Under the pieces are notes generated by a model. The model searched no databases, was not told the origin of the DNA, and saw nothing but the letters and a program-made list of their open reading frames with translations. Source: Bombilactobacillus bombi (GTDB lineage Bacteria; Bacillota; Bacilli; Lactobacillales; Lactobacillaceae). Taken from it: a DNA stretch of 64,000 nt. The DNA lies in the NCBI RefSeq assembly GCF_003522965.1, contig NZ_CP031513.1:1778085-1842084 (forward strand), read 5' to 3'. Positions 1-64,000 of this stretch are shown one piece after another (within the stretch, counting starts at the first letter, position 1; each line of letters opens with the position of its first letter). A program made the translations under genes and the position numbers.

Positions 1-622
1 AATCCAAAATATTTTAGCTGAGCAAAATACAATTATTACGCGCAATTCTGTTATTGGAATTAGTCAAACAGAATTAAATCAAGCTGATTTGATTATTTTA
101 GATGTAATGATGCCCCAAATAGATGGCTTTCAATTTTTGCGGACGCATCGGCAATTTATTGATGTTCCAGTTCTGTTTTTAACTGCCAAAGATTTTGAAC
201 AGGATAAGTTGGAAGGCTTTGCTTCTGGTGCTGATGACTATATTACGAAGCCTTTTTCTATCCAAGAATTGCGCGCCCGCGTGGCAGCTAACTTGCGGCG
301 CGAACAACGTAATAAGCATACGCGCTTAAGTGATCCACCGGTGACTTGCGATTTAATTCAGCGCCAGTTTTATGTACAGCAACAATTAATAACATTGACG
401 GCTTCAGAATATGATATTTGTTTGTTTTTGTTGCAGCATGCACATCAAGTATTTTCGAGAGAAGATATTTATACGGCAGTTTACGGCTATGATGCTCCAG
501 GAGATAGCAAATTCACAATTACTGAGCGGATCAAGAAAATCCGCGATAAATTTAATAAGGCACATGTTAGTCCAATTCAAACAGTTTGGGGTATTGGTTA
601 TAAATGGGAAATAAATCTTTAA
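1..622 (+). CDS. OmpR/PhoB-family response regulator (5' end outside window)
   Basis: DNA-binding response regulator of a two-component system. The reading frame is open from base 2, so the gene begins upstream of the window and the in-frame ATG at 89 is not the start. The receiver phosphoacceptor Asp lies in ILDVMMP (about 98-118), the conserved receiver Lys in ITKPFS (about 241-258), and a winged-helix output domain fills the C-terminal half (TASEYDICLFLLQ, then a recognition helix ITERIKKIRDKF and the wing WGIGYKW). The last 19 bases overlap the kinase gene, implying translational coupling. The regulon cannot be told from the sequence. Confidence 0.93.
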   Translation, partial: IQNILAEQNTIITRNSVIGISQTELNQADLIILDVMMPQIDGFQFLRTHRQFIDVPVLFLTAKDFEQDKLEGFASGADDYITKPFSIQELRARVAANLRREQRNKHTRLSDPPVTCDLIQRQFYVQQQLITLTASEYDICLFLLQHAHQVFSREDIYTAVYGYDAPGDSKFTITERIKKIRDKFNKAHVSPIQTVWGIGYKWEINL

Positions 623-1956
623 AACAAATACTTATACTAATGTCTTTACTAGAAGTCGGTTATACAATTTTATTGGTGCTAGGATTAGTAGGTGTGTTTA
701 ACTTTTCTTTGCGCCAAGGTTGGGTTTATCCTGCTAATTATCCCGAACAGCAAGTATCTCAAGTTAAAAAAGATTTACAAAAATCCGATGGAAAACAGTT
801 AACTATTCCTAATATTTATGAATATCGTTTGGAACAAAATGGACATTTAATTCACAATACGCTTCCTAAGCATTATTACCAAGAACTCACCGAAGCACGC
901 CACAAGGGTTATGCTCAAGCGCATACCTTATTTGCACCGCGAATTTTTTGGTATTTGACGCAGCAAAAAACGCATTTGATTCTATCATATCGACTAACAG
1001 CTGATTTTACTTCTGCACGGCTGCGACATTATTTGCCCTCAGCAGAAATGGTAGGTCTATTGACTTTAGGAATTTTGTGGATTATCGGTTTAGTAGTAAT
1101 TATTTCTTGGACAGTTACAATGGTGAATCAAGAATTGAAAAAAATAACTTTTGCTAACCAACAAATTCAAAACTTAAATTTGAATTTTACAGAACAACAA
1201 AGTGATATTAAAGAAATTGAACTAATTTTACAATCCATCAATCAAATGAAGTCAGCTTTACAAAAGTCACTGGAACAACAATGGTCCTCCCAACAGCAAT
1301 TACAACAATTAGTCCAAGATGTGACCCATGATATTCGGACACCAATCACTTTAATTAAGGGCAATTTAGAGCTGTTGGAAGAAAGAGCTATTACTAATCA
1401 GCAACAGGCATTAATAAAGGATGCTAATAATGGAGTTCAACGACTAGAAGAATATGTTGCTTGGTTGAAAGTAAATAGTCATTTACAAACCAGCTCTCAT
1501 ACCACTGAAAAGATTACTCAAGACGTGATTAAGCATTGGTTAGATTGGGTTTCTAGTTTAGCACGGGCGAAACAATTAACAATTAAAGTAATACGAATGG
1601 ATGAAAGTGACCTGCAAGTGAATTTGTTTCAAGTGGCGCAAGCCTTTCAAAATATTATTTTGAATAGTGTTGAGTTTTCTCAGCCGCAAGGTGTCTTAAA
1701 ATTAGACTTTTGCAATCAATCAGATAGTTATCTCATTACGGTACTGGACAATGGGCCTGGCTTTAGTGAAGCAACTTTAACAGCTGCTACAAAGCGCTAT
1801 TATACACAAAGGTCACAAAAAAATGAGCATATGGGCTTGGGTTTGACGATTGCACAACAAATTATGAGTCAAAATAATGGACGTCTAGTTTTAAAAAATG
1901 AATATTACAAACAACAAATAAGCGGTGGCAAAGTGCAATTAGTTTTTAATAAGTAA
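604..1956 (+). CDS. Sensor histidine kinase
   Basis: Membrane sensor kinase partner of the upstream regulator. Two transmembrane segments (about residues 8-34 and 149-174) flank an extracellular sensor of roughly 115 residues. After the second comes a Q-rich linker, then the dimerisation/phosphotransfer helix with the H-box VTHDIRTP (phosphorylated His about 242), N-box FQNIILNS (about 350), G1 box DNGPGF (about 382) and G2 box GLGLTIA (about 411). At 450 aa it is of ordinary length for the class. The extracellular domain is not one I recognise, so the stimulus is unknown. Confidence 0.93.
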   Translation: MGNKSLKQILILMSLLEVGYTILLVLGLVGVFNFSLRQGWVYPANYPEQQVSQVKKDLQKSDGKQLTIPNIYEYRLEQNGHLIHNTLPKHYYQELTEARHKGYAQAHTLFAPRIFWYLTQQKTHLILSYRLTADFTSARLRHYLPSAEMVGLLTLGILWIIGLVVIISWTVTMVNQELKKITFANQQIQNLNLNFTEQQSDIKEIELILQSINQMKSALQKSLEQQWSSQQQLQQLVQDVTHDIRTPITLIKGNLELLEERAITNQQQALIKDANNGVQRLEEYVAWLKVNSHLQTSSHTTEKITQDVIKHWLDWVSSLARAKQLTIKVIRMDESDLQVNLFQVAQAFQNIILNSVEFSQPQGVLKLDFCNQSDSYLITVLDNGPGFSEATLTAATKRYYTQRSQKNEHMGLGLTIAQQIMSQNNGRLVLKNEYYKQQISGGKVQLVFNK

Positions 1957-1966
1957 GCGCTTTGCT
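1952..1966. promoter_or_regulatory. Possible weak cre (CcpA) site before galM
   Basis: The string AGTAAGCGCTTTGC spans the kinase stop codon and sits about 12 bases before an extended -10 (TGGTACAAT, 1975-1983). It has the central ARCGNWWW of a catabolite-responsive element but misses about three outer positions of the consensus, so it is only suggestive. Confidence 0.3.
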
Positions 1967-2006
1967 TAATTTTTTGGTACAATTGACCTTATGAGGAGGC
2001 CTTGAA

Positions 2007-2999
2007 ATGGTAGTAACTAAAAAACAAATTGGTCGGACCAAAAATGGCAATATTGAACTGTTTACAATTACTAATAATCACCACACTCAAATTAATCTTT
2101 TGAGTTATGGTGCAACTTGGCAAAATTGGCAAGTTCAAGACAATAATCAACTGCAATCATTAATTACCCATTATGATGATTGGACAAAATATCAAGAAAG
2201 TACGTATTTTGCAGGTAGAACTGTAGCCCCAGTAGCAGGACGGATTACAAAGGCGCATTTTCAGTTGCAGGGACAAGATTATCAGATGCAACCTAATGAA
2301 AATGACGATTTATTACACAGTGGGACTACTGGTTTTCAACATCAAAATTTTGTAGGACAAGCAGTTGATGATCATACCGTAGAGTTTGCTTATACTTTGC
2401 AGGCTTCAGACAATTATTTTCCCGGAACTTTACAATTGCGAGTACAATATCAACTAACAGATAGTGATTGTGTGCAAATTACTTATTGGGGAACCAGTGA
2501 TGTCACAACATTATTTAATCCAACTTGCCATGTGTATTTTAACTTAGATCAAAATACCAGCATTAATGAACAACAATTACAAATTAATGCAGACCAATAC
2601 TTAGAATTAACTGCAGAAAAAGTTCCAACGGGTCAACTTTTACCAGTGGATGCAGCAACTGACTTTCGCCATAGTAAAACCTTGGCATCAGGATTAGAAT
2701 CCATCCAACAACAAACGGGTAAAACAGAATTTGATCATGTTTATTACACACCTAACAAATTAGTAGCAACTCTGCAAACTACTCAACGAGCAGTAGATTT
2801 ATATTCAGATCGTGATGCTTTGGTCATTTATACAGGTAGCCCAGAGGCAACAGAGTCTGATTGGCACCATTACACAGGATTAGCCATGGAAATGCAGAGT
2901 TTACCAGATGCTATTAATCATCCTGATTTTGGTGATATTATTTTGCCAGCAGGCAAAACCATCAGTTACAGCAGTAGTTACCAATATCGCAAACTATAA
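2007..2999 (+). CDS. galM: Aldose 1-epimerase (galactose mutarotase)
   Basis: Cytoplasmic enzyme interconverting alpha and beta anomers of galactose/glucose, usually the entry step of the Leloir pathway. GalM hallmarks are GRTVAPVAGRI near residue 73, LLHSG with a substrate-binding His near 104, NPTCHVYFNL with the catalytic His near 175, and EMQSLPDA with the catalytic Glu near 295. The 330-aa length fits the family. The start has a GAGGAGG ribosome-binding site eight bases upstream. No other gal gene is adjacent; it stands alone between the kinase and a terminator. Confidence 0.92.
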   Translation: MVVTKKQIGRTKNGNIELFTITNNHHTQINLLSYGATWQNWQVQDNNQLQSLITHYDDWTKYQESTYFAGRTVAPVAGRITKAHFQLQGQDYQMQPNENDDLLHSGTTGFQHQNFVGQAVDDHTVEFAYTLQASDNYFPGTLQLRVQYQLTDSDCVQITYWGTSDVTTLFNPTCHVYFNLDQNTSINEQQLQINADQYLELTAEKVPTGQLLPVDAATDFRHSKTLASGLESIQQQTGKTEFDHVYYTPNKLVATLQTTQRAVDLYSDRDALVIYTGSPEATESDWHHYTGLAMEMQSLPDAINHPDFGDIILPAGKTISYSSSYQYRKL

Positions 3000-3013
3000 A
3001 CAATAAAAGACAA

Positions 3014-3062
3014 AAATAAACCTTGAGGTTAGCTGTTTTAGCTATCTTGAGGTTTATTTTTT
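3014..3062. terminator. Convergent terminator between galM and the Fur-family gene
   Basis: Hairpin with arms AATAAACC...TAGC and GCTA...GGTTTATT with an imperfect middle, and T-runs usable in both directions. It lies between convergent genes. Confidence 0.7.
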
Positions 3063-3483
3063 AAATTTGACATTGATCACAGATACCCCAAATTTCCACA
3101 TGATAATTCTTAATTTTATAATTAGATAATTGCTGTTCAATTGCAGTAAAGTCGGGCAATGGCAATTCCAACGCACGGCCACATTGCTCACAAATGAAAT
3201 GACTGTGTTCTTTTTTTGCAAAATCACATTGAAATTTAACACGTAAACCATTCGTAAACATTTTAGTTTCTAGAATACCAATTTGCTGCATTTCTTTGAC
3301 ATTCCGATAAATAGTATCATGGCTCATTTTAGGAAAAAAGGCGCGCATTTGTTGATCAAGTTGGGATAAGGCAATATAAAAATCGGCTTGCTGAGCCAAG
3401 TATTCTAATAAATATTGCCGCTGTTTGGTAATTTTAAAGTTATTTTGTTGCAAAATTTTTAAAGCTACGTCGATGGTAGACAT
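3061..3483 (-). CDS. Fur-family metalloregulator, probably Zur-like
   Basis: Metal-responsive repressor of 140 aa. The start is placed at the ATG at 3483 because GGAGG lies eight bases before it; an in-frame ATG further upstream lacks such a site. The N-terminal winged helix (KITKQRQYLLEYL ... SHDTIYRNVKEM) is followed by the Fur dimerisation domain with the two structural-zinc CxxC pairs CEQC and CDQC and a His-rich stretch HSHF. It is divergent from a Zn/Mn-type ABC importer with a Zur-box-like palindrome between them, which favours zinc sensing, but PerR- or Mn-type sensing cannot be excluded. Confidence 0.85.
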   Translation of the reverse strand: MSTIDVALKILQQNNFKITKQRQYLLEYLAQQADFYIALSQLDQQMRAFFPKMSHDTIYRNVKEMQQIGILETKMFTNGLRVKFQCDFAKKEHSHFICEQCGRALELPLPDFTAIEQQLSNYKIKNYHVEIWGICDQCQI

Positions 3484-3536
3484 GAAAATTCCTCCAGATA
3501 TTTTCATAGACATCAGAAAACGGCTATGCTAAAATG

Positions 3537-3559
3537 TAAAACGTAACAATTACTATTTA
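3537..3559. promoter_or_regulatory. Zur-box-like operator
   Basis: A 23-bp imperfect palindrome with TAAA outer ends and core CGTAACAATTACTA, close to the Bacillus Zur consensus core CGTAATNATTACG. It lies in the 106-bp region between the divergent Fur-family and metal ABC importer genes, about 30 bases before the importer start. Confidence 0.65.
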
Positions 3560-3589
3560 GATTATAGAAGCTGATGGGAGAAGAGTCAA

Positions 3590-4483
3590 TTGTTAACATT
3601 ACGACGTCGCTTAGGACTAATAATCGGGGCTTTACTGTTGGTAATTACTCTGAGTGGTTGTCAGTCTGTACATAAACAAACTGCCAACTCCAAATTACAA
3701 ATTGTAGCTTCTACTCCGACCTATGGACAAATGGCTACTCAAATAGCTGGCAAATATGCTCAGGTAACCACCATTATGGATAATCCCAACGTTGATCCCC
3801 ACGATTTTGAACCGACAGTGCAAAATGCCAAACAAACCAGCCGAGCTCAAATTGCAATTTATAATGGCTTAGGCTATGACTCATGGATGAATCGGCTGTT
3901 AGTTAATAATCAACAAGCAACTAAAATTAATATTGGGCAATTGATGCATAAACAAGTAGGTGATAATCCACACTTGTGGTATCATCCCCAAACAATGCCT
4001 ACAGCAGCACAACATTTGGCTGAGGTTTTAAGTCGCCAAGATCCTACCCATCGTGCTTATTACCAGCAACGTGCACAAAAATATCTCCAATCTTTACAAC
4101 CATTACAGCAACAGATTCACCAAATTAAAATTCATCGTCAACAAAAGTTAGTAGCTGTCAGTGAGCCAGTTTTTGATTATTCATTACAGAAGATGGGCTA
4201 TCAAATTGCCAATCCACATTTTGCACAAGCCATCGAAGAAGGTGCTGATCCAGCTCCACAAGATATTAATAAATTACAACAGTTAATTAAAACCAGGAAA
4301 ATTGCTTTTTTGGTTGATAATCAACAAGCTGCCAATCCGGTAGTGGCTAACTTAGTTAAACTAGCTCAAAAATATCAAGTTCCAGTGGTTAAGGTAACTG
4401 AAACCCAACCAGCCAACCTTTCTTATCTTCAATGGATGGAGCGGCAATATCACAAAGTTTTGACAATCGAGGTTCAAAAATGA
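3590..4483 (+). CDS. Zinc/manganese ABC transporter substrate-binding lipoprotein
   Basis: Extracytoplasmic metal-binding lipoprotein of the cluster A-I (ZnuA/TroA) family, 297 aa. It uses a TTG start after a GGGAG site. The signal peptide ends in the lipobox LSGC (Cys about 24). Probable metal ligands are His in VDPHDFEPT, His in DNPHLWY, Glu in VSEPVFDY where many zinc-binding members have His, and an acidic residue in FLVDNQQ. A Glu third ligand also occurs in manganese-type PsaA/TroA proteins, so the metal is uncertain; the Zur-like box argues for zinc. The stop codon overlaps the start of the ATPase gene. Confidence 0.88.
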   Translation: MLTLRRRLGLIIGALLLVITLSGCQSVHKQTANSKLQIVASTPTYGQMATQIAGKYAQVTTIMDNPNVDPHDFEPTVQNAKQTSRAQIAIYNGLGYDSWMNRLLVNNQQATKINIGQLMHKQVGDNPHLWYHPQTMPTAAQHLAEVLSRQDPTHRAYYQQRAQKYLQSLQPLQQQIHQIKIHRQQKLVAVSEPVFDYSLQKMGYQIANPHFAQAIEEGADPAPQDINKLQQLIKTRKIAFLVDNQQAANPVVANLVKLAQKYQVPVVKVTETQPANLSYLQWMERQYHKVLTIEVQK

Positions 4484-5112
4484 AGTCAACCCCTTTAATT
4501 AAAGCTCATGATCTAATGGTCAAATTCGATCAACAAGTTGTTTTTCAAAAATTGAATTTTTCTATCAATCGTGGCGATTTCTTTTGCATTGTGGGACCTA
4601 ATGGCTCGGGTAAAACCACTTTACTACGAGTTATTTTAGAAGAATTAGCGCCCACTAGTGGTGAACTGCAACGTTATTTAACCAGCAAACAGATTGGTTA
4701 CGTGCCCCAATTTCGCAATTTAGAAACAGATTTTCCTTTGTCTGCGCAAGCTTTTGTAGAGTTGAAACTGATTCAAAAGCCTTGGCCCTGGTTAACAACC
4801 ACTGAAAAAACTCAAGTTCAACAAGCTTTATCCAAAACACATCTAACTGCCAAAAAAGATTGGCGGATTGGGCAAATGTCTGGTGGCGAAAAACAACGAG
4901 TCTACCTGGCACAAGCTATTGTGAACCAGCCACAATTATTAATCTTGGATGAACCCACAGCTAGTTTAGACGTTCAAGCTAAATACGAGATAATGGATGT
5001 GGTCCAGGAATTGAATCAGCAAGGAACAACAATTATTTTTATTACACATGATCCGCAATTATTAGAAAAATATGGCACCAAAACTTTACACTTAGGCGAG
5101 GAGGGGCAATAA
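4480..5112 (+). CDS. Metal ABC transporter ATP-binding protein
   Basis: ATPase of the Zn/Mn importer, 210 aa. The start is the ATG in the ATGA overlap with the binding-protein gene; an in-frame ATG at 4432 lies inside that gene. It has Walker A GPNGSGKTTL, Q-loop in YVPQFRNL, signature MSGGEKQR, Walker B LLILDEPTASLD and the H-loop ITHD. Translational coupling on both sides (ATGA, TAATG) shows a tight three-gene operon. Confidence 0.93.
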   Translation: MKSTPLIKAHDLMVKFDQQVVFQKLNFSINRGDFFCIVGPNGSGKTTLLRVILEELAPTSGELQRYLTSKQIGYVPQFRNLETDFPLSAQAFVELKLIQKPWPWLTTTEKTQVQQALSKTHLTAKKDWRIGQMSGGEKQRVYLAQAIVNQPQLLILDEPTASLDVQAKYEIMDVVQELNQQGTTIIFITHDPQLLEKYGTKTLHLGEEGQ

Positions 5113-5903
5113 TGCTGCAATATGAATTTATGCAAAATGCGGCAATTGTCGCAACAGTTATTTCGATTTTATGTGGCGTGATTGGCGTTTTTATTACAGC
5201 TCGGCATTTGTCTTTTTTAACGCATACGATGTCAGAAATTGGTTTTTCTGGAGCTAGTTTTGGCTTGTGGATGGGGTGGACACCCTTAAATGGGATGTTA
5301 CTTTTTACAATTTTAAGTGCTTTGGTAGCTGGTTCTTTTAATAAGAATAAGCCGTTAAAAAGTACGGTAATTAGCTTAATTTCGGCTTTTTTCATGGGAT
5401 TGGGAGTTTTATTTTTATCGATTTCTCAAGCTAGTTCTTCTTATGCTACTAATATTTTATTTGGCAGCATCGTCGGTATTAGCCGAGGTGATGCGATTCA
5501 AATTAGTTTGATTGCCTTCATTGAATTAATAGTGATTGTTTTAATGTATCGCCAATTAAAATTTGATTTTTTTGATCCAGTAGGGGCCCAAGGCGGGATT
5601 CGCTTTAGTGGCACGATTAATTTGATTTTTTTAATGATGATGTCTTTAAGTGTTAGTATCGTTTCTCAAATTGTGGGCGCTTTGTTAGTTTTTGCCCTTT
5701 TGACTTTACCAGCCGCAGCGGCTCAGTTTTGGGGGAAAACAGTGCATTCGCTGATTATTTGGAGTATTATATTTGCTTTGATAGGTACTTGGTCAGGGTT
5801 GGCACTAGGATATTGGACTAATTTGCCGGTAACATTTTTTATTACCACCATTGAAACGTTGATTTATTTAGTAGCTTGGGGCAGTAGTAAAATTTTAAAT
5901 TAA
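5112..5903 (+). CDS. Metal ABC transporter permease (ABC-3 family)
   Basis: Membrane channel of the Zn/Mn importer, 263 aa, with about eight hydrophobic segments and the ABC-3 signature regions (RHLSFLTHTMSEIGFSGAS near the N-terminus, VGALLVFALLTLPAAAA near residue 190). The start overlaps the ATPase stop by one base. It ends the operon before a clear terminator. Confidence 0.92.
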   Translation: MLQYEFMQNAAIVATVISILCGVIGVFITARHLSFLTHTMSEIGFSGASFGLWMGWTPLNGMLLFTILSALVAGSFNKNKPLKSTVISLISAFFMGLGVLFLSISQASSSYATNILFGSIVGISRGDAIQISLIAFIELIVIVLMYRQLKFDFFDPVGAQGGIRFSGTINLIFLMMMSLSVSIVSQIVGALLVFALLTLPAAAAQFWGKTVHSLIIWSIIFALIGTWSGLALGYWTNLPVTFFITTIETLIYLVAWGSSKILN

Positions 5904-5910
5904 TACATCA

Positions 5911-5946
5911 AAAAGCAGTCTTATATTAAGTTATAAGGCTGTTTTT
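5911..5946 (+). terminator. Terminator of the metal importer operon
   Basis: Stem AGCAGTCTTATA / TATAAGGCTG followed by a run of five T. Confidence 0.8.
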
Positions 5947-6062
5947 ATATTTATGAAACTTATTGTTCAGCGACATTCAGAGATTTGAGTTTGTAAATAT
6001 AACTAGTAATGTATAAAATAATGATTAATAGCTGAATCTTTATTTATAGGAGAACTACGATT

Positions 6063-6530
6063 TTGAATCTTAGTAATTTAACTCTTGATGATGCATATAA
6101 ATTAATAGCATATGAAAAAAATCCACATTACTTATTAGAATACAATGAAGTCTACAATCAAATCGTAAACACAATTACATATGATAATGAAACATATAAA
6201 TGTCAAATAGATGATCATCGTAATAGTGTTTTTTATGCATTAAATGTTCATACAACACCTGTTGAAACCATTTTTTCTATTGGATTAAGAGATATTGAGA
6301 GTAATATACACTTAATAAGATTTGATTTTGGCAATCACTTAAGACATACGAACAATCAAGGAAAGAAAAACGAAAAAATCATTCATGGTTCACATGTCCA
6401 TTTTATGTCTGTTCCAGATAAATATTCTGTTAAAAACGTTATAGCAGTTGGGTCTATAGAAGAGTTTAAAAATTTAAAACGTATTAAAGAGACTTTTCTA
6501 AAATTTATAGATTATACTAACATTAGATAA
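6063..6530 (+). CDS. Hypothetical protein, DUF6978-like (tentative)
   Basis: A 155-aa cytoplasmic protein with no signal peptide or membrane segment. The TTG start follows TAGGAGA about ten bases upstream. The stretch LIRFDFGNHLRHTN followed by HGSHVHF resembles the His-containing core I associate with DUF6978 proteins, but the match is from memory and the function of that family is unknown. Base composition is clearly more AT-rich than the flanking genes, and a 19-base gap with its own strong SD links it to the DUF1828 gene. The pair looks like an acquired two-gene cassette. Confidence 0.6.
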   Translation: MNLSNLTLDDAYKLIAYEKNPHYLLEYNEVYNQIVNTITYDNETYKCQIDDHRNSVFYALNVHTTPVETIFSIGLRDIESNIHLIRFDFGNHLRHTNNQGKKNEKIIHGSHVHFMSVPDKYSVKNVIAVGSIEEFKNLKRIKETFLKFIDYTNIR

Positions 6531-6558
6531 TTGCTAAACAACAAAGGAGGTGATGATA

Positions 6559-7344
6559 TTGGATAATGCTGAAAAGTTAAGAAATGTTTATATGGATTGG
6601 ATAAAAGAAGATCTTGAATTTCAAAATTTAGATGAAAATTATGTTTCTATTAGTACTCCTTTTATTGATAATGATTACGATAATATTAATTTATATGCTT
6701 CTTTTGTCAACAAAAATATAGTCAAGGTTTCAGATTTTGGGTTCACTCTTTATAATTTGACAGAATTAGGAATTAACTTAACGCCAAAATTTAAAACTGG
6801 CTGGTATATTTTTAGGGAAATTCTGGATGATTTTGGCATAAGTAATGATAAGGGGACTTTATGTGTGCAAACACCTATTGAAAACTTTCCTATGGCAAAA
6901 ACACGCTTGCTTCAAGCAGTTATGCGGGTTAATGATATTTTTTATCTAAGTAAGCATAACGTAGTAAGTTCTTTTAATGATATCATCGCTGAATTTTTTA
7001 ATAAAAATAATATTTTATATACTCCTTCATTTGAAATACCTAATCCATTTGGCGCGTCTTCCCATTTTGATTTTGCCATTCCTAACCGTAAAGATGGAGA
7101 AAGGGTAGTTAAGACAGTTTCTCGGCCTAATGATATCAATCAGGCTAAAATATTCAACTTTGACGTGCATGCAACATCTAGAAGTAGGAATGCCAAATTT
7201 ATTTTATTGGTTAATAATACAAAAGAAAAAAAGTTAAATGGTTCTTTAGTGGCTACAGCAATGAACGAGTTAAGCGATACGACAGCTTCAGTTTTAGGTT
7301 TTAAAGAAGTTCAGGAAAATAATACTGAATTAATTAATGCTTAA
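6559..7344 (+). CDS. DUF1828/DUF1829 domain protein
   Basis: About 261 aa. The SD AAAGGAGGTGAT is at 6543-6554; ATG and GTG codons touching it are too close, so TTG at 6559 is the best start. The N-terminal half (NYVSISTPFIDNDYDN, VKVSDFGFTLYNLTELG) matches what I know as DUF1828, and the C-terminal half (SHFDFAIPNRK, then a V-x-K-T segment) resembles DUF1829, which has the look of a degenerate PD-(D/E)xK-like fold. No biochemical role is established to my knowledge. It pairs with the preceding small gene and is AT-rich. Confidence 0.7.
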   Translation: MDNAEKLRNVYMDWIKEDLEFQNLDENYVSISTPFIDNDYDNINLYASFVNKNIVKVSDFGFTLYNLTELGINLTPKFKTGWYIFREILDDFGISNDKGTLCVQTPIENFPMAKTRLLQAVMRVNDIFYLSKHNVVSSFNDIIAEFFNKNNILYTPSFEIPNPFGASSHFDFAIPNRKDGERVVKTVSRPNDINQAKIFNFDVHATSRSRNAKFILLVNNTKEKKLNGSLVATAMNELSDTTASVLGFKEVQENNTELINA

Positions 7345-7369
7345 TCTGATAAAAGAATCTCTATTTTGA

Positions 7370-7401
7370 AGTGTTGATAGAAAAGATATCAACGCTTTTT
7401 T
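7370..7401 (+). terminator. Terminator of the DUF cassette
   Basis: Stem GTGTTGATA / TATCAACGC with a 7-base loop and six T. Confidence 0.8.
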
Positions 7402-7574
7402 AGATTGTTTAAGTACTATTATCGCTAATAATATAAAATTTCTTTTTGCTTACGTTCATAATATTAGGCTGGCTAACTTTTAACTATTTATTCATTTTAT
7501 TTACGGTTGATTTTGCATTACAGTACACTCTAGGCTTTATAATCAATTTATCAAAAAGTGAGGAGATAATAATT

Positions 7575-8228
7575 TTGTCTGGAATGGAAAAAATGAACTT
7601 TGATTTACAAGCTGATGCAGCCAAAGCTGTCCAACTGCAACGAGATGATGCTGTATGGCAACATGGCCGTGGCAGTGTCTCTGATGGGCAGGATACCAAT
7701 GCTGATGGTCAACCAACTTGTGTCTTGACTGATACTGCTAATGCAATTGTTATTTATTTTTCAAGATCGGGGAGTACCGAGCTATTGGCCCACATGATTG
7801 CTATGCAGGTGGCAGCTGATAGTTTGGAGATTGTCGTACAAAAGCCTTATAGCCAAAACTATCAACAAACACTAAATCGAGCGAATTATGAACGCTTAAA
7901 TCAGCGTTATCCAGCATTAAATATGCAGGTACCTAATTTGGACCAATATCAAACTGTTTACCTAGGCTATCCCGTATGGGCAATGACTTTATCACATCCC
8001 ATGACTGCGTTTTTGAAAAGTTATGGTTCACAATTGAATAATAAAAAGATTGTTCCTTTTATGACGCAAGGTGGTTATGGGGCTGGCGACAGTGTGCAGC
8101 AAATTCAAGCACTCTTGCACAATCAAGGTATTCATAATGAAATGGCTCCCTCTTTAGTTATTGATGGTAACAAAGTTAATCGGGCATCAAGTCAAATTAG
8201 TCAATGGTTGAATTTAGTTAACCGTTGA
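7575..8228 (+). CDS. Flavodoxin-like protein
   Basis: Predicted FMN-binding flavodoxin-fold protein, about 218 aa. The open frame extends upstream to 7446 through a hydrophobic stretch, but AGGAGAT at 7561 points to TTG at 7575 (or ATG at 7584). The phosphate-binding loop is IYFSRSGSTE near residue 59, followed by GYPVWAMTLSHPMTAFL and TQGGYGAGDS, typical of the Flavodoxin_4 group. About 50 residues precede the fold and resemble nothing I know. It converges on a LysR gene. Confidence 0.82.
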   Translation: MSGMEKMNFDLQADAAKAVQLQRDDAVWQHGRGSVSDGQDTNADGQPTCVLTDTANAIVIYFSRSGSTELLAHMIAMQVAADSLEIVVQKPYSQNYQQTLNRANYERLNQRYPALNMQVPNLDQYQTVYLGYPVWAMTLSHPMTAFLKSYGSQLNNKKIVPFMTQGGYGAGDSVQQIQALLHNQGIHNEMAPSLVIDGNKVNRASSQISQWLNLVNR

Positions 8229-8290
8229 TTAATGAAAAATTTGCTACTCAGCCAGAATTATCGTTTTAATAACAAATCCGTGATAATTAT

Positions 8291-9169
8291 TTAAGCAGAT
8301 ATTATTTTTTGTAAAACTTTCAAAAAGGCTTCCGCAGCACTAGAAAGCGGCCGATTTTTGCGCCAAACAAAATTAATTTTGGTGGTTAATTGCGGTGCTA
8401 ATGGGCGAAAAACTAAGTTAGGGATGTCTATGGCATTGATGAGGTGATCTAGACAATAAACTATGCCAACATCTGCTTGAACTAACATTGCTGCGTTAAA
8501 TAACAAATTATAAGTACCAATTATGTTTTTTGAAGCAATAGCATGTCCAAACCAATTCTCTAATTGACCAAAAGTGTAAGGTTGCCTCGGAAAGATAGCA
8601 GGAGTGCCATCTACATCTTCTGGCGTAATGACTTGCTGTGTTGCCAGCTGATTAGTAGGATGCATTAAGATGCCCCAAGTATCTACATAGGGCAAAACCA
8701 TAAAATTATACTCTTGCATATTAGTAGGATCTAACAACAGGGCAAAATCTAGAAAACCAGATTTCATTTTATAACGTAATTCTTCGCCACTACCGCTAAA
8801 TAAGTGAATATGCACTTGGGGATACTGAACATTCATTATTTTAAGAGCTTGAGCTACAGGTTTTAAAGCTTGGGTCTCACCACAACCTATATATAAATCG
8901 CCACTTATAACTTGTTGATCAGTTAAGTCGCTTTTAGTTTTATCAATCATTGTGATAATTTCTTGGGCGCGTTGCAAAAGATAAGTGCCTTGTGCAGTAA
9001 GGCTAATATGTCGACTGCCACGCTGAGCTAATGTTACCCCGAGCTCAGCTTCTAATGCGCTTAGTTGACGAGATAATGCTGGTTGAGAAATATGTAAAAC
9101 TTGTGCAGCCTTAGTAATATTCCCTGATTCAGCAATAACAATAAAATTTTTAAGTGTTTGTAATTCCAT
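8291..9169 (-). CDS. LysR-family transcriptional regulator
   Basis: 292 aa, with an N-terminal winged helix-turn-helix (LKNFIVIAESGNITKAAQVL, SQPALSRQLSALE) and a periplasmic-binding-like effector domain. AGGAG precedes the ATG. It is divergent from the CMD-like gene at 9269 and convergent with the flavodoxin gene. LysR proteins usually control the divergent neighbour, so redox regulation of these two genes is likely but inferred. Confidence 0.93.
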   Translation of the reverse strand: MELQTLKNFIVIAESGNITKAAQVLHISQPALSRQLSALEAELGVTLAQRGSRHISLTAQGTYLLQRAQEIITMIDKTKSDLTDQQVISGDLYIGCGETQALKPVAQALKIMNVQYPQVHIHLFSGSGEELRYKMKSGFLDFALLLDPTNMQEYNFMVLPYVDTWGILMHPTNQLATQQVITPEDVDGTPAIFPRQPYTFGQLENWFGHAIASKNIIGTYNLLFNAAMLVQADVGIVYCLDHLINAIDIPNLVFRPLAPQLTTKINFVWRKNRPLSSAAEAFLKVLQKIISA

Positions 9170-9268
9170 TATTAGCTCCTTACATGCATTTTAAACATAG
9201 TATAGATTAAATATAAGTATTTTACATTAAATAGCTATCAATATAAGATAAATACAGAGATGATATTA

Positions 9269-9964
9269 ATGACACAAAATGAATTAATTATAGAATTGAA
9301 CAACTTAACTGCCAACTGGCTTCAAGATGTTGATGAAAACTGCGCCCAACATTTAACGACGGATCGATTATTGATACCGATTATTGCCTGTACAACCCAA
9401 GGGACAACAACGAAGATCGAAGTTTTAACAAAAAAGGCTTTGAATTCCGCAATTAAACCAGAAATTATAGTGGAAGTAGTTCTACAATTGGCGCCAATTG
9501 TAGGTATTTTACGTGTTCAACAAGCGTTAGAGTGTCTGCAACAATGTTTTGATAAGGAACATATTATTTATCAAAGACCAACTGCTGAAGCTCATTCTAA
9601 CTATGGCGCTCAAATACAGGCCAAATTATATGGCACAGAAATTAAAGATTTACTCAAGAATTTACCAGATAAAGCAGGTGAATTTATTCCTACAGCTTTA
9701 ACAGAACATTTTTTTAACGATTTTTATGGTCGAATCCTACTTTCTGTTGCTGAACGTGAGCGCTATGAATTAATGGCACTCATAACTTTAAATGTAGAAT
9801 TTCAAATTAAAGCTCATGCACTTGGGAGTCTTAAGGCTGGTAATCATGTTGGTGAATTAGTTTGGTCAACAATCCGATTGTTACCTTATATAGGATTTCC
9901 CCAAGTAATTAATGCAGTTCAACTAATACAACAAGCGTATCAAACACTACAAAATTCAAAATAG
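9269..9964 (+). CDS. Carboxymuconolactone decarboxylase-like (AhpD-fold) protein
   Basis: About 231 aa. The start is set at ATG 9269, preceded by AGAGATGA; ATG at 9260 is an alternative. Two helical repeats resemble the CMD/AhpD fold: residues about 10-105 (APIVGILRVQQALE) and about 140-230 (ALTEHFFNDFYGRILLSVAERERYELMALITLN, HALGSLKAGN, LPYIGFPQVINAVQ). No CxxC disulfide pair is visible, so a peroxidase-type activity is doubtful. Divergent from LysR and followed by a terminator, so transcribed alone. Confidence 0.78.
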   Translation: MTQNELIIELNNLTANWLQDVDENCAQHLTTDRLLIPIIACTTQGTTTKIEVLTKKALNSAIKPEIIVEVVLQLAPIVGILRVQQALECLQQCFDKEHIIYQRPTAEAHSNYGAQIQAKLYGTEIKDLLKNLPDKAGEFIPTALTEHFFNDFYGRILLSVAERERYELMALITLNVEFQIKAHALGSLKAGNHVGELVWSTIRLLPYIGFPQVINAVQLIQQAYQTLQNSK

Positions 9965-10491
9965 TTGGAACATAAGAGATTAGGATGAAAACACATCCTA
10001 ATCTTTTTTGCTTATGAAATTTCTAAATCATATACTGAAGAGTATTTTATTTCCAGTTATCAACGAGCAAAAACTCAACATACTTAATAATTATTAGGAA
10101 AAAGAGCTCAAGCATTTGGATGAGTCCAAAATGTTAATGATTGTACATTTAAAAATAAGATAGTTGTGCTAAAAAGCGTAAGTTTCAACTTAGGCTTTTT
10201 TATTTTTGGGGTTTTTAATAAATCGCTATCTTTGGGGAGAATTAGCAATTAAAAAAGCATCGATATTTTAATTAATAAAACGTTATATATCTTAGGAAAA
10301 CTATACATAAATATTAATAATTAAATAATTATTGTTAAAATAGCATTGAAAGTCATCCTTTTTTGCGGTATATTGCAAAAGGATGTTGAAATTGCCACTT
10401 GGATTTTTTTATGAAAAGTAAATATTATCATTTGCTGGTGATTTTATTCACTTATAGTCACATAAACTAATTTGAAGGGACTTTTTTAAGT
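9965..10491. other. Intergenic region without recognisable gene (527 bp)
   Basis: After the terminator at 9974-10009 no convincing gene is seen. It holds a second terminator-like hairpin near 10169-10205 (AAGCGTAAGTT / AACTTAGGCTT followed by T) and an inverted repeat at 10354-10385 (CATCCTTTTTTGC / GCAAAAGGATG). A 19-codon ATG-started frame at 10411 has only a GGA before it and is not called. Confidence 0.6.
9974..10009 (+). terminator. Terminator after CMD-like gene
   Basis: Perfect stem AGATTAGGATG / CATCCTAATCT and six T. Confidence 0.85.
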
Positions 10492-10680
10492 ATGGAAGAA
10501 GTAAATAATTTATTAGGATATCTCAAAGCACATCATATTTCGCAGGCACAAGTAGCCTCAATAATTAATCGCTCAATATCAGCAACTAATCGTAAAATTA
10601 ATAACCATTCAGAATTTACGCGCAGTGAAATTCATAAACTACATTATGAACTTAATATACCATTGGAGATTTTAATATAA
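10492..10680 (+). CDS. Small Xre-like HTH protein
   Basis: 62 aa, essentially a single helix-turn-helix domain: LKAHHISQAQVASIINRSISATNRKINNHSEFTRSEIHKL has the spacing of a Cro/C1-type HTH. AAGGGAC precedes the ATG. It is only 55 bases upstream of the large surface adhesin and in the same orientation, so it may control that gene, but that is inference from position. Confidence 0.7.
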   Translation: MEEVNNLLGYLKAHHISQAQVASIINRSISATNRKINNHSEFTRSEIHKLHYELNIPLEILI

Positions 10681-10735
10681 ATTAATATGACAAGAAGAGA
10701 TTGAATACTTTGCCAATGAACTAGGAGCAATAATT

Positions 10736-13630
10736 ATGAAGATTTATCAAAAAAAGTGGTTGTTCACACAATTAATTTTTATATTAGGTACAGTGTTAGG
10801 CCTTATATACTTTAGCAGTTTTACTACTGTTCAAGCAGCTAGCACTAATAATCAATCAGCACTTTCAAATGTGTTGCAATTTACACAAGTTCCCCAATTA
10901 TCTCAATCATCAGGGAATATAACTAATAGCGCTATACCTAGTCCGGGTTCAGAACCTCTTCCACCTGCAAGTGATAAGCTTGAAGACGCAGATAATCCTT
11001 ATTATGATACCCAAGAACATAATTTAGATATGTACAAAGATGGTTCTGGAGGTTATATAGCAGTGGTTTATACTGCAAAAGGTTTCTTAGAAGCTGTTTT
11101 TGATCCTGCTTGTTATAATGATGCACCTCAATCAGATAACTATCATTCTGGTTGGACCATGAATAATACAAATCATGATGGCTGGAAAACTTATGCTAAA
11201 GCAGGAAGTCTATATAGTCAGATGAATGTCACACAAACTTATTTGCCGATTTCTAAAATTCATAAAGTTATCTTTGAAAACGATATTGATATGGATTATG
11301 TTGATAATACTACTGCTTTAAATTACTATATTAACGTAGTTAAGCCCGGAACAATTGGTAATGGTAATTATGGAGCTGGTGGGGGAGATTATAATTATGT
11401 AAGAATTAGACACGATAAATTTGATATTGATGGAAATGGATTTAGATTAAATATGGGCTGGAATAATTTGGCGTTGATCGGACGTAATGGAGGAGCTAGT
11501 CCTGCTGATATAGCTTATAAAGAAGATTGGACTTTGGAAAATATATCTGCTGCTTATGGTACAACTTATTTTGGAATAATAAGTTGCAATACTGGTGTAT
11601 CTACTAATTATGATGATCCGAAAACTCGTGAAAGTGGTTTGAATGGGGGATATACGTGGGTTACTTATAAGAACATTAATTATATAGGTTCGCAATTTTC
11701 ATGGACGCAAAATGGAACATCAGGTGCAACTATTGATGGCACTGTAACAGCTAATTCGGTTTTTTCTTATCGAGAACCTGGAAATCCCAATTTTCTTTGG
11801 CGTACAGAAACTAGCGGAAATCAGCAAATTTTTCAAGAAGATAGAATTATTTTTGGATCTAATTGTGATTTTTGGGGGTCTACGTATAATGGAAATGGAT
11901 TACAGTTAACAGGATCGGCTGAATTTAAAGATGGTTCTAAAGTGCATATTTTTCCTCATGGACAAGGTGGAGAAGGTAACTTAGATGGTCTTAATTATGG
12001 AATTACATTTACAACTAACAATCCAAAACTAAGATTAGAAGGTGATGCACAATTACAAATTGTTTGTGATACTCATAACGGTAATGATACTATAGATTCT
12101 AGTGGGAATTATCACCCCGGTCCTTCTAGATCAGAATATAACTATACAGACTATACAAGCGTCACTGCTGGAGCTTTTAGGATGAATAGTGGATTAACTC
12201 CTCCTGATTTATCATATAAAGGAATTGCTGGAAAAGCGCCCGCAATAAATATAATAATTGATGGTCGGGTTTATAATGATATGGCACCTGTCCGAATGGA
12301 TGCTGGAATAGCTAATTTGTCACATGGTGATTTTCATATTTTAGCAAAAAATTTAGGAAATTACACTGGTGCTAATGGCTTAATGCAAGTTGCTGGTAAT
12401 GGTATGAAAATCCGAGTTAAACAGGGCGGAGATTTTAGTATTATTATTGGTGATAGTAATCGGACTAGTACTTCACCTTTAAGTTTGCTTTATGGGACAG
12501 GCATGGATATAGCTATTGATAGTCCTAAGAGTGTTATTTTGGATAAAAAACAAGATCCCCAATGTTCTAACGACTATTTGGTTAATGGTGGTAATTCTAC
12601 TATTAAAGTCTATAATTCCAGAGTTGCTGCTTCTGGGGTTACACCGGATGCTAAGGGAAAACAGCCTGTATCAATAGGAATGAATGGTGAAGAACCATTA
12701 AGAGTTGAAGCACTAGAATTACCTTTTAGTGGGAACTATATCATGCTAGGTAATTATTTGACAGATGATTCTAATATTCAAGCTATGAAGCAAGGAAAAT
12801 ATGGAGCATTAGAGCCCTTAAAGACAATTATGGCTCAAATGCAGACTGGTGCTCCTGGTTCACTGGATCAAACAGCCAAGGAATTTGACTATATTCGTCT
12901 ACAAGACTTGCCGGCACCAACATTAGATAATCAATTTACTGATTGGTCTTATCTAACACCACCAGCGACATCAACCACTGACAAGCTGCAAAGAATGGTT
13001 ACTGGCAGTTATAGTGGTGATGAATGGGAAGATGACAAGGAAACTACTCCTGATAAATTCATTCCTGAAAAACCACTAATTGGAGTGCAAGTCAAACGGT
13101 TAAAGAAGGGCAAACAAGTTGGTAGTACCAATGATGCTGATTATGACTTTATTGATTTAGGTAATACGTTTAATACTGATCAAGCAGATCGAAAATACAA
13201 TACTACAAGACCTGTTTCGGGAGTTGGTGATCCACTTATTGGTAGTATCACAGTCCCAGTCACGCCTAATAAAGTGAATACTGATGGCACAATATTTGAT
13301 TCTAGTCAGAATATTAGTACAAACTTATTGGGTGTAAAAACTGATCCCAAAGATCCCTATAATGTAAATGCGTTAGCACAACAGGCTAGTGGTAAAGATC
13401 CTGGCACCATGCATAGTGATGGTGGTGGAACTCCACCAGTGCCGCGTTATATTGACCCTCAAGATATCACATGGGATGATCATAAATTTACATTTGATTT
13501 ACAAAAAGTGTTAGATGATTATAACGATAGAATTAAGCAATATAACGACACCCAAACTAATCCAGCAAACAAGAAAAGTTACTTGTACCTTAAATCTTCC
13601 GATAAGATTGTGACTCATGCGGGTGACTAA
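10736..13630 (+). CDS. Secreted WxL-type surface adhesin, N-terminal part (frameshifted)
   Basis: 964 aa from the ATG after AGGAGC. The signal peptide has a hydrophobic core and cleavage after VQA (about residue 35). A large beta-rich region follows; residues about 170-600 contain glycine/asparagine-rich strands (FENDIDMDYV, FDIDGNGFRLNMG) like the beta-helix-type putative adhesive domains of lactobacillar surface proteins. The frame ends at TAA 13628 just after SSDKIVTHA, while the homologous-looking continuation is in the +1 frame. No LPxTG anchor is present; the C-terminal WxL-like domain lies in the second frame. Function is probably host or biofilm adhesion. Confidence 0.85.
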   Translation: MKIYQKKWLFTQLIFILGTVLGLIYFSSFTTVQAASTNNQSALSNVLQFTQVPQLSQSSGNITNSAIPSPGSEPLPPASDKLEDADNPYYDTQEHNLDMYKDGSGGYIAVVYTAKGFLEAVFDPACYNDAPQSDNYHSGWTMNNTNHDGWKTYAKAGSLYSQMNVTQTYLPISKIHKVIFENDIDMDYVDNTTALNYYINVVKPGTIGNGNYGAGGGDYNYVRIRHDKFDIDGNGFRLNMGWNNLALIGRNGGASPADIAYKEDWTLENISAAYGTTYFGIISCNTGVSTNYDDPKTRESGLNGGYTWVTYKNINYIGSQFSWTQNGTSGATIDGTVTANSVFSYREPGNPNFLWRTETSGNQQIFQEDRIIFGSNCDFWGSTYNGNGLQLTGSAEFKDGSKVHIFPHGQGGEGNLDGLNYGITFTTNNPKLRLEGDAQLQIVCDTHNGNDTIDSSGNYHPGPSRSEYNYTDYTSVTAGAFRMNSGLTPPDLSYKGIAGKAPAINIIIDGRVYNDMAPVRMDAGIANLSHGDFHILAKNLGNYTGANGLMQVAGNGMKIRVKQGGDFSIIIGDSNRTSTSPLSLLYGTGMDIAIDSPKSVILDKKQDPQCSNDYLVNGGNSTIKVYNSRVAASGVTPDAKGKQPVSIGMNGEEPLRVEALELPFSGNYIMLGNYLTDDSNIQAMKQGKYGALEPLKTIMAQMQTGAPGSLDQTAKEFDYIRLQDLPAPTLDNQFTDWSYLTPPATSTTDKLQRMVTGSYSGDEWEDDKETTPDKFIPEKPLIGVQVKRLKKGKQVGSTNDADYDFIDLGNTFNTDQADRKYNTTRPVSGVGDPLIGSITVPVTPNKVNTDGTIFDSSQNISTNLLGVKTDPKDPYNVNALAQQASGKDPGTMHSDGGGTPPVPRYIDPQDITWDDHKFTFDLQKVLDDYNDRIKQYNDTQTNPANKKSYLYLKSSDKIVTHAGD

Positions 13631-15047
13631 CTTCCAGCAGTCTTATGATAAGGAAACTAAGATAATCAGTTTAATGCTAGGTTTAGGTAAGATTAAACCG
13701 TATTATCTTTTAGGGGAAAAGATTAACTTGCCTCTGAATTATATGGAAGGTGATGGGGATGCAACCCAGATTAATCTTACGGGACATTTGACTTCTAAGG
13801 ATAGTACTGGTAAATATGTAGACTATCCTGGAGCAGTGGACCAAAAAATAAATCATACTCTTGACAAAAAAGAACTCAATACGCAAGTCGATTTACCATG
13901 GCAATTGGATAACATTACACCAAAAGAGGGTTCCTATGATTTCTTTATTTCTGGATCTGATGATGCCAAAGATAGCAATAATCAAGGAAATGTTGCCCAA
14001 TCTGTTGATAAGACTACTAATAAAGTCAATGAAAAAGGTCTCGACTTTAAGTATCAGGTCATTCCTTTCCCTGCTTATGAAGGTAAGCAATTGATTGGCA
14101 AAAGTACTACCCCTTATGATAAAAGTAATAAAGAGCATGCTCCCCAGGGTGTTCAAGATGTCACGACGACCTTTGTTCCAGATGCCAACCAAGAATTAGA
14201 CGGGAAAATCTATATTTCACAAGCAGATTTAGATGCTGGAAATGGCGATTTAAGTGCTAATGCCTCAACTATCAGTCAAGGAGCTACTATTACTGCTACC
14301 TATAAAGACGGTAATAGAACTATAACTTCTGGTCCTAAAACGTTTGAATTCTATGACGCTTTGGATTCTAATAGTCAAAAAGAATATTCTGCAGCTGATT
14401 TTTGGAAGGGGAAAACTGTTTTTCCTGCAGGAACGACCTTTACTATTAAATATAAGATTAACTTCCATGGAAGTATTAGTGCAGTAACAAAAGCAGATGA
14501 GTTACATTTTAAACCAAATAATAATAATGATTATCACGATGTAACACTGTCTACTAGCAATCGCAATTACTTCAATGTTACAGGCTCTGTGATTTTGAGT
14601 ACACCAGATGTGCTGGACTTTGGAACTCATAAAAATTATGAAATCTTGAAACAAGATAATAATTTATATCCAGATATTATTAAGAATCCCTATAAAAGAG
14701 ATCGTAGTCCTTTGAGAATCATTAATACCAGCAATGTTGATCGGAAGGTATCTTTAGATGTTAACTTGAAGTATAACGGGGTTATTAATAGTAATAATCC
14801 GTTAGATTATCTGTATTATTATACTAATGGTACTTCGGGACAGCCTCTGATTGCAGGAGATATCTCGATTGTCAATGGTAAAACTCTCAAAAAATATCAA
14901 CCAAATTCGCAAGCTTATTATGATGATATTTCAAAAACTTGGAATACAAGTATCGGACCAAGAATGAAGATACCAAAGAACACCTATATTAAAGCTGATA
15001 AATACAATGCTAAGTTAGAATGGACATTAACAGATAGTATAAATTAA
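13617..15047 (+). CDS. Secreted WxL-type surface adhesin, C-terminal part (frameshifted)
   Basis: 476 codons in a second frame that overlaps the end of the preceding one by 14 bases. The ATG at 13617 has no ribosome-binding site and the protein would have no signal peptide, so it is better read as the continuation of the upstream adhesin. Removing one G from the GGG at 13621-13623 gives an uninterrupted protein of about 1,435 aa. The C-terminus has WxL-domain traits: VILSTPDVLDFG near residue 323 and the closing YNAKLEWTLTD, i.e. the second WxL motif. It may be a real mutation, a phase-variable site or a sequencing error. Confidence 0.75.
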   Translation: MRVTNFQQSYDKETKIISLMLGLGKIKPYYLLGEKINLPLNYMEGDGDATQINLTGHLTSKDSTGKYVDYPGAVDQKINHTLDKKELNTQVDLPWQLDNITPKEGSYDFFISGSDDAKDSNNQGNVAQSVDKTTNKVNEKGLDFKYQVIPFPAYEGKQLIGKSTTPYDKSNKEHAPQGVQDVTTTFVPDANQELDGKIYISQADLDAGNGDLSANASTISQGATITATYKDGNRTITSGPKTFEFYDALDSNSQKEYSAADFWKGKTVFPAGTTFTIKYKINFHGSISAVTKADELHFKPNNNNDYHDVTLSTSNRNYFNVTGSVILSTPDVLDFGTHKNYEILKQDNNLYPDIIKNPYKRDRSPLRIINTSNVDRKVSLDVNLKYNGVINSNNPLDYLYYYTNGTSGQPLIAGDISIVNGKTLKKYQPNSQAYYDDISKTWNTSIGPRMKIPKNTYIKADKYNAKLEWTLTDSIN

Positions 15048-15060
15048 AAGCAGCTAAATT

Positions 15061-15103
15061 AAATACCCCCCAATATCTAGATTCTAGATATTGGGGGGTA
15101 TTT
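15061..15103. terminator. Very strong bidirectional terminator (43-bp perfect palindrome)
   Basis: Arms of 21 bases (AAATACCCCCCAATATC..., one central T) are perfectly complementary, with A/T-rich outer ends on both sides. It separates the convergent adhesin and alcohol dehydrogenase genes. Confidence 0.88.
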
Positions 15104-15120
15104 ATATAACAAAATAGTTA

Positions 15121-16161
15121 TTATTCACTGACAATTAATAAAGATTTAATAGCTTTTCGTTGATCCATAGCTTCATAGGCAGCCTGAATTTGGTCAAGCT
15201 TAAACCGTTTTGTGAAGACTTTTCCGGGATGAATTGTACCTTTTAAGACAGCATCTAATAAAACTTTTTGGTCATCAGTAGTTACAGAGGCGATACCACC
15301 ACGCAGACCAATGTTTTTCCAGAATAGATTATTAGTATTCATTTCTGCCTTTTGCGGGATACCAACGCGACCGACGACTGCACCTGGGCGACCTACTTTG
15401 ATGGCAGTATCAACTGATTGTTCTGTTCCCACACATTCCAAAATGGCATCAGCACCATTGCCACTGGTTAATTCCAGCACTCGTTGGACAGCTTGTTCTC
15501 CACGTTCTGGAACAATATCCGTAGCGCCAAATTCTTGAGCCAATTGTTGACGATCTTCATGCCGACTCATTGCAATAATTCTTTGAGCTCCTAACAACTT
15601 AGCCGCAATTACACCACATAAGCCCACGGCACCATCACCAAAGACTACGACTGTATCACCAGCTTTGACTTCTGCACTAGTAGCTGCGTGATAACCAGTT
15701 GCCATAACATCTGATAAAGTTAACAAATCATTAAGTTGGTCGTCAGTATAATCACTGGGAGTGCCAGGGATTTTAACCAAAGCCCAGTGTGCATTTTGAA
15801 ATCTTAAGTATTCTCCTTGATAACCGCCGTTAGTTTCGTCACCTTCATTAAGACAGTTGCCGTCAAATCCAGCCAAACAAGCAGCACAATGACCACATCC
15901 ATGTGTAAAAGGTACAATTACAAAGTCTCCTGGCTGGACGTTTTTAACTTGCGCTCCAACTTCCTCCACAATACCGATAGCTTCATGACCAACAGGAGTA
16001 TTATGTGGCCGTTGTGAAATTCCTCGATACCACCATAAATCTGATCCGCAAACGCAGGCCCGCACAATTTTGATGATTGCATCAGTTTCGGATTGAATTT
16101 GAGGTTTAGGATATTCTCGAAGTTCCATTTTACCAGGTTCAATAAAAGTTGCAGTTTTCAT
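15121..16161 (-). CDS. Zinc-dependent alcohol dehydrogenase (MDR superfamily)
   Basis: 346 aa. GroES-like domain with catalytic-zinc ligands (CVCGSDLWWY, GHEAIGIVEEVG) and the structural-zinc loop CGHCAACLAGFDGNC, then a Rossmann domain with FGDGAVGLCG. It should oxidise or reduce an alcohol/aldehyde with NAD(P). It is the last gene of a four-gene minus-strand operon of oxidoreductases starting near 18300, with its own AGGAG site 47 bases after the SDR gene. Confidence 0.92.
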   Translation of the reverse strand: MKTATFIEPGKMELREYPKPQIQSETDAIIKIVRACVCGSDLWWYRGISQRPHNTPVGHEAIGIVEEVGAQVKNVQPGDFVIVPFTHGCGHCAACLAGFDGNCLNEGDETNGGYQGEYLRFQNAHWALVKIPGTPSDYTDDQLNDLLTLSDVMATGYHAATSAEVKAGDTVVVFGDGAVGLCGVIAAKLLGAQRIIAMSRHEDRQQLAQEFGATDIVPERGEQAVQRVLELTSGNGADAILECVGTEQSVDTAIKVGRPGAVVGRVGIPQKAEMNTNNLFWKNIGLRGGIASVTTDDQKVLLDAVLKGTIHPGKVFTKRFKLDQIQAAYEAMDQRKAIKSLLIVSE

Positions 16162-16208
16162 TTAATATATCTCCTCAAGTTTTTGTGTTTATTATACTGC
16201 TTTAAAGG

Positions 16209-17030
16209 TTAGTTGTTTCCATAATAATAATTAGCCGTTGCGCCGCCATCAATTAAAAAGGTAGAGCCTGTAATAAAGCTACCCTGAGGACTCATTAATA
16301 ATTGAGCAACATTGGCTACTTCATCAGCAATACCAGGACGACCAGCTGGGGATTGGGCAAACATTTTTTTGTAGAAATCACCGCGAATACCGTTAAATTC
16401 ATCCAAAGCTAAAGGCGTAACAATAATTCCTGGAGCAATCGCATTAAGACGAGCATTTTGTTGAGACCAATTTAAAGCTTCAGCCATTACTCGCTTTTCA
16501 TTGCAACGTTTGGCTAATTGATATGCGTGCAAGGTGTCTTTAATATTTTGTTCTTGTAAAAGTGCTAGGTCTAATAATTCTTCAGTTGGCGTAAGCGCTA
16601 ATTGTTTATCTTCTTCTGGTGTCAAAGCTGGCATACGGTGTCCCGACTGGCTTGTAATAGTAACACCTACACCACCGGGAGCAATCACTTTGCCCACTTC
16701 TTCTAGCAAAACTGCAGTACCATAAAGGTCCACTTTTAAAATGGCAGCAATTGATGCTTGACTAGGTGACAAACCGGCACCATTGACCAAAGACATAATG
16801 GGACCGGATTGCTGGCCAATAGCAATCATATGCTGAATTGATTCACGTGAGGAAAGATCCATTATAATGGGTTCTACATCAAAGCCAGCTTCTTGCATTA
16901 CTTGGCCAATTTTTTGTGCATTGTCAAAGTTTTTGTCACCTAAAATAATCTTTTGGTTGGTGCCCATTCTGCGGGCGATAGCCATACTAATTTGGCCTGC
17001 ACCTACTACTAACATAACAGGTTTATCCAT
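16209..17030 (-). CDS. SDR-family oxidoreductase
   Basis: 273 aa short-chain dehydrogenase. Nucleotide-binding motif VGAGQISMAIARRMG, NGAG after strand 4, active-site Ser in TSQSGH, catalytic YxxxK in YQLAK, then NAIAPGIIVTPL and the C-terminal FITGSTFLIDGG. Gly-rich loop GAGQIS differs from the usual TGxxxGIG, as in some divergent SDRs. It lies in the MerR-linked operon between an NmrA-like gene and the alcohol dehydrogenase. Confidence 0.9.
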   Translation of the reverse strand: MDKPVMLVVGAGQISMAIARRMGTNQKIILGDKNFDNAQKIGQVMQEAGFDVEPIIMDLSSRESIQHMIAIGQQSGPIMSLVNGAGLSPSQASIAAILKVDLYGTAVLLEEVGKVIAPGGVGVTITSQSGHRMPALTPEEDKQLALTPTEELLDLALLQEQNIKDTLHAYQLAKRCNEKRVMAEALNWSQQNARLNAIAPGIIVTPLALDEFNGIRGDFYKKMFAQSPAGRPGIADEVANVAQLLMSPQGSFITGSTFLIDGGATANYYYGNN

Positions 17031-17047
17031 GAATTATAATGCTCCTT

Positions 17048-17668
17048 TTAATAGACAGGGCGTTTTGCGCCTTGTGTGTTAGGATCAGCAATCCCGATAC
17101 TTTCATTGACAAAAAGATCAGGATTGTTAATTATTTGTAAAATCACGTCAGCAATACTTTGACGTGAGCCAGAAACTCCATTATAAGATTGATCTTTGGT
17201 AGTAATTGTATATTTAACTTCGTTGCGATCATTGAGCCAAGGCAAGCGCAGGGTAGTATATTGAAGTCCAGATTCAGCTAAGAGTTGATCAGAATTTATG
17301 GCTGCTGGTAGTCCAGATAGTACTTGTTCATGATTCCAACGGCCAAACTCTCCAGGAACTTCATTATACAATCCTAAAATATTAGTAAAAATAACACGTT
17401 GGACTTGGTGTTTTTTCATTGCTGCAATTACATTCTTCGTAATGACATTGTTAGAAGTATGATCAACCACACCGACGAAGACCAAATCTTGACCAGCTAC
17501 TGCCTGCTCAACTTCTAAAATAGTTGCTTGCTTTTGTAAATTGGCTAAACGATTTTTATTACGTAATCCCAAAGTTAAATCGATATCTTGGAATGCTGGT
17601 TCATTTAATAAACGTTGTTCAACAATTTGTGCAATTTGGCCATTGGCTGCTAAAATGAGTAGTTTCAT
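17048..17668 (-). CDS. NAD(P)-binding protein, NmrA/atypical SDR
   Basis: 206 aa, a compact Rossmann-fold protein starting MKLLILAANGQIAQIVEQRLL. It has no SDR YxxxK tetrad in the usual place, as in NmrA/HSCARG-like NAD(P)H sensors and flavin-reductase-like proteins. It is a paralogue of the next upstream gene (both share an ILxxNLGLYNEVP/SSMGIYNEIP element and a C-terminal R-x-S-I-A-D segment). Substrate unknown. Confidence 0.85.
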   Translation of the reverse strand: MKLLILAANGQIAQIVEQRLLNEPAFQDIDLTLGLRNKNRLANLQKQATILEVEQAVAGQDLVFVGVVDHTSNNVITKNVIAAMKKHQVQRVIFTNILGLYNEVPGEFGRWNHEQVLSGLPAAINSDQLLAESGLQYTTLRLPWLNDRNEVKYTITTKDQSYNGVSGSRQSIADVILQIINNPDLFVNESIGIADPNTQGAKRPVY

Positions 17669-17691
17669 TATTGTCTCCTTTATCGATACTA

Positions 17692-18300
17692 TTAGGCTCG
17701 ATTAATCCCAAGACTCTCACGACTTCCGAGTTGAGAATCATGGGCTAAACGTAAAATTAAATCAGCAATACTCTTGCGAGAAACATCATGACCACCAAAA
17801 GGCTCGCCTTTTTGGGTTATTTGGTAATGTATGTCAGTACCATTGTCGAACCATCCAGGACGAATCACAGTATAATTCAAACTTGAAGCTTCAATAATAT
17901 CTGCAGCTTGGCGATAATTCTTGAGAAGGGGATTATGCTGCAAATTACCTTCTTCGCCAATTGCAGCAGGAATTTCATTGTAAATTCCCATGGAACTGAT
18001 AAAAATTAGACGTCGAATATTCATTTGGGTCATTTGCGTTACTAGAGATTGTGCCATTTGGGGTAAGTCACCACTTAAGGCGGCAACAACCACATCTTGT
18101 CCTTGTAAAGCTGCTTGTAGTTGCTGAGAATTAGTCACGTCACCAGTTACTAAATGTTCACGTTGCGGATTAATCTGGGTTTGTAATGGTGTTAGATTTC
18201 TTGCCATTAAGGTTAACTGATCATCTGAATTCTCTAAAAAATATTGTCGTGTAACTTGTCCAAGTGATCCAGTTGCACCAATAATTAAGACCTTAGTCAT
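17692..18300 (-). CDS. NAD(P)-binding protein, NmrA/atypical SDR
   Basis: 202 aa, first gene of the minus-strand oxidoreductase operon, with AAAGGAG before the ATG. Glycine motif GATGSLGQVTRQYF, SSMGIYNEIP and the closing DVSRKSIADLILRL mark it as an atypical SDR and a tandem paralogue of the 17048 gene. The promoter about 30 bases upstream has MerR geometry. Confidence 0.87.
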   Translation of the reverse strand: MTKVLIIGATGSLGQVTRQYFLENSDDQLTLMARNLTPLQTQINPQREHLVTGDVTNSQQLQAALQGQDVVVAALSGDLPQMAQSLVTQMTQMNIRRLIFISSMGIYNEIPAAIGEEGNLQHNPLLKNYRQAADIIEASSLNYTVIRPGWFDNGTDIHYQITQKGEPFGGHDVSRKSIADLILRLAHDSQLGSRESLGINRA

Positions 18301-18326
18301 TGAGAATCTCCTTTCTATAAGCTACG

Positions 18327-18357
18327 ATAATAGTGTATCCCCTTATACTTACTGTAA
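18327..18357 (-). promoter_or_regulatory. MerR-type promoter of the oxidoreductase operon
   Basis: Read on the minus strand: -35 TTACAG, a 19-bp spacer containing the dyad GTATAAGGGGATAC, then -10 TATTAT. A 19-bp spacer with a central dyad is the signature of promoters activated by MerR proteins through DNA untwisting, and a merR gene is divergent. Confidence 0.75.
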
Positions 18358-18466
18358 TGCAAGCAAAATTGAAGCCAAAGATGATTCGATTATGATAGGA
18401 TTAAGAACTATCATAATAATTTTTCCTTGATAAGGGTTTAGACTAGAATTAAAGGAGAACAAATAA

Positions 18467-18901
18467 ATGACTTATACAATACAAGAAGCAGCTGATAAAA
18501 TGGGGTTAACTGCCTATACTTTGCGTTATTATGACAATCATGGCATGTTACCTTATGTCAAACGGGATGAAAATAATAACCGGATCTTTGATGAAGTAGA
18601 TTTAGAGTGGATTCATATTATTATTTGTATGCGTAAAACCGGTATGCCCTTAAAGAAGATTCAGCATTATTTACAATTAGTCGTCCAAGGAGAACAGACA
18701 GTTCCCGAACGTTATCAGATTATGTTGGAGCAGCAACAACGAACCCTAGCTGAAATTAATGAACTCAACCAACATTTAATGACAATAAATAAAAAAGTAT
18801 CCCATTATGCAGATATCTTAATTAATCAAAAGCCTGACACATATGTGCCCTCAAACATTAGTTCTCTAAAATCTACCAATCATCAGCAAACAGCTAATTA
18901 A
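18467..18901 (+). CDS. MerR-family transcriptional regulator
   Basis: 144 aa. N-terminal winged HTH (YTIQEAADKMGLTAYTLRYYDNHGML) followed by the dimerisation coiled coil (about residues 80-125). No cysteines of the metal- or redox-sensing kind are in the effector region, matching the group that controls aldehyde/alcohol-handling oxidoreductases. AAGGAG precedes the ATG. It is divergent from the four-gene oxidoreductase operon whose promoter carries the MerR-type dyad, so it is the likely activator. Confidence 0.92.
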   Translation: MTYTIQEAADKMGLTAYTLRYYDNHGMLPYVKRDENNNRIFDEVDLEWIHIIICMRKTGMPLKKIQHYLQLVVQGEQTVPERYQIMLEQQQRTLAEINELNQHLMTINKKVSHYADILINQKPDTYVPSNISSLKSTNHQQTAN

Positions 18902-18902
18902 A

Positions 18903-18936
18903 AAAGGATGCCACCTCTAACGGTCGCATCCTTTTA
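18903..18936. terminator. Convergent terminator
   Basis: Stem AAGGATGC / GCATCCTT with A- and T-runs on either side, between merR and the dehydrogenase gene. Confidence 0.75.
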
Positions 18937-18963
18937 TTGAAATACACTATATAATAGAAGAAA

Positions 18964-19953
18964 CTAGTTAACTACATGATCACAAGGTTGGTCTTGAATT
19001 AGCTGAACAGCATCATCCAGACTAATATCAACCATATTTTGCACTGCAATGTTGGTGTAAAAACCAATATGAGGTGTCAAAATCACATTGTCCATTGCCC
19101 GCAATTTTTTTAGTTGTTCACTAGGTAGTTCTTTACCACGTAAATCCACATTGAAAAAGTTCTCTTCACCAGTTAAGGTATCTAAGGCTGCACCAGCAAT
19201 TTGTTGTTGTTCTAAAGCGTTAATTAAGGCAGCAGTATCAATAACTGGTCCACGACATTCATTAATAATATAAGCTGTTGGCTTCATTAAGCTCAAGGCT
19301 TTGGCGTCAATTAAATTTTTCGAGGTCTCGTTTAAGTCCACATGTAAACAAATAACATCGGATTCTTGTAAGACTTCTTCTTTGGTCTTAAAAGTTAAGA
19401 TATCATCTAAGTCATGATTAGGCTTGGTATCGTTGGCGATGACATTTGCTCCTAAAGCATGAAAGATTTGCGCAGTAGTACTGCCAATACGGCCAGCACC
19501 AATAATTCCGATTGTCAGGGAATGAAGTTCAGTGGCTTGCAATCCTTGCCAACGAAAATCTTGCTGCTTCATGCGAGCATCAAAGAGTGGCAATTTACGA
19601 ATTAAACGCATGGTATGTGTGAGTGCTAATTCAGCCACTGAATGGGGAGAATATGCAGGTACATTGCTGACTTTGAGATTATTTTCAGTAGCTAAGGGTA
19701 AGTTCACAACATCAAAACCAGCGGTTCGAGTAGTAAGCTGTTTGAAGCCCAGTTCTTGTAATTTGGGATAAACATCATCTTCAATTTGACTGCGCTGTTG
19801 TGTAACGACTCCATCAAAACCGGCTAAACGATCAACTGTATCAGAATGTAATTCCCAATCAGTGGTTTGAATTTCAATTTCAGGATGACGTGCTTGCCAT
19901 TGCTTAATTGCAGGTAATTCATCATCACGAACAGTTAATAAGATAATTCTCAT
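18964..19953 (-). CDS. D-2-hydroxyacid dehydrogenase (D-lactate dehydrogenase-like)
   Basis: 329 aa NAD-dependent enzyme reducing 2-oxoacids to D-2-hydroxyacids. NAD fold GIIGAGRIGSTTAQIF near residue 150; catalytic Arg in INECRGP, Glu in LTGEE region and His in LTPHIGFYTN match the D-LDH/hydroxyisocaproate subfamily. The ATG follows the aminotransferase stop directly and its SD (AAAGGAGGTCAT) is inside that gene's last codons, so the two are translationally coupled. With an aminotransferase it would turn amino acids into hydroxyacids such as phenyllactate or hydroxyphenyllactate; the substrate is inferred. Confidence 0.92.
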   Translation of the reverse strand: MRIILLTVRDDELPAIKQWQARHPEIEIQTTDWELHSDTVDRLAGFDGVVTQQRSQIEDDVYPKLQELGFKQLTTRTAGFDVVNLPLATENNLKVSNVPAYSPHSVAELALTHTMRLIRKLPLFDARMKQQDFRWQGLQATELHSLTIGIIGAGRIGSTTAQIFHALGANVIANDTKPNHDLDDILTFKTKEEVLQESDVICLHVDLNETSKNLIDAKALSLMKPTAYIINECRGPVIDTAALINALEQQQIAGAALDTLTGEENFFNVDLRGKELPSEQLKKLRAMDNVILTPHIGFYTNIAVQNMVDISLDDAVQLIQDQPCDHVVN

Positions 19954-21138
19954 TTAATGACCTCCTTTTTGTTGGCGAATATTTTGGACGTATGCTTGCA
20001 TTAATTGCATTCCCCGTTGAATCTCTTCCATGCTGGTAGCATAGCTTAATCTTAAATAACCACTGCCACCAGGTCCAAAGTATGATCCTGGGACTGCTGC
20101 CACTGGACCGTTTTGGGCTAAATCACGAGCAAAACGTTCATCATCTTGATCTAAATCTTCAGGAATTTGTGCAAAAATATAGAAAGCACCCCCTGGAGTT
20201 GCACACTTAAAGCCCATTTGCTCCATTTGTTCTACAATGTAATCACGGCGTTTTTGATATTGGGCGCGCATTGGTAATGCATCATCTATCCCATTTTTGA
20301 AAGCTTCTTCAGCTGCATCTTGAGTGACAGTGGCAGCACTTGTAATCGTGAATTGGTGAATTTTACCAAGCTCGTCTGTGATGGCTTGTGGAGCACACAT
20401 TAAACCAATTCTCCAACCAGTCATAGCATGCGATTTTGACACACCAGTAATTAGAATTACTTGATCTTTGAGGCTCTTGGATAAGCTAGCGTGAGGTCCG
20501 TTGTAATTTAATTCGCTATAAATTTCGTCACAAAGAACGAAAATTGGTTGATCTCTTAAAACATCACCTAAAGCATCTAATTCACTTTGGGAATAAGTAA
20601 CACCTGTAGGATTACTTGGATAATTTAAGATGACTAAGCGTACACCTTCGCCAGCTTTCTCGATGGTGTCTTGCAGCATTTGGGGAGTCAACTTAAAGCC
20701 GTTGCTGGAAGTATCAACTAAAATAGGTTCACCGCCTGCCAAGACAGTATCTGCAATGTATAACGGGAATGTTGGTGTCGGAATAATAACTTTATCACCA
20801 GGGTTTAAAACAGACATGACAGCAGTATAAATTCCTTCAGTTGCTCCTTCAGTCACAATGACTTCATCAGCAGTATAATGCTGGTCATATTTTTGAGCTA
20901 AGAAGTTAGCCGCTGCTTGGCGTAAACCGGCAGTCCCATTGCTAGGAGCATAGTGAGAATGGTTGGCTTGAATACTAGCGATGGCAGCTTCTTTGATATG
21001 TTCGGGAGTATTGAAGTCGGGTTCGCCTAAGGTGAAGTTAACGATGTTTGGAATTTGATTAGCGAATGTCGAAAAAGCTAAAATAGCTGACGGCTTCACT
21101 TGACTAAGTTGACGATTGAGATATTGATTCATTTGCAT
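19954..21138 (-). CDS. Class I/II aminotransferase, probably aromatic
   Basis: About 394 aa PLP enzyme. AGGAAAGG touches the first ATG (21147), so ATG 21138 is the likelier start. Family I gamma signs are NFTLGEPDFNTPEHI, NYPSNPTGVTY, the PLP-Lys in TGVSKSHAMTGWRIG (about residue 235) and the C-terminal Arg in YLRLSYA. The substrate is not readable from motifs alone, but the 19-residue leader peptide upstream is loaded with Tyr and Phe codons, which suggests an aromatic aminotransferase. First gene of an operon with the D-hydroxyacid dehydrogenase. Confidence 0.9.
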   Translation of the reverse strand: MQMNQYLNRQLSQVKPSAILAFSTFANQIPNIVNFTLGEPDFNTPEHIKEAAIASIQANHSHYAPSNGTAGLRQAAANFLAQKYDQHYTADEVIVTEGATEGIYTAVMSVLNPGDKVIIPTPTFPLYIADTVLAGGEPILVDTSSNGFKLTPQMLQDTIEKAGEGVRLVILNYPSNPTGVTYSQSELDALGDVLRDQPIFVLCDEIYSELNYNGPHASLSKSLKDQVILITGVSKSHAMTGWRIGLMCAPQAITDELGKIHQFTITSAATVTQDAAEEAFKNGIDDALPMRAQYQKRRDYIVEQMEQMGFKCATPGGAFYIFAQIPEDLDQDDERFARDLAQNGPVAAVPGSYFGPGGSGYLRLSYATSMEEIQRGMQLMQAYVQNIRQQKGGH

Positions 21139-21160
21139 GATATTCATCCTTTCCTAAATA

Positions 21161-21427
21161 AAAAGACCCAACAGATTAATTGTGAAAATCTGTTGGGTCT
21201 TGGCCAAATTAGTTTATTAGGTGACCCATCAGATTTTCTAAAACCTGCTAGGTCGAATTCGCTCAAGTAAATAAGCTTTCGTTCCTACAGGTGTCAAACA
21301 CTTGTTAGCGTGTTTGCACCCATAGATTCAGAGTACAAACACTATCTAAAGAAACGAAAGTAATAATAGGCATTCAATTGTCGAATTTGAAGTTTTAACA
21401 TTATCTGGGCTCCTGACTTATTGAATA
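21161..21427 (-). promoter_or_regulatory. Transcription attenuator (leader RNA with terminator/antiterminator)
   Basis: Minus-strand leader of about 290 nt. In RNA order: leader-peptide codons containing CUUUCGUU (21360-21353); its complement AACGAAAG (21283-21276) next to CCUGUAGG (21291-21284); segment 1 GACCUAGCAGGUUUU (21254-21240); segment 2 AAAAUCUGAUGGGUC (21237-21223); segment 3 GACCCAACAGAUU and segment 4 AAUCUGUUGGGUC, forming a 15-bp terminator stem (21201-21163) followed by T. Segment 2 can pair with 1 (14 of 15) or with 3 (14 of 15), while 3 with 4 terminates. CCUGUAGG can also pair with CCUAGCAGG of segment 1. These are the exclusive pairings of a ribosome-controlled attenuator. 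Confidence 0.85.
21342..21401 (-). CDS. Aromatic leader peptide
   Basis: 19-codon ORF: MLKLQIRQLNAYYYFRFFR then TAG. The last eight codons contain three Tyr and three Phe. AGGAG is eight bases before the ATG, and the ORF begins about 26 bases after the predicted transcription start. Its Tyr/Phe/Arg codons overlap the CUUUCGUU strand of the first leader helix, so ribosome stalling there would alter the fold. Composition and position match leader peptides of phe/tyr attenuators. Confidence 0.82.
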   Translation of the reverse strand: MLKLQIRQLNAYYYFRFFR

Positions 21428-21432
21428 GTTAT

Positions 21433-21462
21433 AATCTAATCCAACTACAGGGTAAATGTCAA
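21433..21462 (-). promoter_or_regulatory. Promoter of the aminotransferase operon
   Basis: On the minus strand: -35 TTGACA, 18-bp spacer, -10 TAGATT, placing the start near 21427. Confidence 0.65.
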
Positions 21463-21613
21463 TACTTTTTTAATTTTAATTTAATTTTGTTAATAAAAAC
21501 TTTTTAATTTTTTTAAAAAAAGTATGGTAAACTGCATTATAGCAAGGAGTTCTAGTCAAACAATTAAAAATTGCCTTTATTAGTAGATTTAATTTATTTG
21601 TAATGATGCCTTG

Positions 21614-21642
21614 TTGACAAGATTTAAATTTTAACTTATTCT
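21614..21642 (+). promoter_or_regulatory. Promoter of the APC permease gene
   Basis: -35 TTGACA (21614-21619), 17-bp spacer, -10 TATTCT (21637-21642), about 27 bases before the SD. Confidence 0.7.
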
Positions 21643-21675
21643 ACAAATTACAAATTAAACAAAGGAATGATGCTT

Positions 21676-23076
21676 GTGTCAATCTGGCAGAAAATTACAC
21701 AAAAAGCCGATGTTCAACAATATTTGCAAGAAGACGTGCAATTCGAAAAAACACTGCGCGCGAAAGATTTGATGGCTCTGGGGATTGGGGCAGTAATTGG
21801 AACGGGAATCTTTATCTTGCCCGGCACAGTAGCTGCGACTGTCAGTGGTCCGGGAGTTATCTTAAGCTTTTTAATCGCAGCAATTGTGTGCGCGACTGCT
21901 GCAATGTGTTATGCAGAATTTGCGTCTGCTTTACCCGTGGCGGGGAGTGCGTATTCTTATGGAAATATTATCTTCGGTCAATTGATTGGTTGGATTATTG
22001 GCTGGGCGCTTATCTTAGAGTATATGCTGGCAGTAGCGACAGTATCAGTGGGATTTTCTGCTTATTTTAGTGCCTTTTTGAAGGGATTTGGGATTAGTTT
22101 ACCGCAAGCAATTTCTGGTCCACTGAATTTACATCAACATACGTATATTAATTTAGTAGCAGTTGTAGTGGTTTTGTTAATTTCAGCCATGTTATCACGT
22201 GGAATGCAAACCTCTATGAAAATTAATGACTGGATGGTAGTTATTAAGATTGTAATTATTGCAATTTTTATTGCAGTGGGGATTTTTTATGTTAAACCCA
22301 AGAACTGGTCGCCATTTATGCCTTTCGGCACTTCTGGAGTATTAACGGGAGCTTCGACAGTGTTCTTCGCTTATCTTGGCTTTGATGCTGTTTCTTCTTC
22401 AGCGCCGGAAGTGAAAAATCCGCAACGCAATCTGCCAATTGGAATTATTGGGACATTGATTATTGCGACGATTCTTTACATGGCTGTAGCTACAGTGTTA
22501 ACAGGGATGGTACCTTATACCAAGTTAAATGTAGCCGATCCTGTCGCTTTTGCCTTGCAGTTTTTCCACTTAAATACAGTTGCGGGTATTATTTCCTTAG
22601 GGGCTATGGCCGGGATGTTCACGATGATGGTTACCATGATTTATAGTAGTTCGCGCTTGGTCTATGCAATTGGGCGTGACGGCTTATTACCTAAGTTTTT
22701 AGGTAGCATCAATCAAAAGCACCTACCTAATAATAGTTTGGTAATTGTAACAATCATTATTGCTATTATGGGAGGATTTATTAATCTTAACCAATTAGCG
22801 GAATTAGTTAATATTGGGACTTTAATCGCATTTGCGTTTGTTTCTATTGGAGTTGTACCATTGCGTAAACGCCAGGATATTAAGAATGATGGTTTCAAAG
22901 TACCATTTTATCCAGTTTTGCCAATTATTTCGTTGATTTTGTGTCTGTATTTGATGACCAAATTAAAATTGGTAACTTGGATTGCATCAGCTATTTGGTT
23001 CACTATCGGGATTATTATTTATTTGACTTATAGTATTCATCATAGCAACTTAAATCAAAAGAAAAAAAGTGAATGA
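21676..23076 (+). CDS. APC-family amino acid permease
   Basis: About 466 aa, around 12 membrane segments. AAAGGA abuts the ATG at 21667, so GTG at 21676 is better spaced. The first helix carries the APC signature GIGAVIGTGIFILPG, and FAYLGFDAVSSSAPEVKNPQRNLPIGI is typical of the cationic amino acid transporter (YfnA-like) subgroup. It is divergent from the aminotransferase operon with its own promoter, suggesting uptake of the amino acid handled there; specificity is unproven. Confidence 0.9.
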   Translation: MSIWQKITQKADVQQYLQEDVQFEKTLRAKDLMALGIGAVIGTGIFILPGTVAATVSGPGVILSFLIAAIVCATAAMCYAEFASALPVAGSAYSYGNIIFGQLIGWIIGWALILEYMLAVATVSVGFSAYFSAFLKGFGISLPQAISGPLNLHQHTYINLVAVVVVLLISAMLSRGMQTSMKINDWMVVIKIVIIAIFIAVGIFYVKPKNWSPFMPFGTSGVLTGASTVFFAYLGFDAVSSSAPEVKNPQRNLPIGIIGTLIIATILYMAVATVLTGMVPYTKLNVADPVAFALQFFHLNTVAGIISLGAMAGMFTMMVTMIYSSSRLVYAIGRDGLLPKFLGSINQKHLPNNSLVIVTIIIAIMGGFINLNQLAELVNIGTLIAFAFVSIGVVPLRKRQDIKNDGFKVPFYPVLPIISLILCLYLMTKLKLVTWIASAIWFTIGIIIYLTYSIHHSNLNQKKKSE

Positions 23077-23181
23077 AAATAATTTTACAATCTTTGCAGA
23101 AAAATTAATATTGGGATAGCGTGAAATAGGGAATTTTAAGAACTGAATGGAATGAAATTCATTTTAAATAAATTATGAATT

Positions 23182-23228
23182 ATCCTCCAATTAAAGGACA
23201 TAAGGGTCTAATAATTGGAGGATTTTTA
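23182..23228 (+). terminator. Terminator after the permease
   Basis: Stem TCCTCCAATTA / TAATTGGAGGA followed by five T. Confidence 0.85.
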
Positions 23229-23305
23229 GTGTTTATACAATTAAAAATTAGTGTTTATTTATTAAAACTTTTTAAGTATAATGTCTTCAAAAGGAGGTTG
23301 AGCCA

Positions 23306-24382
23306 ATGTTAGTAAAACCTAAACCATTACATATAGGAGATCAAGTGGCTGTTGTCAGTTTGTCGCAGGGAACTTTAGGAGAAGCATTTGCTGCTCATCA
23401 ACGGCAATTAGGAATCCAACGATTACAAGAATTAGGCCTCAAGCCAGTGTTTATGCCCAATGCACTCAAAGGAATTGCTTATCTCAAAGAACACCCAAAA
23501 GCGCGCGCACAAGACTTAAAGCAAGCTTTTTCAGATCAACATATCAAAGGGATTTTTGCCGCAATAGGCGGTGAAGATACTTTTAAATTGTTGCCATACT
23601 TAATGGAAGATGAAGAATTTAAGCAAAATGTTCGTCAACATCCGAAGTTATTTAGTGGATTTTCAGATACGACCGTTGATCATTTAATGTTTTATCGTCT
23701 AGGAATGCAAAGTTTTTATGGACCAAACTTTTTAAATGATTTGGCAGAGTTAGACACTCAAATGTTGCCTTATACCCGCAAAACGGTTGAACATTATTTT
23801 ACTAATCCTCAACAAACTGAAATAGAAGCTAGTCCAATTTGGTATGAAGAACGGACGGATTTTTCTGATGCTCAAGTCGGTACACCTAGACCGCAACATG
23901 CTGATAAGGATGGTTATCTCACTTTACGCGGAACTGGTCAGATTCAAGGTCAATTGTTGGGTGGCTGTTTGGAAAGTTTAACCGATTTAATAATTGGTTC
24001 GCGCTATTCTGAAGAAATAGCAATCAATACCCAATATCAAATCTTTCCATCAGCTGCTCAATGGCAAGATAAAATCCTGTTTATTGAAACTAGTGAAGGA
24101 CAACCAACGCCTGCTAAATATCGCCAATTATTACAAGTATTAGATGAAAAAGGTGTATTATCAGCTGTCAAAGCTATTATTGTCGGTAAGCCGCAAAATA
24201 AAAAATACTATGACGAATATCAACAAGTGTTACTAGAGATGACAGCAGCTTATCAGACCCCAATTTTGTATAATTGCAATTTTGGTCATGCTTATCCGCG
24301 GACGGCGTTGCCCTATGGAGCTCAAACTCAAATTGATTTTGATCAAAAAACATTAACAATTGTGGAACCTTGGTTTGATTAA
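23306..24382 (+). CDS. S66-family peptidase (LD-carboxypeptidase/MccF-like)
   Basis: 358 aa serine peptidase without signal peptide. Family elements are AIGGEDTFKLLPYL, the nucleophile-Ser region FSGFSDTT (about residue 119), the Glu region LFIETSEGQPTP (about 262) and the His region FGHAYPRTALP (about 332). Cytosolic S66 enzymes trim tetrapeptides from recycled murein (LdcA) or cleave peptidyl-nucleotides such as microcin C (MccF); length and insertions look closer to the MccF-like branch. Monocistronic, AAAGGAGG before the ATG. Confidence 0.87.
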   Translation: MLVKPKPLHIGDQVAVVSLSQGTLGEAFAAHQRQLGIQRLQELGLKPVFMPNALKGIAYLKEHPKARAQDLKQAFSDQHIKGIFAAIGGEDTFKLLPYLMEDEEFKQNVRQHPKLFSGFSDTTVDHLMFYRLGMQSFYGPNFLNDLAELDTQMLPYTRKTVEHYFTNPQQTEIEASPIWYEERTDFSDAQVGTPRPQHADKDGYLTLRGTGQIQGQLLGGCLESLTDLIIGSRYSEEIAINTQYQIFPSAAQWQDKILFIETSEGQPTPAKYRQLLQVLDEKGVLSAVKAIIVGKPQNKKYYDEYQQVLLEMTAAYQTPILYNCNFGHAYPRTALPYGAQTQIDFDQKTLTIVEPWFD

Positions 24383-24394
24383 TATAATATGTAA

Positions 24395-24425
24395 AAAAAC
24401 AATGGCTTTGGCCATTGTTTTTTTA
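24395..24425. terminator. Convergent terminator
   Basis: Perfect stem ACAATGGC / GCCATTGT, A-run upstream and T-run downstream, serving S66 and the minus-strand Xre gene. Confidence 0.85.
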
Positions 24426-24438
24426 TGGAAATAAGTAA

Positions 24439-24774
24439 TTATTTATCGGATTTGCTGCCTCGAAGAAAACGACGAATAATTTCTAAGTCTTCATTTGAAA
24501 CAGGTTGGCCTTTATAAGTAAGCGATAGATTATCATCATTTAAATCAACTTGCTCTATAGTATGTTTATCAGAATTTTTAGTTGCAGTTAAATTATCCAT
24601 TGATACATTTAAAATATCGGCAATATTCTTAAGAGTTATTGAATTTGGTGTTGTATATCCACGTTCATAATTAGAAATAACTTGAGGTGATTGATGTATA
24701 AGTTGTCCCAATTCTTTTTGGGTGAGATTTTTTTGATTTCGATATTCTCTAATTCTTTCACCAATAGTCGCCAT
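24439..24774 (-). CDS. Xre-family repressor (CI-like)
   Basis: 111 aa. Start at the ATG after AAGGAGATGAG. N-terminal HTH: IGERIREYRNQKNLTQKELGQLIHQSPQVISNYERGYTTP, then about 45 residues of hydrophilic C-terminal region of unknown fold. It is divergent from a second Xre gene, and the 148-bp intergenic region contains three copies of a TAACG-type palindrome overlapping both promoters, resembling a phage CI/Cro switch. No integrase or structural phage genes are nearby. Confidence 0.87.
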   Translation of the reverse strand: MATIGERIREYRNQKNLTQKELGQLIHQSPQVISNYERGYTTPNSITLKNIADILNVSMDNLTATKNSDKHTIEQVDLNDDNLSLTYKGQPVSNEDLEIIRRFLRGSKSDK

Positions 24775-24816
24775 CAACTCATCTCCTTATTCTTGCACCT
24801 GATAATATATCAGCAA

Positions 24817-24831
24817 TAACGTAATTTGTTA
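24817..24831. promoter_or_regulatory. Xre operator O1
   Basis: TAACGTAATTTGTTA, dyad within AATAAC...GTTATT. It lies upstream of the minus-strand Xre gene near a -10-like TATATT. Confidence 0.65.
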
Positions 24832-24837
24832 TTAAAA

Positions 24838-24852
24838 TAACGGATTTATTGA
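24838..24852. promoter_or_regulatory. Xre operator O2 (half-conserved)
   Basis: TAACGGATTTATTGA: left half-site exact, right half degenerate. Centre 21 bp from O1, i.e. two helical turns. Confidence 0.5.
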
Positions 24853-24860
24853 AAAAGCAC

Positions 24861-24889
24861 TTTACATTAACGTATTTCGTTAGTAGAAT
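24861..24889 (+). promoter_or_regulatory. Promoter of the second Xre gene with operator O3 in its spacer
   Basis: -35 TTTACA (24861-24866), 17-bp spacer, -10 TAGAAT (24884-24889). The palindrome TAACGTATTTCGTTA (24868-24882) fills the spacer, so a bound repressor would exclude RNA polymerase. Confidence 0.75.
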
Positions 24890-24922
24890 GTAGTTAACTT
24901 ATAGACAAAGGTGGTGAATAAA

Positions 24923-25186
24923 ATGTGTGTCCAAAAAAATATTAAACGTATCAGACTTGCCAGAGGAATAAAGCAAAAAGCTATATCCAATTATTTGAAT
25001 ATTTCTGAAATGAAATATTCAAGAATAGAAAATTCTAATAAGAAAATAGATTCAAAGACTTTAGAAAAAATTGCTCAATTTTTGAATGTTAATGCAAATA
25101 TTTTTTTTGACGATAAAATAACGGAATCCGTTATAAAAAGATATTTACATACGCCATGTGATTTAATGGATAAGATTGCAGAATAA
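24923..25186 (+). CDS. Xre-family regulator (Cro-like)
   Basis: 87 aa from the ATG placed after AAAGGTGGTGA; the GTG at 24911 is part of that SD. HTH region IKRIRLARGIKQKAISNYLNISEMKYSRIENSNKKI (about residues 7-42), then a short helical C-terminus. Its promoter contains operator O3, and its own 3' region carries a fourth, perfect operator at 25118-25134. It could be the target or the antagonist of the divergent repressor. Confidence 0.85.
   Translation: MCVQKNIKRIRLARGIKQKAISNYLNISEMKYSRIENSNKKIDSKTLEKIAQFLNVNANIFFDDKITESVIKRYLHTPCDLMDKIAE
25118..25134. promoter_or_regulatory. Xre operator O4 inside the coding region
   Basis: ATAACGGAATCCGTTAT, a perfect 17-bp palindrome of the same TAACG...CGTTA type, lying in the codons for KITESVI near the end of the second Xre gene, about 250 bp from O3. 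Confidence 0.6.
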
Positions 25187-25250
25187 ATAAATTACTCAAA
25201 ATTATGGTTGTAAATATTAATAATTAATTACAATTTTGCATATTTAATAG

Positions 25251-25279
25251 TTTACATTTTACTGAAAAGATTGTAATAG
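25251..25279 (+). promoter_or_regulatory. Promoter of the mannose-type PTS operon
   Basis: TTTACA (25251-25256), 17-bp spacer, TAATAG (25274-25279). About 25 bases upstream is an interrupted dyad TTGTAA...TTACAA (25208-25233) that could bind a regulator. Confidence 0.5.
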
Positions 25280-25331
25280 CAAGTTTATGATATATCGATA
25301 TATATATAAATTGTTAGAAAGGATAGTTAAT

Positions 25332-25757
25332 TTGAAAAAGTATCTTATTGCAAGTCATGGCAAATTTGCGAGCGGGTTAAAAAGCTCAGTTCAGATTTTA
25401 ACTGGAAAAACTCAAAATATAACTACTATTGATGCATATTTAACTGATCAGGAAGTTGATGTAGGACAAAAAGTTGATGACTTTTTGAAGACAATTAAAG
25501 CCGAAGATTGGGGAATTATCTTTACCGATTTAGTTGGTGGCAGCGTTAATAGAGAAGTTTTGTTAAGAACGAATCAGCAATCTAATATTTTTGTCATTAC
25601 TTCAGTGAATTTACCAACAGTCTTATCAATTATGCTGGACATTGCCCAGCCGACTAAGGAACATTTGCAAAATTTAATTAATGAGGCTCCGGTTCAACTA
25701 AGTGAACTAGATAAACAAAACATTAATGAATTAAGTGAAGACGAATTTTTATTATAA
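25332..25757 (+). CDS. PTS mannose-family EIIA component
   Basis: 141 aa from TTG 25332 (AGAAAGGAT upstream; the longer frame from 25287 has no SD). The phosphorylated His is in LIASHGKFASG (about residue 9), and GIIFTDLVGGSVNREVL matches the EIIA-Man fold. It accepts phosphate from HPr and passes it to EIIB. First gene of an A-B-C-D PTS operon ending with a ChbG-like deacetylase. Confidence 0.92.
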   Translation: MKKYLIASHGKFASGLKSSVQILTGKTQNITTIDAYLTDQEVDVGQKVDDFLKTIKAEDWGIIFTDLVGGSVNREVLLRTNQQSNIFVITSVNLPTVLSIMLDIAQPTKEHLQNLINEAPVQLSELDKQNINELSEDEFLL

Positions 25758-25773
25758 GAAAGAGATGCGAATA

Positions 25774-26274
25774 ATGATTAAGATGTTACGGATAGATGAG
25801 CGTTTAATACACGGGCAAGTTGCTGTTGTCTGGTCCAAAGTTTTGCATATTACGCATATTCTCGTTGCTAATGATGATGTGATGAACAATGATACTCAAC
25901 AAATGTCAATGAAAATGGCGGTGCCTGATAACATTAAGTTTTTGTGTAGAAATGTAAGCGATTCGATAAGCCTTTTGAAAAAACCGCAAGCTCAACAACT
26001 GGCAATGTTTGTGGTGGTACAAAACTTTAAAGACGCTAAAAAAATTGGTCAAGAGTTACAAAAGCAAATTGAAGTTATTAATGTTGGTAATTATGGCTTG
26101 TTACCTATTAATCAACATGGTACCCAACAAAGAAAAATCGATTCTGCAGTTCAAGTAGATGAAGCGGATTTATCAGAGATTAAAGCGATTGCTCAACTAG
26201 CACCAAATTTTGTATCACAATTAACTCCTGACGCCAAAACTAAAAATTTGAAAAAAATTTATGGAGGTGAATAA
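25774..26274 (+). CDS. PTS mannose-family EIIB component
   Basis: 166 aa. ATG at 25774 is preceded by AAAGAG. The active His is in RIDERLIHGQVAVVW (about residue 14), the signature of mannose/fructose/sorbose EIIB; NDDVMNNDTQQMSMKMAVP also fits. It sits between EIIA and EIIC with short gaps. Confidence 0.93.
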   Translation: MIKMLRIDERLIHGQVAVVWSKVLHITHILVANDDVMNNDTQQMSMKMAVPDNIKFLCRNVSDSISLLKKPQAQQLAMFVVVQNFKDAKKIGQELQKQIEVINVGNYGLLPINQHGTQQRKIDSAVQVDEADLSEIKAIAQLAPNFVSQLTPDAKTKNLKKIYGGE

Positions 26275-26277
26275 TCG

Positions 26278-27075
26278 ATGTTTTTAAAAGCTTTAGAAAT
26301 TGCAATTCTCTATTATGTCATCGTCTGGCTAAGTAACATGGCTGGAGTATTTCACTTTAATCGACCGATTATAGTTGGACCATTAGTCGGCTTAATTTTA
26401 GGTGATTTACACACTGGAATTATTCTTGGAGCTACTTTTGAATCGGTGTTCTTAGGAGTGATTGCTGTGGGCGGCGCTGTACCTGCAGATGCCACAATTG
26501 GTTCGTTAATGGGAACTGCGATTGCCATTTTGACACATATTTCCGGAGCTAAAGCTCTCGCTGTTGCGGTTCCAGTATCTGCAGTCGGGGTTATTTTAAT
26601 GCAGATTACTTATGCTTATATGCCTTTATTGCTGCCTAAAATGGATCAACTAGCAAAAAAAGGCGACGAAAAAGGTGTCGTCAAATATAACTTTATTATG
26701 TCAGCATTATTTCCTTTGTTGAATACGGTTATTATTTTCTTCTCTATTTTCTTAGGTGTTAATGCGGTTGGCAATTTACTCAAAATTATCCCTAAGTTTG
26801 TTCAAGATGGATTCACAGCTGCTGGAGCTATGTTGCCCGCTGTTGGATTTGCCATGTTATTAAATATGTTATTCAAGGGTAAATTAGTCAGTTACTTTTT
26901 CTTGGGGTTCGCGTTAGTTGTTTATCTCAAACTTCCTAATTTGGCTGTGGCAATTATTGCGATTGTTTTGGCAATTACAATTTACAATACTACTGCCAAA
27001 AATTCGAATCCAGTAGCTGAAAATGGTAACAATCAAGGCAAGAAGAAGACTGAAGAGGAGGAATTTTTGTCATGA
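26278..27075 (+). CDS. PTS mannose/sorbose-family EIIC component
   Basis: 265 aa membrane subunit with about seven hydrophobic segments; RPIIVGPLVGLILGDLHTGIILGATFE is the family's EIIC region. GGAGGTGA precedes the ATG three bases after the EIIB stop. The end overlaps the EIID start (ATGA). Confidence 0.93.
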   Translation: MFLKALEIAILYYVIVWLSNMAGVFHFNRPIIVGPLVGLILGDLHTGIILGATFESVFLGVIAVGGAVPADATIGSLMGTAIAILTHISGAKALAVAVPVSAVGVILMQITYAYMPLLLPKMDQLAKKGDEKGVVKYNFIMSALFPLLNTVIIFFSIFLGVNAVGNLLKIIPKFVQDGFTAAGAMLPAVGFAMLLNMLFKGKLVSYFFLGFALVVYLKLPNLAVAIIAIVLAITIYNTTAKNSNPVAENGNNQGKKKTEEEEFLS

Positions 27076-27890
27076 GTAAAGATGATGGTAAGCAACAAGA
27101 TCAAAAAGTTATTAGTAAAATGTTTAAACGCTCGTGGTTTCTTTTCAGCTCTTTTAATATGGTAAAGATGCAAGGTTATGGCTATGAATATGCAATGTTG
27201 CCTGCAATTGATGAATTTTACAAAGATGATCCGGAAGGCAAAAGAGCTGCTATTGAGCGTCATTCTAGTTTCTTTAACTGTACCTATGAAACTGCTCCCT
27301 TCATTATGGGGTTGAACGCAGCTATGGAAAAAGAAAATTCTCAAAATCCCGATTTTGATCCGGATTCTATTAACGCGATTAAAGCTGCTTTAATGGGACC
27401 ACTATCAGGTATTGGAGATTCGATATTTTGGGGAACACTGCGTTTGATTGCTGCTGGAATTGGGATTCCTTTAGCAATGAAAGGCAATATATTGGGGCCG
27501 ATTTTGTTTTTAATAATTTATCATATACCATCTATTTTTACTCGGTATAAATTATTACAAATTGGTTATACTTCCGGTGAAAAATTTATTAGCAGTGCCT
27601 TTAATTCGGGATTATTTGAATTAATAACTAATTGTGCAACTATTGTAGGTTTAATTATGGTGGGAGCCATGACTGCTAGTTCTGTCACAATTAAGACGGC
27701 TCTAAAATGGAATATGGCGGGTACAACTTTGAAATTGCAAAGTATTTTAAATAGTATTATGCCCGGTTTATTGCCGCTGTTATTAACTTTGGCCATTTTA
27801 GTGTTATTACGAAAGAAAGTTAAGGTTATTTACTTATTATTTGGAGTAATAATTCTAGGAATTATTGGAGCTTTCTTGGGAATTTTTTAA
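27072..27890 (+). CDS. PTS mannose-family EIID component
   Basis: 272 aa. N-terminal cytosolic helix region with RSWFLFSSFNMVKMQGYGYEYAMLPA, then the EIID motif ALMGPLSGIGDSIFWGTLRLIAAGIG and C-terminal membrane segments. Overlaps EIIC by four bases. With EIIC it forms the translocation channel. Confidence 0.93.
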   Translation: MSKDDGKQQDQKVISKMFKRSWFLFSSFNMVKMQGYGYEYAMLPAIDEFYKDDPEGKRAAIERHSSFFNCTYETAPFIMGLNAAMEKENSQNPDFDPDSINAIKAALMGPLSGIGDSIFWGTLRLIAAGIGIPLAMKGNILGPILFLIIYHIPSIFTRYKLLQIGYTSGEKFISSAFNSGLFELITNCATIVGLIMVGAMTASSVTIKTALKWNMAGTTLKLQSILNSIMPGLLPLLLTLAILVLLRKKVKVIYLLFGVIILGIIGAFLGIF

Positions 27891-27908
27891 AAAGAAAGGA
27901 TTTTTAAA

Positions 27909-28697
27909 TTGACGAAAAAAGTAATTATTAATGCAGATGATTTTGGGATGTCGGAAGCTTTTAATTATGGTGTTGTGAAAGCGTTTAATGAAGGAGTGGT
28001 TTCTTCAACTACAATTATGATTAATCAGCCGGCAGCACCACATGCTGTTGCGCTTTTGAAAGAAGCACCACATTTATATGTGGGATTACATGTTAACTTA
28101 ACTACTGGTTATCCAGTGTCTGATCCTCACAGTATTCCCAGCTTAGTAAAAGCTGATGGCAGCTATTTAGGATCTAAAGATTTTAAAACTCATAAAAAAT
28201 CCTTTTCTTATACTGACGCTTTGAAAGAGACTAAGGCTCAAATTGAAAAATTTCGGGATTTGTTTGGCTTTTATCCCTCACATATTGAACCACATTCAGC
28301 ATTAGATGATAATTCTGCACGAGCATTATTAGATGCAGCTAAAGAATATGGGTTGCATGCAGGAATCTTTTATCAAGATAAATATAATCAACCCAGTGCA
28401 AAGAGTTATGCACAACTGGAATCACCAATTAATGATGCCTATATGGAAATGTTAGATCGAGGTGTTAGACCAGAAGACTTCTTGCTAGATAAATTTCATA
28501 TTTTGAAAAATCACGATAACGGGTTAGTCACTGAATTACATTTTCATCCAGGATATGTTGATCAATACATTTTAGATAATTCAACGCTAACTTTACCACG
28601 AGTAAAGGATTTAGAAACTCTTTGTTCACAAACATTAAAAGGTTGGATTAAAGATAATAATATTGAATTAATCAGTTTTGGTGATTTAAAAAAATAA
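27909..28697 (+). CDS. ChbG/HpnK-family carbohydrate deacetylase
   Basis: 262 aa, TTG start after AAGAAAGGA. YdjC/ChbG fold: metal-binding Asp in NADDFGMSEAFNYG (about residue 9), His in GLHVNLT (about 61) and His in EPHSALDD (about 126), with a late HFHPGYVD loop. Characterised relatives remove an acetyl group from chitooligosaccharides or other N-acetylated sugars. As the last gene of a mannose-type PTS operon it suggests the transported sugar is an N-acetylated mono- or disaccharide, deacetylated after phosphorylation. Confidence 0.88.
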   Translation: MTKKVIINADDFGMSEAFNYGVVKAFNEGVVSSTTIMINQPAAPHAVALLKEAPHLYVGLHVNLTTGYPVSDPHSIPSLVKADGSYLGSKDFKTHKKSFSYTDALKETKAQIEKFRDLFGFYPSHIEPHSALDDNSARALLDAAKEYGLHAGIFYQDKYNQPSAKSYAQLESPINDAYMEMLDRGVRPEDFLLDKFHILKNHDNGLVTELHFHPGYVDQYILDNSTLTLPRVKDLETLCSQTLKGWIKDNNIELISFGDLKK

Positions 28698-28711
28698 TTA
28701 AGAGAATGTAG

Positions 28712-28738
28712 GCTGTTGCTTAGGCAACAGCTTTTTTT
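28712..28738 (+). terminator. Terminator of the PTS/ChbG operon
   Basis: Stem GCTGTTGC / GCAACAGC, loop of four, seven T. Confidence 0.9.
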
Positions 28739-28783
28739 ATTTAAAAAATCTCAAAAAAGACTTTTATTTTAGCGGAGTTGTGG

Positions 28784-28789
28784 TATACT
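28784..28789 (+). promoter_or_regulatory. Extended -10 of the MacB-like operon
   Basis: TGGTATACT, about 39 bases before the ATG at 28828; the -35 is poor. Confidence 0.55.
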
Positions 28790-28827
28790 ATCAACATAAT
28801 ACACAGGAACACGAGGAGGATACCAAA

Positions 28828-29514
28828 ATGAGTTTACTCACAACCCAAGACATTGTGCGTACATATGGCAAAGGATCTTCGCAATTTCAAGCCTTACGCG
28901 GTGTTAGTTTACAGATTGAACAAGGAGAATCAGTGGCGATTGTTGGCAAAAGTGGTTCTGGTAAATCAACTTTAATGCATATTATGGCTTTATTAGATCA
29001 ACCAACTTCAGGAACAATTACACTGAATGGCCAACCAACCCAAAATATTAAAGCAAAGGCACTCAATAAAATTCGTAATCAAACTTTTGGTTTTGTCTTT
29101 CAACAATTTTTCTTAAATGCGAAAGACTCTGTATTAGAAAATGTGATGTTACCACTTAAAATTGGTGGAGTAACTGGCCGCGAACGCAAAGCTAAAGCAT
29201 TAGAAGCTATTGCAGCTGTTGGCTTAAGCGATAAGAAAAATAATCGGGCTAGTGACTTATCTGGCGGCCAAAAGCAACGCGTTTGCATCGCGCGGGCTTT
29301 GGTTAATAATCCACAGATTATTTTTGCAGATGAACCAACTGGTAACTTGGATTCCAACACTGGCACCATGATTGAAGATATTTTATTCAATCTTCATCAA
29401 AAGCATAATATTACTTTAATTATTGTGACCCATGACGATGACTTGGCAGCTAAATGTCAACGCCAAATTCAAATCAAAGACGGCCAAATCGTGGCAGCAG
29501 AAGGAGCAAACTAA
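28828..29514 (+). CDS. ABC transporter ATP-binding protein (MacB/LolD-type)
   Basis: 228 aa from the ATG after GAGGAGGAT; an upstream in-frame ATG at 28780 overlaps the promoter. Walker [12 protein letters not shown]-loop FVFQQFFLN, signature LSGGQKQR, Walker [15 protein letters not shown]-loop VTHD. The subfamily drives mechanotransmission permeases exporting peptides, antibiotics or lipoproteins. Its stop overlaps the permease start (TAATG). Confidence 0.93.
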
Positions 29515-30782
29515 TGAAATTTTTTGACATTTTAAAATCAGCTAATACTAATCTTTGGCACAATAAAGGCCGGACCATTTTGACTGTGATTGCTGTGATG
29601 ATTGGCGCTTTGACAATTGCGATTACGGTGGGCATTAACAATGGTGTTAATAATTATGTTTCTAAACAAGTCGCTAATGTTGGCAGTAAGGGACTGATGG
29701 AGATTGTACCAGCGGCTGCTACTGGCCAACAAGCTGATGGTCCTCAAAAATATGAGGCTAATCGCGGTAGTGCTACGGATCAACAAAATATTACACCGGC
29801 AAAACTTAAAAAATTAAAAGCTATGAAGTCTCTCAAAGATATGCAACCTGTTCAAGATATGAGCATTGATTATGTGCAAGGTCCTAACCATTCAAAATAT
29901 ACTATCCAAGCTCAACCACCTGTAGGAATTAATGTTGATTTGAAGCGTGGACGCCAAGCTGCTAAAAATGGTCATTCGCAAGAAATAGTCTTGGCCAATG
30001 AATATATCAAGGCCTTAGGATTTAAATCAGCACAACAGGCCCTAGGCAAAACTATCAAAGTAGCTGCTTCTTCTCAAGCAACTAATCAACGTTCCATAGT
30101 CACTGCAAAAATTGTTGGTATTCGTAATCAAAGTATTATTCAAGGCAGTCAATCGATCATTAGTCAAGCTTTAGCTGATCGAGTTTCGAATATTAATCAA
30201 GCAGGTTTGCCAGCTAAAATGAAGCAAAATTATTACGGTGTCACTGCAACAGTTAAAAATCCTACAGATGCTAACATCGCTAAAGTTAAAAAGCAATTAG
30301 CTAAACAAGGCTATGATGCCCAAACTTTCCAAGATCAAGTTGGACAATTACGACAAGTTGTCAATGCCATTACAGGTGTACTAATTGTCTTTGGTGCCAT
30401 TGCCTTATTAGCTGCCAGCTTTGGGGTTATTAATACCTTGTACATGTCTGTGCGTGATCGGACACGAGAAATTGGCTTGATGAAAGCCTTAGGTCTGAGT
30501 CGTGGTAAAGTATTCTTAATCTTTAGTTGTGAATCACTTTTAATTGGGCTTATTGGTTCAGTATTAGGCATTTTACTGGCTGCAGGTATTGGCCAGATAC
30601 TCAATCAACTAGCGGTGACAAGTTTCTTGAAAGGCTTAGCAGGCTTTACGCTCGTCCAATTCACACTGCCATCTGTTGTAGCTATTATTGTTATTATCAT
30701 GTTGATTGCTTTCTTAGCAGGGACATTGCCAGCAAGACGCGCAGCCAAATTAGACCCAATGACAGCTTTACGCTATGAATAA
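29514..30782 (+). CDS. ABC transporter permease (MacB/FtsX-like)
   Basis: 422 aa from the ATG coupled to the ATPase stop. One membrane helix after a short cytosolic N-terminus (TILTVIAVMIGALTIAITVGI), an extracellular domain of about 240 residues rich in Gln/Lys, then the three-helix FtsX domain (VFGAIALLAASFGVINTLYMSVRDRTREIGLMKALG) and the closing ARRAAKLDPMTALRYE. Likely exports or senses a peptide or drug; no adjacent two-component system or periplasmic adaptor gene is present. Confidence 0.92.
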   Translation: MKFFDILKSANTNLWHNKGRTILTVIAVMIGALTIAITVGINNGVNNYVSKQVANVGSKGLMEIVPAAATGQQADGPQKYEANRGSATDQQNITPAKLKKLKAMKSLKDMQPVQDMSIDYVQGPNHSKYTIQAQPPVGINVDLKRGRQAAKNGHSQEIVLANEYIKALGFKSAQQALGKTIKVAASSQATNQRSIVTAKIVGIRNQSIIQGSQSIISQALADRVSNINQAGLPAKMKQNYYGVTATVKNPTDANIAKVKKQLAKQGYDAQTFQDQVGQLRQVVNAITGVLIVFGAIALLAASFGVINTLYMSVRDRTREIGLMKALGLSRGKVFLIFSCESLLIGLIGSVLGILLAAGIGQILNQLAVTSFLKGLAGFTLVQFTLPSVVAIIVIIMLIAFLAGTLPARRAAKLDPMTALRYE

Positions 30783-30870
30783 TAACTAAATTTAAAAAGT
30801 CTTCAATCTTTAAACGCAATAGAAAAGTTAGACACTTTAGAATTGCTGAAACTGGATAAATAAAATATTA

Positions 30871-30918
30871 AAAAAGCAAAAACCATTTTCTTTTTATTTT
30901 GGTTTTTGCTTTTTTGCT
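30871..30918 (+). terminator. Terminator of the MacB-like operon
   Basis: Stem AAAGCAAAAACCA / TTGGTTTTTGCTTTT with a T-rich tail. Confidence 0.8.
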
Positions 30919-31076
30919 GTTTTAATTAATCTTGTAGCCCTACTAAATAATTTATACAGCTAATATTCGTTGTCCTTGTAAGATGAACTATTATGACGTA
31001 AATAAATTGACAATCGCTTAATCATGTTAGAGAATACTAATTATATTTTAATTTTAGAAATGGTGTAATTGTTGTA

Positions 31077-31098
31077 GTTATAAATCATAATTTATAAC
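31077..31098. promoter_or_regulatory. Palindromic putative operator before the isoleucine epimerase-like gene
   Basis: Perfect 9-bp arms GTTATAAAT / ATTTATAAC around four bases, positioned between the likely promoter and the SD. Cognate regulator unknown. Confidence 0.45.
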
Positions 31099-31125
31099 TA
31101 GGTTTGAATAAAAGGAATGATAAGC

Positions 31126-32460
31126 ATGACTCAACGAGATTTATTAGCTGCCGAAAAACAAGTGTTGGCACCTGCAGCCCGGATTCAATACTTTGATATT
31201 GTCATTGAAAGTGGTCAAGGAGCAGTTTTAACAGATTTAGACGGTAAGCATTATTTGGACTTATTAGCCAGTGCTTCTGCAACTAATACAGGACATTCAC
31301 ATCCCCATATTGTAGAAGCTATTTGCAATCAAGCACAAAAGCTGATTCAATATACCCCCGCTTATTTTACTAATCAACCAGCAGCTACATTAGCGCAACG
31401 TTTAGCTGATCTGGCACCGATTAAGGGTCCGGTGCGGGTTGCTTGGGGTAATTCAGGATCTGACGCCAATGACGCAATTATTAAATTTGCACGCGCTTAT
31501 ACTCAGCGTCAATATATTGTTAGTTTTACCGGTGCTTATCATGGTTCTACTTATGGCTCTATTAGTATCTCCAGTGTCAGCTTAAATATGAGCCGTAAAA
31601 TTGGTCCTTTGTTACCAGGCATTGTCAAAGTGCCTTATCCAGATATCAGTAAAAAACCAGCCAAAGAAAGTTTGAGTGACTTTGTTAATCGGATGTGGCA
31701 AGCTTTTAAACTTCCTTTTGAAACCTATTTACCTGCAGAAGAAGTTGCTGCTATTATCATCGAGCCCATTCAAGGTGATGGCGGAATCATTAAAGCACCT
31801 AACGAATATTTACAAAGACTGCGTCAATTCGCCAAAGATCATGGAATTGTGTTTGCCGTAGATGAAGTTAATCAAGGCTTTGGCCGTACTGGCAAGTGGT
31901 GGTCTATTCAACAATTTGGGCTGGAGCCCGATTTAATGTCCATTGGTAAATCGATTGCTTCAGGACTTCCCCTAAGTGCAATAATTGGACGAGCAGAGAT
32001 TATGGATTCTTTGCAGGCTCCTGCTAATACGTATACTACAGCAGGCAATCCTATTACAACAGCAGCGGCTAATGCAACCTTAGATGTTATGGAAAATGAG
32101 CACTTAGTGGAGCGTTCCCAAAGATTAGGCCAAGTTGCACAAGCATTTTTTCAAAAAATGCAGCAAAAATATGATTTTCTGGGGGATGTCCGCTTTTACG
32201 GGCTGAATGGGGGCATTGATATTATTAATCCACAAACAAAAGAACCTGATGCAGTTGCGACAACTAAGTTAATTTATCGCTTATTTGAACTGGGTGTTTT
32301 AATTATTAGTTTGCGTGGTTATACCTTACGGTTTCAGCCGCCATTAGTCATTACAGATGAACAATTACAACAAGTTTTTGATAAATTTACGCAGGCATTA
32401 GCCGAACTAGCTGCCGGTCAATTAACATTACCGCCCAATGCTGATCAAATTGGCTGGTAA
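31126..32460 (+). CDS. PLP-dependent isoleucine 2-epimerase-like protein (class III aminotransferase fold)
   Basis: 444 aa. ATG 31126 is nine bases after AAAGGA, whereas ATG 31117 touches it. Class III hallmarks are FGRTGKWWSIQQF and the PLP-Lys in SIGKSIASGLPLSAIIG (about residue 279). The regions YLDLLASASATNTGHSHP, GNSGSDANDAIIKFARAYT, IIEPIQGDGGIIKAP and the end GQLTLPPN...IGW closely resemble, from memory, the isoleucine 2-epimerase of Lactobacillus buchneri, which interconverts L-Ile and D-allo-Ile and racemises other nonpolar residues. A plain aminotransferase (GABA-type) is the alternative. Confidence 0.78.
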   Translation: MTQRDLLAAEKQVLAPAARIQYFDIVIESGQGAVLTDLDGKHYLDLLASASATNTGHSHPHIVEAICNQAQKLIQYTPAYFTNQPAATLAQRLADLAPIKGPVRVAWGNSGSDANDAIIKFARAYTQRQYIVSFTGAYHGSTYGSISISSVSLNMSRKIGPLLPGIVKVPYPDISKKPAKESLSDFVNRMWQAFKLPFETYLPAEEVAAIIIEPIQGDGGIIKAPNEYLQRLRQFAKDHGIVFAVDEVNQGFGRTGKWWSIQQFGLEPDLMSIGKSIASGLPLSAIIGRAEIMDSLQAPANTYTTAGNPITTAAANATLDVMENEHLVERSQRLGQVAQAFFQKMQQKYDFLGDVRFYGLNGGIDIINPQTKEPDAVATTKLIYRLFELGVLIISLRGYTLRFQPPLVITDEQLQQVFDKFTQALAELAAGQLTLPPNADQIGW

Positions 32461-32573
32461 AGACAGGTAATCGCTAAAAACTATAAGATAAAACTTTTAT
32501 AACAATTACTTTTTTATATAAAAATTTGTTGTATAATAAAGCTAGATTCAGAATATTTGAGGAGGATTTGCTC

Positions 32574-32723
32574 ATGAGTAAATTAGACAACATGAAAGAC
32601 AAAGTTGAAGGAGCTGCTAAAGAAGTAGAAGGCAAAGCTCAAAAAGTTGCTGGCAAAGCTAAAGATAAAGCAGAAGACTTAAAAGACTCTGCTAAAGATG
32701 CTATTGACAAAGCTAAAGATTAA
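32574..32723 (+). CDS. CsbD-like small stress protein
   Basis: 49 aa from the ATG after GAGGAGGAT. Made almost wholly of charged helical repeats (KDKVEGAAKEVEGKAQKVAGKAKDKAEDL), as in the CsbD family of general-stress proteins and lactobacillar hydrophilins; function is not known. A consensus TATAAT at 32532-32537 lies upstream and a terminator follows, so it is a single-gene transcript, probably abundant. Confidence 0.85.
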   Translation: MSKLDNMKDKVEGAAKEVEGKAQKVAGKAKDKAEDLKDSAKDAIDKAKD

Positions 32724-32749
32724 TAACAAATTTCTTATGTAAACGTATA

Positions 32750-32782
32750 AAAACGACTAAGTTAAATCTTAGCCGTTTTTTG
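32750..32782 (+). terminator. Terminator after CsbD-like gene
   Basis: Stem AAACGACTAAG / CTTAGCCGTTT and six T. Confidence 0.85.
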
Positions 32783-32875
32783 GTGATTTGATTGACAGAC
32801 TAGGCAAAGGGGTTTATATTTAAATTAGTTAGTTTTTAAAATGTTAAACTAATTAATTGAATCGAGGTAATCCAG

Positions 32876-33424
32876 ATGACGGATGAAACAAAGAATTTAT
32901 TTAATTTATTTAGTCAATTATTAATGTATCCCAAGTTTATCATGGCTCTCCATCAAAGCCGCTATCAACAATCAGGCAATCAAAGACGTGGACCAGGTCG
33001 GGTCTTGAATTTAATTGCCCAGCATGATGGTTTGACTAATAGTGAAATTGCAGAGATTTTAGATATTCGCCCTAGTTCTGTCACAGCAATGGTCAATAAG
33101 TTAGCAGAGCGTGGTTTTGTTACTAAGCAACCTCTGGAAAGTGATCGGCGGGTGACGATTTTAAAGGTGACAGAAGAAGGCCAAGCGGCTATTGATCATG
33201 TGCAAAAAGCCAATGACTCATTTAGCGAAGATTTATTTGCCGGGTTAAGTAGTGTTGAGAAACAGCAACTAGAAATCCTATTAACCAAGATGATTCAAAA
33301 CTTAAAAGCAATTAATCTCGATGATGACCGCTATGCTTGCTGGCGGCAATATTGTTCTGAGAAGCGACACTTTCCGTCATCTAACAATGAAAATTGGGGG
33401 ATGTGGAAGCGACCGCGTTGGTAA
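32876..33424 (+). CDS. MarR-family transcriptional regulator
   Basis: 182 aa. Winged HTH: GRVLNLIAQHDGLTNSEIAEILDIRPSSVTAMVNKLAERGFV, wing ESDRRVTILKVTEEG. About 30 residues beyond the usual MarR length, ending in a Trp/Arg-rich tail (WGMWKRPRW). CGAGG precedes the ATG. It stands alone between terminators; no divergent target gene, so its regulon is unclear. Confidence 0.92.
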   Translation: MTDETKNLFNLFSQLLMYPKFIMALHQSRYQQSGNQRRGPGRVLNLIAQHDGLTNSEIAEILDIRPSSVTAMVNKLAERGFVTKQPLESDRRVTILKVTEEGQAAIDHVQKANDSFSEDLFAGLSSVEKQQLEILLTKMIQNLKAINLDDDRYACWRQYCSEKRHFPSSNNENWGMWKRPRW

Positions 33425-33454
33425 AAAGTATGAGTGATTGCATATTGTGGATTA

Positions 33455-33507
33455 TAAAAGCCATTATTTTATTCTTGGAAACTTGAAGAATAAAGTAATG
33501 GCTTTTT
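33455..33507 (+). terminator. Terminator after marR-type gene
   Basis: AAAAGCCATTA / TAATGGCTTTTT arms around a long, partly paired loop. Confidence 0.8.
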
Positions 33508-33591
33508 GGATTGGTAAGAAGTAAAGCTGATTTTCAACAGGATAACAGTAAGGTTGTTATAATAGGGTAATTGAAAAAAGAGGTGAAGACC

Positions 33592-34611
33592 ATGTGTACA
33601 AGTATTTCCTTGACTGCTGACAATGGGCAAGTGTTTTGGGGACGCACGATGGACTTAAACGTGGGGGTTTTTGAAGACGATGCTGGTTTACCTGCAAGTA
33701 TCGTTAATATCCCCCAGGGTGCTACTATTACTAGTAACTTACATTCTTGGACTAGTAAATATGATGTGATGGGTATTGGCTCCACCAAAAATCTTAATAT
33801 ATTTGATGGAGTTAATTCTGCAGGTTTGGCTGGGGATTTACAAGTATTATTGGAGAGCACGCATGCTACTGCAGAACAGTTGCAAGAACGGCATTTAAAG
33901 CCTTTGTTAGGTGAAGAGTTTGTCACTTTTGTGCTGAGTAATTTCCAAAGTGTAGCAGAAATCAGAGAACATATTCAAGAATATGGGTTACTGTATCATC
34001 CTTATCGCCACGGATATATTCGTTCACAGTTTTCTGGACATTATCTTTTTATTGATGAAACTAACGATAGCGTAGTAATAGAGCCTACTGATCAAGGAGC
34101 TTTTCGACTTTATGATAGTGTAGGAGTCATGACTAATAGCCCAGAATATTATTGGCATATAACCAATTTGCGTAATTATATTAATTTATCCAATATTAAT
34201 CCCCATAAAAATAAAAAAGTTTATAATGATCGGTTAGCACTAGCACCCATTGCTACAGGTACAGGTTACGGCATGTTAGGTTTGCCAGGAGATTACACTT
34301 CACCTTCACGCTTTGTGCGTGCGGCCTTAATCGCGGATAGTTTGGGCGATTTTAAGCCCGAAGCTGGAATTAATCAACTATTCTCAGTTTTAAAATCAGT
34401 CACAGTTCCACAAGGAGTTCAACGTGGTTATAAAAGCAGCCCAGTTAGTGATCATACGCGTTATTGGGTTGGTTATGACTTAACTGAGCGACGCTTATAT
34501 GTGCAAACTTGTTTAGGGTTAGCTTTTAATACCAGTAAATTAAAGCCCCACCGTTCACAAATTACGCGTACTAAAATTCAAGTATCTAATCAGGCAATTG
34601 AATTAGATTAA
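33592..34611 (+). CDS. Linear amide C-N hydrolase (choloylglycine hydrolase family)
   Basis: 339 aa Ntn-hydrolase. The start is fixed by the N-terminal MCTS: Met removal exposes the nucleophile Cys2. Arg18 and Asp21 (GRTMD), Asn in VMTNSPEYYWH (about 175) and Arg in SPSRFVRA (about 225) complete the active site. The segment near residue 82 (GLAGDLQVLLES) has neither the Asn region of bile salt hydrolases nor the Tyr of penicillin V acylases, so the substrate may be another amide such as an N-acyl amino acid or homoserine lactone. A paralogue is at 43919. Confidence 0.88.
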   Translation: MCTSISLTADNGQVFWGRTMDLNVGVFEDDAGLPASIVNIPQGATITSNLHSWTSKYDVMGIGSTKNLNIFDGVNSAGLAGDLQVLLESTHATAEQLQERHLKPLLGEEFVTFVLSNFQSVAEIREHIQEYGLLYHPYRHGYIRSQFSGHYLFIDETNDSVVIEPTDQGAFRLYDSVGVMTNSPEYYWHITNLRNYINLSNINPHKNKKVYNDRLALAPIATGTGYGMLGLPGDYTSPSRFVRAALIADSLGDFKPEAGINQLFSVLKSVTVPQGVQRGYKSSPVSDHTRYWVGYDLTERRLYVQTCLGLAFNTSKLKPHRSQITRTKIQVSNQAIELD

Positions 34612-34620
34612 TTAAAATAT

Positions 34621-34670
34621 CAATCCCTTACAAATTATTCAATTTGAAATGAACTTGTAAGGGATTTTTG
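34621..34670. terminator. Convergent terminator
   Basis: Stem AATCCCTTACAA / TTGTAAGGGATT and T-run, between the hydrolase and deaminase genes. Confidence 0.8.
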
Positions 34671-34678
34671 ATTAAAAT

Positions 34679-35701
34679 TTATTCATGATAAGTTGCGACA
34701 TAGTGTTCTAATTCGTTGAAATAGAGTTGCTTTTGCTCAGGACTAATCCAAGCGGCAGCAAAAGAATTACGAGCTAATTGCACTATTTGTTCAACAGTAA
34801 GGTTGAATTGCTGAGCAAGAGCATAATAATTATCACTAATATAACCGCCGAAGTAAGCCGGATCATCAGAATGGATTGAGACAGGAACATTTTTATTTAA
34901 AAGTTCTATTACTTCTTTGCCTTTCATCTCAGGAGTGACAAAAGTATTCGAAAGGGGACAAGAGGTTAAGCCAATATGATTTTTCGCTGCAAAAGCTACT
35001 AAATCGGGGTCTTCTACAATATTTGTACCGTGATCTAATCTTTCAACTCCCATAATTTCCAGGGCTTGGCGAATATGCTCAATGGAATCTTTTTGATCAA
35101 TATCACAATGGGTTGTCAGATGTAGACCAGCTGCGGCTGCATCTTCAAATTGGCGTGCGAATTTTAAAGGTGGATTATTATGTTCATCAGAATCTAAGCC
35201 AATTCCAATAATTTTATCTTTGTATTGAAGAGCTTCTGCCAAAGTTTTTCGAGCTGATTCCTTAGAAAAATCACGTAAAAAGCACATTATTAAATGAGCA
35301 TCAATGTTTAAGGCACGAGCGTCCACAGTAGCTTGATATAAACCATTAATAACAGTCGCAAAATCAATTCCTCGACTGGTATGAGCTTGTGGATCAAAAA
35401 AGATTTCTGCATGGCGGACATTATTGGCAGCAGCACGGTGTAAGTAAGCCATTGCCAAATCGTAGAAATCCTCTTCTGTTTGTAAAACATTCATTGCTGG
35501 ATAGTAAACTGCCAAAAAGGAAGCTAAGTCATGGTATTCATAAGTTTTTTGTACTTCGGCAATGGTTGTTTGACCAATATCGACATGATTGCGTTGAGCT
35601 AGCTTTAATTTTAATGCTGGTTCTAAAGTCCCTTCAATATGTAAATGCAATTCGGCTTTGGGTAAGCCCTGTGTGAATTTTGTGGTGATATTAGCGGACA
35701 T
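34679..35701 (-). CDS. Adenine/adenosine deaminase
   Basis: 340 aa zinc amidohydrolase. Zinc ligands: HxH in AELHLHIEGTLEP, His in LTTHCDI, Asp in SIHSDDPAYFGG; the catalytic Glu and second His are in LDHGTNIVEDP region. PKAELHLHIEGTLEPAL and SDDPAYFGGY are, as I recall, typical of the adenine-deaminase (Aah1/PA0148-like) branch rather than true adenosine deaminases. It would convert adenine to hypoxanthine. Divergent from guaB with a PurBox between, consistent with purine salvage. Confidence 0.88.
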   Translation of the reverse strand: MSANITTKFTQGLPKAELHLHIEGTLEPALKLKLAQRNHVDIGQTTIAEVQKTYEYHDLASFLAVYYPAMNVLQTEEDFYDLAMAYLHRAAANNVRHAEIFFDPQAHTSRGIDFATVINGLYQATVDARALNIDAHLIMCFLRDFSKESARKTLAEALQYKDKIIGIGLDSDEHNNPPLKFARQFEDAAAAGLHLTTHCDIDQKDSIEHIRQALEIMGVERLDHGTNIVEDPDLVAFAAKNHIGLTSCPLSNTFVTPEMKGKEVIELLNKNVPVSIHSDDPAYFGGYISDNYYALAQQFNLTVEQIVQLARNSFAAAWISPEQKQLYFNELEHYVATYHE

Positions 35702-35781
35702 TAGGAGATCTCCTTCACATTATTGTTTGTTTTTTGCTTTCAAGAAAAGCTTATCATAGCCATATTGTAATTTCAATAAAC

Positions 35782-35794
35782 AAACACGAACATT
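35782..35794. promoter_or_regulatory. PurBox-like site
   Basis: AAACACGAACATT agrees with the lactococcal/bacillar PurBox AWWWCCGAACWWT at 11 of 13 positions, including the invariant CGAAC. It lies between the divergent deaminase and IMP dehydrogenase genes. Confidence 0.6.
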
Positions 35795-35885
35795 ATGGTT
35801 TAAAATGGATTTATTATATGGGTTTACTTTTAAGTAATTATTGTGCTAAAGTAAATTAAATTTACACTAAAATTGGAGGTAATAA

Positions 35886-37022
<1,137 letters not shown>

Positions 37023-37038
37023 GATTTTATTAATATAA

Positions 37039-37088
37039 AGAGCACCTCATAATTGTAGAAATTAATCTAACAATTGTGAGGTGCTTTT
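37039..37088. terminator. Convergent terminator
   Basis: Stem AGCACCTCATAATTGT / ACAATTGTGAGGTGCT with T-run, between guaB and the secreted protein gene. Confidence 0.85.
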
Positions 37089-37097
37089 ACTTTGGAA

Positions 37098-37523
37098 TTA
37101 GGATAACAATTTTTGGGGATGCTGCAGTTTTTGATAATCTTTTGGTGACAACTTCCAAGAAGCTTGAGGCACAGGAAAGATCGAAACCGGATAATTGCGG
37201 ACCTTTAGATATGGCTGGTTATTATAGAGCCAGAGATCAATCTTTCTATCTTTGGAGGTAATTAGGCGATAATGATATTTCAGTTGCGCATTTTGTGGAA
37301 TGGGATGTAATAAGTAAACTTTATGTTTGAGACGAGAATTATTAACAGTGTGATAAAATTTTTTAATTGCTTGCGGTTTATGAGTATAACCAACGAGTTT
37401 GCCATTTTGGTTATAAACTTTCATAGTTTCAGCTGCTTTGGCAGTAGAAGTTGAGTTCATCACAAAGATAATCATTGCTAAGAGGGTAAGAACGATAGTG
37501 CTAATTGCTTTTTTTAATGTCAT
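37098..37523 (-). CDS. Secreted hypothetical protein
   Basis: 141 aa from the ATG after AGGAGATGA; the frame is open 40 codons further upstream without an SD. N-terminal signal peptide with cleavage after TAKA (about residue 30), then a basic domain of about 110 residues (MKVYNQNGKLVGYTHKP, KFYHTVNNSRLKHKVYLL). No anchor or catalytic motif. I do not recognise the family; small secreted or wall-associated protein. Confidence 0.75.
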   Translation of the reverse strand: MTLKKAISTIVLTLLAMIIFVMNSTSTAKAAETMKVYNQNGKLVGYTHKPQAIKKFYHTVNNSRLKHKVYLLHPIPQNAQLKYHYRLITSKDRKIDLWLYNNQPYLKVRNYPVSIFPVPQASWKLSPKDYQKLQHPQKLLS

Positions 37524-37920
37524 GTCATCATCTCCTGTATTAGTATAGTAGCACACTATAAATAAGAAATCTAGCGCTTTTTTGGTTTTTAAAAAATGTT
37601 TTGAAGAGTTTCTTAAGCAAAAATGACTACTGGTCAATTCCAAGGAGAATAACTATAACTCATGCCAATAATGATCAATAAAAAAGTTTCAGTCAATAAT
37701 CATATCTTGCTCTGAATTTTTTCAGAAGCATTCATTTTGCAGATAACACAGCAAATGGATACTATTCAATGATTCGTTAAATATAATAAAGAAATTTAGA
37801 AGATGCATTAATGTCCTCTATAGTATACTTTTAACGTATACTAGCATGTGTAATAGGTAATTTTCAAAAATAAAAGCTTGGAATAAAATAAGAGTATCCG
37901 AATAAGAAGGGATGAAAAAC
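37524..37920. other. Intergenic region (397 bp)
   Basis: Contains the promoter side of two divergent genes. The only strong structure is the 23-bp palindrome at 37821-37843; no coding potential, RNA gene or mobile element is recognised. Confidence 0.5.
37821..37843. promoter_or_regulatory. Palindromic operator/promoter before the aldo/keto reductase gene
   Basis: TAGTATAC and GTATACTA arms around seven bases. The right arm holds a -10-like TATACT, so a protein bound here would block the promoter. About 80 bases before the start codon. Confidence 0.5.
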
Positions 37921-38772
37921 ATGCAAATCGCAAATGTTACTTTAAATAATGGTGTCATCATGCCGCAAGAAGGATTTGGAGTATTCCAGGTTAATGATTT
38001 AAAAGAGTGTGAACGCGCAGTTTCTGAAGCTTTAGCAGTTGGCTATCGTTCTATTGACACTGCTCAAGCTTATGGCAATGAAGCAGCCGTTGGTCAAGCT
38101 ATCAAAGCTAGTGGAATTAAGCGTGAAGATATCTTTTTAACTACTAAAGTATGGGTGTCGAATGCTGGTTATGATAAAGCCAAAGCATCCATAGCTCAAT
38201 CAATGGCTAAGTTACAAACTGATTATTTGGATTTAGTCCTTATTCATCAACCTTTTGGGGATTATTATGGGACTTATCGAGCGCTGGAAGAACTATATAA
38301 AGCTGGTCAAATTCGTGCGATTGGTGTTTCTAACTTTTATCCAGATCGTTATGTGGATTTAGTTAAAAACATGGATGTAGTTCCAGCTGTCAATCAATTA
38401 GAAACTCATGTCTTTAACCAACGCCAAACAGATCGAGTGTTTTTGGACAAGTATGGTACACAAATTGAATCTTGGGGGCCTTTTGCTGAAGGCAAAAATA
38501 ATCTATTTCATAACCCAACTTTGACAAAGATTGGTCAGCAATATGATAAAACAGCAGCACAAGTAGCCTTACGGTTCTTAATTCAAAGCGGAGTTGTCAT
38601 CATTCCTAAATCTACGCATAAAGAGCGTATGCAGCAAAATATTAATATTTGGGATTTTGAATTAAGTGCAGCTGATGTAGAACAAATCACCGCTTTAGAT
38701 ACAGGAAAAAGTCTATTTCTCAATCATTACGCCGGCGAAACTGCTGAAAACTTCAATGACCGCAAGTTATAA
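37921..38772 (+). CDS. Aldo/keto reductase
   Basis: 283 aa. AAGGG abuts ATG 37912, so ATG 37921 is preferred. NADPH-dependent TIM-barrel reductase with catalytic tetrad Asp and Tyr in [11 protein letters not shown], Lys in TTKVWV and His in [10 protein letters not shown], then [10 protein letters not shown] and the cofactor site [14 protein letters not shown]. Substrate (aldehydes, 2,5-diketogluconate-like) not determinable. Monocistronic between a palindromic promoter and a terminator. Confidence 0.92.
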
Positions 38773-38798
38773 GATATTCTGATAATTGATATAAATAA

Positions 38799-38845
38799 AA
38801 AAGCTGATACTACAACTATAAATAGTTGAATATCAGCTTTTATTT
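38799..38845 (+). terminator. Terminator after aldo/keto reductase
   Basis: Stem AAAGCTGATA / TATCAGCTTT with an internal smaller AACTAT/ATAGTT pairing, then T-rich. Confidence 0.8.
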
Positions 38846-38854
38846 ATTCTATAG

Positions 38855-38927
38855 TGGATCCTAACGGACTTGAACCGTCGACCTCCTACTTGCGAAGCAG
38901 GCGCTCTCCCAACTGAGCTAAGGACCC
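38855..38927 (-). tRNA. tRNA-Ala (anticodon CGC)
   Basis: 73-nt cloverleaf on the minus strand. Acceptor GGGTCCT / AGGATCC with the alanine-identity G3:U70 wobble pair and discriminator A73, D-arm AGCTCAGTTGGGAGAGC, anticodon loop TTCGCAA giving CGC, T-loop GGTTCAAGTCC. The terminal CCA is not encoded. CGC is an uncommon alanine isoacceptor in low-GC lactobacilli because TGC normally reads GCG codons. It stands alone, with no tRNA cluster. Confidence 0.95.
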
Positions 38928-39085
38928 AAATACAGTTTTTATCTTAGCACTTTTTATAAATATTGAAAATAAATTATTTTTGATTTAAGAAAAGAGCCTT
39001 TTTGTTCACAAAAATAACATTAAAAAAAGATTAGGTGGTATGATAATTATTAATCATCTTTTAATTATTACATAAGGAGGAATTT

Positions 39086-39964
39086 ATGACAACAGAAAGA
39101 ATAGATGGGCATACTATTTTAATTGGGTTAATGGCCTATCCAATTAGACATTCCATGTCTCCAACTATGCATAATAATGCTTTTGCTAAACTGGGTTTGA
39201 ATTATGCTTATTTAGCTTTTGAAGTAACTAATGATACGTTACCCCAAGCAATTGAGGCCATCCGAACCTTAGATATGCGCGGTTCCAACATTTCAATGCC
39301 GAATAAGCAAAAGGTCATTCCGTTATTAGATCAACTAGATCCCGCTGCCGAAATGGTGGGGGCTGTCAATACTATTGTTAACGATGCTGGCAAATTAACT
39401 GGTTATTGTACTGACGGCACGGGTTTTATGCAGTCTTTGAAGGATGAAAATTTAGACATTACCGGAGAAAAAATGGTCTTAGTAGGTGCCGGTGGTGCCG
39501 GGACTGCGATTGCTATTCAGGCTGCTTTAGATGGAGTAAAGGAAATAGCACTTTTTAATCGGCAAGATGAATTTTGGAATAATGCTCAGCGCGATGTCGA
39601 AGTAATTAACGAAAAGACGAACTGTCAAGCAACGTTGCATGCATTGGAAGATCAAGCGGATTTAAAAGCTGAGATTCAAGACAGCGCTATTTATTGTGAC
39701 GCCACCAGTGCTGGAATGAATCCTTTAGAAGATTTGACATTGGTGACTAATCCAGATTGGTTCAAATCAGATATGATTGTTTTTGATACAGTTTATGCTC
39801 CTCGCACTACTAAGTTAATGACCGTAGCACAAAAGGCAGGTGTGAAGCACGTTTTAAATGGATTAGGAATGATGCTAGAACAAGGAGCCGAGGCGTTTAA
39901 ATTGTGGACAGGAGAACCAATGCCAGTAGATTATATTCGCGATTTGTTATTTGATGAACATTAA
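39086..39964 (+). CDS. aroE: Shikimate dehydrogenase family protein
   Basis: 292 aa after AAGGAGG. Substrate-binding SMSPTMHNNAF, catalytic Lys in NISMPNKQKV and Asp in CTDGTGF, dinucleotide loop VGAGGAGTAI, and GLGMMLEQGAEAF near the end. Catalyses 3-dehydroshikimate to shikimate or, in quinate/shikimate dehydrogenases, the reverse. ISMPNK in place of the usual VTxPHK hints at a side branch. It is followed after 14 bases by aroD only, so the pair may work in shikimate/quinate utilisation rather than chorismate synthesis. Confidence 0.9.
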   Translation: MTTERIDGHTILIGLMAYPIRHSMSPTMHNNAFAKLGLNYAYLAFEVTNDTLPQAIEAIRTLDMRGSNISMPNKQKVIPLLDQLDPAAEMVGAVNTIVNDAGKLTGYCTDGTGFMQSLKDENLDITGEKMVLVGAGGAGTAIAIQAALDGVKEIALFNRQDEFWNNAQRDVEVINEKTNCQATLHALEDQADLKAEIQDSAIYCDATSAGMNPLEDLTLVTNPDWFKSDMIVFDTVYAPRTTKLMTVAQKAGVKHVLNGLGMMLEQGAEAFKLWTGEPMPVDYIRDLLFDEH

Positions 39965-39978
39965 TGAGGTGATTAGGA

Positions 39979-40749
39979 TTGGCACAATTACAACCGGTAA
40001 AAATTAGAAATATTACTTTAGGAACCGGACGTCCTAAAATTGCTGTCCCAATTACCGGAATTACAGAGCAAGAGATTATAGCTCAAGCACAAACAATTAA
40101 ACAAGCACATCCGGATTTGATTGAATGGCGACTAGATTATTTTGAAGAAGCTACTGATTCTAATTCTGTACAAACTACAGGGCGAGCTTTGCGGCAAGTT
40201 TTGGGCGATATGGCATTGTTGACTACCTTTAGAACACATAATGAAGGTGGTCAATTGATGTTAAATAACTCCCAAGAATATCAACAAATTTGTCAAAATA
40301 TTTTAGCTAATAATTTTACTGATGCTCTAGATATTCAGTTGTATCAAGAACAGGCTATCGTACAAGCATTAGTTGAACAAGCACATCAAAGTCAGACAGT
40401 AGTGATTATGAGTAATCATGATTTTGAAAAAACGCCCACAGCAGCAGAAATTCAACAACGCCTATTGGCGATGATTGCTTTGGGAGCTGATGTCGCTAAA
40501 ATGTCAGTCATGCCACAAAGTGTTGAAGATGTAATCACGCTTATTACAGCTACACAAAAGACGGCCGTAATTGCTGAGAAGCCACTCATCACTATGGCAA
40601 TGGGCGATTTGGGCAAAGTATCGCGCATTGCAGGAGAAGTATTCGGTTCTGCTTTAACTTTTGCTAGCGTAGGTGCTGCTTCAGCTCCAGGACAAATTCC
40701 CATAGCTAATTTGCGCCAGGAATTAGAAGATTTGAGGATTAAAGAATAA
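39979..40749 (+). CDS. aroD: Type I 3-dehydroquinate dehydratase
   Basis: 256 aa, TTG start after GAGGTGA. Type I class: EWRLDYFEE, catalytic His in SNHDFEKTP (about residue 143) and Schiff-base Lys in DVAKMSVMP (about 172), MGDLGKVSRIAGEVFGS. Interconverts 3-dehydroquinate and 3-dehydroshikimate. In operon with aroE. Confidence 0.93.
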   Translation: MAQLQPVKIRNITLGTGRPKIAVPITGITEQEIIAQAQTIKQAHPDLIEWRLDYFEEATDSNSVQTTGRALRQVLGDMALLTTFRTHNEGGQLMLNNSQEYQQICQNILANNFTDALDIQLYQEQAIVQALVEQAHQSQTVVIMSNHDFEKTPTAAEIQQRLLAMIALGADVAKMSVMPQSVEDVITLITATQKTAVIAEKPLITMAMGDLGKVSRIAGEVFGSALTFASVGAASAPGQIPIANLRQELEDLRIKE

Positions 40750-40777
40750 AAATTTGAAATTTAATTATTAAAAATAT

Positions 40778-40807
40778 TTGAGCTTTATCATATAAGTATA
40801 GTATAAT
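40778..40807 (+). promoter_or_regulatory. Promoter of the licT-PTS operon
   Basis: TTGAGC (40778-40783), 18-bp spacer, TATAAT (40802-40807). Confidence 0.65.
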
Positions 40808-40830
40808 GACGCTATCAATTGAATTATTTA

Positions 40831-40915
40831 AGCGTATGTTACTGGTAATGCAGGCAAGACTTAATTATTATTTTCTCATTTTCGAGAAATATAATAGGTC
40901 TGTCTGCATTTTTAT
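40831..40915 (+). promoter_or_regulatory. RAT antiterminator site overlapping a terminator (BglG/LicT type)
   Basis: A ribonucleic antiterminator-like element (TGTTACTGG, GCAGGCAAGACTTAA, ending at 40864) matches the LicT/BglG consensus TGTTACTG...GCAGGCAAAACCTAA. Its 3' half overlaps the 5' arm of a long terminator stem, ATGCAG...CTGCAT (40849-40909) then T. Binding of the antiterminator protein would prevent termination. Confidence 0.85.
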
Positions 40916-40939
40916 TTTGTGAAATATGGAGTTAATGCG

Positions 40940-41773
40940 GTGTTTAGAATTAAAAAAATATTGAATGTTAATGTTGTTTTAGCAGAAGAAGATGGTCAAG
41001 AATATATTGTTTTTGGAAAGGGGGTTGGATATCACCAAAAAATAAATAATTTGCTTCCAAATTCTAGTGTGGTTAAAAAGTTTATTCCAGTAAATGATAG
41101 CCGTAAAATTGAAATGATACAGTCTTTGAATAAAATACCGCCAATTTATATTGATATTACAACAAAAATAGTTGAATATGCTGAAAAAGTATTACGAGAA
41201 TCTTTATTATCCAGTGTTTATTACTCTTTAACAGATCATCTTTATTTTGCAGTACAACGTTACAATTCTCATCAAGCACTGGGTAATAGGATATATTGGG
41301 AAATGAAAACGTATTATCCGGAAATGTTTGATATAGGTGAATATGGATTGGATGTTATCAAAGAAACTCTTAAGATATCGCTTCCTAAAGAGGAAGCAGC
41401 TAACATTGCTTTTCACATAATTAATGCTAGTACTAAATCTAGTGACAAGGTTAACATTTTAGACGTAACACAGTTAGTAGACAATATGGAACAGGCATTA
41501 AGAGTATTAACAGGCGATAGTATTTCAGTTAATGCGTTAAATTATAATCGATTTATAACCCATCTTAAATTTTTCGCAGAGAGATTTTTTTCTAATTCAA
41601 TGTTAGACGATGACAATGACGAATTGATAAATAAGGTTTATGAACTATATCCAGAAGCATCGAGACTGGCTATTAAAATTCAACAAACTATTATTTCAAT
41701 TTATCAACAAGATATAACAAAAACTGAATTAGCATATTTGATAATTCATATACATCGACTATTAACAAATTAA
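40940..41773 (+). CDS. licT: BglG/LicT-family transcription antiterminator
   Basis: 277 aa. GTG 40940 is set by GGAG eight bases upstream and by the family start FRIKKILNVNVVLAEEDGQEYIVFGKGVGYHQK (RNA-binding CAT domain, residues 1-55). Two PRD domains follow (about 65-170 and 175-277) with phosphorylatable His residues in TDHLYFAVQRY and NIAFHIINA. It binds its own leader RNA at 40831-40864 when the cognate beta-glucoside is transported. Confidence 0.92.
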   Translation: MFRIKKILNVNVVLAEEDGQEYIVFGKGVGYHQKINNLLPNSSVVKKFIPVNDSRKIEMIQSLNKIPPIYIDITTKIVEYAEKVLRESLLSSVYYSLTDHLYFAVQRYNSHQALGNRIYWEMKTYYPEMFDIGEYGLDVIKETLKISLPKEEAANIAFHIINASTKSSDKVNILDVTQLVDNMEQALRVLTGDSISVNALNYNRFITHLKFFAERFFSNSMLDDDNDELINKVYELYPEASRLAIKIQQTIISIYQQDITKTELAYLIIHIHRLLTN

Positions 41774-41783
41774 GGAGGAGAAT

Positions 41784-43622
41784 ATGGAAAATAATATGAA
41801 AACCACTGACAAAATTATAAGGTATGTTGGTGGTGAAAAAAATATAACAAATTTGTATCATTGTGCAACCCGTTTACGCTTTAATTTAATTGATAAAAGT
41901 AAATTTAATATTTCAGCTTTGGAAAAAATGCCTGAAGTTTTGGCTGCTGTAGATTCAGGAGATGAAGCGCAAATAGTAATAGGTGGTAAAGTAGGATCAT
42001 ATTATCAAGAAATTATGAAAACCTATAAAATAGGTGACGATAATAATAATGGAATAAAAGAAAATTCACAAAATAAAGATACTAATTTGTTTAAACGGCT
42101 TATAAATGTGCTAGTTAATATTATGTCACCAATTATTGTAGTATTAATAGCTGGAGGAATGTTTAAGGTAGTTCTAGCAATTCTAGTATTATTTGGACTA
42201 AATAAGCAAAGTATGAATTATCAAATTCTTAATTTTATGGCAGATTCTGCTTTTTATTTCTTGCCATTCATGCTTGCAAATAGTGCAGCTAAAAAGTTTA
42301 ATACTAATCCATATTTAGCAATGATGATGGCAGGTGTACTTTTACATCCTAATTTTATAACTTTAGTAACATCTGGGAAGCCAATTTCATTATTTGGGGT
42401 ACCAATTAGATTAGTTTCTTATGGTAGTAGTGTTATTCCTATTATTTTAATAGTATGGTTTATGAGTTATATAGATCATATTTGTGAAAAGATTATTCCT
42501 AATATAGTTAAAACAATGCTTAAACCTTTATTAATTGTAATTGTTACTGCTCCGATAGCTTTAATAATAATAGGTCCTCTTGGTAGTTTATTAGGTGATG
42601 GTCTTTTTTCAATTGTTAGTTTTCTTAATAAACATGTAAGCTGGTTAATACCAACGGTAATAGGGATATTTTCACCATTACTTGTTATGATTGGTATGCA
42701 TGTTTCCCTTTTACCTTTATCGACTATTTCCTTTGCAAAATATGGCAGTGAAAATATTATGGGACCTGGACAATTAGCAAGTAATCTATCCCAGGCAGGA
42801 GCTGCAATGGCGATTTTTATACGTGAAAAAAATCGTAATGCAAAAGAAATTGCACTTTCTGCTTGTATTACTGCATTTTCTGGGATTACGGAACCTGCTC
42901 TTTATGGGGTAACATTAAAATATAAAAGGGTTCTAACCTGTGTAATGGCCTCTGGAGGAATAGCAGGATTATATGCAGGCTTGACAGGAGTAGTAAGATA
43001 CTCTTTTGGAGCTCCTGGCATATTTACATTACCAACTTTTATAGGTAGTTCTCCTAAGAATATTACTAATGCTTGTATTACAGCTTTTTTGGCAATATTT
43101 TTGTCTTTCATCTTTACCTACTTTTTTGCTGTAGTTGATAAATCGGATAGAGATAAAAGTAATATAAAAACACCAAAACAAGAAGTAAAAGGAATTATTT
43201 CTGGGAAAATTGTTCCCTTAGAAAAGGTCGATGATCAGGTTTTTGCATCGGGTTCTTTGGGAAATGGCGTAGCAATAAACCCAAGTAGTGATACAGTGGT
43301 TTCGCCAGTTAATGCTGAGATTTCAATGATATATCCAACTAAGCATGCTATTGGGTTAACTATGGAAAGTGGTCAAGAATTGATGATTCACATTGGGATT
43401 AATACTGCAAAATTAAAAGGTAAAGGGTTTGAAGTTTTGGTCGAAAACGGACAAAAAGTTAAAGTAGGTGACCCACTTGCGAAGGTTGACTTTAACTTTA
43501 TAAAAAATGAAGGTTTTGATCCAACAATTATAGTAGTAGCTCTTAATACTCAATCAGAAAAATTACGTATAACTAAAAAACAAGACATAACATTAACTGA
43601 TAATTTATTTACTATTTATTAA
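41784..43622 (+). CDS. bglP: PTS beta-glucoside transporter subunit EIIBCA
   Basis: 612 aa fused permease. EIIB at the N-terminus with the phospho-Cys in NLYHCATRLRF (about residue 30), EIIC with about ten membrane segments (110-460; GITEPALYGVTLKYKR), EIIA at the C-terminus with the active His in ELMIHIGINTAKLKGKGFE (about 534). AAGGAGGAG precedes the ATG. The phospho-beta-glucosidase expected downstream is present only as a decayed fragment. Confidence 0.93.
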   Translation: MENNMKTTDKIIRYVGGEKNITNLYHCATRLRFNLIDKSKFNISALEKMPEVLAAVDSGDEAQIVIGGKVGSYYQEIMKTYKIGDDNNNGIKENSQNKDTNLFKRLINVLVNIMSPIIVVLIAGGMFKVVLAILVLFGLNKQSMNYQILNFMADSAFYFLPFMLANSAAKKFNTNPYLAMMMAGVLLHPNFITLVTSGKPISLFGVPIRLVSYGSSVIPIILIVWFMSYIDHICEKIIPNIVKTMLKPLLIVIVTAPIALIIIGPLGSLLGDGLFSIVSFLNKHVSWLIPTVIGIFSPLLVMIGMHVSLLPLSTISFAKYGSENIMGPGQLASNLSQAGAAMAIFIREKNRNAKEIALSACITAFSGITEPALYGVTLKYKRVLTCVMASGGIAGLYAGLTGVVRYSFGAPGIFTLPTFIGSSPKNITNACITAFLAIFLSFIFTYFFAVVDKSDRDKSNIKTPKQEVKGIISGKIVPLEKVDDQVFASGSLGNGVAINPSSDTVVSPVNAEISMIYPTKHAIGLTMESGQELMIHIGINTAKLKGKGFEVLVENGQKVKVGDPLAKVDFNFIKNEGFDPTIIVVALNTQSEKLRITKKQDITLTDNLFTIY

Positions 43623-43659
43623 ATAAATTGCTGTATTTATGGTTTTGGATAACTAATAA

Positions 43660-43775
43660 ATGGTTACAAAAATTTTTTTCAAATAACTTTTTATGGAGTG
43701 GAGCAACTGCATCTAATCAATTAGAAGGTGTATATCAACGGATGGTAAAGGTCTATCTGTTATTGTTAAAAAACA
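43660..43775 (+). pseudogene. Remnant of a GH1 6-phospho-beta-glucosidase
   Basis: Just after bglP the DNA encodes, in shifting frames, the N-terminus of a family-1 glycosidase: M-V-T-K-I-F-F-K, then NNFLWSGATASNQLEGVY, then DGKGLSVIVK. Intact relatives start with K-x-F-P-x-x-FLWGGATAANQxEGAY ... DGKGLS. At least two frameshifts separate the pieces and the similarity stops after about 40 residues, so most of the gene is deleted. Confidence 0.75.
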
Positions 43776-43918
43776 TTTAAAATATCTCATTTATGATGTA
43801 TAAAGTACACATTCGTTACTACTACTTTTATAAATGTTATAGAAGCTTGTGATTAAGATAGTATTATGATAGTTTGGCTGTTATAATTAGACTAATTTAA
43901 TAAAAGGGGCTGGTGCAA

Positions 43919-44935
43919 ATGTGTACAAGTATTACAATTTCATCAAAAGAAGGTAATGTCTTTTTCGGTAGGACTATGGATCTTAATTCAGGGATGTTTG
44001 GTGAAGATCCAGGCGCACCAATGAGCATTATGAATATTCCTGCAGGGGCTCAGATTGAAAGTCAGTTGCAGCCTTGGACAGCTAAATATGCTGCTATGGG
44101 TGTGGCGACTACTGGCACAGCTTGCTTAATGGATGGAATTAATGAATACGGATTAGCTGGCGATATCCAAGTGTTAATGGAAGCTACTCATGCATCGACA
44201 GCAGATTTAGATAAAAGAAATTTAAAACCGATTTTAGGTGAAGAATTAATTACATTTGTTTTAACGCATTTTAAAAGTGTTGCTGAAATCAAAGACCACA
44301 TTCAAGAATATGGATTATTGGATCAACCTTTAACTTCTGGCGATTTGAGTGTGGAAATGCCTCTACATTACACATTTGCAGATGAAACGAATGCGGCAGT
44401 TATCTTAGAACCAACAGATAATGGTGCTTTCAAAGTCTATGACAGTATTGGTGTTATGACCAATAGTCCTGAATATAATTGGCATTTAACTAATATTCGC
44501 AACTACATTAGTTTAGATAATATGGATCCTAAGACAACCAAAGTTGTGAGTGATCGCTTATCTTTGGAGCCGATTGAAGCTGGCACTGGTTATGGGATGT
44601 TTGGTTTGCCTGGTGACTATACTTCGCCATCTCGATTTGTACGCGCCACATTTGTAGCTAATCATATGGATCCTTTTAGCGCTGAAGATGGAATCAATCA
44701 ACTATATTCCATTTTTCGGACGGTAATGGTACCTCGTGGATTAGAACGTGAAGCTCCAGATAATCCATTAAGTGATTATACCCGTTATTGGGCAGGTTAT
44801 GATTTAACTAAGCGCGAGCTATATGTACAAACTTGTCGTGGTGTAGGACTAACTGGCAAAAAGTTAGACCCTGATGCTAAGGAAATCACTTATTCAGATA
44901 TTGATATTTCTAACTTGGTTAAATGGGTTGATTAA
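43919..44935 (+). CDS. Linear amide C-N hydrolase (choloylglycine hydrolase family), second copy
   Basis: 338 aa. Start fixed by MCTS with nucleophile Cys2; AAAAGGGG lies upstream. Arg18, Asp21 (GRTMD), Asn in VMTNSPEYNWH and Arg in SPSRFVRA are present. It is clearly a paralogue of the protein at 33592, sharing long blocks (GTGYGM, LPGDYTSPSRFVRA, ELYVQTCRGVG). The region corresponding to BSH residue 82 reads GLAGDIQVLMEATH, again unlike typical bile salt hydrolase or penicillin acylase. Single gene ended by a terminator. Confidence 0.88.
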   Translation: MCTSITISSKEGNVFFGRTMDLNSGMFGEDPGAPMSIMNIPAGAQIESQLQPWTAKYAAMGVATTGTACLMDGINEYGLAGDIQVLMEATHASTADLDKRNLKPILGEELITFVLTHFKSVAEIKDHIQEYGLLDQPLTSGDLSVEMPLHYTFADETNAAVILEPTDNGAFKVYDSIGVMTNSPEYNWHLTNIRNYISLDNMDPKTTKVVSDRLSLEPIEAGTGYGMFGLPGDYTSPSRFVRATFVANHMDPFSAEDGINQLYSIFRTVMVPRGLEREAPDNPLSDYTRYWAGYDLTKRELYVQTCRGVGLTGKKLDPDAKEITYSDIDISNLVKWVD

Positions 44936-44958
44936 GATATTAAAAAATAAATTATTAT

Positions 44959-45000
44959 ACCGGAATGTAGACATTTTTGTCTCAATTCCGGTTTTTTTTA
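44959..45000 (+). terminator. Terminator after second Ntn hydrolase
   Basis: Stem ACCGGAAT / ATTCCGGT with inner GACA/TGTC pairing and eight T. Confidence 0.9.
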
Positions 45001-45107
45001 ATTTAGTTGGCAAAAGACATTGTGTACAACTTATTTTGTCGTTATAATTAAAAATGAGTAAGTATTTTATAAGTTTTAATTAAGATGTTATTGGGGGAAG
45101 AGATATT

Positions 45108-46103
45108 TTGGACAAAAAGAAATCATTATACTTAACATCTGGAGTATTGGGGTTAACAACGGCTGCATTTTTGGGAATGAATGCCAATTCTGCCCAAGCT
45201 GCCAGCAAGGGTACTGTTAATTACAGTGGTGGAGCAACAACCGTCTGGGACAGTCCTAATGCTGGGCAAAAGCCACAACGTTATCTGCAAACAGGGGAAA
45301 CAGTAACCATTCAGGCTGAAAAACAAGTTTATCATCAGACTTGGTATCAAGTGGGTGACAATCAATGGGTGTCTGGACAATACATTACTCCTACAACTGA
45401 TCAGCCAGAAGTTAAAAATACCAAAGCTACTGTTGAGAAAGCAACTGATAGTGCAGCCAAAACAACAGGTACAATTACGATTAATTATCAAGATGGTTTA
45501 ACTACAGTTTGGGCGCAACCAAGTTTTCGCCAGCATACTGGTGAATATCTCAATTATGGCCAAAAGGTCGCAATCATTGGTCAAAAAACGGTTAATGGAG
45601 CTGTTTGGTATCAATTGGCTGATCAAGGCTGGGTACCGGCTGAATATGCAACATTAAATCAAGCAACTGCTTCTACTAATCCAGCACCAGCAACGACAGT
45701 AGATGTTGATAGTGTTTCTGCCGCTGCAACCACTAATCAGAGTAATGCTGCAGCTACAGTAGTTAATGCAGCCTTATCGCAAGTAGGAACTCCATATGTT
45801 TGGGGTGGCGCTACTCCTGGTCAAGGATTGGATTGCTCTGGATTAGTTCAATATGCTTATGCACAAGCTAACGTGCCTATGTCCCACTATACCGTGGCAC
45901 AAGAAAGTATGGGCCAAAAAGTTTCCTTAGATAATCTGCAACCAGGAGATATTGTTTTTTGGGGAAATGCTGGTGCTTCCTATCATGATGCTATTTATGT
46001 GGGTAATGGACAATACGTACATGCACCCCAACCGGGTGAATCTGTTAAAGTAGCAACTATTTCGCAGTATTTTATGCCATCTTTTGCAGTTCGAGTATTT
46101 TAA
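45108..46103 (+). CDS. Secreted NlpC/P60 peptidoglycan hydrolase with SH3-type repeats
   Basis: 331 aa, TTG start after GGGGGAAGAG. Signal peptide cleaved after AQA (about residue 31). Two bacterial SH3-like wall-binding repeats (about 38-85 and 122-168, each ending QWVSGQYIT / GWVPAEYAT), a Thr/Ala-rich linker, then a C40 NlpC/P60 domain (about 218-331) with catalytic Cys in GLDCSGLVQYAY, His in SYHDAIYVG and third polar residue in YVHAPQPGE. Cleaves D-Glu-DAP/Lys bonds in cell-wall stem peptides. Confidence 0.93.
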   Translation: MDKKKSLYLTSGVLGLTTAAFLGMNANSAQAASKGTVNYSGGATTVWDSPNAGQKPQRYLQTGETVTIQAEKQVYHQTWYQVGDNQWVSGQYITPTTDQPEVKNTKATVEKATDSAAKTTGTITINYQDGLTTVWAQPSFRQHTGEYLNYGQKVAIIGQKTVNGAVWYQLADQGWVPAEYATLNQATASTNPAPATTVDVDSVSAAATTNQSNAAATVVNAALSQVGTPYVWGGATPGQGLDCSGLVQYAYAQANVPMSHYTVAQESMGQKVSLDNLQPGDIVFWGNAGASYHDAIYVGNGQYVHAPQPGESVKVATISQYFMPSFAVRVF

Positions 46104-46159
46104 TCTTGATAATAATATACAAACTGATATGACTATGGTACAATGACAACAATAAGATA

Positions 46160-46291
46160 ACTTCTTCGGGGTCGGGTGTAATTCCCAATCGGCGGTAACA
46201 AGCTTTAGTTTGAAGTCCGCGACCTGCCAATGGCAGTTGATCTAGTGCAAATCTAGAACCGACAGTTAAAGTCTGGATGAAAGAAGAAGTT
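46160..46291 (+). ncRNA. FMN riboswitch (RFN element)
   Basis: Conserved RFN blocks in order: CTTCGGGGTCGGGTG, AATTCCCAATCGGCGGTAA, AAGTCCGCGACC, TGCAAATCTAGAACCGACAGTT, AAGTCTGGATGAAAGAAGAAG. P1 arms are CTTCTTC and GAAGAAG. It controls the downstream riboflavin transporter operon, lowering expression when FMN is plentiful. Confidence 0.96.
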
Positions 46292-46344
46292 TCTTCAACT
46301 TAAGGTTTTTTATTGTGGTTATTTGTTGAAGATTCTTCATTAGT

Positions 46345-46377
46345 ATTTACCCCGCAATTTTGCGGGGTATTTTTTTG
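46345..46377 (+). terminator. Riboswitch-controlled terminator
   Basis: Stem TACCCCGC / GCGGGGTA with seven T, between the FMN aptamer and ribU. Confidence 0.9.
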
Positions 46378-46451
46378 TCTTAGCTCCGGATAAGTCATCG
46401 AATAATTGAGAACGCTTTTTTATAAAGCGACTAATTTGGAGGGGACTTATA

Positions 46452-47111
46452 GTGAAACGGAATCAGAATTATGTCAGATATATAACTTTTTTGGCGGCTT
46501 TTGGGGCGTTGGCCTATTTATCAGCAGCCTTTTTAAAGATTCCAATGATTGCTTTTTTGAAATATGAACCGAAGGACGTCATTTTAATCTTAGGCGGGAT
46601 GGTTTTTGGACCAATTTTTGCCATTATTTTATCAGTCATCGTGCCATTTTTTGAATTAATTACGACTAGTTCCACGGGAATTATTGGTTTTGTTATGAAT
46701 GTGATTGCAGCTATTTGTTTTGTTTTGCCACCAGTGATTGCCTATTCAAAGAAAAAGAAAACCAAGAATTTAATTATTGGCTTAATCGTCGGAATTATTA
46801 TGTTAACTATTTCGATGTTATTGTGGAATTATTTGTTAGCACCAATATTTTTTGGTTATCCACGTTCGCAAGTAGTTGGAATGTTAATACCGATTATTTT
46901 GCCTTTTAATCTGATAAAAGGTGGTTTAAATTCTTTATTTGTTCTAATTCTTTATAAACCAATTGTCAAAGCCTTAATGAAAAGTAATATTTTGCGTAAA
47001 TCTGATTTTAATATGATTAATAATGAATCTAAATGGACCAATTATGCCATTATCGCTTTAATTATTATTACAATTATTTTATTGGTTATGAGCTACTTCA
47101 AATTAATTTAA
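46452..47111 (+). CDS. ribU: Riboflavin ECF transporter S component RibU
   Basis: 219 aa, GTG start after TTGGAGGGG. Five to six membrane segments; FLKIPMIAFLKYEPKDVILILGGMVFGP in the first third is the RibU riboflavin-binding signature. Under FMN riboswitch control. Unusually, the three genes of an ECF energising module follow in the same operon. Confidence 0.93.
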   Translation: MKRNQNYVRYITFLAAFGALAYLSAAFLKIPMIAFLKYEPKDVILILGGMVFGPIFAIILSVIVPFFELITTSSTGIIGFVMNVIAAICFVLPPVIAYSKKKKTKNLIIGLIVGIIMLTISMLLWNYLLAPIFFGYPRSQVVGMLIPIILPFNLIKGGLNSLFVLILYKPIVKALMKSNILRKSDFNMINNESKWTNYAIIALIIITIILLVMSYFKLI

Positions 47112-47124
47112 AGAGGTAATTATT

Positions 47125-47988
47125 GTGGAAACAGCGCTTTTGCAAGTGCAGCATTTACAATATGTGGCAGAGCAGTTAGTTAATCTCGAATTAGAAACTA
47201 CCAAACATGAGATCTTGCATGATGTTAATTTTTCGATTCAAGCTCAAGACTTTGTGGGTTTGGTTGGCCCCAATGGATCTGGCAAGACTACTTTGAGCAA
47301 ATTGTTAACACGAATTTTAGAACCCACTGCGGGGAAGATTTTGATCAATGGGACTGATTATCAAGCTGTAACACCACAGTGGCAGTTGCACCAATATGTA
47401 AGCATGGTTTTTCAAAACGTTGATGCCCAATTTATTGGTCCTAATTTTGTTGAGGATATGGCGCTTTACTTGGGGAACTTTAATTGGTCACCTGCTAAAA
47501 TCCAAGCTCGCATTCAAGAGATTAGCGACCAGCTAGGATTAGAAGAATTAATTGAGCGGCCCTTTAATAGCTTATCTGGTGGTCAAAAGCAATTATTGGC
47601 AATTGCAGAAGCGTTGGCGCTACAGCCGCAATTATTAATTTTAGATGAGCCAACTGCGCAACTTGATCCTGAAAATACGCAACTGGTTTTAAATTTATTG
47701 CAAAAATTACAAACACAATATCAGATAACCATTATTTTAGTGACACATAAGTTAGCAGAATTAGCCTTAACTAATCGAGTTTTGATTTTAAATCATGGAA
47801 CAATTACGCAAACTTGTGCAACTGATAAATTATTAACAGATATGACTTTATTACAACAAAACCAATTACCCGTACCAGATACAGTGACTATTGCGCAGCA
47901 TTTTCAAAAGTTGACGGGCAAACAGCTCATGCTAAACAATTCCAACTTAGAGACTTTTATTCAAACTTTTAAGGAGCAGTTATGTTAG
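47125..47988 (+). CDS. ECF transporter ATPase (EcfA1-like)
   Basis: 287 aa, GTG start after AAGAGG. Walker A GPNGSGKTTL, Q-loop MVFQNVDAQFIGPNFVEDMALYL, signature LSGGQKQL, Walker B LLILDEPTAQLD, H-loop VTHK. The C-terminal 70 residues extend past the ATPase core as in EcfA proteins. Overlaps the second ATPase by seven bases. Confidence 0.9.
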   Translation: METALLQVQHLQYVAEQLVNLELETTKHEILHDVNFSIQAQDFVGLVGPNGSGKTTLSKLLTRILEPTAGKILINGTDYQAVTPQWQLHQYVSMVFQNVDAQFIGPNFVEDMALYLGNFNWSPAKIQARIQEISDQLGLEELIERPFNSLSGGQKQLLAIAEALALQPQLLILDEPTAQLDPENTQLVLNLLQKLQTQYQITIILVTHKLAELALTNRVLILNHGTITQTCATDKLLTDMTLLQQNQLPVPDTVTIAQHFQKLTGKQLMLNNSNLETFIQTFKEQLC

Positions 47989-48794
47989 AACTTAAGCACC
48001 TTAACTATTTGCCACCCCAACACAAACAGCCATTATGGCAAAATCTGACTCTTCAAATGTATCCTGGAAAGATTTATGGTTTGATTGGCGTTAATGGTGT
48101 AGGCAAAACAACCTTGTTAAATTTATTAAGCGGTTTGATTACACCAACTCAAGGTGACGTCTATTGGCAACAACAACCAATTCACCGCTCTAAAAAAGCT
48201 TTACGGACCTATTTAGCAACTGTGGGCTATTGTTTACAAGATGCTGATCACTTGTTTTTTAAACAGACTGTTCAAGAAGAACTAGAATACCATCATAAAG
48301 GTTCAATGCCTCAGATTATCGAGAAGTTGCAACTGGAAACTTTATTAGAATTGTCGCCTTTTGAGTTGTCTGGTGGTCAAAAAAAGCGACTGGCCCTAGC
48401 GATTATGCTGTTAAAACAACCACAAATGTTGTTTTGTGACGAAATTACAGCAGGATTAGATACTCACTTTCAAGATGTGGTCATGAGTCTTTTGCAAGAT
48501 TATTGTCAAGAACATTTAGTCCTATTAGTAACTCACAATTTGGATGAGGCTGTGAAATATTGTGATGAGCTTTTATTTTTAGATCAAAGTGGCTTACACG
48601 CTTATACAGTCTCCGCTGTCTTAAAGCAGCCAGAGATTTTTGAACAGTTTCAGTTATTGATGCCGCGCAGTTTAGAGATTTGTCAGGCATTAATGAACGC
48701 AGGCATTTTACCTCCAAATTCTTATTATCGTTCAGATGAAGAAATTGCCCAAGCTTTAGCCACACTTTGGAATAAAGGAACGAATCAATTATGA
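47982..48794 (+). CDS. ECF transporter ATPase (EcfA2-like)
   Basis: 270 aa. Walker A GVNGVGKTTL, Q-loop GYCLQDADHLFF, signature LSGGQKKR, Walker B MLFCDEITAGLD (the usual DEPT is DEIT), H-loop VTHN. Overlaps both neighbours, so strictly co-translated with EcfA1 and EcfT. Confidence 0.9.
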   Translation: MLELKHLNYLPPQHKQPLWQNLTLQMYPGKIYGLIGVNGVGKTTLLNLLSGLITPTQGDVYWQQQPIHRSKKALRTYLATVGYCLQDADHLFFKQTVQEELEYHHKGSMPQIIEKLQLETLLELSPFELSGGQKKRLALAIMLLKQPQMLFCDEITAGLDTHFQDVVMSLLQDYCQEHLVLLVTHNLDEAVKYCDELLFLDQSGLHAYTVSAVLKQPEIFEQFQLLMPRSLEICQALMNAGILPPNSYYRSDEEIAQALATLWNKGTNQL

Positions 48795-49546
48795 CTGCAA
48801 CTGCAAAATTAGATGGACGAACCAAACTTTTAACGTGTGTATTTTTAACTTTATTTATGTTTAGCTTTCATTATTATTGGCAGTATTTAGTTATTATTAT
48901 GCTATTTGCTATATTACTACTGGTTGGTTTTAATGCTCAGGAACGCGGGCAACTATTTCGCCATTGGAAATTAATTACTTTTTTGCCGGCGATAAATTTA
49001 TTTGCGAATTTGTTTTTTGTTAATGGACGAGTCATCTGGTCTTGGGGGTGGCTGCATTTAACCAATTTAGATTTGCAAATATTTATTCGGATTGCGTTAT
49101 TGTTAATGTTTGCTTTGGCTTTAACCATTAAAACTACACCGCAAGAACTAGCTTTATCAGTGGGTAAAATATTCAATTCGTTATCGTTCAGACGTTATCA
49201 CGGAGCTGGAGTGCCCTTGGTAATTATTATTATGGTATCTTTTATTGATGAATTTCAAGTTACCTTTGTCACAGTGAAGCAAGCATATCGCTTACGTGCT
49301 AGTACAGCAGCAGAAGTGAAGGGATGGCAAAGAATCTTAGATTATGCCTTTTTATTGCAGCCGATTATTTTAATATCTATGAAAAAAGCAGATCAGGTAG
49401 CGGATGCCTTAACTGCTAAGGGTTATCATCATAATTCGAGTTTATTTGATTATCAATCAATTAAGTATCATTGGTTAGATTGGTTGGTTTATAGTGCTTT
49501 AGTCGCTTTAGTAGTAGTGAATGTGCTACTAGTGCGAATATTTTAA
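48791..49546 (+). CDS. ECF transporter transmembrane component (EcfT-like)
   Basis: 251 aa, about five membrane segments, ATGA overlap with the ATPase gene. The two Ala-Arg-Gly coupling motifs expected in EcfT are divergent: VKQAYRLRAS and LTAKGYHH. This suggests a module specialised for its own ATPases and RibU rather than the general module encoded elsewhere in most lactobacilli. Confidence 0.88.
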   Translation: MTATAKLDGRTKLLTCVFLTLFMFSFHYYWQYLVIIMLFAILLLVGFNAQERGQLFRHWKLITFLPAINLFANLFFVNGRVIWSWGWLHLTNLDLQIFIRIALLLMFALALTIKTTPQELALSVGKIFNSLSFRRYHGAGVPLVIIIMVSFIDEFQVTFVTVKQAYRLRASTAAEVKGWQRILDYAFLLQPIILISMKKADQVADALTAKGYHHNSSLFDYQSIKYHWLDWLVYSALVALVVVNVLLVRIF

Positions 49547-49556
49547 GATGTTTAGC

Positions 49557-49584
49557 TTGACTTGTTAACTATAATGCGTATAAT
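49557..49584 (+). promoter_or_regulatory. Promoter of the 39-aa small protein gene
   Basis: TTGACT (49557-49562), 16-bp spacer, TATAAT (49579-49584). Confidence 0.65.
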
Positions 49585-49640
49585 TGGTTACATCGCTACC
49601 TTGAGACCATTCGAGAATTAAAGTGGATGGAGGAATCAAG

Positions 49641-49760
49641 ATGAAATATCAAGTACAATTAGACACACAAAAACAACTATTTATTGTCGTTAATCCTAAG
49701 AATAAACGTAAGGCAACTGGTGCAACTATCCAGCAGGCACTAGCCGCTATTGATAATTAA
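49641..49760 (+). CDS. Small hypothetical protein (39 aa)
   Basis: Begins MKYQVQLDTQKQLFIVV and ends ATIQQALAAIDN. It has a strong SD (GGAGG, six bases before the ATG), its own promoter at 49557-49584 and a terminator ten bases after the stop, i.e. all marks of an independent gene. No membrane segment; a short beta hairpin plus helix is likely. Function unknown. Confidence 0.72.
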   Translation: MKYQVQLDTQKQLFIVVNPKNKRKATGATIQQALAAIDN

Positions 49761-49771
49761 TTGCTAATTTA

Positions 49772-49799
49772 ACTCCAACCATTAGGTTGGAGTATTTTT
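49772..49799 (+). terminator. Terminator of the 39-aa gene
   Basis: Stem ACTCCAACC / GGTTGGAGT with a 4-base loop and T-run. Confidence 0.9.
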
Positions 49800-49922
49800 G
49801 TGCTTGAATTTTGATTTTTGAGAAAATTGCCAACAAAAATATGTTGTAATAGTTTGAAAGATTTATTATAATTATTAAAATTTAATTAGACTAGCCAAAA
49901 TAAAAGATTGGAGTGGAAGCAG

Positions 49923-50219
49923 ATGCGTTGGTTAATTCCGTCTCATAAAAGAAATAATTTTGATAAGATTATTAACGACTACCCCAATAAATACACTAAG
50001 CCTATGCAAGTTACTAATCGGATAACGGATATTTTACTAGATATTGATATTATTTTAGTAGTGCTAGTTTTTTTGAAAGTACATGTCCAATTCTGGGAAG
50101 TGCTGGTAAGTATTTTGCTTTTCTTAATGATAATCTGCTCTATAAGTTTTGTTGTTTTAGATTATCGTATACGGCGAAAAGGAAATTCCCAAGGTAAATA
50201 TTGGAATTACTGGTCTTAA
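49923..50219 (+). CDS. Small membrane protein
   Basis: 98 aa from the ATG after TTGGAGTGG. Cytosolic N-terminus with basic residues (about 1-35), two adjacent membrane segments (about 41-60 and 64-88) and a short basic tail with RIRRKG. I do not recognise the family. Single gene. Confidence 0.72.
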   Translation: MRWLIPSHKRNNFDKIINDYPNKYTKPMQVTNRITDILLDIDIILVVLVFLKVHVQFWEVLVSILLFLMIICSISFVVLDYRIRRKGNSQGKYWNYWS

Positions 50220-50229
50220 GATTATGTAA

Positions 50230-50258
50230 GGGGAGCAAGATAAAAATCTTGCTCCCCT
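50230..50258. terminator. Hairpin between convergent genes
   Basis: Perfect stem GGGGAGCAAGAT / ATCTTGCTCCCC, but no strong T-run on either side; probably a terminator or 3'-end stabiliser. Confidence 0.55.
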
Positions 50259-50297
50259 ATTATAACGATTAAAAATCTCAAAATTCATTATTGATTG

Positions 50298-51200
50298 TTA
50301 TTTGGTTTTTAAATCATCAATAGTATTGATGTTTTTCATATATTTAGGAACAGCTAAACCAGTTTTAGCTCCTGGAAGATTACTCCGAACTACATCAATC
50401 TTATTGTGGTATTTCTTTTCATAAAGACCTTGTGTGACAGGCAATTCAGCCACGACAGTCGCATCAGCAGATTTGGAAGATAAGGCACTCCACATTATAC
50501 CCACATCAAGTTGGCGCATATCGACTTTGTAGCCATGATCAGTCAAAACTTTTTTCACTAAGTTAGTTGCAGCCACTTCATAGTCAAAAGGCGTATAAAC
50601 AAGGGTGACTTTTTTGCCATTACCAGCAGGAACATTTTGCAGCCAAGCCTTAATTTGTTGAGGATGCTGATTAATATAGTCTTTGACAGCCGTTTCCGTT
50701 TTTACACCACTATTAATCTTCATCATTAAAGGAGTAGCTTCATCTAGTTGCCAATGGAAATTTTTTAAAAATTGATAAACGCCGGGATTATCTTTTTTTA
50801 AACCTAAGCGGGCCACGGTCCGCATACTTTCACCTTTACCAAAAACGTGCTTAGGATCTTTAAGAAATTTTAGATTATATTTTTCTACCATCCAGTGAGG
50901 TTGCCAAGCCGTGACGACAATTGGTTGCTTGTTTTTGGTAGCTTTGTCTAACGTACTAATCATAGCCGCTGTGGAACTAGTCATTAGCTGCCATTTTTGG
51001 GACTTCAAGTGATAACTTGTCAAAGCTTGATCGGCTCTTCCCATAATACCTGAACCTGCTTCAATTCCGGTAATTGTGTAATTGATTTGAGGACCTAAGG
51101 ACTTATGACTTTGATATTTAGGCAGCTGAGCACCATTGCAGCCTACTAATATTAGTACTAAACTCAGACTAGTCAACCATAATAATAATTTTTTCTTCAT
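50298..51200 (-). CDS. opuAC: Glycine betaine ABC transporter substrate-binding lipoprotein
   Basis: 300 aa. Signal peptide with lipobox LVGC (Cys about 21). Domain of the OpuAC type: VVTAWQPHWMVEKYNLKFLKDPK carries the Trp that helps cage the trimethylammonium group, and LVYTPFDYEVAATNLVKKVL and MWSALSSKSADATV follow. Third gene of the opu operon; osmoprotectant import. Confidence 0.92.
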   Translation of the reverse strand: MKKKLLLWLTSLSLVLILVGCNGAQLPKYQSHKSLGPQINYTITGIEAGSGIMGRADQALTSYHLKSQKWQLMTSSTAAMISTLDKATKNKQPIVVTAWQPHWMVEKYNLKFLKDPKHVFGKGESMRTVARLGLKKDNPGVYQFLKNFHWQLDEATPLMMKINSGVKTETAVKDYINQHPQQIKAWLQNVPAGNGKKVTLVYTPFDYEVAATNLVKKVLTDHGYKVDMRQLDVGIMWSALSSKSADATVVAELPVTQGLYEKKYHNKIDVVRSNLPGAKTGLAVPKYMKNINTIDDLKTK

Positions 51201-51211
51201 TGACTGCCTCC

Positions 51212-52069
51212 TTAATGAGCATGCTTATCTTGCGTTAAAGATTGTGTAATCCGGTCCAAAATAATCGCCAAAATTACTACTGCTAATCCAGCGGCAAAAC
51301 CAGCACCAGCGTCATTACGGCCAACAGCAAAGTAAACTTGCGTTCCTAATCCGAGAGCACCAATCATTGAAGCAATAACTACCATAGAAAGTGCCAACAT
51401 TAAACTTTGATTAATACCCGCCATAATAGTAGAACGGGCTAGCGGTAATTCCACTTTAAATAACTTTTGCCAAGCGTTAGATCCATAAGCATCAGCCGCT
51501 TCAACTAAGTCAGCTGGTACTTGACGAATACCAAGGTTAGTCATTCGCACCGTTGGAGGTGTCGCAAAAATCACCGAGGCCAAAACTCCTGGAACCATCC
51601 CGATACCGAAAAAAGCAACCGCCGGAATTAAGTAGACAAAAGCTGGCATTGTTTGCATAAAGTCCAAAATAGGATTAACAATAGCTTGGACAGTTGTTTT
51701 TTTAGCCATCCAAATGCCTAATGGTACCCCAACAATCAGGGCAATGAGCGTTGAGGTTAACACTAGGGTTAAGGTTTCAGTCATATCATGCCAAAATCCT
51801 AGATTCCAAATTAAGAGTAATCCTAATAATTCAAATGTTAATAAGCCCCATTTTTTAGTATTGCGCTTTTCCCAATAAGTAATTGCCAAAATAATAATAA
51901 TAAAAAGCCATACAGGTAATAAATCAAAAACCCATTGAAAACCATTAATAATTCCTTGAAAAAAATTAGTAATACTATTAAAGAAACCACTAAATTGTGT
52001 GAGCCAATCAACCAAATCATTAATCCATTTAGCTAAGGGTAATTTGGGAATTTGTACTAATGATGTCAT
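51212..52069 (-). CDS. opuAB: Glycine betaine ABC transporter permease
   Basis: 285 aa, about six to seven membrane segments and the binding-protein-dependent permease motif EAADAYGSNAWQKLFKVELPLARSTIMAGINQ. Overlaps the ATPase gene by four bases. Confidence 0.92.
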   Translation of the reverse strand: MTSLVQIPKLPLAKWINDLVDWLTQFSGFFNSITNFFQGIINGFQWVFDLLPVWLFIIIILAITYWEKRNTKKWGLLTFELLGLLLIWNLGFWHDMTETLTLVLTSTLIALIVGVPLGIWMAKKTTVQAIVNPILDFMQTMPAFVYLIPAVAFFGIGMVPGVLASVIFATPPTVRMTNLGIRQVPADLVEAADAYGSNAWQKLFKVELPLARSTIMAGINQSLMLALSMVVIASMIGALGLGTQVYFAVGRNDAGAGFAAGLAVVILAIILDRITQSLTQDKHAH

Positions 52070-53265
52070 TTTTCAACCTCCTCACCAGCAATAGCCGCAA
52101 GCACAGATCCCCGTAAAATAATACCTAATAAATGTTGTTGCTCATCTAAAACGGCATAAGGAATCGGAGTCCGTGAAATCTTATCGATTAGATCATTAAT
52201 CAAAACATCCGGTCCTGTAGTGGGAACATCAGTCTTCATCACTGAACGCAAGTCCTTACTGCCTTTTCTGATTAAGGCAGCCACGTCGTCAGAATCCACA
52301 AAACCAACAAAACGATGATCATCATCAACTACATAAATTGAAGAAATGTCATTAGCCCGCATTTGCCGCAAGGCTACTCGCGGACCAGATTTTTTAATAT
52401 TAACAGTGTTGGCTTTAGTCATAACACTTTTAACTGTTAAAGCCTTTGTCCGGTCAACATCTTCAATAAAGCGTTCAACATAGTCATTGGCAGGATTGGT
52501 CAAAATGTTTTCGGGATCGCCAATTTGATCAATAGTTCCATCATGCATAATCAGAATATGATCACCAATACGCAAAGCTTCATTTAAATCATGACTGATA
52601 AAAATAATCGTTTTGTGCATTTTTTCTTGAATTTCTAGTAATTGATCTTGCATATCCTTACGATTAAGAGGATCTAGTGCTGAAAAAGCCTCATCCATCA
52701 ATAAAATTTGGGCATCATTAGCGAGCGCCCGAGCTAACCCCACGCGCTGTTGCATCCCTCCGGACAACTGATCGGGATACTGATCATCATAACCATGTAA
52801 ATGGACTAATTCTAAGGCTTCATGGGCCTTTTGGTTTCTCTTCTCTAAATCGACACCTTGAACTTCTAAACCATAACCAGCATTTTGCAAGACCGTCATA
52901 TTCGGAAATAGGGCAAAGTTTTGAAAAACCATGCTCAATTTTTGCTGCCGTAATTGGCGTAATTGCTTTTTATTGAGCTTCATAATATCTTCGCCCTCAA
53001 TATAAACTTCACCGCGGGTCGGATTAATCAAACGATTTAACATCCGTACTAAAGTGGATTTACCACTGCCGGAAAGTCCCATAATAACAAAAATTTCTCC
53101 GGCATTAACTGAAAAATTCGCACGATTGACACCAACAGTTGCACCAGTCTTTTTTAAAATATCGGCCTTCGATGCACCTTGTTGTAATAATTTGAGTGCT
53201 TCAGATTTATGAGCACCAAATATTTTGGTTAAATTATGCACCTCAACCTTTGCTTGTTTCTCCAA
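52066..53265 (-). CDS. opuAA: Glycine betaine/proline ABC transporter ATP-binding protein
   Basis: 399 aa. The N-terminal extension with HKSEALKLLQQGASKADILKKTG is typical of OpuAA/ProV. Walker [11 protein letters not shown], signature LSGGMQQR, Walker B ILLMDEAFSALDP, then two C-terminal CBS domains (about 275-395) that sense ionic strength in OpuA. First gene of the operon; AGGAGG before the ATG. Confidence 0.95.
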   Translation of the reverse strand: MEKQAKVEVHNLTKIFGAHKSEALKLLQQGASKADILKKTGATVGVNRANFSVNAGEIFVIMGLSGSGKSTLVRMLNRLINPTRGEVYIEGEDIMKLNKKQLRQLRQQKLSMVFQNFALFPNMTVLQNAGYGLEVQGVDLEKRNQKAHEALELVHLHGYDDQYPDQLSGGMQQRVGLARALANDAQILLMDEAFSALDPLNRKDMQDQLLEIQEKMHKTIIFISHDLNEALRIGDHILIMHDGTIDQIGDPENILTNPANDYVERFIEDVDRTKALTVKSVMTKANTVNIKKSGPRVALRQMRANDISSIYVVDDDHRFVGFVDSDDVAALIRKGSKDLRSVMKTDVPTTGPDVLINDLIDKISRTPIPYAVLDEQQHLLGIILRGSVLAAIAGEEVEK

Positions 53266-53492
53266 ACAAAAACCTCCTTAATAATTGGAGTACTAATATA
53301 ACAAATAACTCAAATTTGATTAGCTAATAGTGATAGCTACCACAAAAGTTATAGTACTAGTCTAACGCATTTGCCCATTTAGCGCCAAAGTTATGAATAA
53401 TTATCCCCCAGCATGTGGAATTGACCAAAGAATAATTAATTATTTGGGTAATTAATTATTGATAAATAAATATCACTGAGGGAGACCAACAA

Positions 53493-55439
53493 ATGAAAAA
53501 TTGGACGCTGGTGTTTTATGGATTAATGGTGACTTGGGGTTGCTTGTTCGGCTCAACCAGTTGCATTCAGGCAGGTTCTAATAGCACTTCATTAAAATCT
53601 CAACTTGTACAAGATAATTCCTGGTGGGAGATTGATAAAAATCACGTTTTAATGATTCATTCTTGCCAAATAAATTTAGATGCTCAAAAAGAAAAAGATT
53701 GGCCATGGCACAACCAAGCTGCTCAAATTACTAAGATTATTATCGAACCTGAGGTTACAGCTCAAAAATCACTCCATGAAATGTTCGCCTATATGCCCAA
53801 ATTAGAAAAAATCGAAGGTTTAGAAAACTTAGATACAGCTGAGGTAACAGATTTAGGTGGATTATTTAAAGATGATACCCGCTTGCAGACTATTGATATC
53901 AACAGCTTCGATACTAAAAAAGTCATCGACATGACGTTTATGTTTGATAATTGTCGAGCAATTACTCGTTTAAATTTAGCTAATTTGACTATTCCTGAGA
54001 CATCCGATACAGGGGGGATGTTTCGCAATATGACTAACTTATGGCAACTAACTTTAGGAGCCCAAATAGTTTTTACGAAAGATCCATTATTACCGCCTGC
54101 TCCCGGTGATGATCGCCGCCTTCCAATTGGTGACAATTATAATCATACTTCCAGATGGCAAGAAGTCGGTACCGGACAACCGGAAAATCCCCAAGGCAAG
54201 TGGCGCACAGCAGCTAATATTTACAAATTATATGATCCAAGCGTTCAGCGTGACTCAAGAACTTTTGTATGGGATCAGGCTTGGTGGAATTTCAATTCCC
54301 AAACCCATACCCTAACTTTATATCAAAAAGAATTAGAAAGTACTGCCACAGATAATAATTATTGGCCATGGCAATCACAGCATCATCAAGCCATTCAAAC
54401 AGTTGTAATTAAACCCAAAGTCAAAATCAAAGGTTCTTTACGAGCTTTGTTTTTTGGATTAACTGAAGTAAAACGCTATTTTGGCTTAGAAAATTTAGAT
54501 ACTTCACAAGCCACAGATATGAGCGACATGTTCTATGATAATGCTAGTTTGACGCAATTAGATGTGTCCACATTTCAAACTGCCAATGTAGAAAATTTTT
54601 CAGAGATGTTTTCGCTCTGTTCGCAATTACAAACACTCAACGTCAGCAATTTTAATACTAGTAAGGCAACTAATATGCTGAAAATGTTTGATATTATGCC
54701 ACAATTGCAAACCCTAGATTTAAGTACTTGGGATATGCGACAAGTACAAAATACCGATAAGATGCTGATGAATACGAATAGTCTTTGGCAATTAACCTTA
54801 GGTGCCCAAACGCGTTTTCCTAATAATCCTGGGATAGGTGCGGTACCCATTCAACAAGTTATTCCGAGCCATCCTAACTTTAAAAGTGAAGGACCATTGT
54901 GGCAAGCAGTGGCTCAAGGGCTACCCTTGCAGCCTTTAGGACCACATTTAACAAATGATGAAATTTGGTCTCAATATCAAAATAGCAACGCTTTTGCGCA
55001 AACTTATGTTTGGGCAAGTAAGCCTTTAGGTTATTTAACTTTAGCAGCAGTACCGCCGCAATTAGATTTTGGACGTCAAATTATTCCTACTAGCGAGCAC
55101 TCTTATTACACGGCGACTAACCAGTGTTTTGAAGTCTGGGATACTCGTGTAGAACGCGAAAAAGAGCCTAGTTGGCAGTTACTAGCTTTTGCTTCACCTT
55201 TAGTACAAACTGATAATTCTCAGCATCAAATATTAGACACATTTAGATATCAAGGTCAAATTTTTAATCAACAGCAGCCAGTGATTTTGCATCAACAACA
55301 AAGCCAAGCTGCACAAAGCAAATATACATGGTCTTATCCACCCCAAGCGGGTATTGTTTTGAATATTCATCCCCAAACTATTCCCCAATCTGGTAGCTAT
55401 CAGGCAACTATTACTTATGAACTCCAAAATTCTCTTTGA
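53493..55439 (+). CDS. BspA-type leucine-rich surface protein with WxL domain
   Basis: 648 aa. Signal peptide (cleavage near residue 28). Two halves repeat the same plan: W-W-x-I/F-D/N...L-x-I/L then a WPWxxQ element (about 65 and 287) and BspA/DUF285 repeats of the form L-x-x-L-D-x-S-x-F-x-T-x-x-V/A-x-x-M-x-x-M-F, each ended by NLWQLTLGAQ or SLWQLTLGAQ. The C-terminal 120 residues are a WxL domain: LDFGRQI, first motif SWQLLAFA intact, second reading YQATITYELQ with Tyr for Trp. Such proteins sit non-covalently on peptidoglycan and mediate adhesion. Confidence 0.9.
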   Translation: MKNWTLVFYGLMVTWGCLFGSTSCIQAGSNSTSLKSQLVQDNSWWEIDKNHVLMIHSCQINLDAQKEKDWPWHNQAAQITKIIIEPEVTAQKSLHEMFAYMPKLEKIEGLENLDTAEVTDLGGLFKDDTRLQTIDINSFDTKKVIDMTFMFDNCRAITRLNLANLTIPETSDTGGMFRNMTNLWQLTLGAQIVFTKDPLLPPAPGDDRRLPIGDNYNHTSRWQEVGTGQPENPQGKWRTAANIYKLYDPSVQRDSRTFVWDQAWWNFNSQTHTLTLYQKELESTATDNNYWPWQSQHHQAIQTVVIKPKVKIKGSLRALFFGLTEVKRYFGLENLDTSQATDMSDMFYDNASLTQLDVSTFQTANVENFSEMFSLCSQLQTLNVSNFNTSKATNMLKMFDIMPQLQTLDLSTWDMRQVQNTDKMLMNTNSLWQLTLGAQTRFPNNPGIGAVPIQQVIPSHPNFKSEGPLWQAVAQGLPLQPLGPHLTNDEIWSQYQNSNAFAQTYVWASKPLGYLTLAAVPPQLDFGRQIIPTSEHSYYTATNQCFEVWDTRVEREKEPSWQLLAFASPLVQTDNSQHQILDTFRYQGQIFNQQQPVILHQQQSQAAQSKYTWSYPPQAGIVLNIHPQTIPQSGSYQATITYELQNSL

Positions 55440-55634
55440 ACTATGCACAAAAAGCATATTGAACCATTAATTATAAGTATTAGACAATAGGCAAAGGCAC
55501 TCCTAAACTATTTGGTAATAAATAGCAAATAAGCGCTAGACTCGTAAATTGAACAATCTGTTTGACTTATAGTTGGCTATAAGTGATAGATTAGGGACAA
55601 CTTTTTAATTGCTTATACGAAAGGAGCAGCGATA

Positions 55635-56474
55635 ATGATTTATCAAGAAAAGTTTTATACAGGTGAACGCTCTTTATTTGCCACTAATCAGGCAGCTATT
55701 AAACATGTTACTTTTGGAATGGGTGAATCTCCATTAAAGGAAAGCCAACATTTGCAAATCACGGATACAATTTTTAAATGGAAATATCCGCTTTGGTATT
55801 GTCAAGATGTTCAATTAGATCATTCTATTTTAGAAACAATGGCTCGCTCTGGTATTTGGTATACGAATGATATTAAAGTTACTAATAGTACCTTGCAGGC
55901 ACCCAAGCTTTTTCGGCGTTGCCGCAATGTTCAATTGGAAAATGATTATTTTGCAGATGCTAGTGAAACTTTCTGGAATTGTGATCAAATTGATCTGAAA
56001 AATGTTCAAGCTAATGGTGATTATTTTGGTATGAATAGCCGTAATATTAAACTAGATCATTTACAATTGACTGGCAATTACGCCTTTGATGGCGCTCAAA
56101 ATATTGAAGCACAGCACTGTGTCTTTGTGTCTAAAGATGCTTTTTGGAATTGTAAAAATGTTACACTTACTGATTGTACAATTAATGGGGAATATCTGGG
56201 TTGGAATACAGAAAATCTCACTTTAATTAATTGTGTAATTGAGAGTAACCAAGGATTATGTTATATCAAACACTTAACCATGAAAAATTGCCAATTATTG
56301 CAAACGGATTTGGCTTTTGAGTATTGTTCAGATATTCAAGCCGAAATTAACTCTGACATTATTAGTGTTAAAAATCCAATTAGCGGTGTAATTCAGGCTC
56401 ATCATATTGGTGAGATTATTCAAGACGATCCGAAGTTAGATCCAACTCAAACTAAAATTATTCAAAATGAATAG
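55635..56474 (+). CDS. DUF3737 family protein
   Basis: 279 aa after AAGGAGC. Built from tandem short beta-helix rungs (e.g. FKWKYPLWYCQDV, IWYTNDIKV, TFWNCDQIDL, AFWNCKNVTL, LGWNTENLTL), characteristic of DUF3737 and related to pentapeptide-like right-handed helices. Role unknown; often found next to PLP lyase genes, as here (eight bases before the MalY/PatB-like gene). Confidence 0.9.
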   Translation: MIYQEKFYTGERSLFATNQAAIKHVTFGMGESPLKESQHLQITDTIFKWKYPLWYCQDVQLDHSILETMARSGIWYTNDIKVTNSTLQAPKLFRRCRNVQLENDYFADASETFWNCDQIDLKNVQANGDYFGMNSRNIKLDHLQLTGNYAFDGAQNIEAQHCVFVSKDAFWNCKNVTLTDCTINGEYLGWNTENLTLINCVIESNQGLCYIKHLTMKNCQLLQTDLAFEYCSDIQAEINSDIISVKNPISGVIQAHHIGEIIQDDPKLDPTQTKIIQNE

Positions 56475-56482
56475 GAGTTAGT

Positions 56483-57643
56483 ATGTACGATTTTCAAACA
56501 GTAAATAATCGGCGCAATTCCAATTCTGTTAAATGGGATGTTCAAAAACAAGAATTACCTATGAATTTAGCGGATATGGATTTTCAAACCGCCCCCGAAA
56601 TCATTACTGCCCTACAAGAAAAAGTAGCTACTGGCATTTTTGGTTATGAAAATGTTCCGCTGGAATATTATCAAGCAGTTAAACTTTGGTATCAACAAGT
56701 ACATCAGTGTACGTTGCAAACTGAGTGGATGTTGTTTGCTACTGGAGTGGTCCCGGCAATTTCTTCCATAGTCCGAAGGATGAGCCATGCTGGGGATAAT
56801 ATTGTAGTTCAGCCACCCGTTTATAATATCTTTTATCATTCTATTGAAAATAATGGTCGGCATACATTAACAAATGATTTGCTTTATCAAGATGGCAGTT
56901 ATCAGATTAATTGGGAACAATTAGAACAACAATTAGCTCAGCCATTAACAACGATGATGTTATTGTGTAATCCACAAAATCCTAGTGGACAAATTTGGAC
57001 AAAATCACAACTCAGCAAACTGAGTCGTCTATGCAAACAATATCAAGTAGTGCTGGTGAGTGATGAAATTCATGGTGATTTAACGATAGGTGATCATGAT
57101 TATACCCCCATTTGCTCACTACCAAGGGATTTATTGCAACAGACAATAGCGCTGGTTTCACCAAGTAAAACCTTCAATTTGGCGGCTTTGCATGCAGCTA
57201 CAGTTATTGTCCCTAATCAATTTTTACGTGCACAAATCAATCGAGGATTAAATAATGACGAATTAGCAGAACCTAATCTTGTGGCAATCCCTGGTTCCAT
57301 TGCTGCATATTCAAAGGGACAAAAATGGTTAAGTGCTTTAAAGCAGCAACTACAGCAAAATTACCAATTAGTGGATTGGTATCTACAACAAAATTTACCT
57401 ACAATTAAACTAATTAGTGGTGGGGCTACTTATCTATTGTGGCTTGATTGTTCAGCTTTAAAAATTCCAGCTGATCAATTAGCAACCCAATTACAAGAAT
57501 TAGAAGGTTTATTATTATCTCCGGGAAATATTTATCGCGGAAATGGTGATCATTTTTTGCGCATGAATATAGCTTGCCCGCCTGAAATTTTACAGACAGG
57601 TTTGCAAAAGTTAGTTCAAGGCATCAAATTGATTCAAAAGTGA
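56483..57643 (+). CDS. MalY/PatB-family PLP-dependent C-S lyase/aminotransferase
   Basis: 386 aa. PatB-type features: LPMNLADMDFQTAPEI at the N-terminus, NPQNPSGQIW, VSDEIHGDLT and the PLP-Lys in SPSKTFNLAAL (about residue 231), RMNIACP with the carboxylate-binding Arg. Cystathionine beta-lyase activity giving homocysteine, pyruvate and ammonia is usual. In operon with DUF3737 and the DUF915 hydrolase (ten bases to the next start). Confidence 0.92.
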   Translation: MYDFQTVNNRRNSNSVKWDVQKQELPMNLADMDFQTAPEIITALQEKVATGIFGYENVPLEYYQAVKLWYQQVHQCTLQTEWMLFATGVVPAISSIVRRMSHAGDNIVVQPPVYNIFYHSIENNGRHTLTNDLLYQDGSYQINWEQLEQQLAQPLTTMMLLCNPQNPSGQIWTKSQLSKLSRLCKQYQVVLVSDEIHGDLTIGDHDYTPICSLPRDLLQQTIALVSPSKTFNLAALHAATVIVPNQFLRAQINRGLNNDELAEPNLVAIPGSIAAYSKGQKWLSALKQQLQQNYQLVDWYLQQNLPTIKLISGGATYLLWLDCSALKIPADQLATQLQELEGLLLSPGNIYRGNGDHFLRMNIACPPEILQTGLQKLVQGIKLIQK

Positions 57644-57653
57644 GGAAACAACA

Positions 57654-58496
57654 TTGAATAAAAAATTAGGTTTTTCCATCATTATATTAATATTATTAGC
57701 TGGTGGTGGCTTGTGGGGCTATCATTACGTTAATGCTAGTCAAAAAGTTGCTCCTGTGAAGGCAACTCCAACTTTATTTCTACATGGTTGGGGAAGCAGC
57801 GTTAATGCAGAGCACCAGATGACCAATGCAGCCAAAAAGGCTGGAGTTACTAATAGTGTGACACAGGCAATTGTGAGTCCTCAAGGCAAGGTTAAACTGG
57901 TAGGTCAAATCCCAGCCCATGCTAAAAATCCAATTGTAGAAGTTGGTTTTGCAGATAATAAAAATGTTAACTATCATCAAGATGGACGCTGGTTAAAACA
58001 AGTAGTTAAAAAGTTGCAACAGGTTTATCATATTAAAAGTATCAATCTTGTAGGACATTCTATGGGAAATATGGCAATTGCCTATTATTTATTAGACAAC
58101 GCCCATGATCAAACCTTGCCTAAGTTACGCAAGCAAGTTGATATTGCGGGCCATTTTGATGGTATTATTGGGAGCAATGATCGTCCTCATCAGACTCAAT
58201 TAGCAAGTAACGGCAAACCTAATCGAATGGATGATAATTATCGAACTTTATTAGGTTTACGTCACAAATACCCCAACAAACAAGTAGCTGTGTTGAATAT
58301 CATCGGTGATAAGAATGATGGTACCAATTCTGATGGTGATGTTACTAATGCTTCCGCGCAATCTTTACGCTATTTAGTTAGTGAGCGAGCTTTGTCATAT
58401 CAAGAACAAAAAATTGTCGGTCATAACGGACAACATAGTCGACTCCATGAAAATCAACAAGTAGATCGAATTTTAATCAAATTCTTATGGAAATAA
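57654..58496 (+). CDS. DUF915-type alpha/beta hydrolase, membrane-anchored or secreted
   Basis: 280 aa, TTG start whose SD (GAGGAAAC) overlaps the upstream stop. N-terminal membrane segment (about 5-24), then an alpha/beta-hydrolase: oxyanion FLHGWGSS, nucleophile Ser in LVGHSMGN (about residue 137), Asp region IIGDKNDGTNSDGDV, His in VGHNGQHSRLHEN (about 263). Cell-surface esterase/lipase-like; substrate unknown. Confidence 0.9.
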   Translation: MNKKLGFSIIILILLAGGGLWGYHYVNASQKVAPVKATPTLFLHGWGSSVNAEHQMTNAAKKAGVTNSVTQAIVSPQGKVKLVGQIPAHAKNPIVEVGFADNKNVNYHQDGRWLKQVVKKLQQVYHIKSINLVGHSMGNMAIAYYLLDNAHDQTLPKLRKQVDIAGHFDGIIGSNDRPHQTQLASNGKPNRMDDNYRTLLGLRHKYPNKQVAVLNIIGDKNDGTNSDGDVTNASAQSLRYLVSERALSYQEQKIVGHNGQHSRLHENQQVDRILIKFLWK

Positions 58497-58514
58497 AATT
58501 ATCATTATGTACAC

Positions 58515-58543
58515 AAAAGGCTGGAATATATTCCAGCCTTTTT
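58515..58543. terminator. Convergent terminator
   Basis: Perfect stem AAAAGGCTGGAATA / TATTCCAGCCTTTT with T-run. Confidence 0.9.
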
Positions 58544-58552
58544 GATTATTAT

Positions 58553-59392
58553 TTAAAATCCAGCATCAGCTGGGGTAATAGTTGAACGACCATCAGCTGC
58601 TGCCTTTTGAATAGCTCTAGTGATATCACTATCACTGGCAGCTGCATCTTGAGCACCTTGTTCTTGCAACTGCTTACGTGCTTTTTGGATATCATCAGAA
58701 GTGATTTTTTTACCATTGGCAGTAGGATTTTTGATTTGATCTGTTTCCCCATGTGCTTGACTATCACTTGCTGATTGATTAGCTGCCGAATTATTTTCAG
58801 AAGTAGCTGGTGTTGTATCGGCTTTTAGGTTTTTGGAACTAGTCAAAAGAATTTCATTGGCCTGTTTAAGCAAGTCACCATAATATTTTTTGTGAAATTC
58901 AGTTTTGCTTAGTAAATCAATAATTCGACTTTGAGCTTGCTTATAATTGCGTTCATCGTTTGCATTAGTCGCAATTTCGACTTGATTGCGATATTCTTTG
59001 CGATTTTTTTGAACAACTTTCAAAGTTTTCAACAGCTTAGCAGCATAATTTTTCATTTTGGCGGAGCCATTATCGTTATCTTGCACATCTTCTAAGTTGT
59101 TCTTGGCTTCAGCAAAGGAGTAACGATTAATAGCGTTTTGAGCATTATGCAGACTGTGCGCTTGTTGAGCATAGATTTTAGCTTTGGCATCAGCTTTTTT
59201 AGTAGTTAATGCAGCTTGATAATAGGCATCAGCTGCGGCAAAATTGCTATTTTTGACAGCATTATTACCCTTATCCATAATACTAGAATAAATTTGTTGG
59301 TCATGATTGGAACTAGATTGCGAATTTTGACAGCCAGCTAAAATGAACATACTGGCAGCCAATGCAATGAGAGTGGTAAGTTGCTTTTTCAT
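58553..59392 (-). CDS. Hypothetical lipoprotein
   Basis: 279 aa. Signal peptide with lipobox LAGC (Cys about 21), Ser/Asn/Gln-rich linker, then a long alpha-helical region (about 35-185) with regular Ala/Lys/Asn pattern (NAVKNSNFAAADAYYQAALTTK, AINRYSFAEAKNNLEDVQDN) that may form TPR-like helical pairs, a Ser/Asn-rich spacer and a final acidic/Gln helix. Gene unrecognised; an extracytoplasmic lipoprotein, probably wall- or secretion-related. Confidence 0.78.
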   Translation of the reverse strand: MKKQLTTLIALAASMFILAGCQNSQSSSNHDQQIYSSIMDKGNNAVKNSNFAAADAYYQAALTTKKADAKAKIYAQQAHSLHNAQNAINRYSFAEAKNNLEDVQDNDNGSAKMKNYAAKLLKTLKVVQKNRKEYRNQVEIATNANDERNYKQAQSRIIDLLSKTEFHKKYYGDLLKQANEILLTSSKNLKADTTPATSENNSAANQSASDSQAHGETDQIKNPTANGKKITSDDIQKARKQLQEQGAQDAAASDSDITRAIQKAAADGRSTITPADAGF

Positions 59393-59702
59393 TCGTAAAA
59401 CCTCCTGAATATTTTTACCATTTTCATTATAGCATGGTCAAGAGGCCTTCGTATGAGCTGCAATCTAATTGTAATCTCTTCGACATACAAAAAAGCTCCC
59501 CTAAAGTATAGGCGAGTTCTTTGGTTGGTACTCAATAAATTATGAGTATATACAAGATTATATAACATTTTTTTAAAAATAGTCACTAATTAATAAAATT
59601 ACTATAAAATAAGATTACTTGTGCCTGCAGCTTTAAAATCTATTATAATAGAACTTAAAGTAGTTGAGCAGGTGTTACATAATATAATCATGGAGGATAA
59701 GT
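59393..59702. other. Intergenic region (310 bp)
   Basis: Promoter regions of two divergent genes. On the plus side a -10-like TATAAT at 59644-59649 precedes the MucBP-like gene. An imperfect hairpin (AGCTCCCCTA / TATAGGCGAG) at about 59492-59514 is the only structure noticed. Confidence 0.45.
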
Positions 59703-60464
59703 ATGGAAAAGGCTCAAGCAATTATACATTATATGGATATGCAGATGAATTTGCTGCGCCCAGAAAAAACTCTTACCGGGCAGGATGGTGAGTTGATTGA
59801 ATATGAAATTCCAGAACTTCCAGGGTATCGTTTTACTACAGAATTAGTTATTGGGATAGAAGACGATGAAATGCCCACTTTTGTTCAACCGCAAACTGAA
59901 ATCAAATATCAAGCTAATCATCCAATAACTATTGAGTTGCGCTATCAAAAACTCCCTACAGCACAACCTAAACGGGCGGATGCCAAACAGTGGGTCGCAC
60001 AGGCCGATCATAAGTTTTTAGTGAAATCACAACAAGAAACCATCCCAGTCTTTGATGATGATTGTAAAATAATGGAACAAAACGTTTTACAACCTAATAC
60101 CTTTGGTACCTATACGCAACAAAAAGAAGTAGGTGACGAAACTTATTACCAAATAGCCCCGCATCAATGGGTACGGTCCAGCGACGTAGTAATTGTGGAA
60201 AATCGCCCTAAAAATAAGCAACCCGAATTATGGCAAATGGCGCCAATTGACTTTACCGCAGTGGTTAAAATCCCAGATAACATGCAAGTTGTCCTATGGC
60301 AAATTAACCCGCAAACTCTCGCCCAAAATAAATTAGATGCGCATGTTGTAGATAATGGTACAGAATTAAAAATTGACTCTAAGATTATGATTGCTGGTGA
60401 ACTCTTCTATCATATTGTTAATGGCAACTGGATTAGATCAAAATACGTTACACGCAAGTCATAA
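59703..60464 (+). CDS. MucBP-like protein without signal peptide
   Basis: 253 aa after ATGGAGGA. The first 85 residues (QAIIHYMDMQMNLLRP, TLTGQDGELIEYEIPELPGYRF, HPITIELRYQKL) look like a MucBP-type mucin-binding repeat. Residues about 100-160 and 185-253 look like SH3/SLAP-like modules (YYQIAPHQWVRSSDVV and FYHIVNGNWIRSKYVT). There is no signal peptide or anchor, which is odd for wall-associated modules, and no better upstream start is seen. Function unknown. Confidence 0.72.
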   Translation: MEKAQAIIHYMDMQMNLLRPEKTLTGQDGELIEYEIPELPGYRFTTELVIGIEDDEMPTFVQPQTEIKYQANHPITIELRYQKLPTAQPKRADAKQWVAQADHKFLVKSQQETIPVFDDDCKIMEQNVLQPNTFGTYTQQKEVGDETYYQIAPHQWVRSSDVVIVENRPKNKQPELWQMAPIDFTAVVKIPDNMQVVLWQINPQTLAQNKLDAHVVDNGTELKIDSKIMIAGELFYHIVNGNWIRSKYVTRKS

Positions 60465-60480
60465 TTACTAAACTTACAAA

Positions 60481-60513
60481 AAAAGCTCATTGCTATTTAG
60501 CAATGGGCTTTTT
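60481..60513 (+). terminator. Terminator after MucBP-like gene
   Basis: Stem AAGCTCATTGCT / AGCAATGGGCTT and five T. Confidence 0.85.
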
Positions 60514-60710
60514 CTGAAATATCCACTTCACGATCACTTTAATAAATTATGAGCAGGTAAAACTGAATACCAATATCTATTATAAACCGATTATCAAAAA
60601 AATAAACCTTATTGTTCTTATTAGTTCCGTTTTTTATTTTTCATACGTTACTAAGGGTGTAGGTAATGATTACTGGCCAGCATTTAACCTACTAATATTA
60701 AGGAGGAACT

Positions 60711-60935
60711 ATGAACATGCAAACAAAACAAAATTGGCTTAGCACCACCGTTAACTATCACTTCGTTCAACCAGGGACTGGCACTACTCACCAACAGCGT
60801 TTGGCAAATGTGATTGCTAATCCAAGTGATGAACAAGTATTGGCTGTCGGCAATGCCTTGGCCAACTTGGGTGAAGCTACCAACTTAGAAAGTGCAGAAC
60901 TTACTGTTCGCTCAACAATTTTAGCGAATGATTAA
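60711..60935 (+). CDS. DUF1659 family protein
   Basis: 74 aa (or 72 from ATG 60717; both starts fit AGGAGG). LANVIANPSDEQVLAVGNALANLGEATNLESAELTVRS matches the DUF1659 pattern. Paired with the DUF2922 gene 21 bases downstream, a common arrangement in lactobacilli. Function unknown. Confidence 0.85.
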   Translation: MNMQTKQNWLSTTVNYHFVQPGTGTTHQQRLANVIANPSDEQVLAVGNALANLGEATNLESAELTVRSTILAND

Positions 60936-60956
60936 TTCTTAGGAGGAATAATATTT

Positions 60957-61169
60957 ATGCGTGTATTACAATTAGGATTTAAAACCGAATCAGGCAAAAA
61001 ACGCTCTTTATCATTAAAATATGTCGATCAAAACTTAGATGCTGCTAATGTCCGCAAACAAATGCAAGCTATGGCAGCTGCTAAATTATTCATGCAAGAT
61101 GGTGAAGAAGTATACTTTGAACCATTATCAGCTAAATACGTTGAAACTAATGAAGTTCCTTTGTTTTAA
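60957..61169 (+). CDS. DUF2922 family protein
   Basis: 70 aa after AGGAGGA. LGFKTESGKKRSLSLKYVDQNLDAANVRKQMQAM is the DUF2922 core. Co-transcribed with DUF1659 and closed by a terminator; both proteins are small, soluble and of unknown role. Confidence 0.9.
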   Translation: MRVLQLGFKTESGKKRSLSLKYVDQNLDAANVRKQMQAMAAAKLFMQDGEEVYFEPLSAKYVETNEVPLF

Positions 61170-61179
61170 CGCTTATCAA

Positions 61180-61209
61180 AAGTGGCCTGTTTTTACAGGT
61201 CATTTTTTT
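61180..61209 (+). terminator. Terminator of the DUF1659-DUF2922 operon
   Basis: Stem AGTGGCCTGT / ACAGGTCATT and seven T. Confidence 0.85.
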
Positions 61210-61312
61210 GTTACCTTAAAGAAATCGATTACATATAATTTTGCCTTTTGTTGCGAGACGTGTATAATAGTCAAATTATAAGTAAAACTATTTAAAGAAG
61301 GGGGGCTTATTA

Positions 61313-62020
61313 TTGGATTTACATTTATCCATTTTTGAAATTGTTTTACGATTAGTACTATCAGTTTTTTGTGCTGGGATAATTGGTTATAATCGCCAAC
61401 AAAAGAATCATTCTGCTGGTGTTAGGACGCATATCTTGGTTTGTGTGGGTGCTTGTATTATTGCTATGATCCAAAAAGAGATTGGATTTAATGCGCTTTA
61501 TATGGCCAGCAGATATCCACATTATGCTGGAGTCATTCGTGCCGATGAAGCCCGCTTAATTGCCCAAGTAGTTAGTGGCGTTGGTTTTTTAGGTGCTGGG
61601 ACAATTTTGGTACATCATCATGTGGTCCGCGGCTTAACAACTGCAGCTAGCTTATGGACTGTCGCTGGATTGGGCTTGGCCGTGGGGATGGGTAATTATG
61701 ATATCGCGATTGCCGGAACAGTGGTTATCTTTTTGGTTTTAGGAGCTTTGAAGCGAATCTTGCACATTACTCCTGTCAAAAAAATTATGATTCAATATCG
61801 TCATAAAACAGAAACCAAAATCTTTATTCAGGATTATTTTGATGAGCATGACATTGTAGTGCGTGATGTTAACTTTAATGTTGATCAAGCTGATTCTAAT
61901 AATCATATTTATACTAATGTTTATGATATTGAAATTCCCAGCAAAATTAATTTTGCTGATATCATTGAAGATATCTCCATGAATGAAAACGTGATGGCGA
62001 TTAAAATGGTTAGTATTTAA
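61313..62020 (+). CDS. MgtC/SapB family membrane protein
   Basis: 235 aa, TTG start after AAGGGGGG. Family core: LRLVLSVFCAGIIGYNRQQKNHSAGVRTHILVCVGA, then GVGFLGAGTILVHHHVVRGLTTAASLWTVAGLGLAVGMG; four to five membrane segments and a C-terminal ACT-like cytosolic domain (about 160-235). Linked with magnesium homeostasis, acid resistance or virulence in other bacteria. A TATAAT is at 61262-61267. Followed after 12 bases by the aminopeptidase gene. Confidence 0.92.
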   Translation: MDLHLSIFEIVLRLVLSVFCAGIIGYNRQQKNHSAGVRTHILVCVGACIIAMIQKEIGFNALYMASRYPHYAGVIRADEARLIAQVVSGVGFLGAGTILVHHHVVRGLTTAASLWTVAGLGLAVGMGNYDIAIAGTVVIFLVLGALKRILHITPVKKIMIQYRHKTETKIFIQDYFDEHDIVVRDVNFNVDQADSNNHIYTNVYDIEIPSKINFADIIEDISMNENVMAIKMVSI

Positions 62021-62032
62021 GAGGAGGTCAGT

Positions 62033-63085
62033 ATGGATAATATTGAAAAAGTTCGCCAAGAAATTACAGCTCAGTCAGCCGATGCTTTATTGATTAGTCG
62101 ACCTGCCAATTTGAATTACTTATTAGACTTTCCAGATTTTGAAGGACTGATGGTAATCACGGCTGACAATCAATATCTGTATACAGATGGACGCTTTTTT
62201 GCGCAGATTCATGCATTAGCGCCACAATTTCAAATAGTTGATCGGGCGCAAATAACTTTGGATCAATTCTTATCACAACAAAAGCTGGAACATTTAATTA
62301 TTGAACCAGATTATCTCAATGTCAGTACCTTCCGCCAAATTAACCAACCTAGTCGCCAAATTGTTGATTCTAGCAATCTAGTGGAAAAAATTCGGATGGT
62401 CAAAACCCCGGCTGAAATTCAAAAAGTTCAAGCTGCTGCTCAGATTGCAGATCAAGTTTTTGCACAAATTCTGAATTTCATTAAGCCAGGAGTAAGTGAA
62501 TTAGCTGTTGCGAATGAAATGGAATATCTAGGCAAAAAGTTAGGCGCTAGTGCGACTTCATTTGCCACAATAGTAGCTTCGGGACCTCGGTCAGCGATGC
62601 CGCATGGCAGTGCCACAGATAAAATTATTAATAACCATGAATTAGTGGTTTTAGACTTTGGCTTTGTCTATCAAGGCTATGATTCTGATATTACTCGGAC
62701 TGTGGCTGTAGGGAGTGTTAGTGAGCAATTACAAGAAATTTATCAAATTGTCTTACAAGCCCAACAAGCTACTATTAATCAAATTCAATTAGGTCAACCG
62801 CTAAAAGCCATTGATGCGTTTGCCCATGACTATATTGCTCAAGCTGATTATGGTCCAGAATATATGCACGGTACAGGTCACAGTGTTGGTCGAGAATGTC
62901 ATGAATATCCGACTTTAAATGCTGCCAGCATTGAAAACTTACCCGCTAATATGACATTTACCATTGAACCGGGAATATATTTGCCTAATCAAGGTGGAGT
63001 ACGAATTGAAGACGATCTTTACTTGGATGAACAGGGGCAGATACATTTATTAACCAATAGCAGCAAAGATTGGCTGCAGCTTTAA
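62033..63085 (+). CDS. M24-family Xaa-Pro aminopeptidase/dipeptidase
   Basis: 350 aa after GAGGAGG. N-terminal creatinase-like domain (1-120), then the pita-bread catalytic domain with two-metal ligands Asp in LDFGFVYQGYDSDITRT (two), His in HGTGHSVGRECHE, Glu in TIEPGIY and Glu in VRIEDD. Cleaves X-Pro bonds of peptides from proteolysis. Whether it is PepP (aminopeptidase) or PepQ (dipeptidase) is not certain; length fits either. Confidence 0.92.
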   Translation: MDNIEKVRQEITAQSADALLISRPANLNYLLDFPDFEGLMVITADNQYLYTDGRFFAQIHALAPQFQIVDRAQITLDQFLSQQKLEHLIIEPDYLNVSTFRQINQPSRQIVDSSNLVEKIRMVKTPAEIQKVQAAAQIADQVFAQILNFIKPGVSELAVANEMEYLGKKLGASATSFATIVASGPRSAMPHGSATDKIINNHELVVLDFGFVYQGYDSDITRTVAVGSVSEQLQEIYQIVLQAQQATINQIQLGQPLKAIDAFAHDYIAQADYGPEYMHGTGHSVGRECHEYPTLNAASIENLPANMTFTIEPGIYLPNQGGVRIEDDLYLDEQGQIHLLTNSSKDWLQL

Positions 63086-63087
63086 TT

Positions 63088-63130
63088 AATCGAAGGTTAG
63101 GACATTAATTTGTCCAAGCCTTCGATTTTT
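63088..63130 (+). terminator. Terminator after aminopeptidase
   Basis: Stem AATCGAAGG...GGACA / TGTCC...CCTTCGATT and T-run. Confidence 0.88.
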
Positions 63131-63156
63131 GTTATTCAGCAGCGAGTAAATAAAAC

Positions 63157-63185
63157 TTGAAATTACGAACAAATGTTCGTATACT
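63157..63185 (+). promoter_or_regulatory. SOS-controlled promoter with perfect LexA box
   Basis: -35 TTGAAA (63157-63162), 17-bp spacer, -10 TATACT (63180-63185). The spacer carries CGAACAAATGTTCG (63166-63179), an exact match to the Gram-positive SOS box CGAACNNNNGTTCG, extended to ACGAAC...GTTCGT. LexA binding would occlude the promoter. Confidence 0.88.
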
Positions 63186-63219
63186 AGAAGAGTAATCACA
63201 GCTGAAAGGAGAAAAGCCA

Positions 63220-63423
63220 ATGGCTCTACAAACAAAAAATGTCTATCTTGCTGGCACAAGACAGACATCTAATAATGTAATAATGCGGTTAACTAACTGG
63301 GTTAATCTAAAATTCATGGGTGACACCCCAATCACTTCCAAGCAATTACTGTTAATTCTGACAGCTTCACCAGTAATCTTTTTCGCCTGTTTGTTAGCAA
63401 CAACATTCTTTCTATTATTATAA
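63220..63423 (+). CDS. Small SOS-regulated membrane protein
   Basis: 67 aa after GAAAGGAGA. A hydrophilic, slightly basic N-terminal half and one C-terminal transmembrane helix (LLLILTASPVIFFACLLATTFFLLL, about residues 43-67). No LysM, so not the YneA type, and no similarity I recognise. Expression from a promoter with a perfect LexA box means it is made after DNA damage. Candidate division inhibitor or membrane-acting stress peptide; this is inference. Confidence 0.8.
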   Translation: MALQTKNVYLAGTRQTSNNVIMRLTNWVNLKFMGDTPITSKQLLLILTASPVIFFACLLATTFFLLL

Positions 63424-63504
63424 TAGCATATCTTAGCAAAATTGCGATCTAATAATAAAGAACATAGCTTTACAAATATTTAAGTGTGGTTTTTGATATT
63501 TTTC

Positions 63505-63534
63505 TTGTATAAAGGCATTAGATGAGTGTATAAT
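63505..63534 (+). promoter_or_regulatory. Promoter of the candidate ncRNA
   Basis: TTGTAT (63505-63510), 18-bp spacer, consensus TATAAT (63529-63534); start expected near 63541. Confidence 0.6.
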
Positions 63535-63540
63535 ATGGTT

Positions 63541-63820
63541 TGTGAACCTGAATAATCTGGTGTTGATACCAGCACTTGTGACTTGTTTTAGAGATGATAG
63601 TGACTATTGTTGATATTTTATATTAGATAATGACTGCGGTCGGATATTGAGAGTACTTATACTGGCTGAAAGTATTTTCAATATTTTTTCTCTAATTTAT
63701 TATGTTGAAGCTATCTCTTCAAAGAAACCCCTGAATAAGCTTCATCTCTTTAACACCTCTCCCCCAATAAGTTAAATGGTTTACAAGATAGAGGCTGACG
63801 ACTCATTCGTCAGCTTTTTT
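63541..63820 (+). ncRNA. Candidate structured non-coding RNA (~280 nt)
   Basis: Between a consensus promoter and an intrinsic terminator lies about 280 nt without an ORF or SD. Local hairpins such as TGGTGTTGATACCA are present, and long-range pairing is possible between AGAGATGA (about 63591) and TCATCTCT (about 63743) and between CTTGT and ACAAG, enclosing a large central loop. It does not carry the signature sequences of tmRNA, RNase P or SRP RNA. A 6S-like RNA or a long 5' leader of the acyltransferase gene are alternatives. Confidence 0.45.
63794..63820 (+). terminator. Terminator of the candidate ncRNA
   Basis: Stem GCTGACGA / TCGTCAGC, loop of five, six T. Confidence 0.88.
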
Positions 63821-63901
63821 AGTATGGAAATTTTGTTTTTAATGAGACTTGTTATAAAATTACTTCTATTAATAAAATGTTAATTATCTGGAGATTAAAC
63901 A

Positions 63902-64000
63902 ATGATAAAAGGAACTCCTAAAGATATCGGTGGAATTGATATCTTGAAAATTTTCGCTGCATTATTGATAGTAGCTTTGCACAGTGAATTAATTCTTTCT
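63902..64000 (+). CDS. Acyltransferase family 3 protein (3' end outside window)
   Basis: The first 33 codons only, from ATG after CTGGAGA. DIGGIDILKIFAALLIVALHSELI is the first membrane helix and the conserved His of acyltransferase-3 enzymes such as OatA or exopolysaccharide O-acetyltransferases. The rest lies beyond the right edge. Confidence 0.78.
   Translation, partial: MIKGTPKDIGGIDILKIFAALLIVALHSELILS

Follow-up and report, generated by a model that had tools for sequence, protein, structure and literature searches.

A predicted Phe/Tyr leader-peptide attenuator before an aminotransferase/D-2-hydroxyacid dehydrogenase operon of Bombilactobacillus bombi and its putative relatives in Lactobacillales

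In Bombilactobacillus bombi, an aminotransferase gene and a D-2-hydroxyacid dehydrogenase gene lie behind a long leader RNA, which raises the question of what signal this RNA reads and how the signal reaches the genes. The window, by which we mean the whole stretch of DNA analysed (64,000 nucleotides, C1:1778085-1842084 of genome G000, 1.84 Mb in total), carries the locus on its minus strand (Table 1), and a preliminary description of the sequence had read it as a ribosome-stalling attenuator. Comparison and modelling support this reading. The leader combines a Tyr/Phe-rich peptide of 19 residues with conserved, mutually exclusive hairpins and a terminator-like hairpin, and is quite probably a ribosome-mediated attenuator, predicted to let the genes be read when charged tRNA-Tyr or tRNA-Phe is scarce.

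Table 1. Leader segments and genes of the operon in window coordinates
Feature	Position	Strand	Details
Promoter-like site	21433..21462	-	TTGACA (21462-21457), 18-nt spacer, TAGATT; pattern scan
Shine-Dalgarno sequence of leader ORF	21410..21414	-	AGGAG; sequence
Leader ORF	21342..21401	-	MLKLQIRQLNAYYYFRFFR, then stop; 19 codons, ATG 21401; sequence and relatives
ORF arm	21351..21360	-	CUUUCGUUUC, codons Y-F-R-F; partner is segment 2 in untranslated RNA
Segment 0	21331..21342	-	GUGUUUGUACUC; begins inside stop codon
Segment 1	21310..21321	-	GGGUGCAAACAC; partner 0 or 2'
Segment 2'	21290..21301	-	GUGUUUGACACC; partner 1
Segment 2	21275..21291	-	CCUGUAGG captures 3a; GGAACGAAAGC is partner of ORF arm
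Segment 3a	21240..21254	-	GACCUAGCAGGUUUU
Segment 3b	21223..21238	-	GAAAAUCUGAUGGGUC; partner 3a or 4
Segment 4	21184..21201	-	5' arm of terminator-like hairpin
Segment 5 and U run	21160..21177	-	3' arm of terminator-like hairpin
Class I/II aminotransferase	19954..21147	-	likely start 21138
D-2-hydroxyacid dehydrogenase	18964..19953	-	

The minus-strand promoter, the Shine-Dalgarno sequence and the Tyr/Phe-rich ORF named in that description are all found on direct reading of the sequence, and TTGACA is also visible 5' of the leaders of relatives. Six of the last eight codons specify Tyr or Phe (aromatic codons at 21368-21348), and conserved QLN codons stand at 21380-21372. Among the 59 short ATG ORFs of the window that follow a Shine-Dalgarno sequence, this leader is the only one with at least six F/Y/W in eight codons, and only 2 of 1932 short ORFs in 20 mononucleotide-shuffled windows reach the same level, so that its aromatic content exceeds chance. 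The RNA is unusually stable (-83.7 kcal/mol for 21150-21432, z -6.85; 0 of 200 shuffles as stable), and the proposed 15-bp intrinsic terminator is present as a terminator-like hairpin of 15 pairs (-22.6 kcal/mol) with UUUUU at 21164-21160. The pattern scan for terminators, with a loop limit of 8 bases, listed none; the loop of the leader hairpin has 9. The aminotransferase start, first placed at 21147, is moved to ATG 21138, which is the probable one because relatives begin MQMNQY and 21154-21147 looks like a Shine-Dalgarno sequence. A search of a plasmid collection gave no match.

A T-box or a known riboswitch at this place would be the conventional alternative, and the preliminary description had named such a match as grounds for giving up its reading. 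At the leader, no T-box or riboswitch reaches its Rfam gathering score (two matches do so in the whole window), and the nine Rfam matches at E <=5 include neither a T-box nor an established amino-acid riboswitch. Only two of the nine are informative, namely RF02863 ("Enterococcus sRNA 2410"; 28.6 bits over the full model length, E 0.0058, below the gathering score of 61) and RF04312 (the trpB motif; 25.9 bits, below the gathering score of 59). Elsewhere in the window, an FMN riboswitch (RF00050) lies at 46158-46292 on the plus strand (117.1 bits).

The window leader contains the complementary stretches CUUUCGUU / AACGAAAG and CCUGUAGG / CCUAGCAGG. The exclusive pairings 1:2, 2:3 and 3:4 described earlier are present, but the relay had been drawn too short: two conserved arms, segment 0 at the stop codon (21342-21331) and segment 1 behind it (21321-21310), were overlooked. 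With them, the window RNA can form six alternating helices, 0:1, 1:2, 2:3a, 3a:3b, 3b:4 and 4:5, with computed energies of -13.3 kcal/mol for 3a:3b and -16.6 kcal/mol for 3b:4. A further arm lies within the ORF itself. Its helix has six pairs, with 100% of cells paired in 24 aminotransferase leaders, in which codon changes among CGT, TGG and TAT (Arg, Trp and Tyr) are accompanied by compensating changes downstream.

In the proposed mechanism, a shortage of Tyr or Phe would stall the ribosome on the codons UAU UAU UAC UUU CGU UUC UUU, where it would cover the ORF arm and leave segment 0 free. Helix 0:1 would then form, segment 2 would capture 3a, 3b would pair with 4, the terminator 4:5 would not arise and the genes would be read. 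A ribosome that has reached the stop codon would cover segment 0, upon which 1:2' would form and lock segment 2, 3a:3b and then 4:5 would follow, and transcription would end. In the absence of translation, the ORF arm itself could lock segment 2.

The leader ORF is kept in relatives. It precedes the aminotransferase orthologue in all six Bombilactobacillus genomes that have the operon (the seventh genome has neither gene nor leader), and it stands before the aminotransferase in ten named genera besides Bombilactobacillus. A leader was accepted in 14 of 30 loci of a first homologue set, in which the script matches at L022 and L027 were discounted as misplaced and many of the remaining loci are paralogues; L009 and L011 (54-55% identity) have no leader, and L096 (54% identity) has neither leader nor dehydrogenase. 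Among closer loci of the family, 20 of 22 have it (L033 by eye, with a weaker Shine-Dalgarno sequence), the other two being L048, which lacks it, and L052, which holds only 110 upstream bases. In 80 named loci, the script found 19 leaders and inspection by eye added Weissella L085 and Periweissella L130, giving 21 of 80; the script matches come from Bombilactobacillus, Weissella, Liquorilactobacillus, Sporolactobacillus, Lactiplantibacillus, Agrilactobacillus, Secundilactobacillus, Lentilactobacillus, Loigolactobacillus, Pediococcus and one uncultured Lactobacillus. The leader of L130, QLNNAPLLFWYHAD, has F-W-Y as its only aromatics. The leader also goes with the gene pair: the dehydrogenase directly follows the aminotransferase in 23 of the 80 named loci, 20 with a leader and 3 in Bifidobacterium, so that all 20 pairs outside Bifidobacterium have one (L085 and L130 by eye). 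In L107, the leader is present and the second gene is other than a dehydrogenase.

In Bifidobacterium (L146, L152 and L156, in each case upstream of 4001), the same gene pair follows a different short ORF with a Shine-Dalgarno sequence, MQGTRFTYWWHGFDL, which is perhaps an independent aromatic leader.

The weak match to RF02863 leads to a much larger set of leaders. This family matches 157 of 295 genomes of Lactobacillales at E <=0.001, 71 of them above the cut-off. All 48 loci examined, 30 supplied by the order-wide search and 18 hand-picked, encode a Phe/Tyr leader, with YFSYFR in 40. The first ORF 3' of these leaders is a TrpX-type substrate-binding gene in 35, a shikimate gene (aroE or DAHP synthase) in 12 and another amino-acid ABC gene in 1; these calls were made by eye and representatives were tested with NCBIfam or Pfam, the TrpX model giving 313 and 324 bits and so falling short of its cut-off of 390. 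Among 250 genomes drawn from the class as a whole, RF02863 matches 22, 5 of which are outside the order, and three such loci that were read have MLLTKQQQHNRFYFSYF before an apparent DAHP synthase (by eye).

The reverse comparison used covariance model R1, built from the 24 aminotransferase leaders only, which matches 140 of 397 genomes of the family at E <=0.01. In ten cases compared by eye, R1 matches fall on RF02863 places: G038 (two, one at E 0.02), G039, G044 (two), G046, G047, G048 and G051 (two). It misses the RF02863 place of G040 and one of the two in G046. These cross-matches suggest that RF02863 looks like the same device as the window leader. The first genes of 20 further, hand-picked R1 loci (identified by model for representatives and by eye otherwise) are TrpX-type in 12, the dehydrogenase alone in 2, an MFS protein followed by chorismate synthase in 2, and, in one locus each, chorismate synthase, transketolase followed by aroE, a PTS_EIIC_2 membrane protein and an amino-acid permease. 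The aromatic run is Phe-only in 9 of the 12 transporter leaders (FAFSFFFR and similar). In the transketolase-aroE locus (L228), whose leader is QLNSAYYYFWFFS, the supply of erythrose-4-phosphate seems to be placed under aromatic control.

Two of the R1-associated genes encode membrane proteins of other kinds. The PTS_EIIC_2-type protein at L233:587-1624 (PF13303 by model) stands behind an R1-type leader, and look-alikes were seen by eye in L279 (about 1150-1600, weak R1 match at E 0.07) and as the second gene after the leader and aminotransferase of L107; this protein is a candidate transporter of an aromatic compound. The divergent BcaP-like amino-acid permease that adjoins the aminotransferase operon of the window (21667-23076, plus strand) has a homologue in another genus (L235:562-1956), immediately in front of which lies an R1 match (E 3.9e-4) whose Phe leader is weak.

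RF02863 is typed by Rfam as "Gene; sRNA", and available text of the paper from which sRNA_2410 originates reports two sRNA_2410 transcripts on E. faecium northern blots (PMC5593968), which would suit a small RNA acting in trans. An attenuator also yields two transcript lengths, however, and all 48 loci examined have a same-strand ORF downstream and a terminator-like hairpin, which makes a trans-acting small RNA extremely improbable.

The attenuator mechanism was modelled on both groups of leaders by stepwise folding of the RNA as far as 3a under a 29-base ribosome mask, scoring the capture of 3a by upstream RNA; this prefix separated the ribosome positions, whereas longer prefixes folded at equilibrium, reaching the end of segment 4 or of 3b, did not. 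Of 94 leaders, 90 gave an ORF and a terminator (L044, L098, L099 and L101 gave no terminator), and the exclusion of L041 and L043, in which the wrong terminator had been picked, left 88 (48 RF02863-type and 40 aminotransferase leaders); L039, which has a leader, L130 and named loci that repeat other loci were outside the set. Mean capture in the RF02863-type leaders was 0.48 with the ribosome at aromatic codons, 0.31 at the stop codon and 0.14 without ribosome, and the corresponding values for the aminotransferase leaders were 0.37, 0.21 and 0.23. The best aromatic position exceeded both the stop codon and the ribosome-free state by >0.3 in 32 of 48 RF02863-type leaders vs 14 of 240 shuffles, and in 7 of 40 aminotransferase leaders vs 2 of 200 shuffles, counts that come from related and thus not independent sequences. 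Mean capture was higher at aromatic codons than at the stop in 38 of 48 and 31 of 40 leaders, respectively. The stop exceeded the aromatic codons by >0.1 in 4 leaders of each group, the ribosome-free state did so in 3 aminotransferase leaders and in no RF02863-type leader, and 7 of the 88 (L016, L036, L092, L094, L097, L100 and L170) had capture <0.1 at every aromatic codon. For the window leader, P(2:3a) is 0.48-0.68 when the A site holds an aromatic codon, 0.13 at the stop and 0.57 without ribosome, so that its untranslated state is not clearly off.

Covariation was counted for the stalled (starved) and the read-through-to-stop (fed) states, in MAFFT alignments fitted to neither state and with pairs chosen from those same alignments, a choice that favours the unslid versions over the slid ones. 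In the RF02863-type alignment (n=48, 46 distinct), the starved state is 95.3% paired with 10 double-changed pairs (<=7 when slid) and a score of 0.224 vs 0.044-0.094 slid, and the fed state is 91.8% paired with 17 double-changed pairs (<=12 when slid) and 0.321 vs 0.046-0.087 slid. In the Trp class described below (n=31), the states are 88.2% and 93.8% paired, with scores of 0.191 and 0.277 vs <=0.134 slid. The 24 aminotransferase leaders give 88.4% and 0.207 vs <=0.104 slid for the fed state, and 88.1% and 0.151 vs <=0.125 slid for the starved state, in which 3 double-change pairs, a number reached by 199 of 500 shuffles, compare with a shuffle value of 2.3, and pair types are fewer than in shuffles; 3a:3b is 77% paired. 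Alignment A3 is uncounted because L001-L003 are shifted by one base in it, and in A4 part of their 1:2' and 2:3a cells still enter the count as unpaired. Taken together, both exclusive states appear from these alignments to covary in the RF02863 and RF04312 classes, and less clearly so in the aminotransferase leaders, where the signal is weaker for 2:3a.

RF04312 was found in 88 of 148 genomes, 35 of them above the cut-off. At 30 loci supplied by the genome search rather than hand-picked, a Trp-containing leader lies just 5' of the motif in every case, as an ORF with a Shine-Dalgarno sequence and W-x-x-W in 27 (for example QLNNAWQSWRRSLYR) and with a single Trp (WQSR) in the other 3. RF04312 thus looks like the Trp counterpart of the Phe/Tyr leaders. 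The genome of the window has at least three leaders of this kind. At C1:876341, the leader MTCCLLKKVYYFDFAYFK, closed by a stop, precedes an MFS-chorismate mutase fusion, aroC, an aroA-like gene and tyrA, and a similar leader precedes the same aro operon in the two other species looked at (G002 and G005). At the RF04312 match C1:1150210-1150309, the leader MINSNVQLNARWQSR, also closed by a stop, precedes an ABC transporter. Since R1 finds only the window copy in this genome, it misses diverged members, and more leaders are possible.

Of 137 distinct leaders, 100 contain the tripeptide [QKH][LVM]N, in the Phe/Tyr and Trp classes alike; in 98 of these 100, it precedes the first aromatic residue with one to three residues in between, and the Trp class holds just one or two Trp codons; these features would suit a TnaC-like device, in which a QLN-aromatic nascent peptide arrests in the tunnel on free Phe, Tyr or Trp and the arrest sets the relay. 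The tripeptide is missing in 37 of the 137 leaders, however, and its codons are biased (Asn AAT in 99 of 100, Leu YTG in 81 of 100), which means that the constraint may be on the RNA as well as, or instead of, on the peptide. QLN lies outside every helix defined here. Multiple aromatic codons fit starvation sensing, and downstream genes for uptake and biosynthesis fit induction at starvation, so that nascent-peptide arrest is rather unlikely.

The forms of the relay differ in length. Short aminotransferase leaders (e.g. L107, L099 and L101, by eye) are without segments 0 and 1 and have segment 2 at the stop codon, and the relay of the Trp class consists of 0:1, 1:2, 2:4 and 4:5, with segment 2 pairing directly with 4. 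The number of helices is four or six, and even in all forms examined; because the arms differ in pairs, a stalled ribosome would, on this model, end in read-through in all three forms. This parity, which we infer from the anatomy, is the best single argument for the mechanism. In the spacer between segments 2 and 3a of the RF02863-type leaders, the two positions of a UU (alignment A2, columns 121-122) are conserved in 45 and 47 of 48 and have no known partner.

The remaining alternative is direct binding of an aromatic amino acid or precursor by a riboswitch, with an incidental leader ORF. Such direct reading has been proposed in print for S. agalactiae gbs2033 and gbs1262, two 5'UTR elements conserved in Lactobacillales and presented, in available text, as novel riboswitches whose ligands would be aromatic amino acids or their precursors (PMC4448216), and for the trpB motif it was raised as speculation in excerpts of a paper that lists this motif as a strong riboswitch candidate and whose authors did not rule out a classic attenuator (PMC11109978). 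The complex conserved structure, the presence of both terminator and antiterminator and the conserved UU outside the arms would all suit a riboswitch. Against it, a short Phe/Tyr or Trp ORF occupies the same place in all 48 RF02863-type and 30 trpB-motif loci, the stop codon abuts segment 0 (whose start lies <=1 base from the stop-codon end in 44 of 48 RF02863-type leaders, by pattern), and one conserved arm of the pairing falls within the codons and varies as they do. We regard direct ligand binding as quite improbable, more so than peptide arrest. One of the two S. agalactiae elements also lies before the aroFBC-tyrA operon of E. faecium, and RNA-seq gave short and long transcripts from one start (PMC4448216, as far as its available text goes); the element with the two transcripts probably belongs to the attenuator family, and gbs2033 itself would, judging by the genes around it (ABC transporter; aro operon in E. 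faecium), be a member of RF02863.

What would an attenuator of this sign be good for in the window? Among proteins of known structure, those closest in sequence to the two enzymes are a "putative amino acid aminotransferase" (4my5) and a D-lactate dehydrogenase (4xkj), respectively, and an aromatic substrate specificity is presumed. TyrA is present in G000, G002 and G005, where the aminotransferase could serve as the last step to Tyr. No chorismate synthase was found in G001 and G006, both of which have the leader and the gene pair; our guess is that aromatic keto or D-hydroxy acids are taken up there and turned back into amino acids. The earlier proposal that the operon is on at starvation agrees with the like leaders before predicted aromatic uptake and shikimate genes, including the aro operon of G000. 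The aro, transporter and transketolase targets fit such induction, and the aminotransferase/dehydrogenase pair fits it less clearly.

A first idea, that the genus cannot make Phe, has lost ground: PF00800 is absent at E <=0.001 in 7 of 7 genomes, yet in G000 an ORF next to aroC resembles a divergent PDT (14.9 bits, cut-off 25.2). Models also identify the MFS-chorismate mutase fusion, aroC and tyrA in this genome, and ORFs resembling aroA and aroK were recognised by eye. In the bee gut, a Lactobacillus apis strain bearing an aromatic aminotransferase has been tied to indole derivatives and host memory, and such genes are noted in Bombilactobacillus in available text of the same report, which does not imply identity with the window gene (PMC9018956).

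To conclude, it is moderately probable that RF02863 (the "sRNA"), RF04312 and gbs2033/gbs1262 (the "riboswitch") and the window leader form one family of aromatic leader-peptide attenuators, which would extend over Lactobacillales and some other Bacilli, comprise Phe/Tyr and Trp classes, and work like a row of dominoes, through four or six alternating helices, with their even number setting the sign of the response. In auxotrophic branches, it would drive the aminotransferase/D-hydroxyacid dehydrogenase pair that returns aromatic hydroxy and keto acids to Phe and Tyr. If this is true, lactic acid bacteria, a group thought to rely mostly on T-boxes, would sense aromatic amino acids through translation, two Rfam families would be reassigned, as would a published riboswitch candidate, and Phe/Tyr rather than Trp would be suggested as signal or cargo of many "TrpX"-like transporters. 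An operon with a possible part in the formation or the use of aromatic lactates, which are antifungal or host-signalling compounds, would also be tied to amino-acid supply. No description of these leaders as attenuating peptides was found in the CC-licensed PMC literature; a study of aromatic regulation in low-GC Gram-positives (Panina 2003) reportedly described a previously unrecognised signal at genes for DAHP synthase, and part of the present finding may therefore be older knowledge.

Ribosome-mediated attenuation by leader peptides is established for trp, pheA and his of E. coli, and the trp attenuator works with three alternating helices. The leaders described here share with these systems an ORF with cognate codons, a stop codon beside the first arm, alternating hairpins, an intrinsic terminator and genes for the same amino acid. 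In contrast to E. coli trp, they have six helices in the long Phe/Tyr form and four in the short forms and the Trp class, and their hosts are low-GC Gram-positives. RF04312 resembles the window leader in its often QLN-type peptide, its 0:1 and 1:2 arms and its terminator, and differs in its Trp codons (W-x-x-W or a single WQSR) and its four-helix relay. RF02863 and gbs2033 were published as an sRNA or a riboswitch, and available text of these papers makes no mention of a leader peptide (PMC5593968; PMC4448216). According to excerpts of a 2010 account, no leader peptide had been shown outside Proteobacteria and Actinobacteria, ermC aside, and His leaders had been predicted in bacilli (PMC2965389). 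Finally, uORFC-13-1, a Phe uORF before aroF known from 24 Acholeplasma and environmental sequences, is alike by the description in available text, since its uORF too has one or more Phe codons and stands, together with a terminator, ahead of a shikimate gene (PMC8632094).
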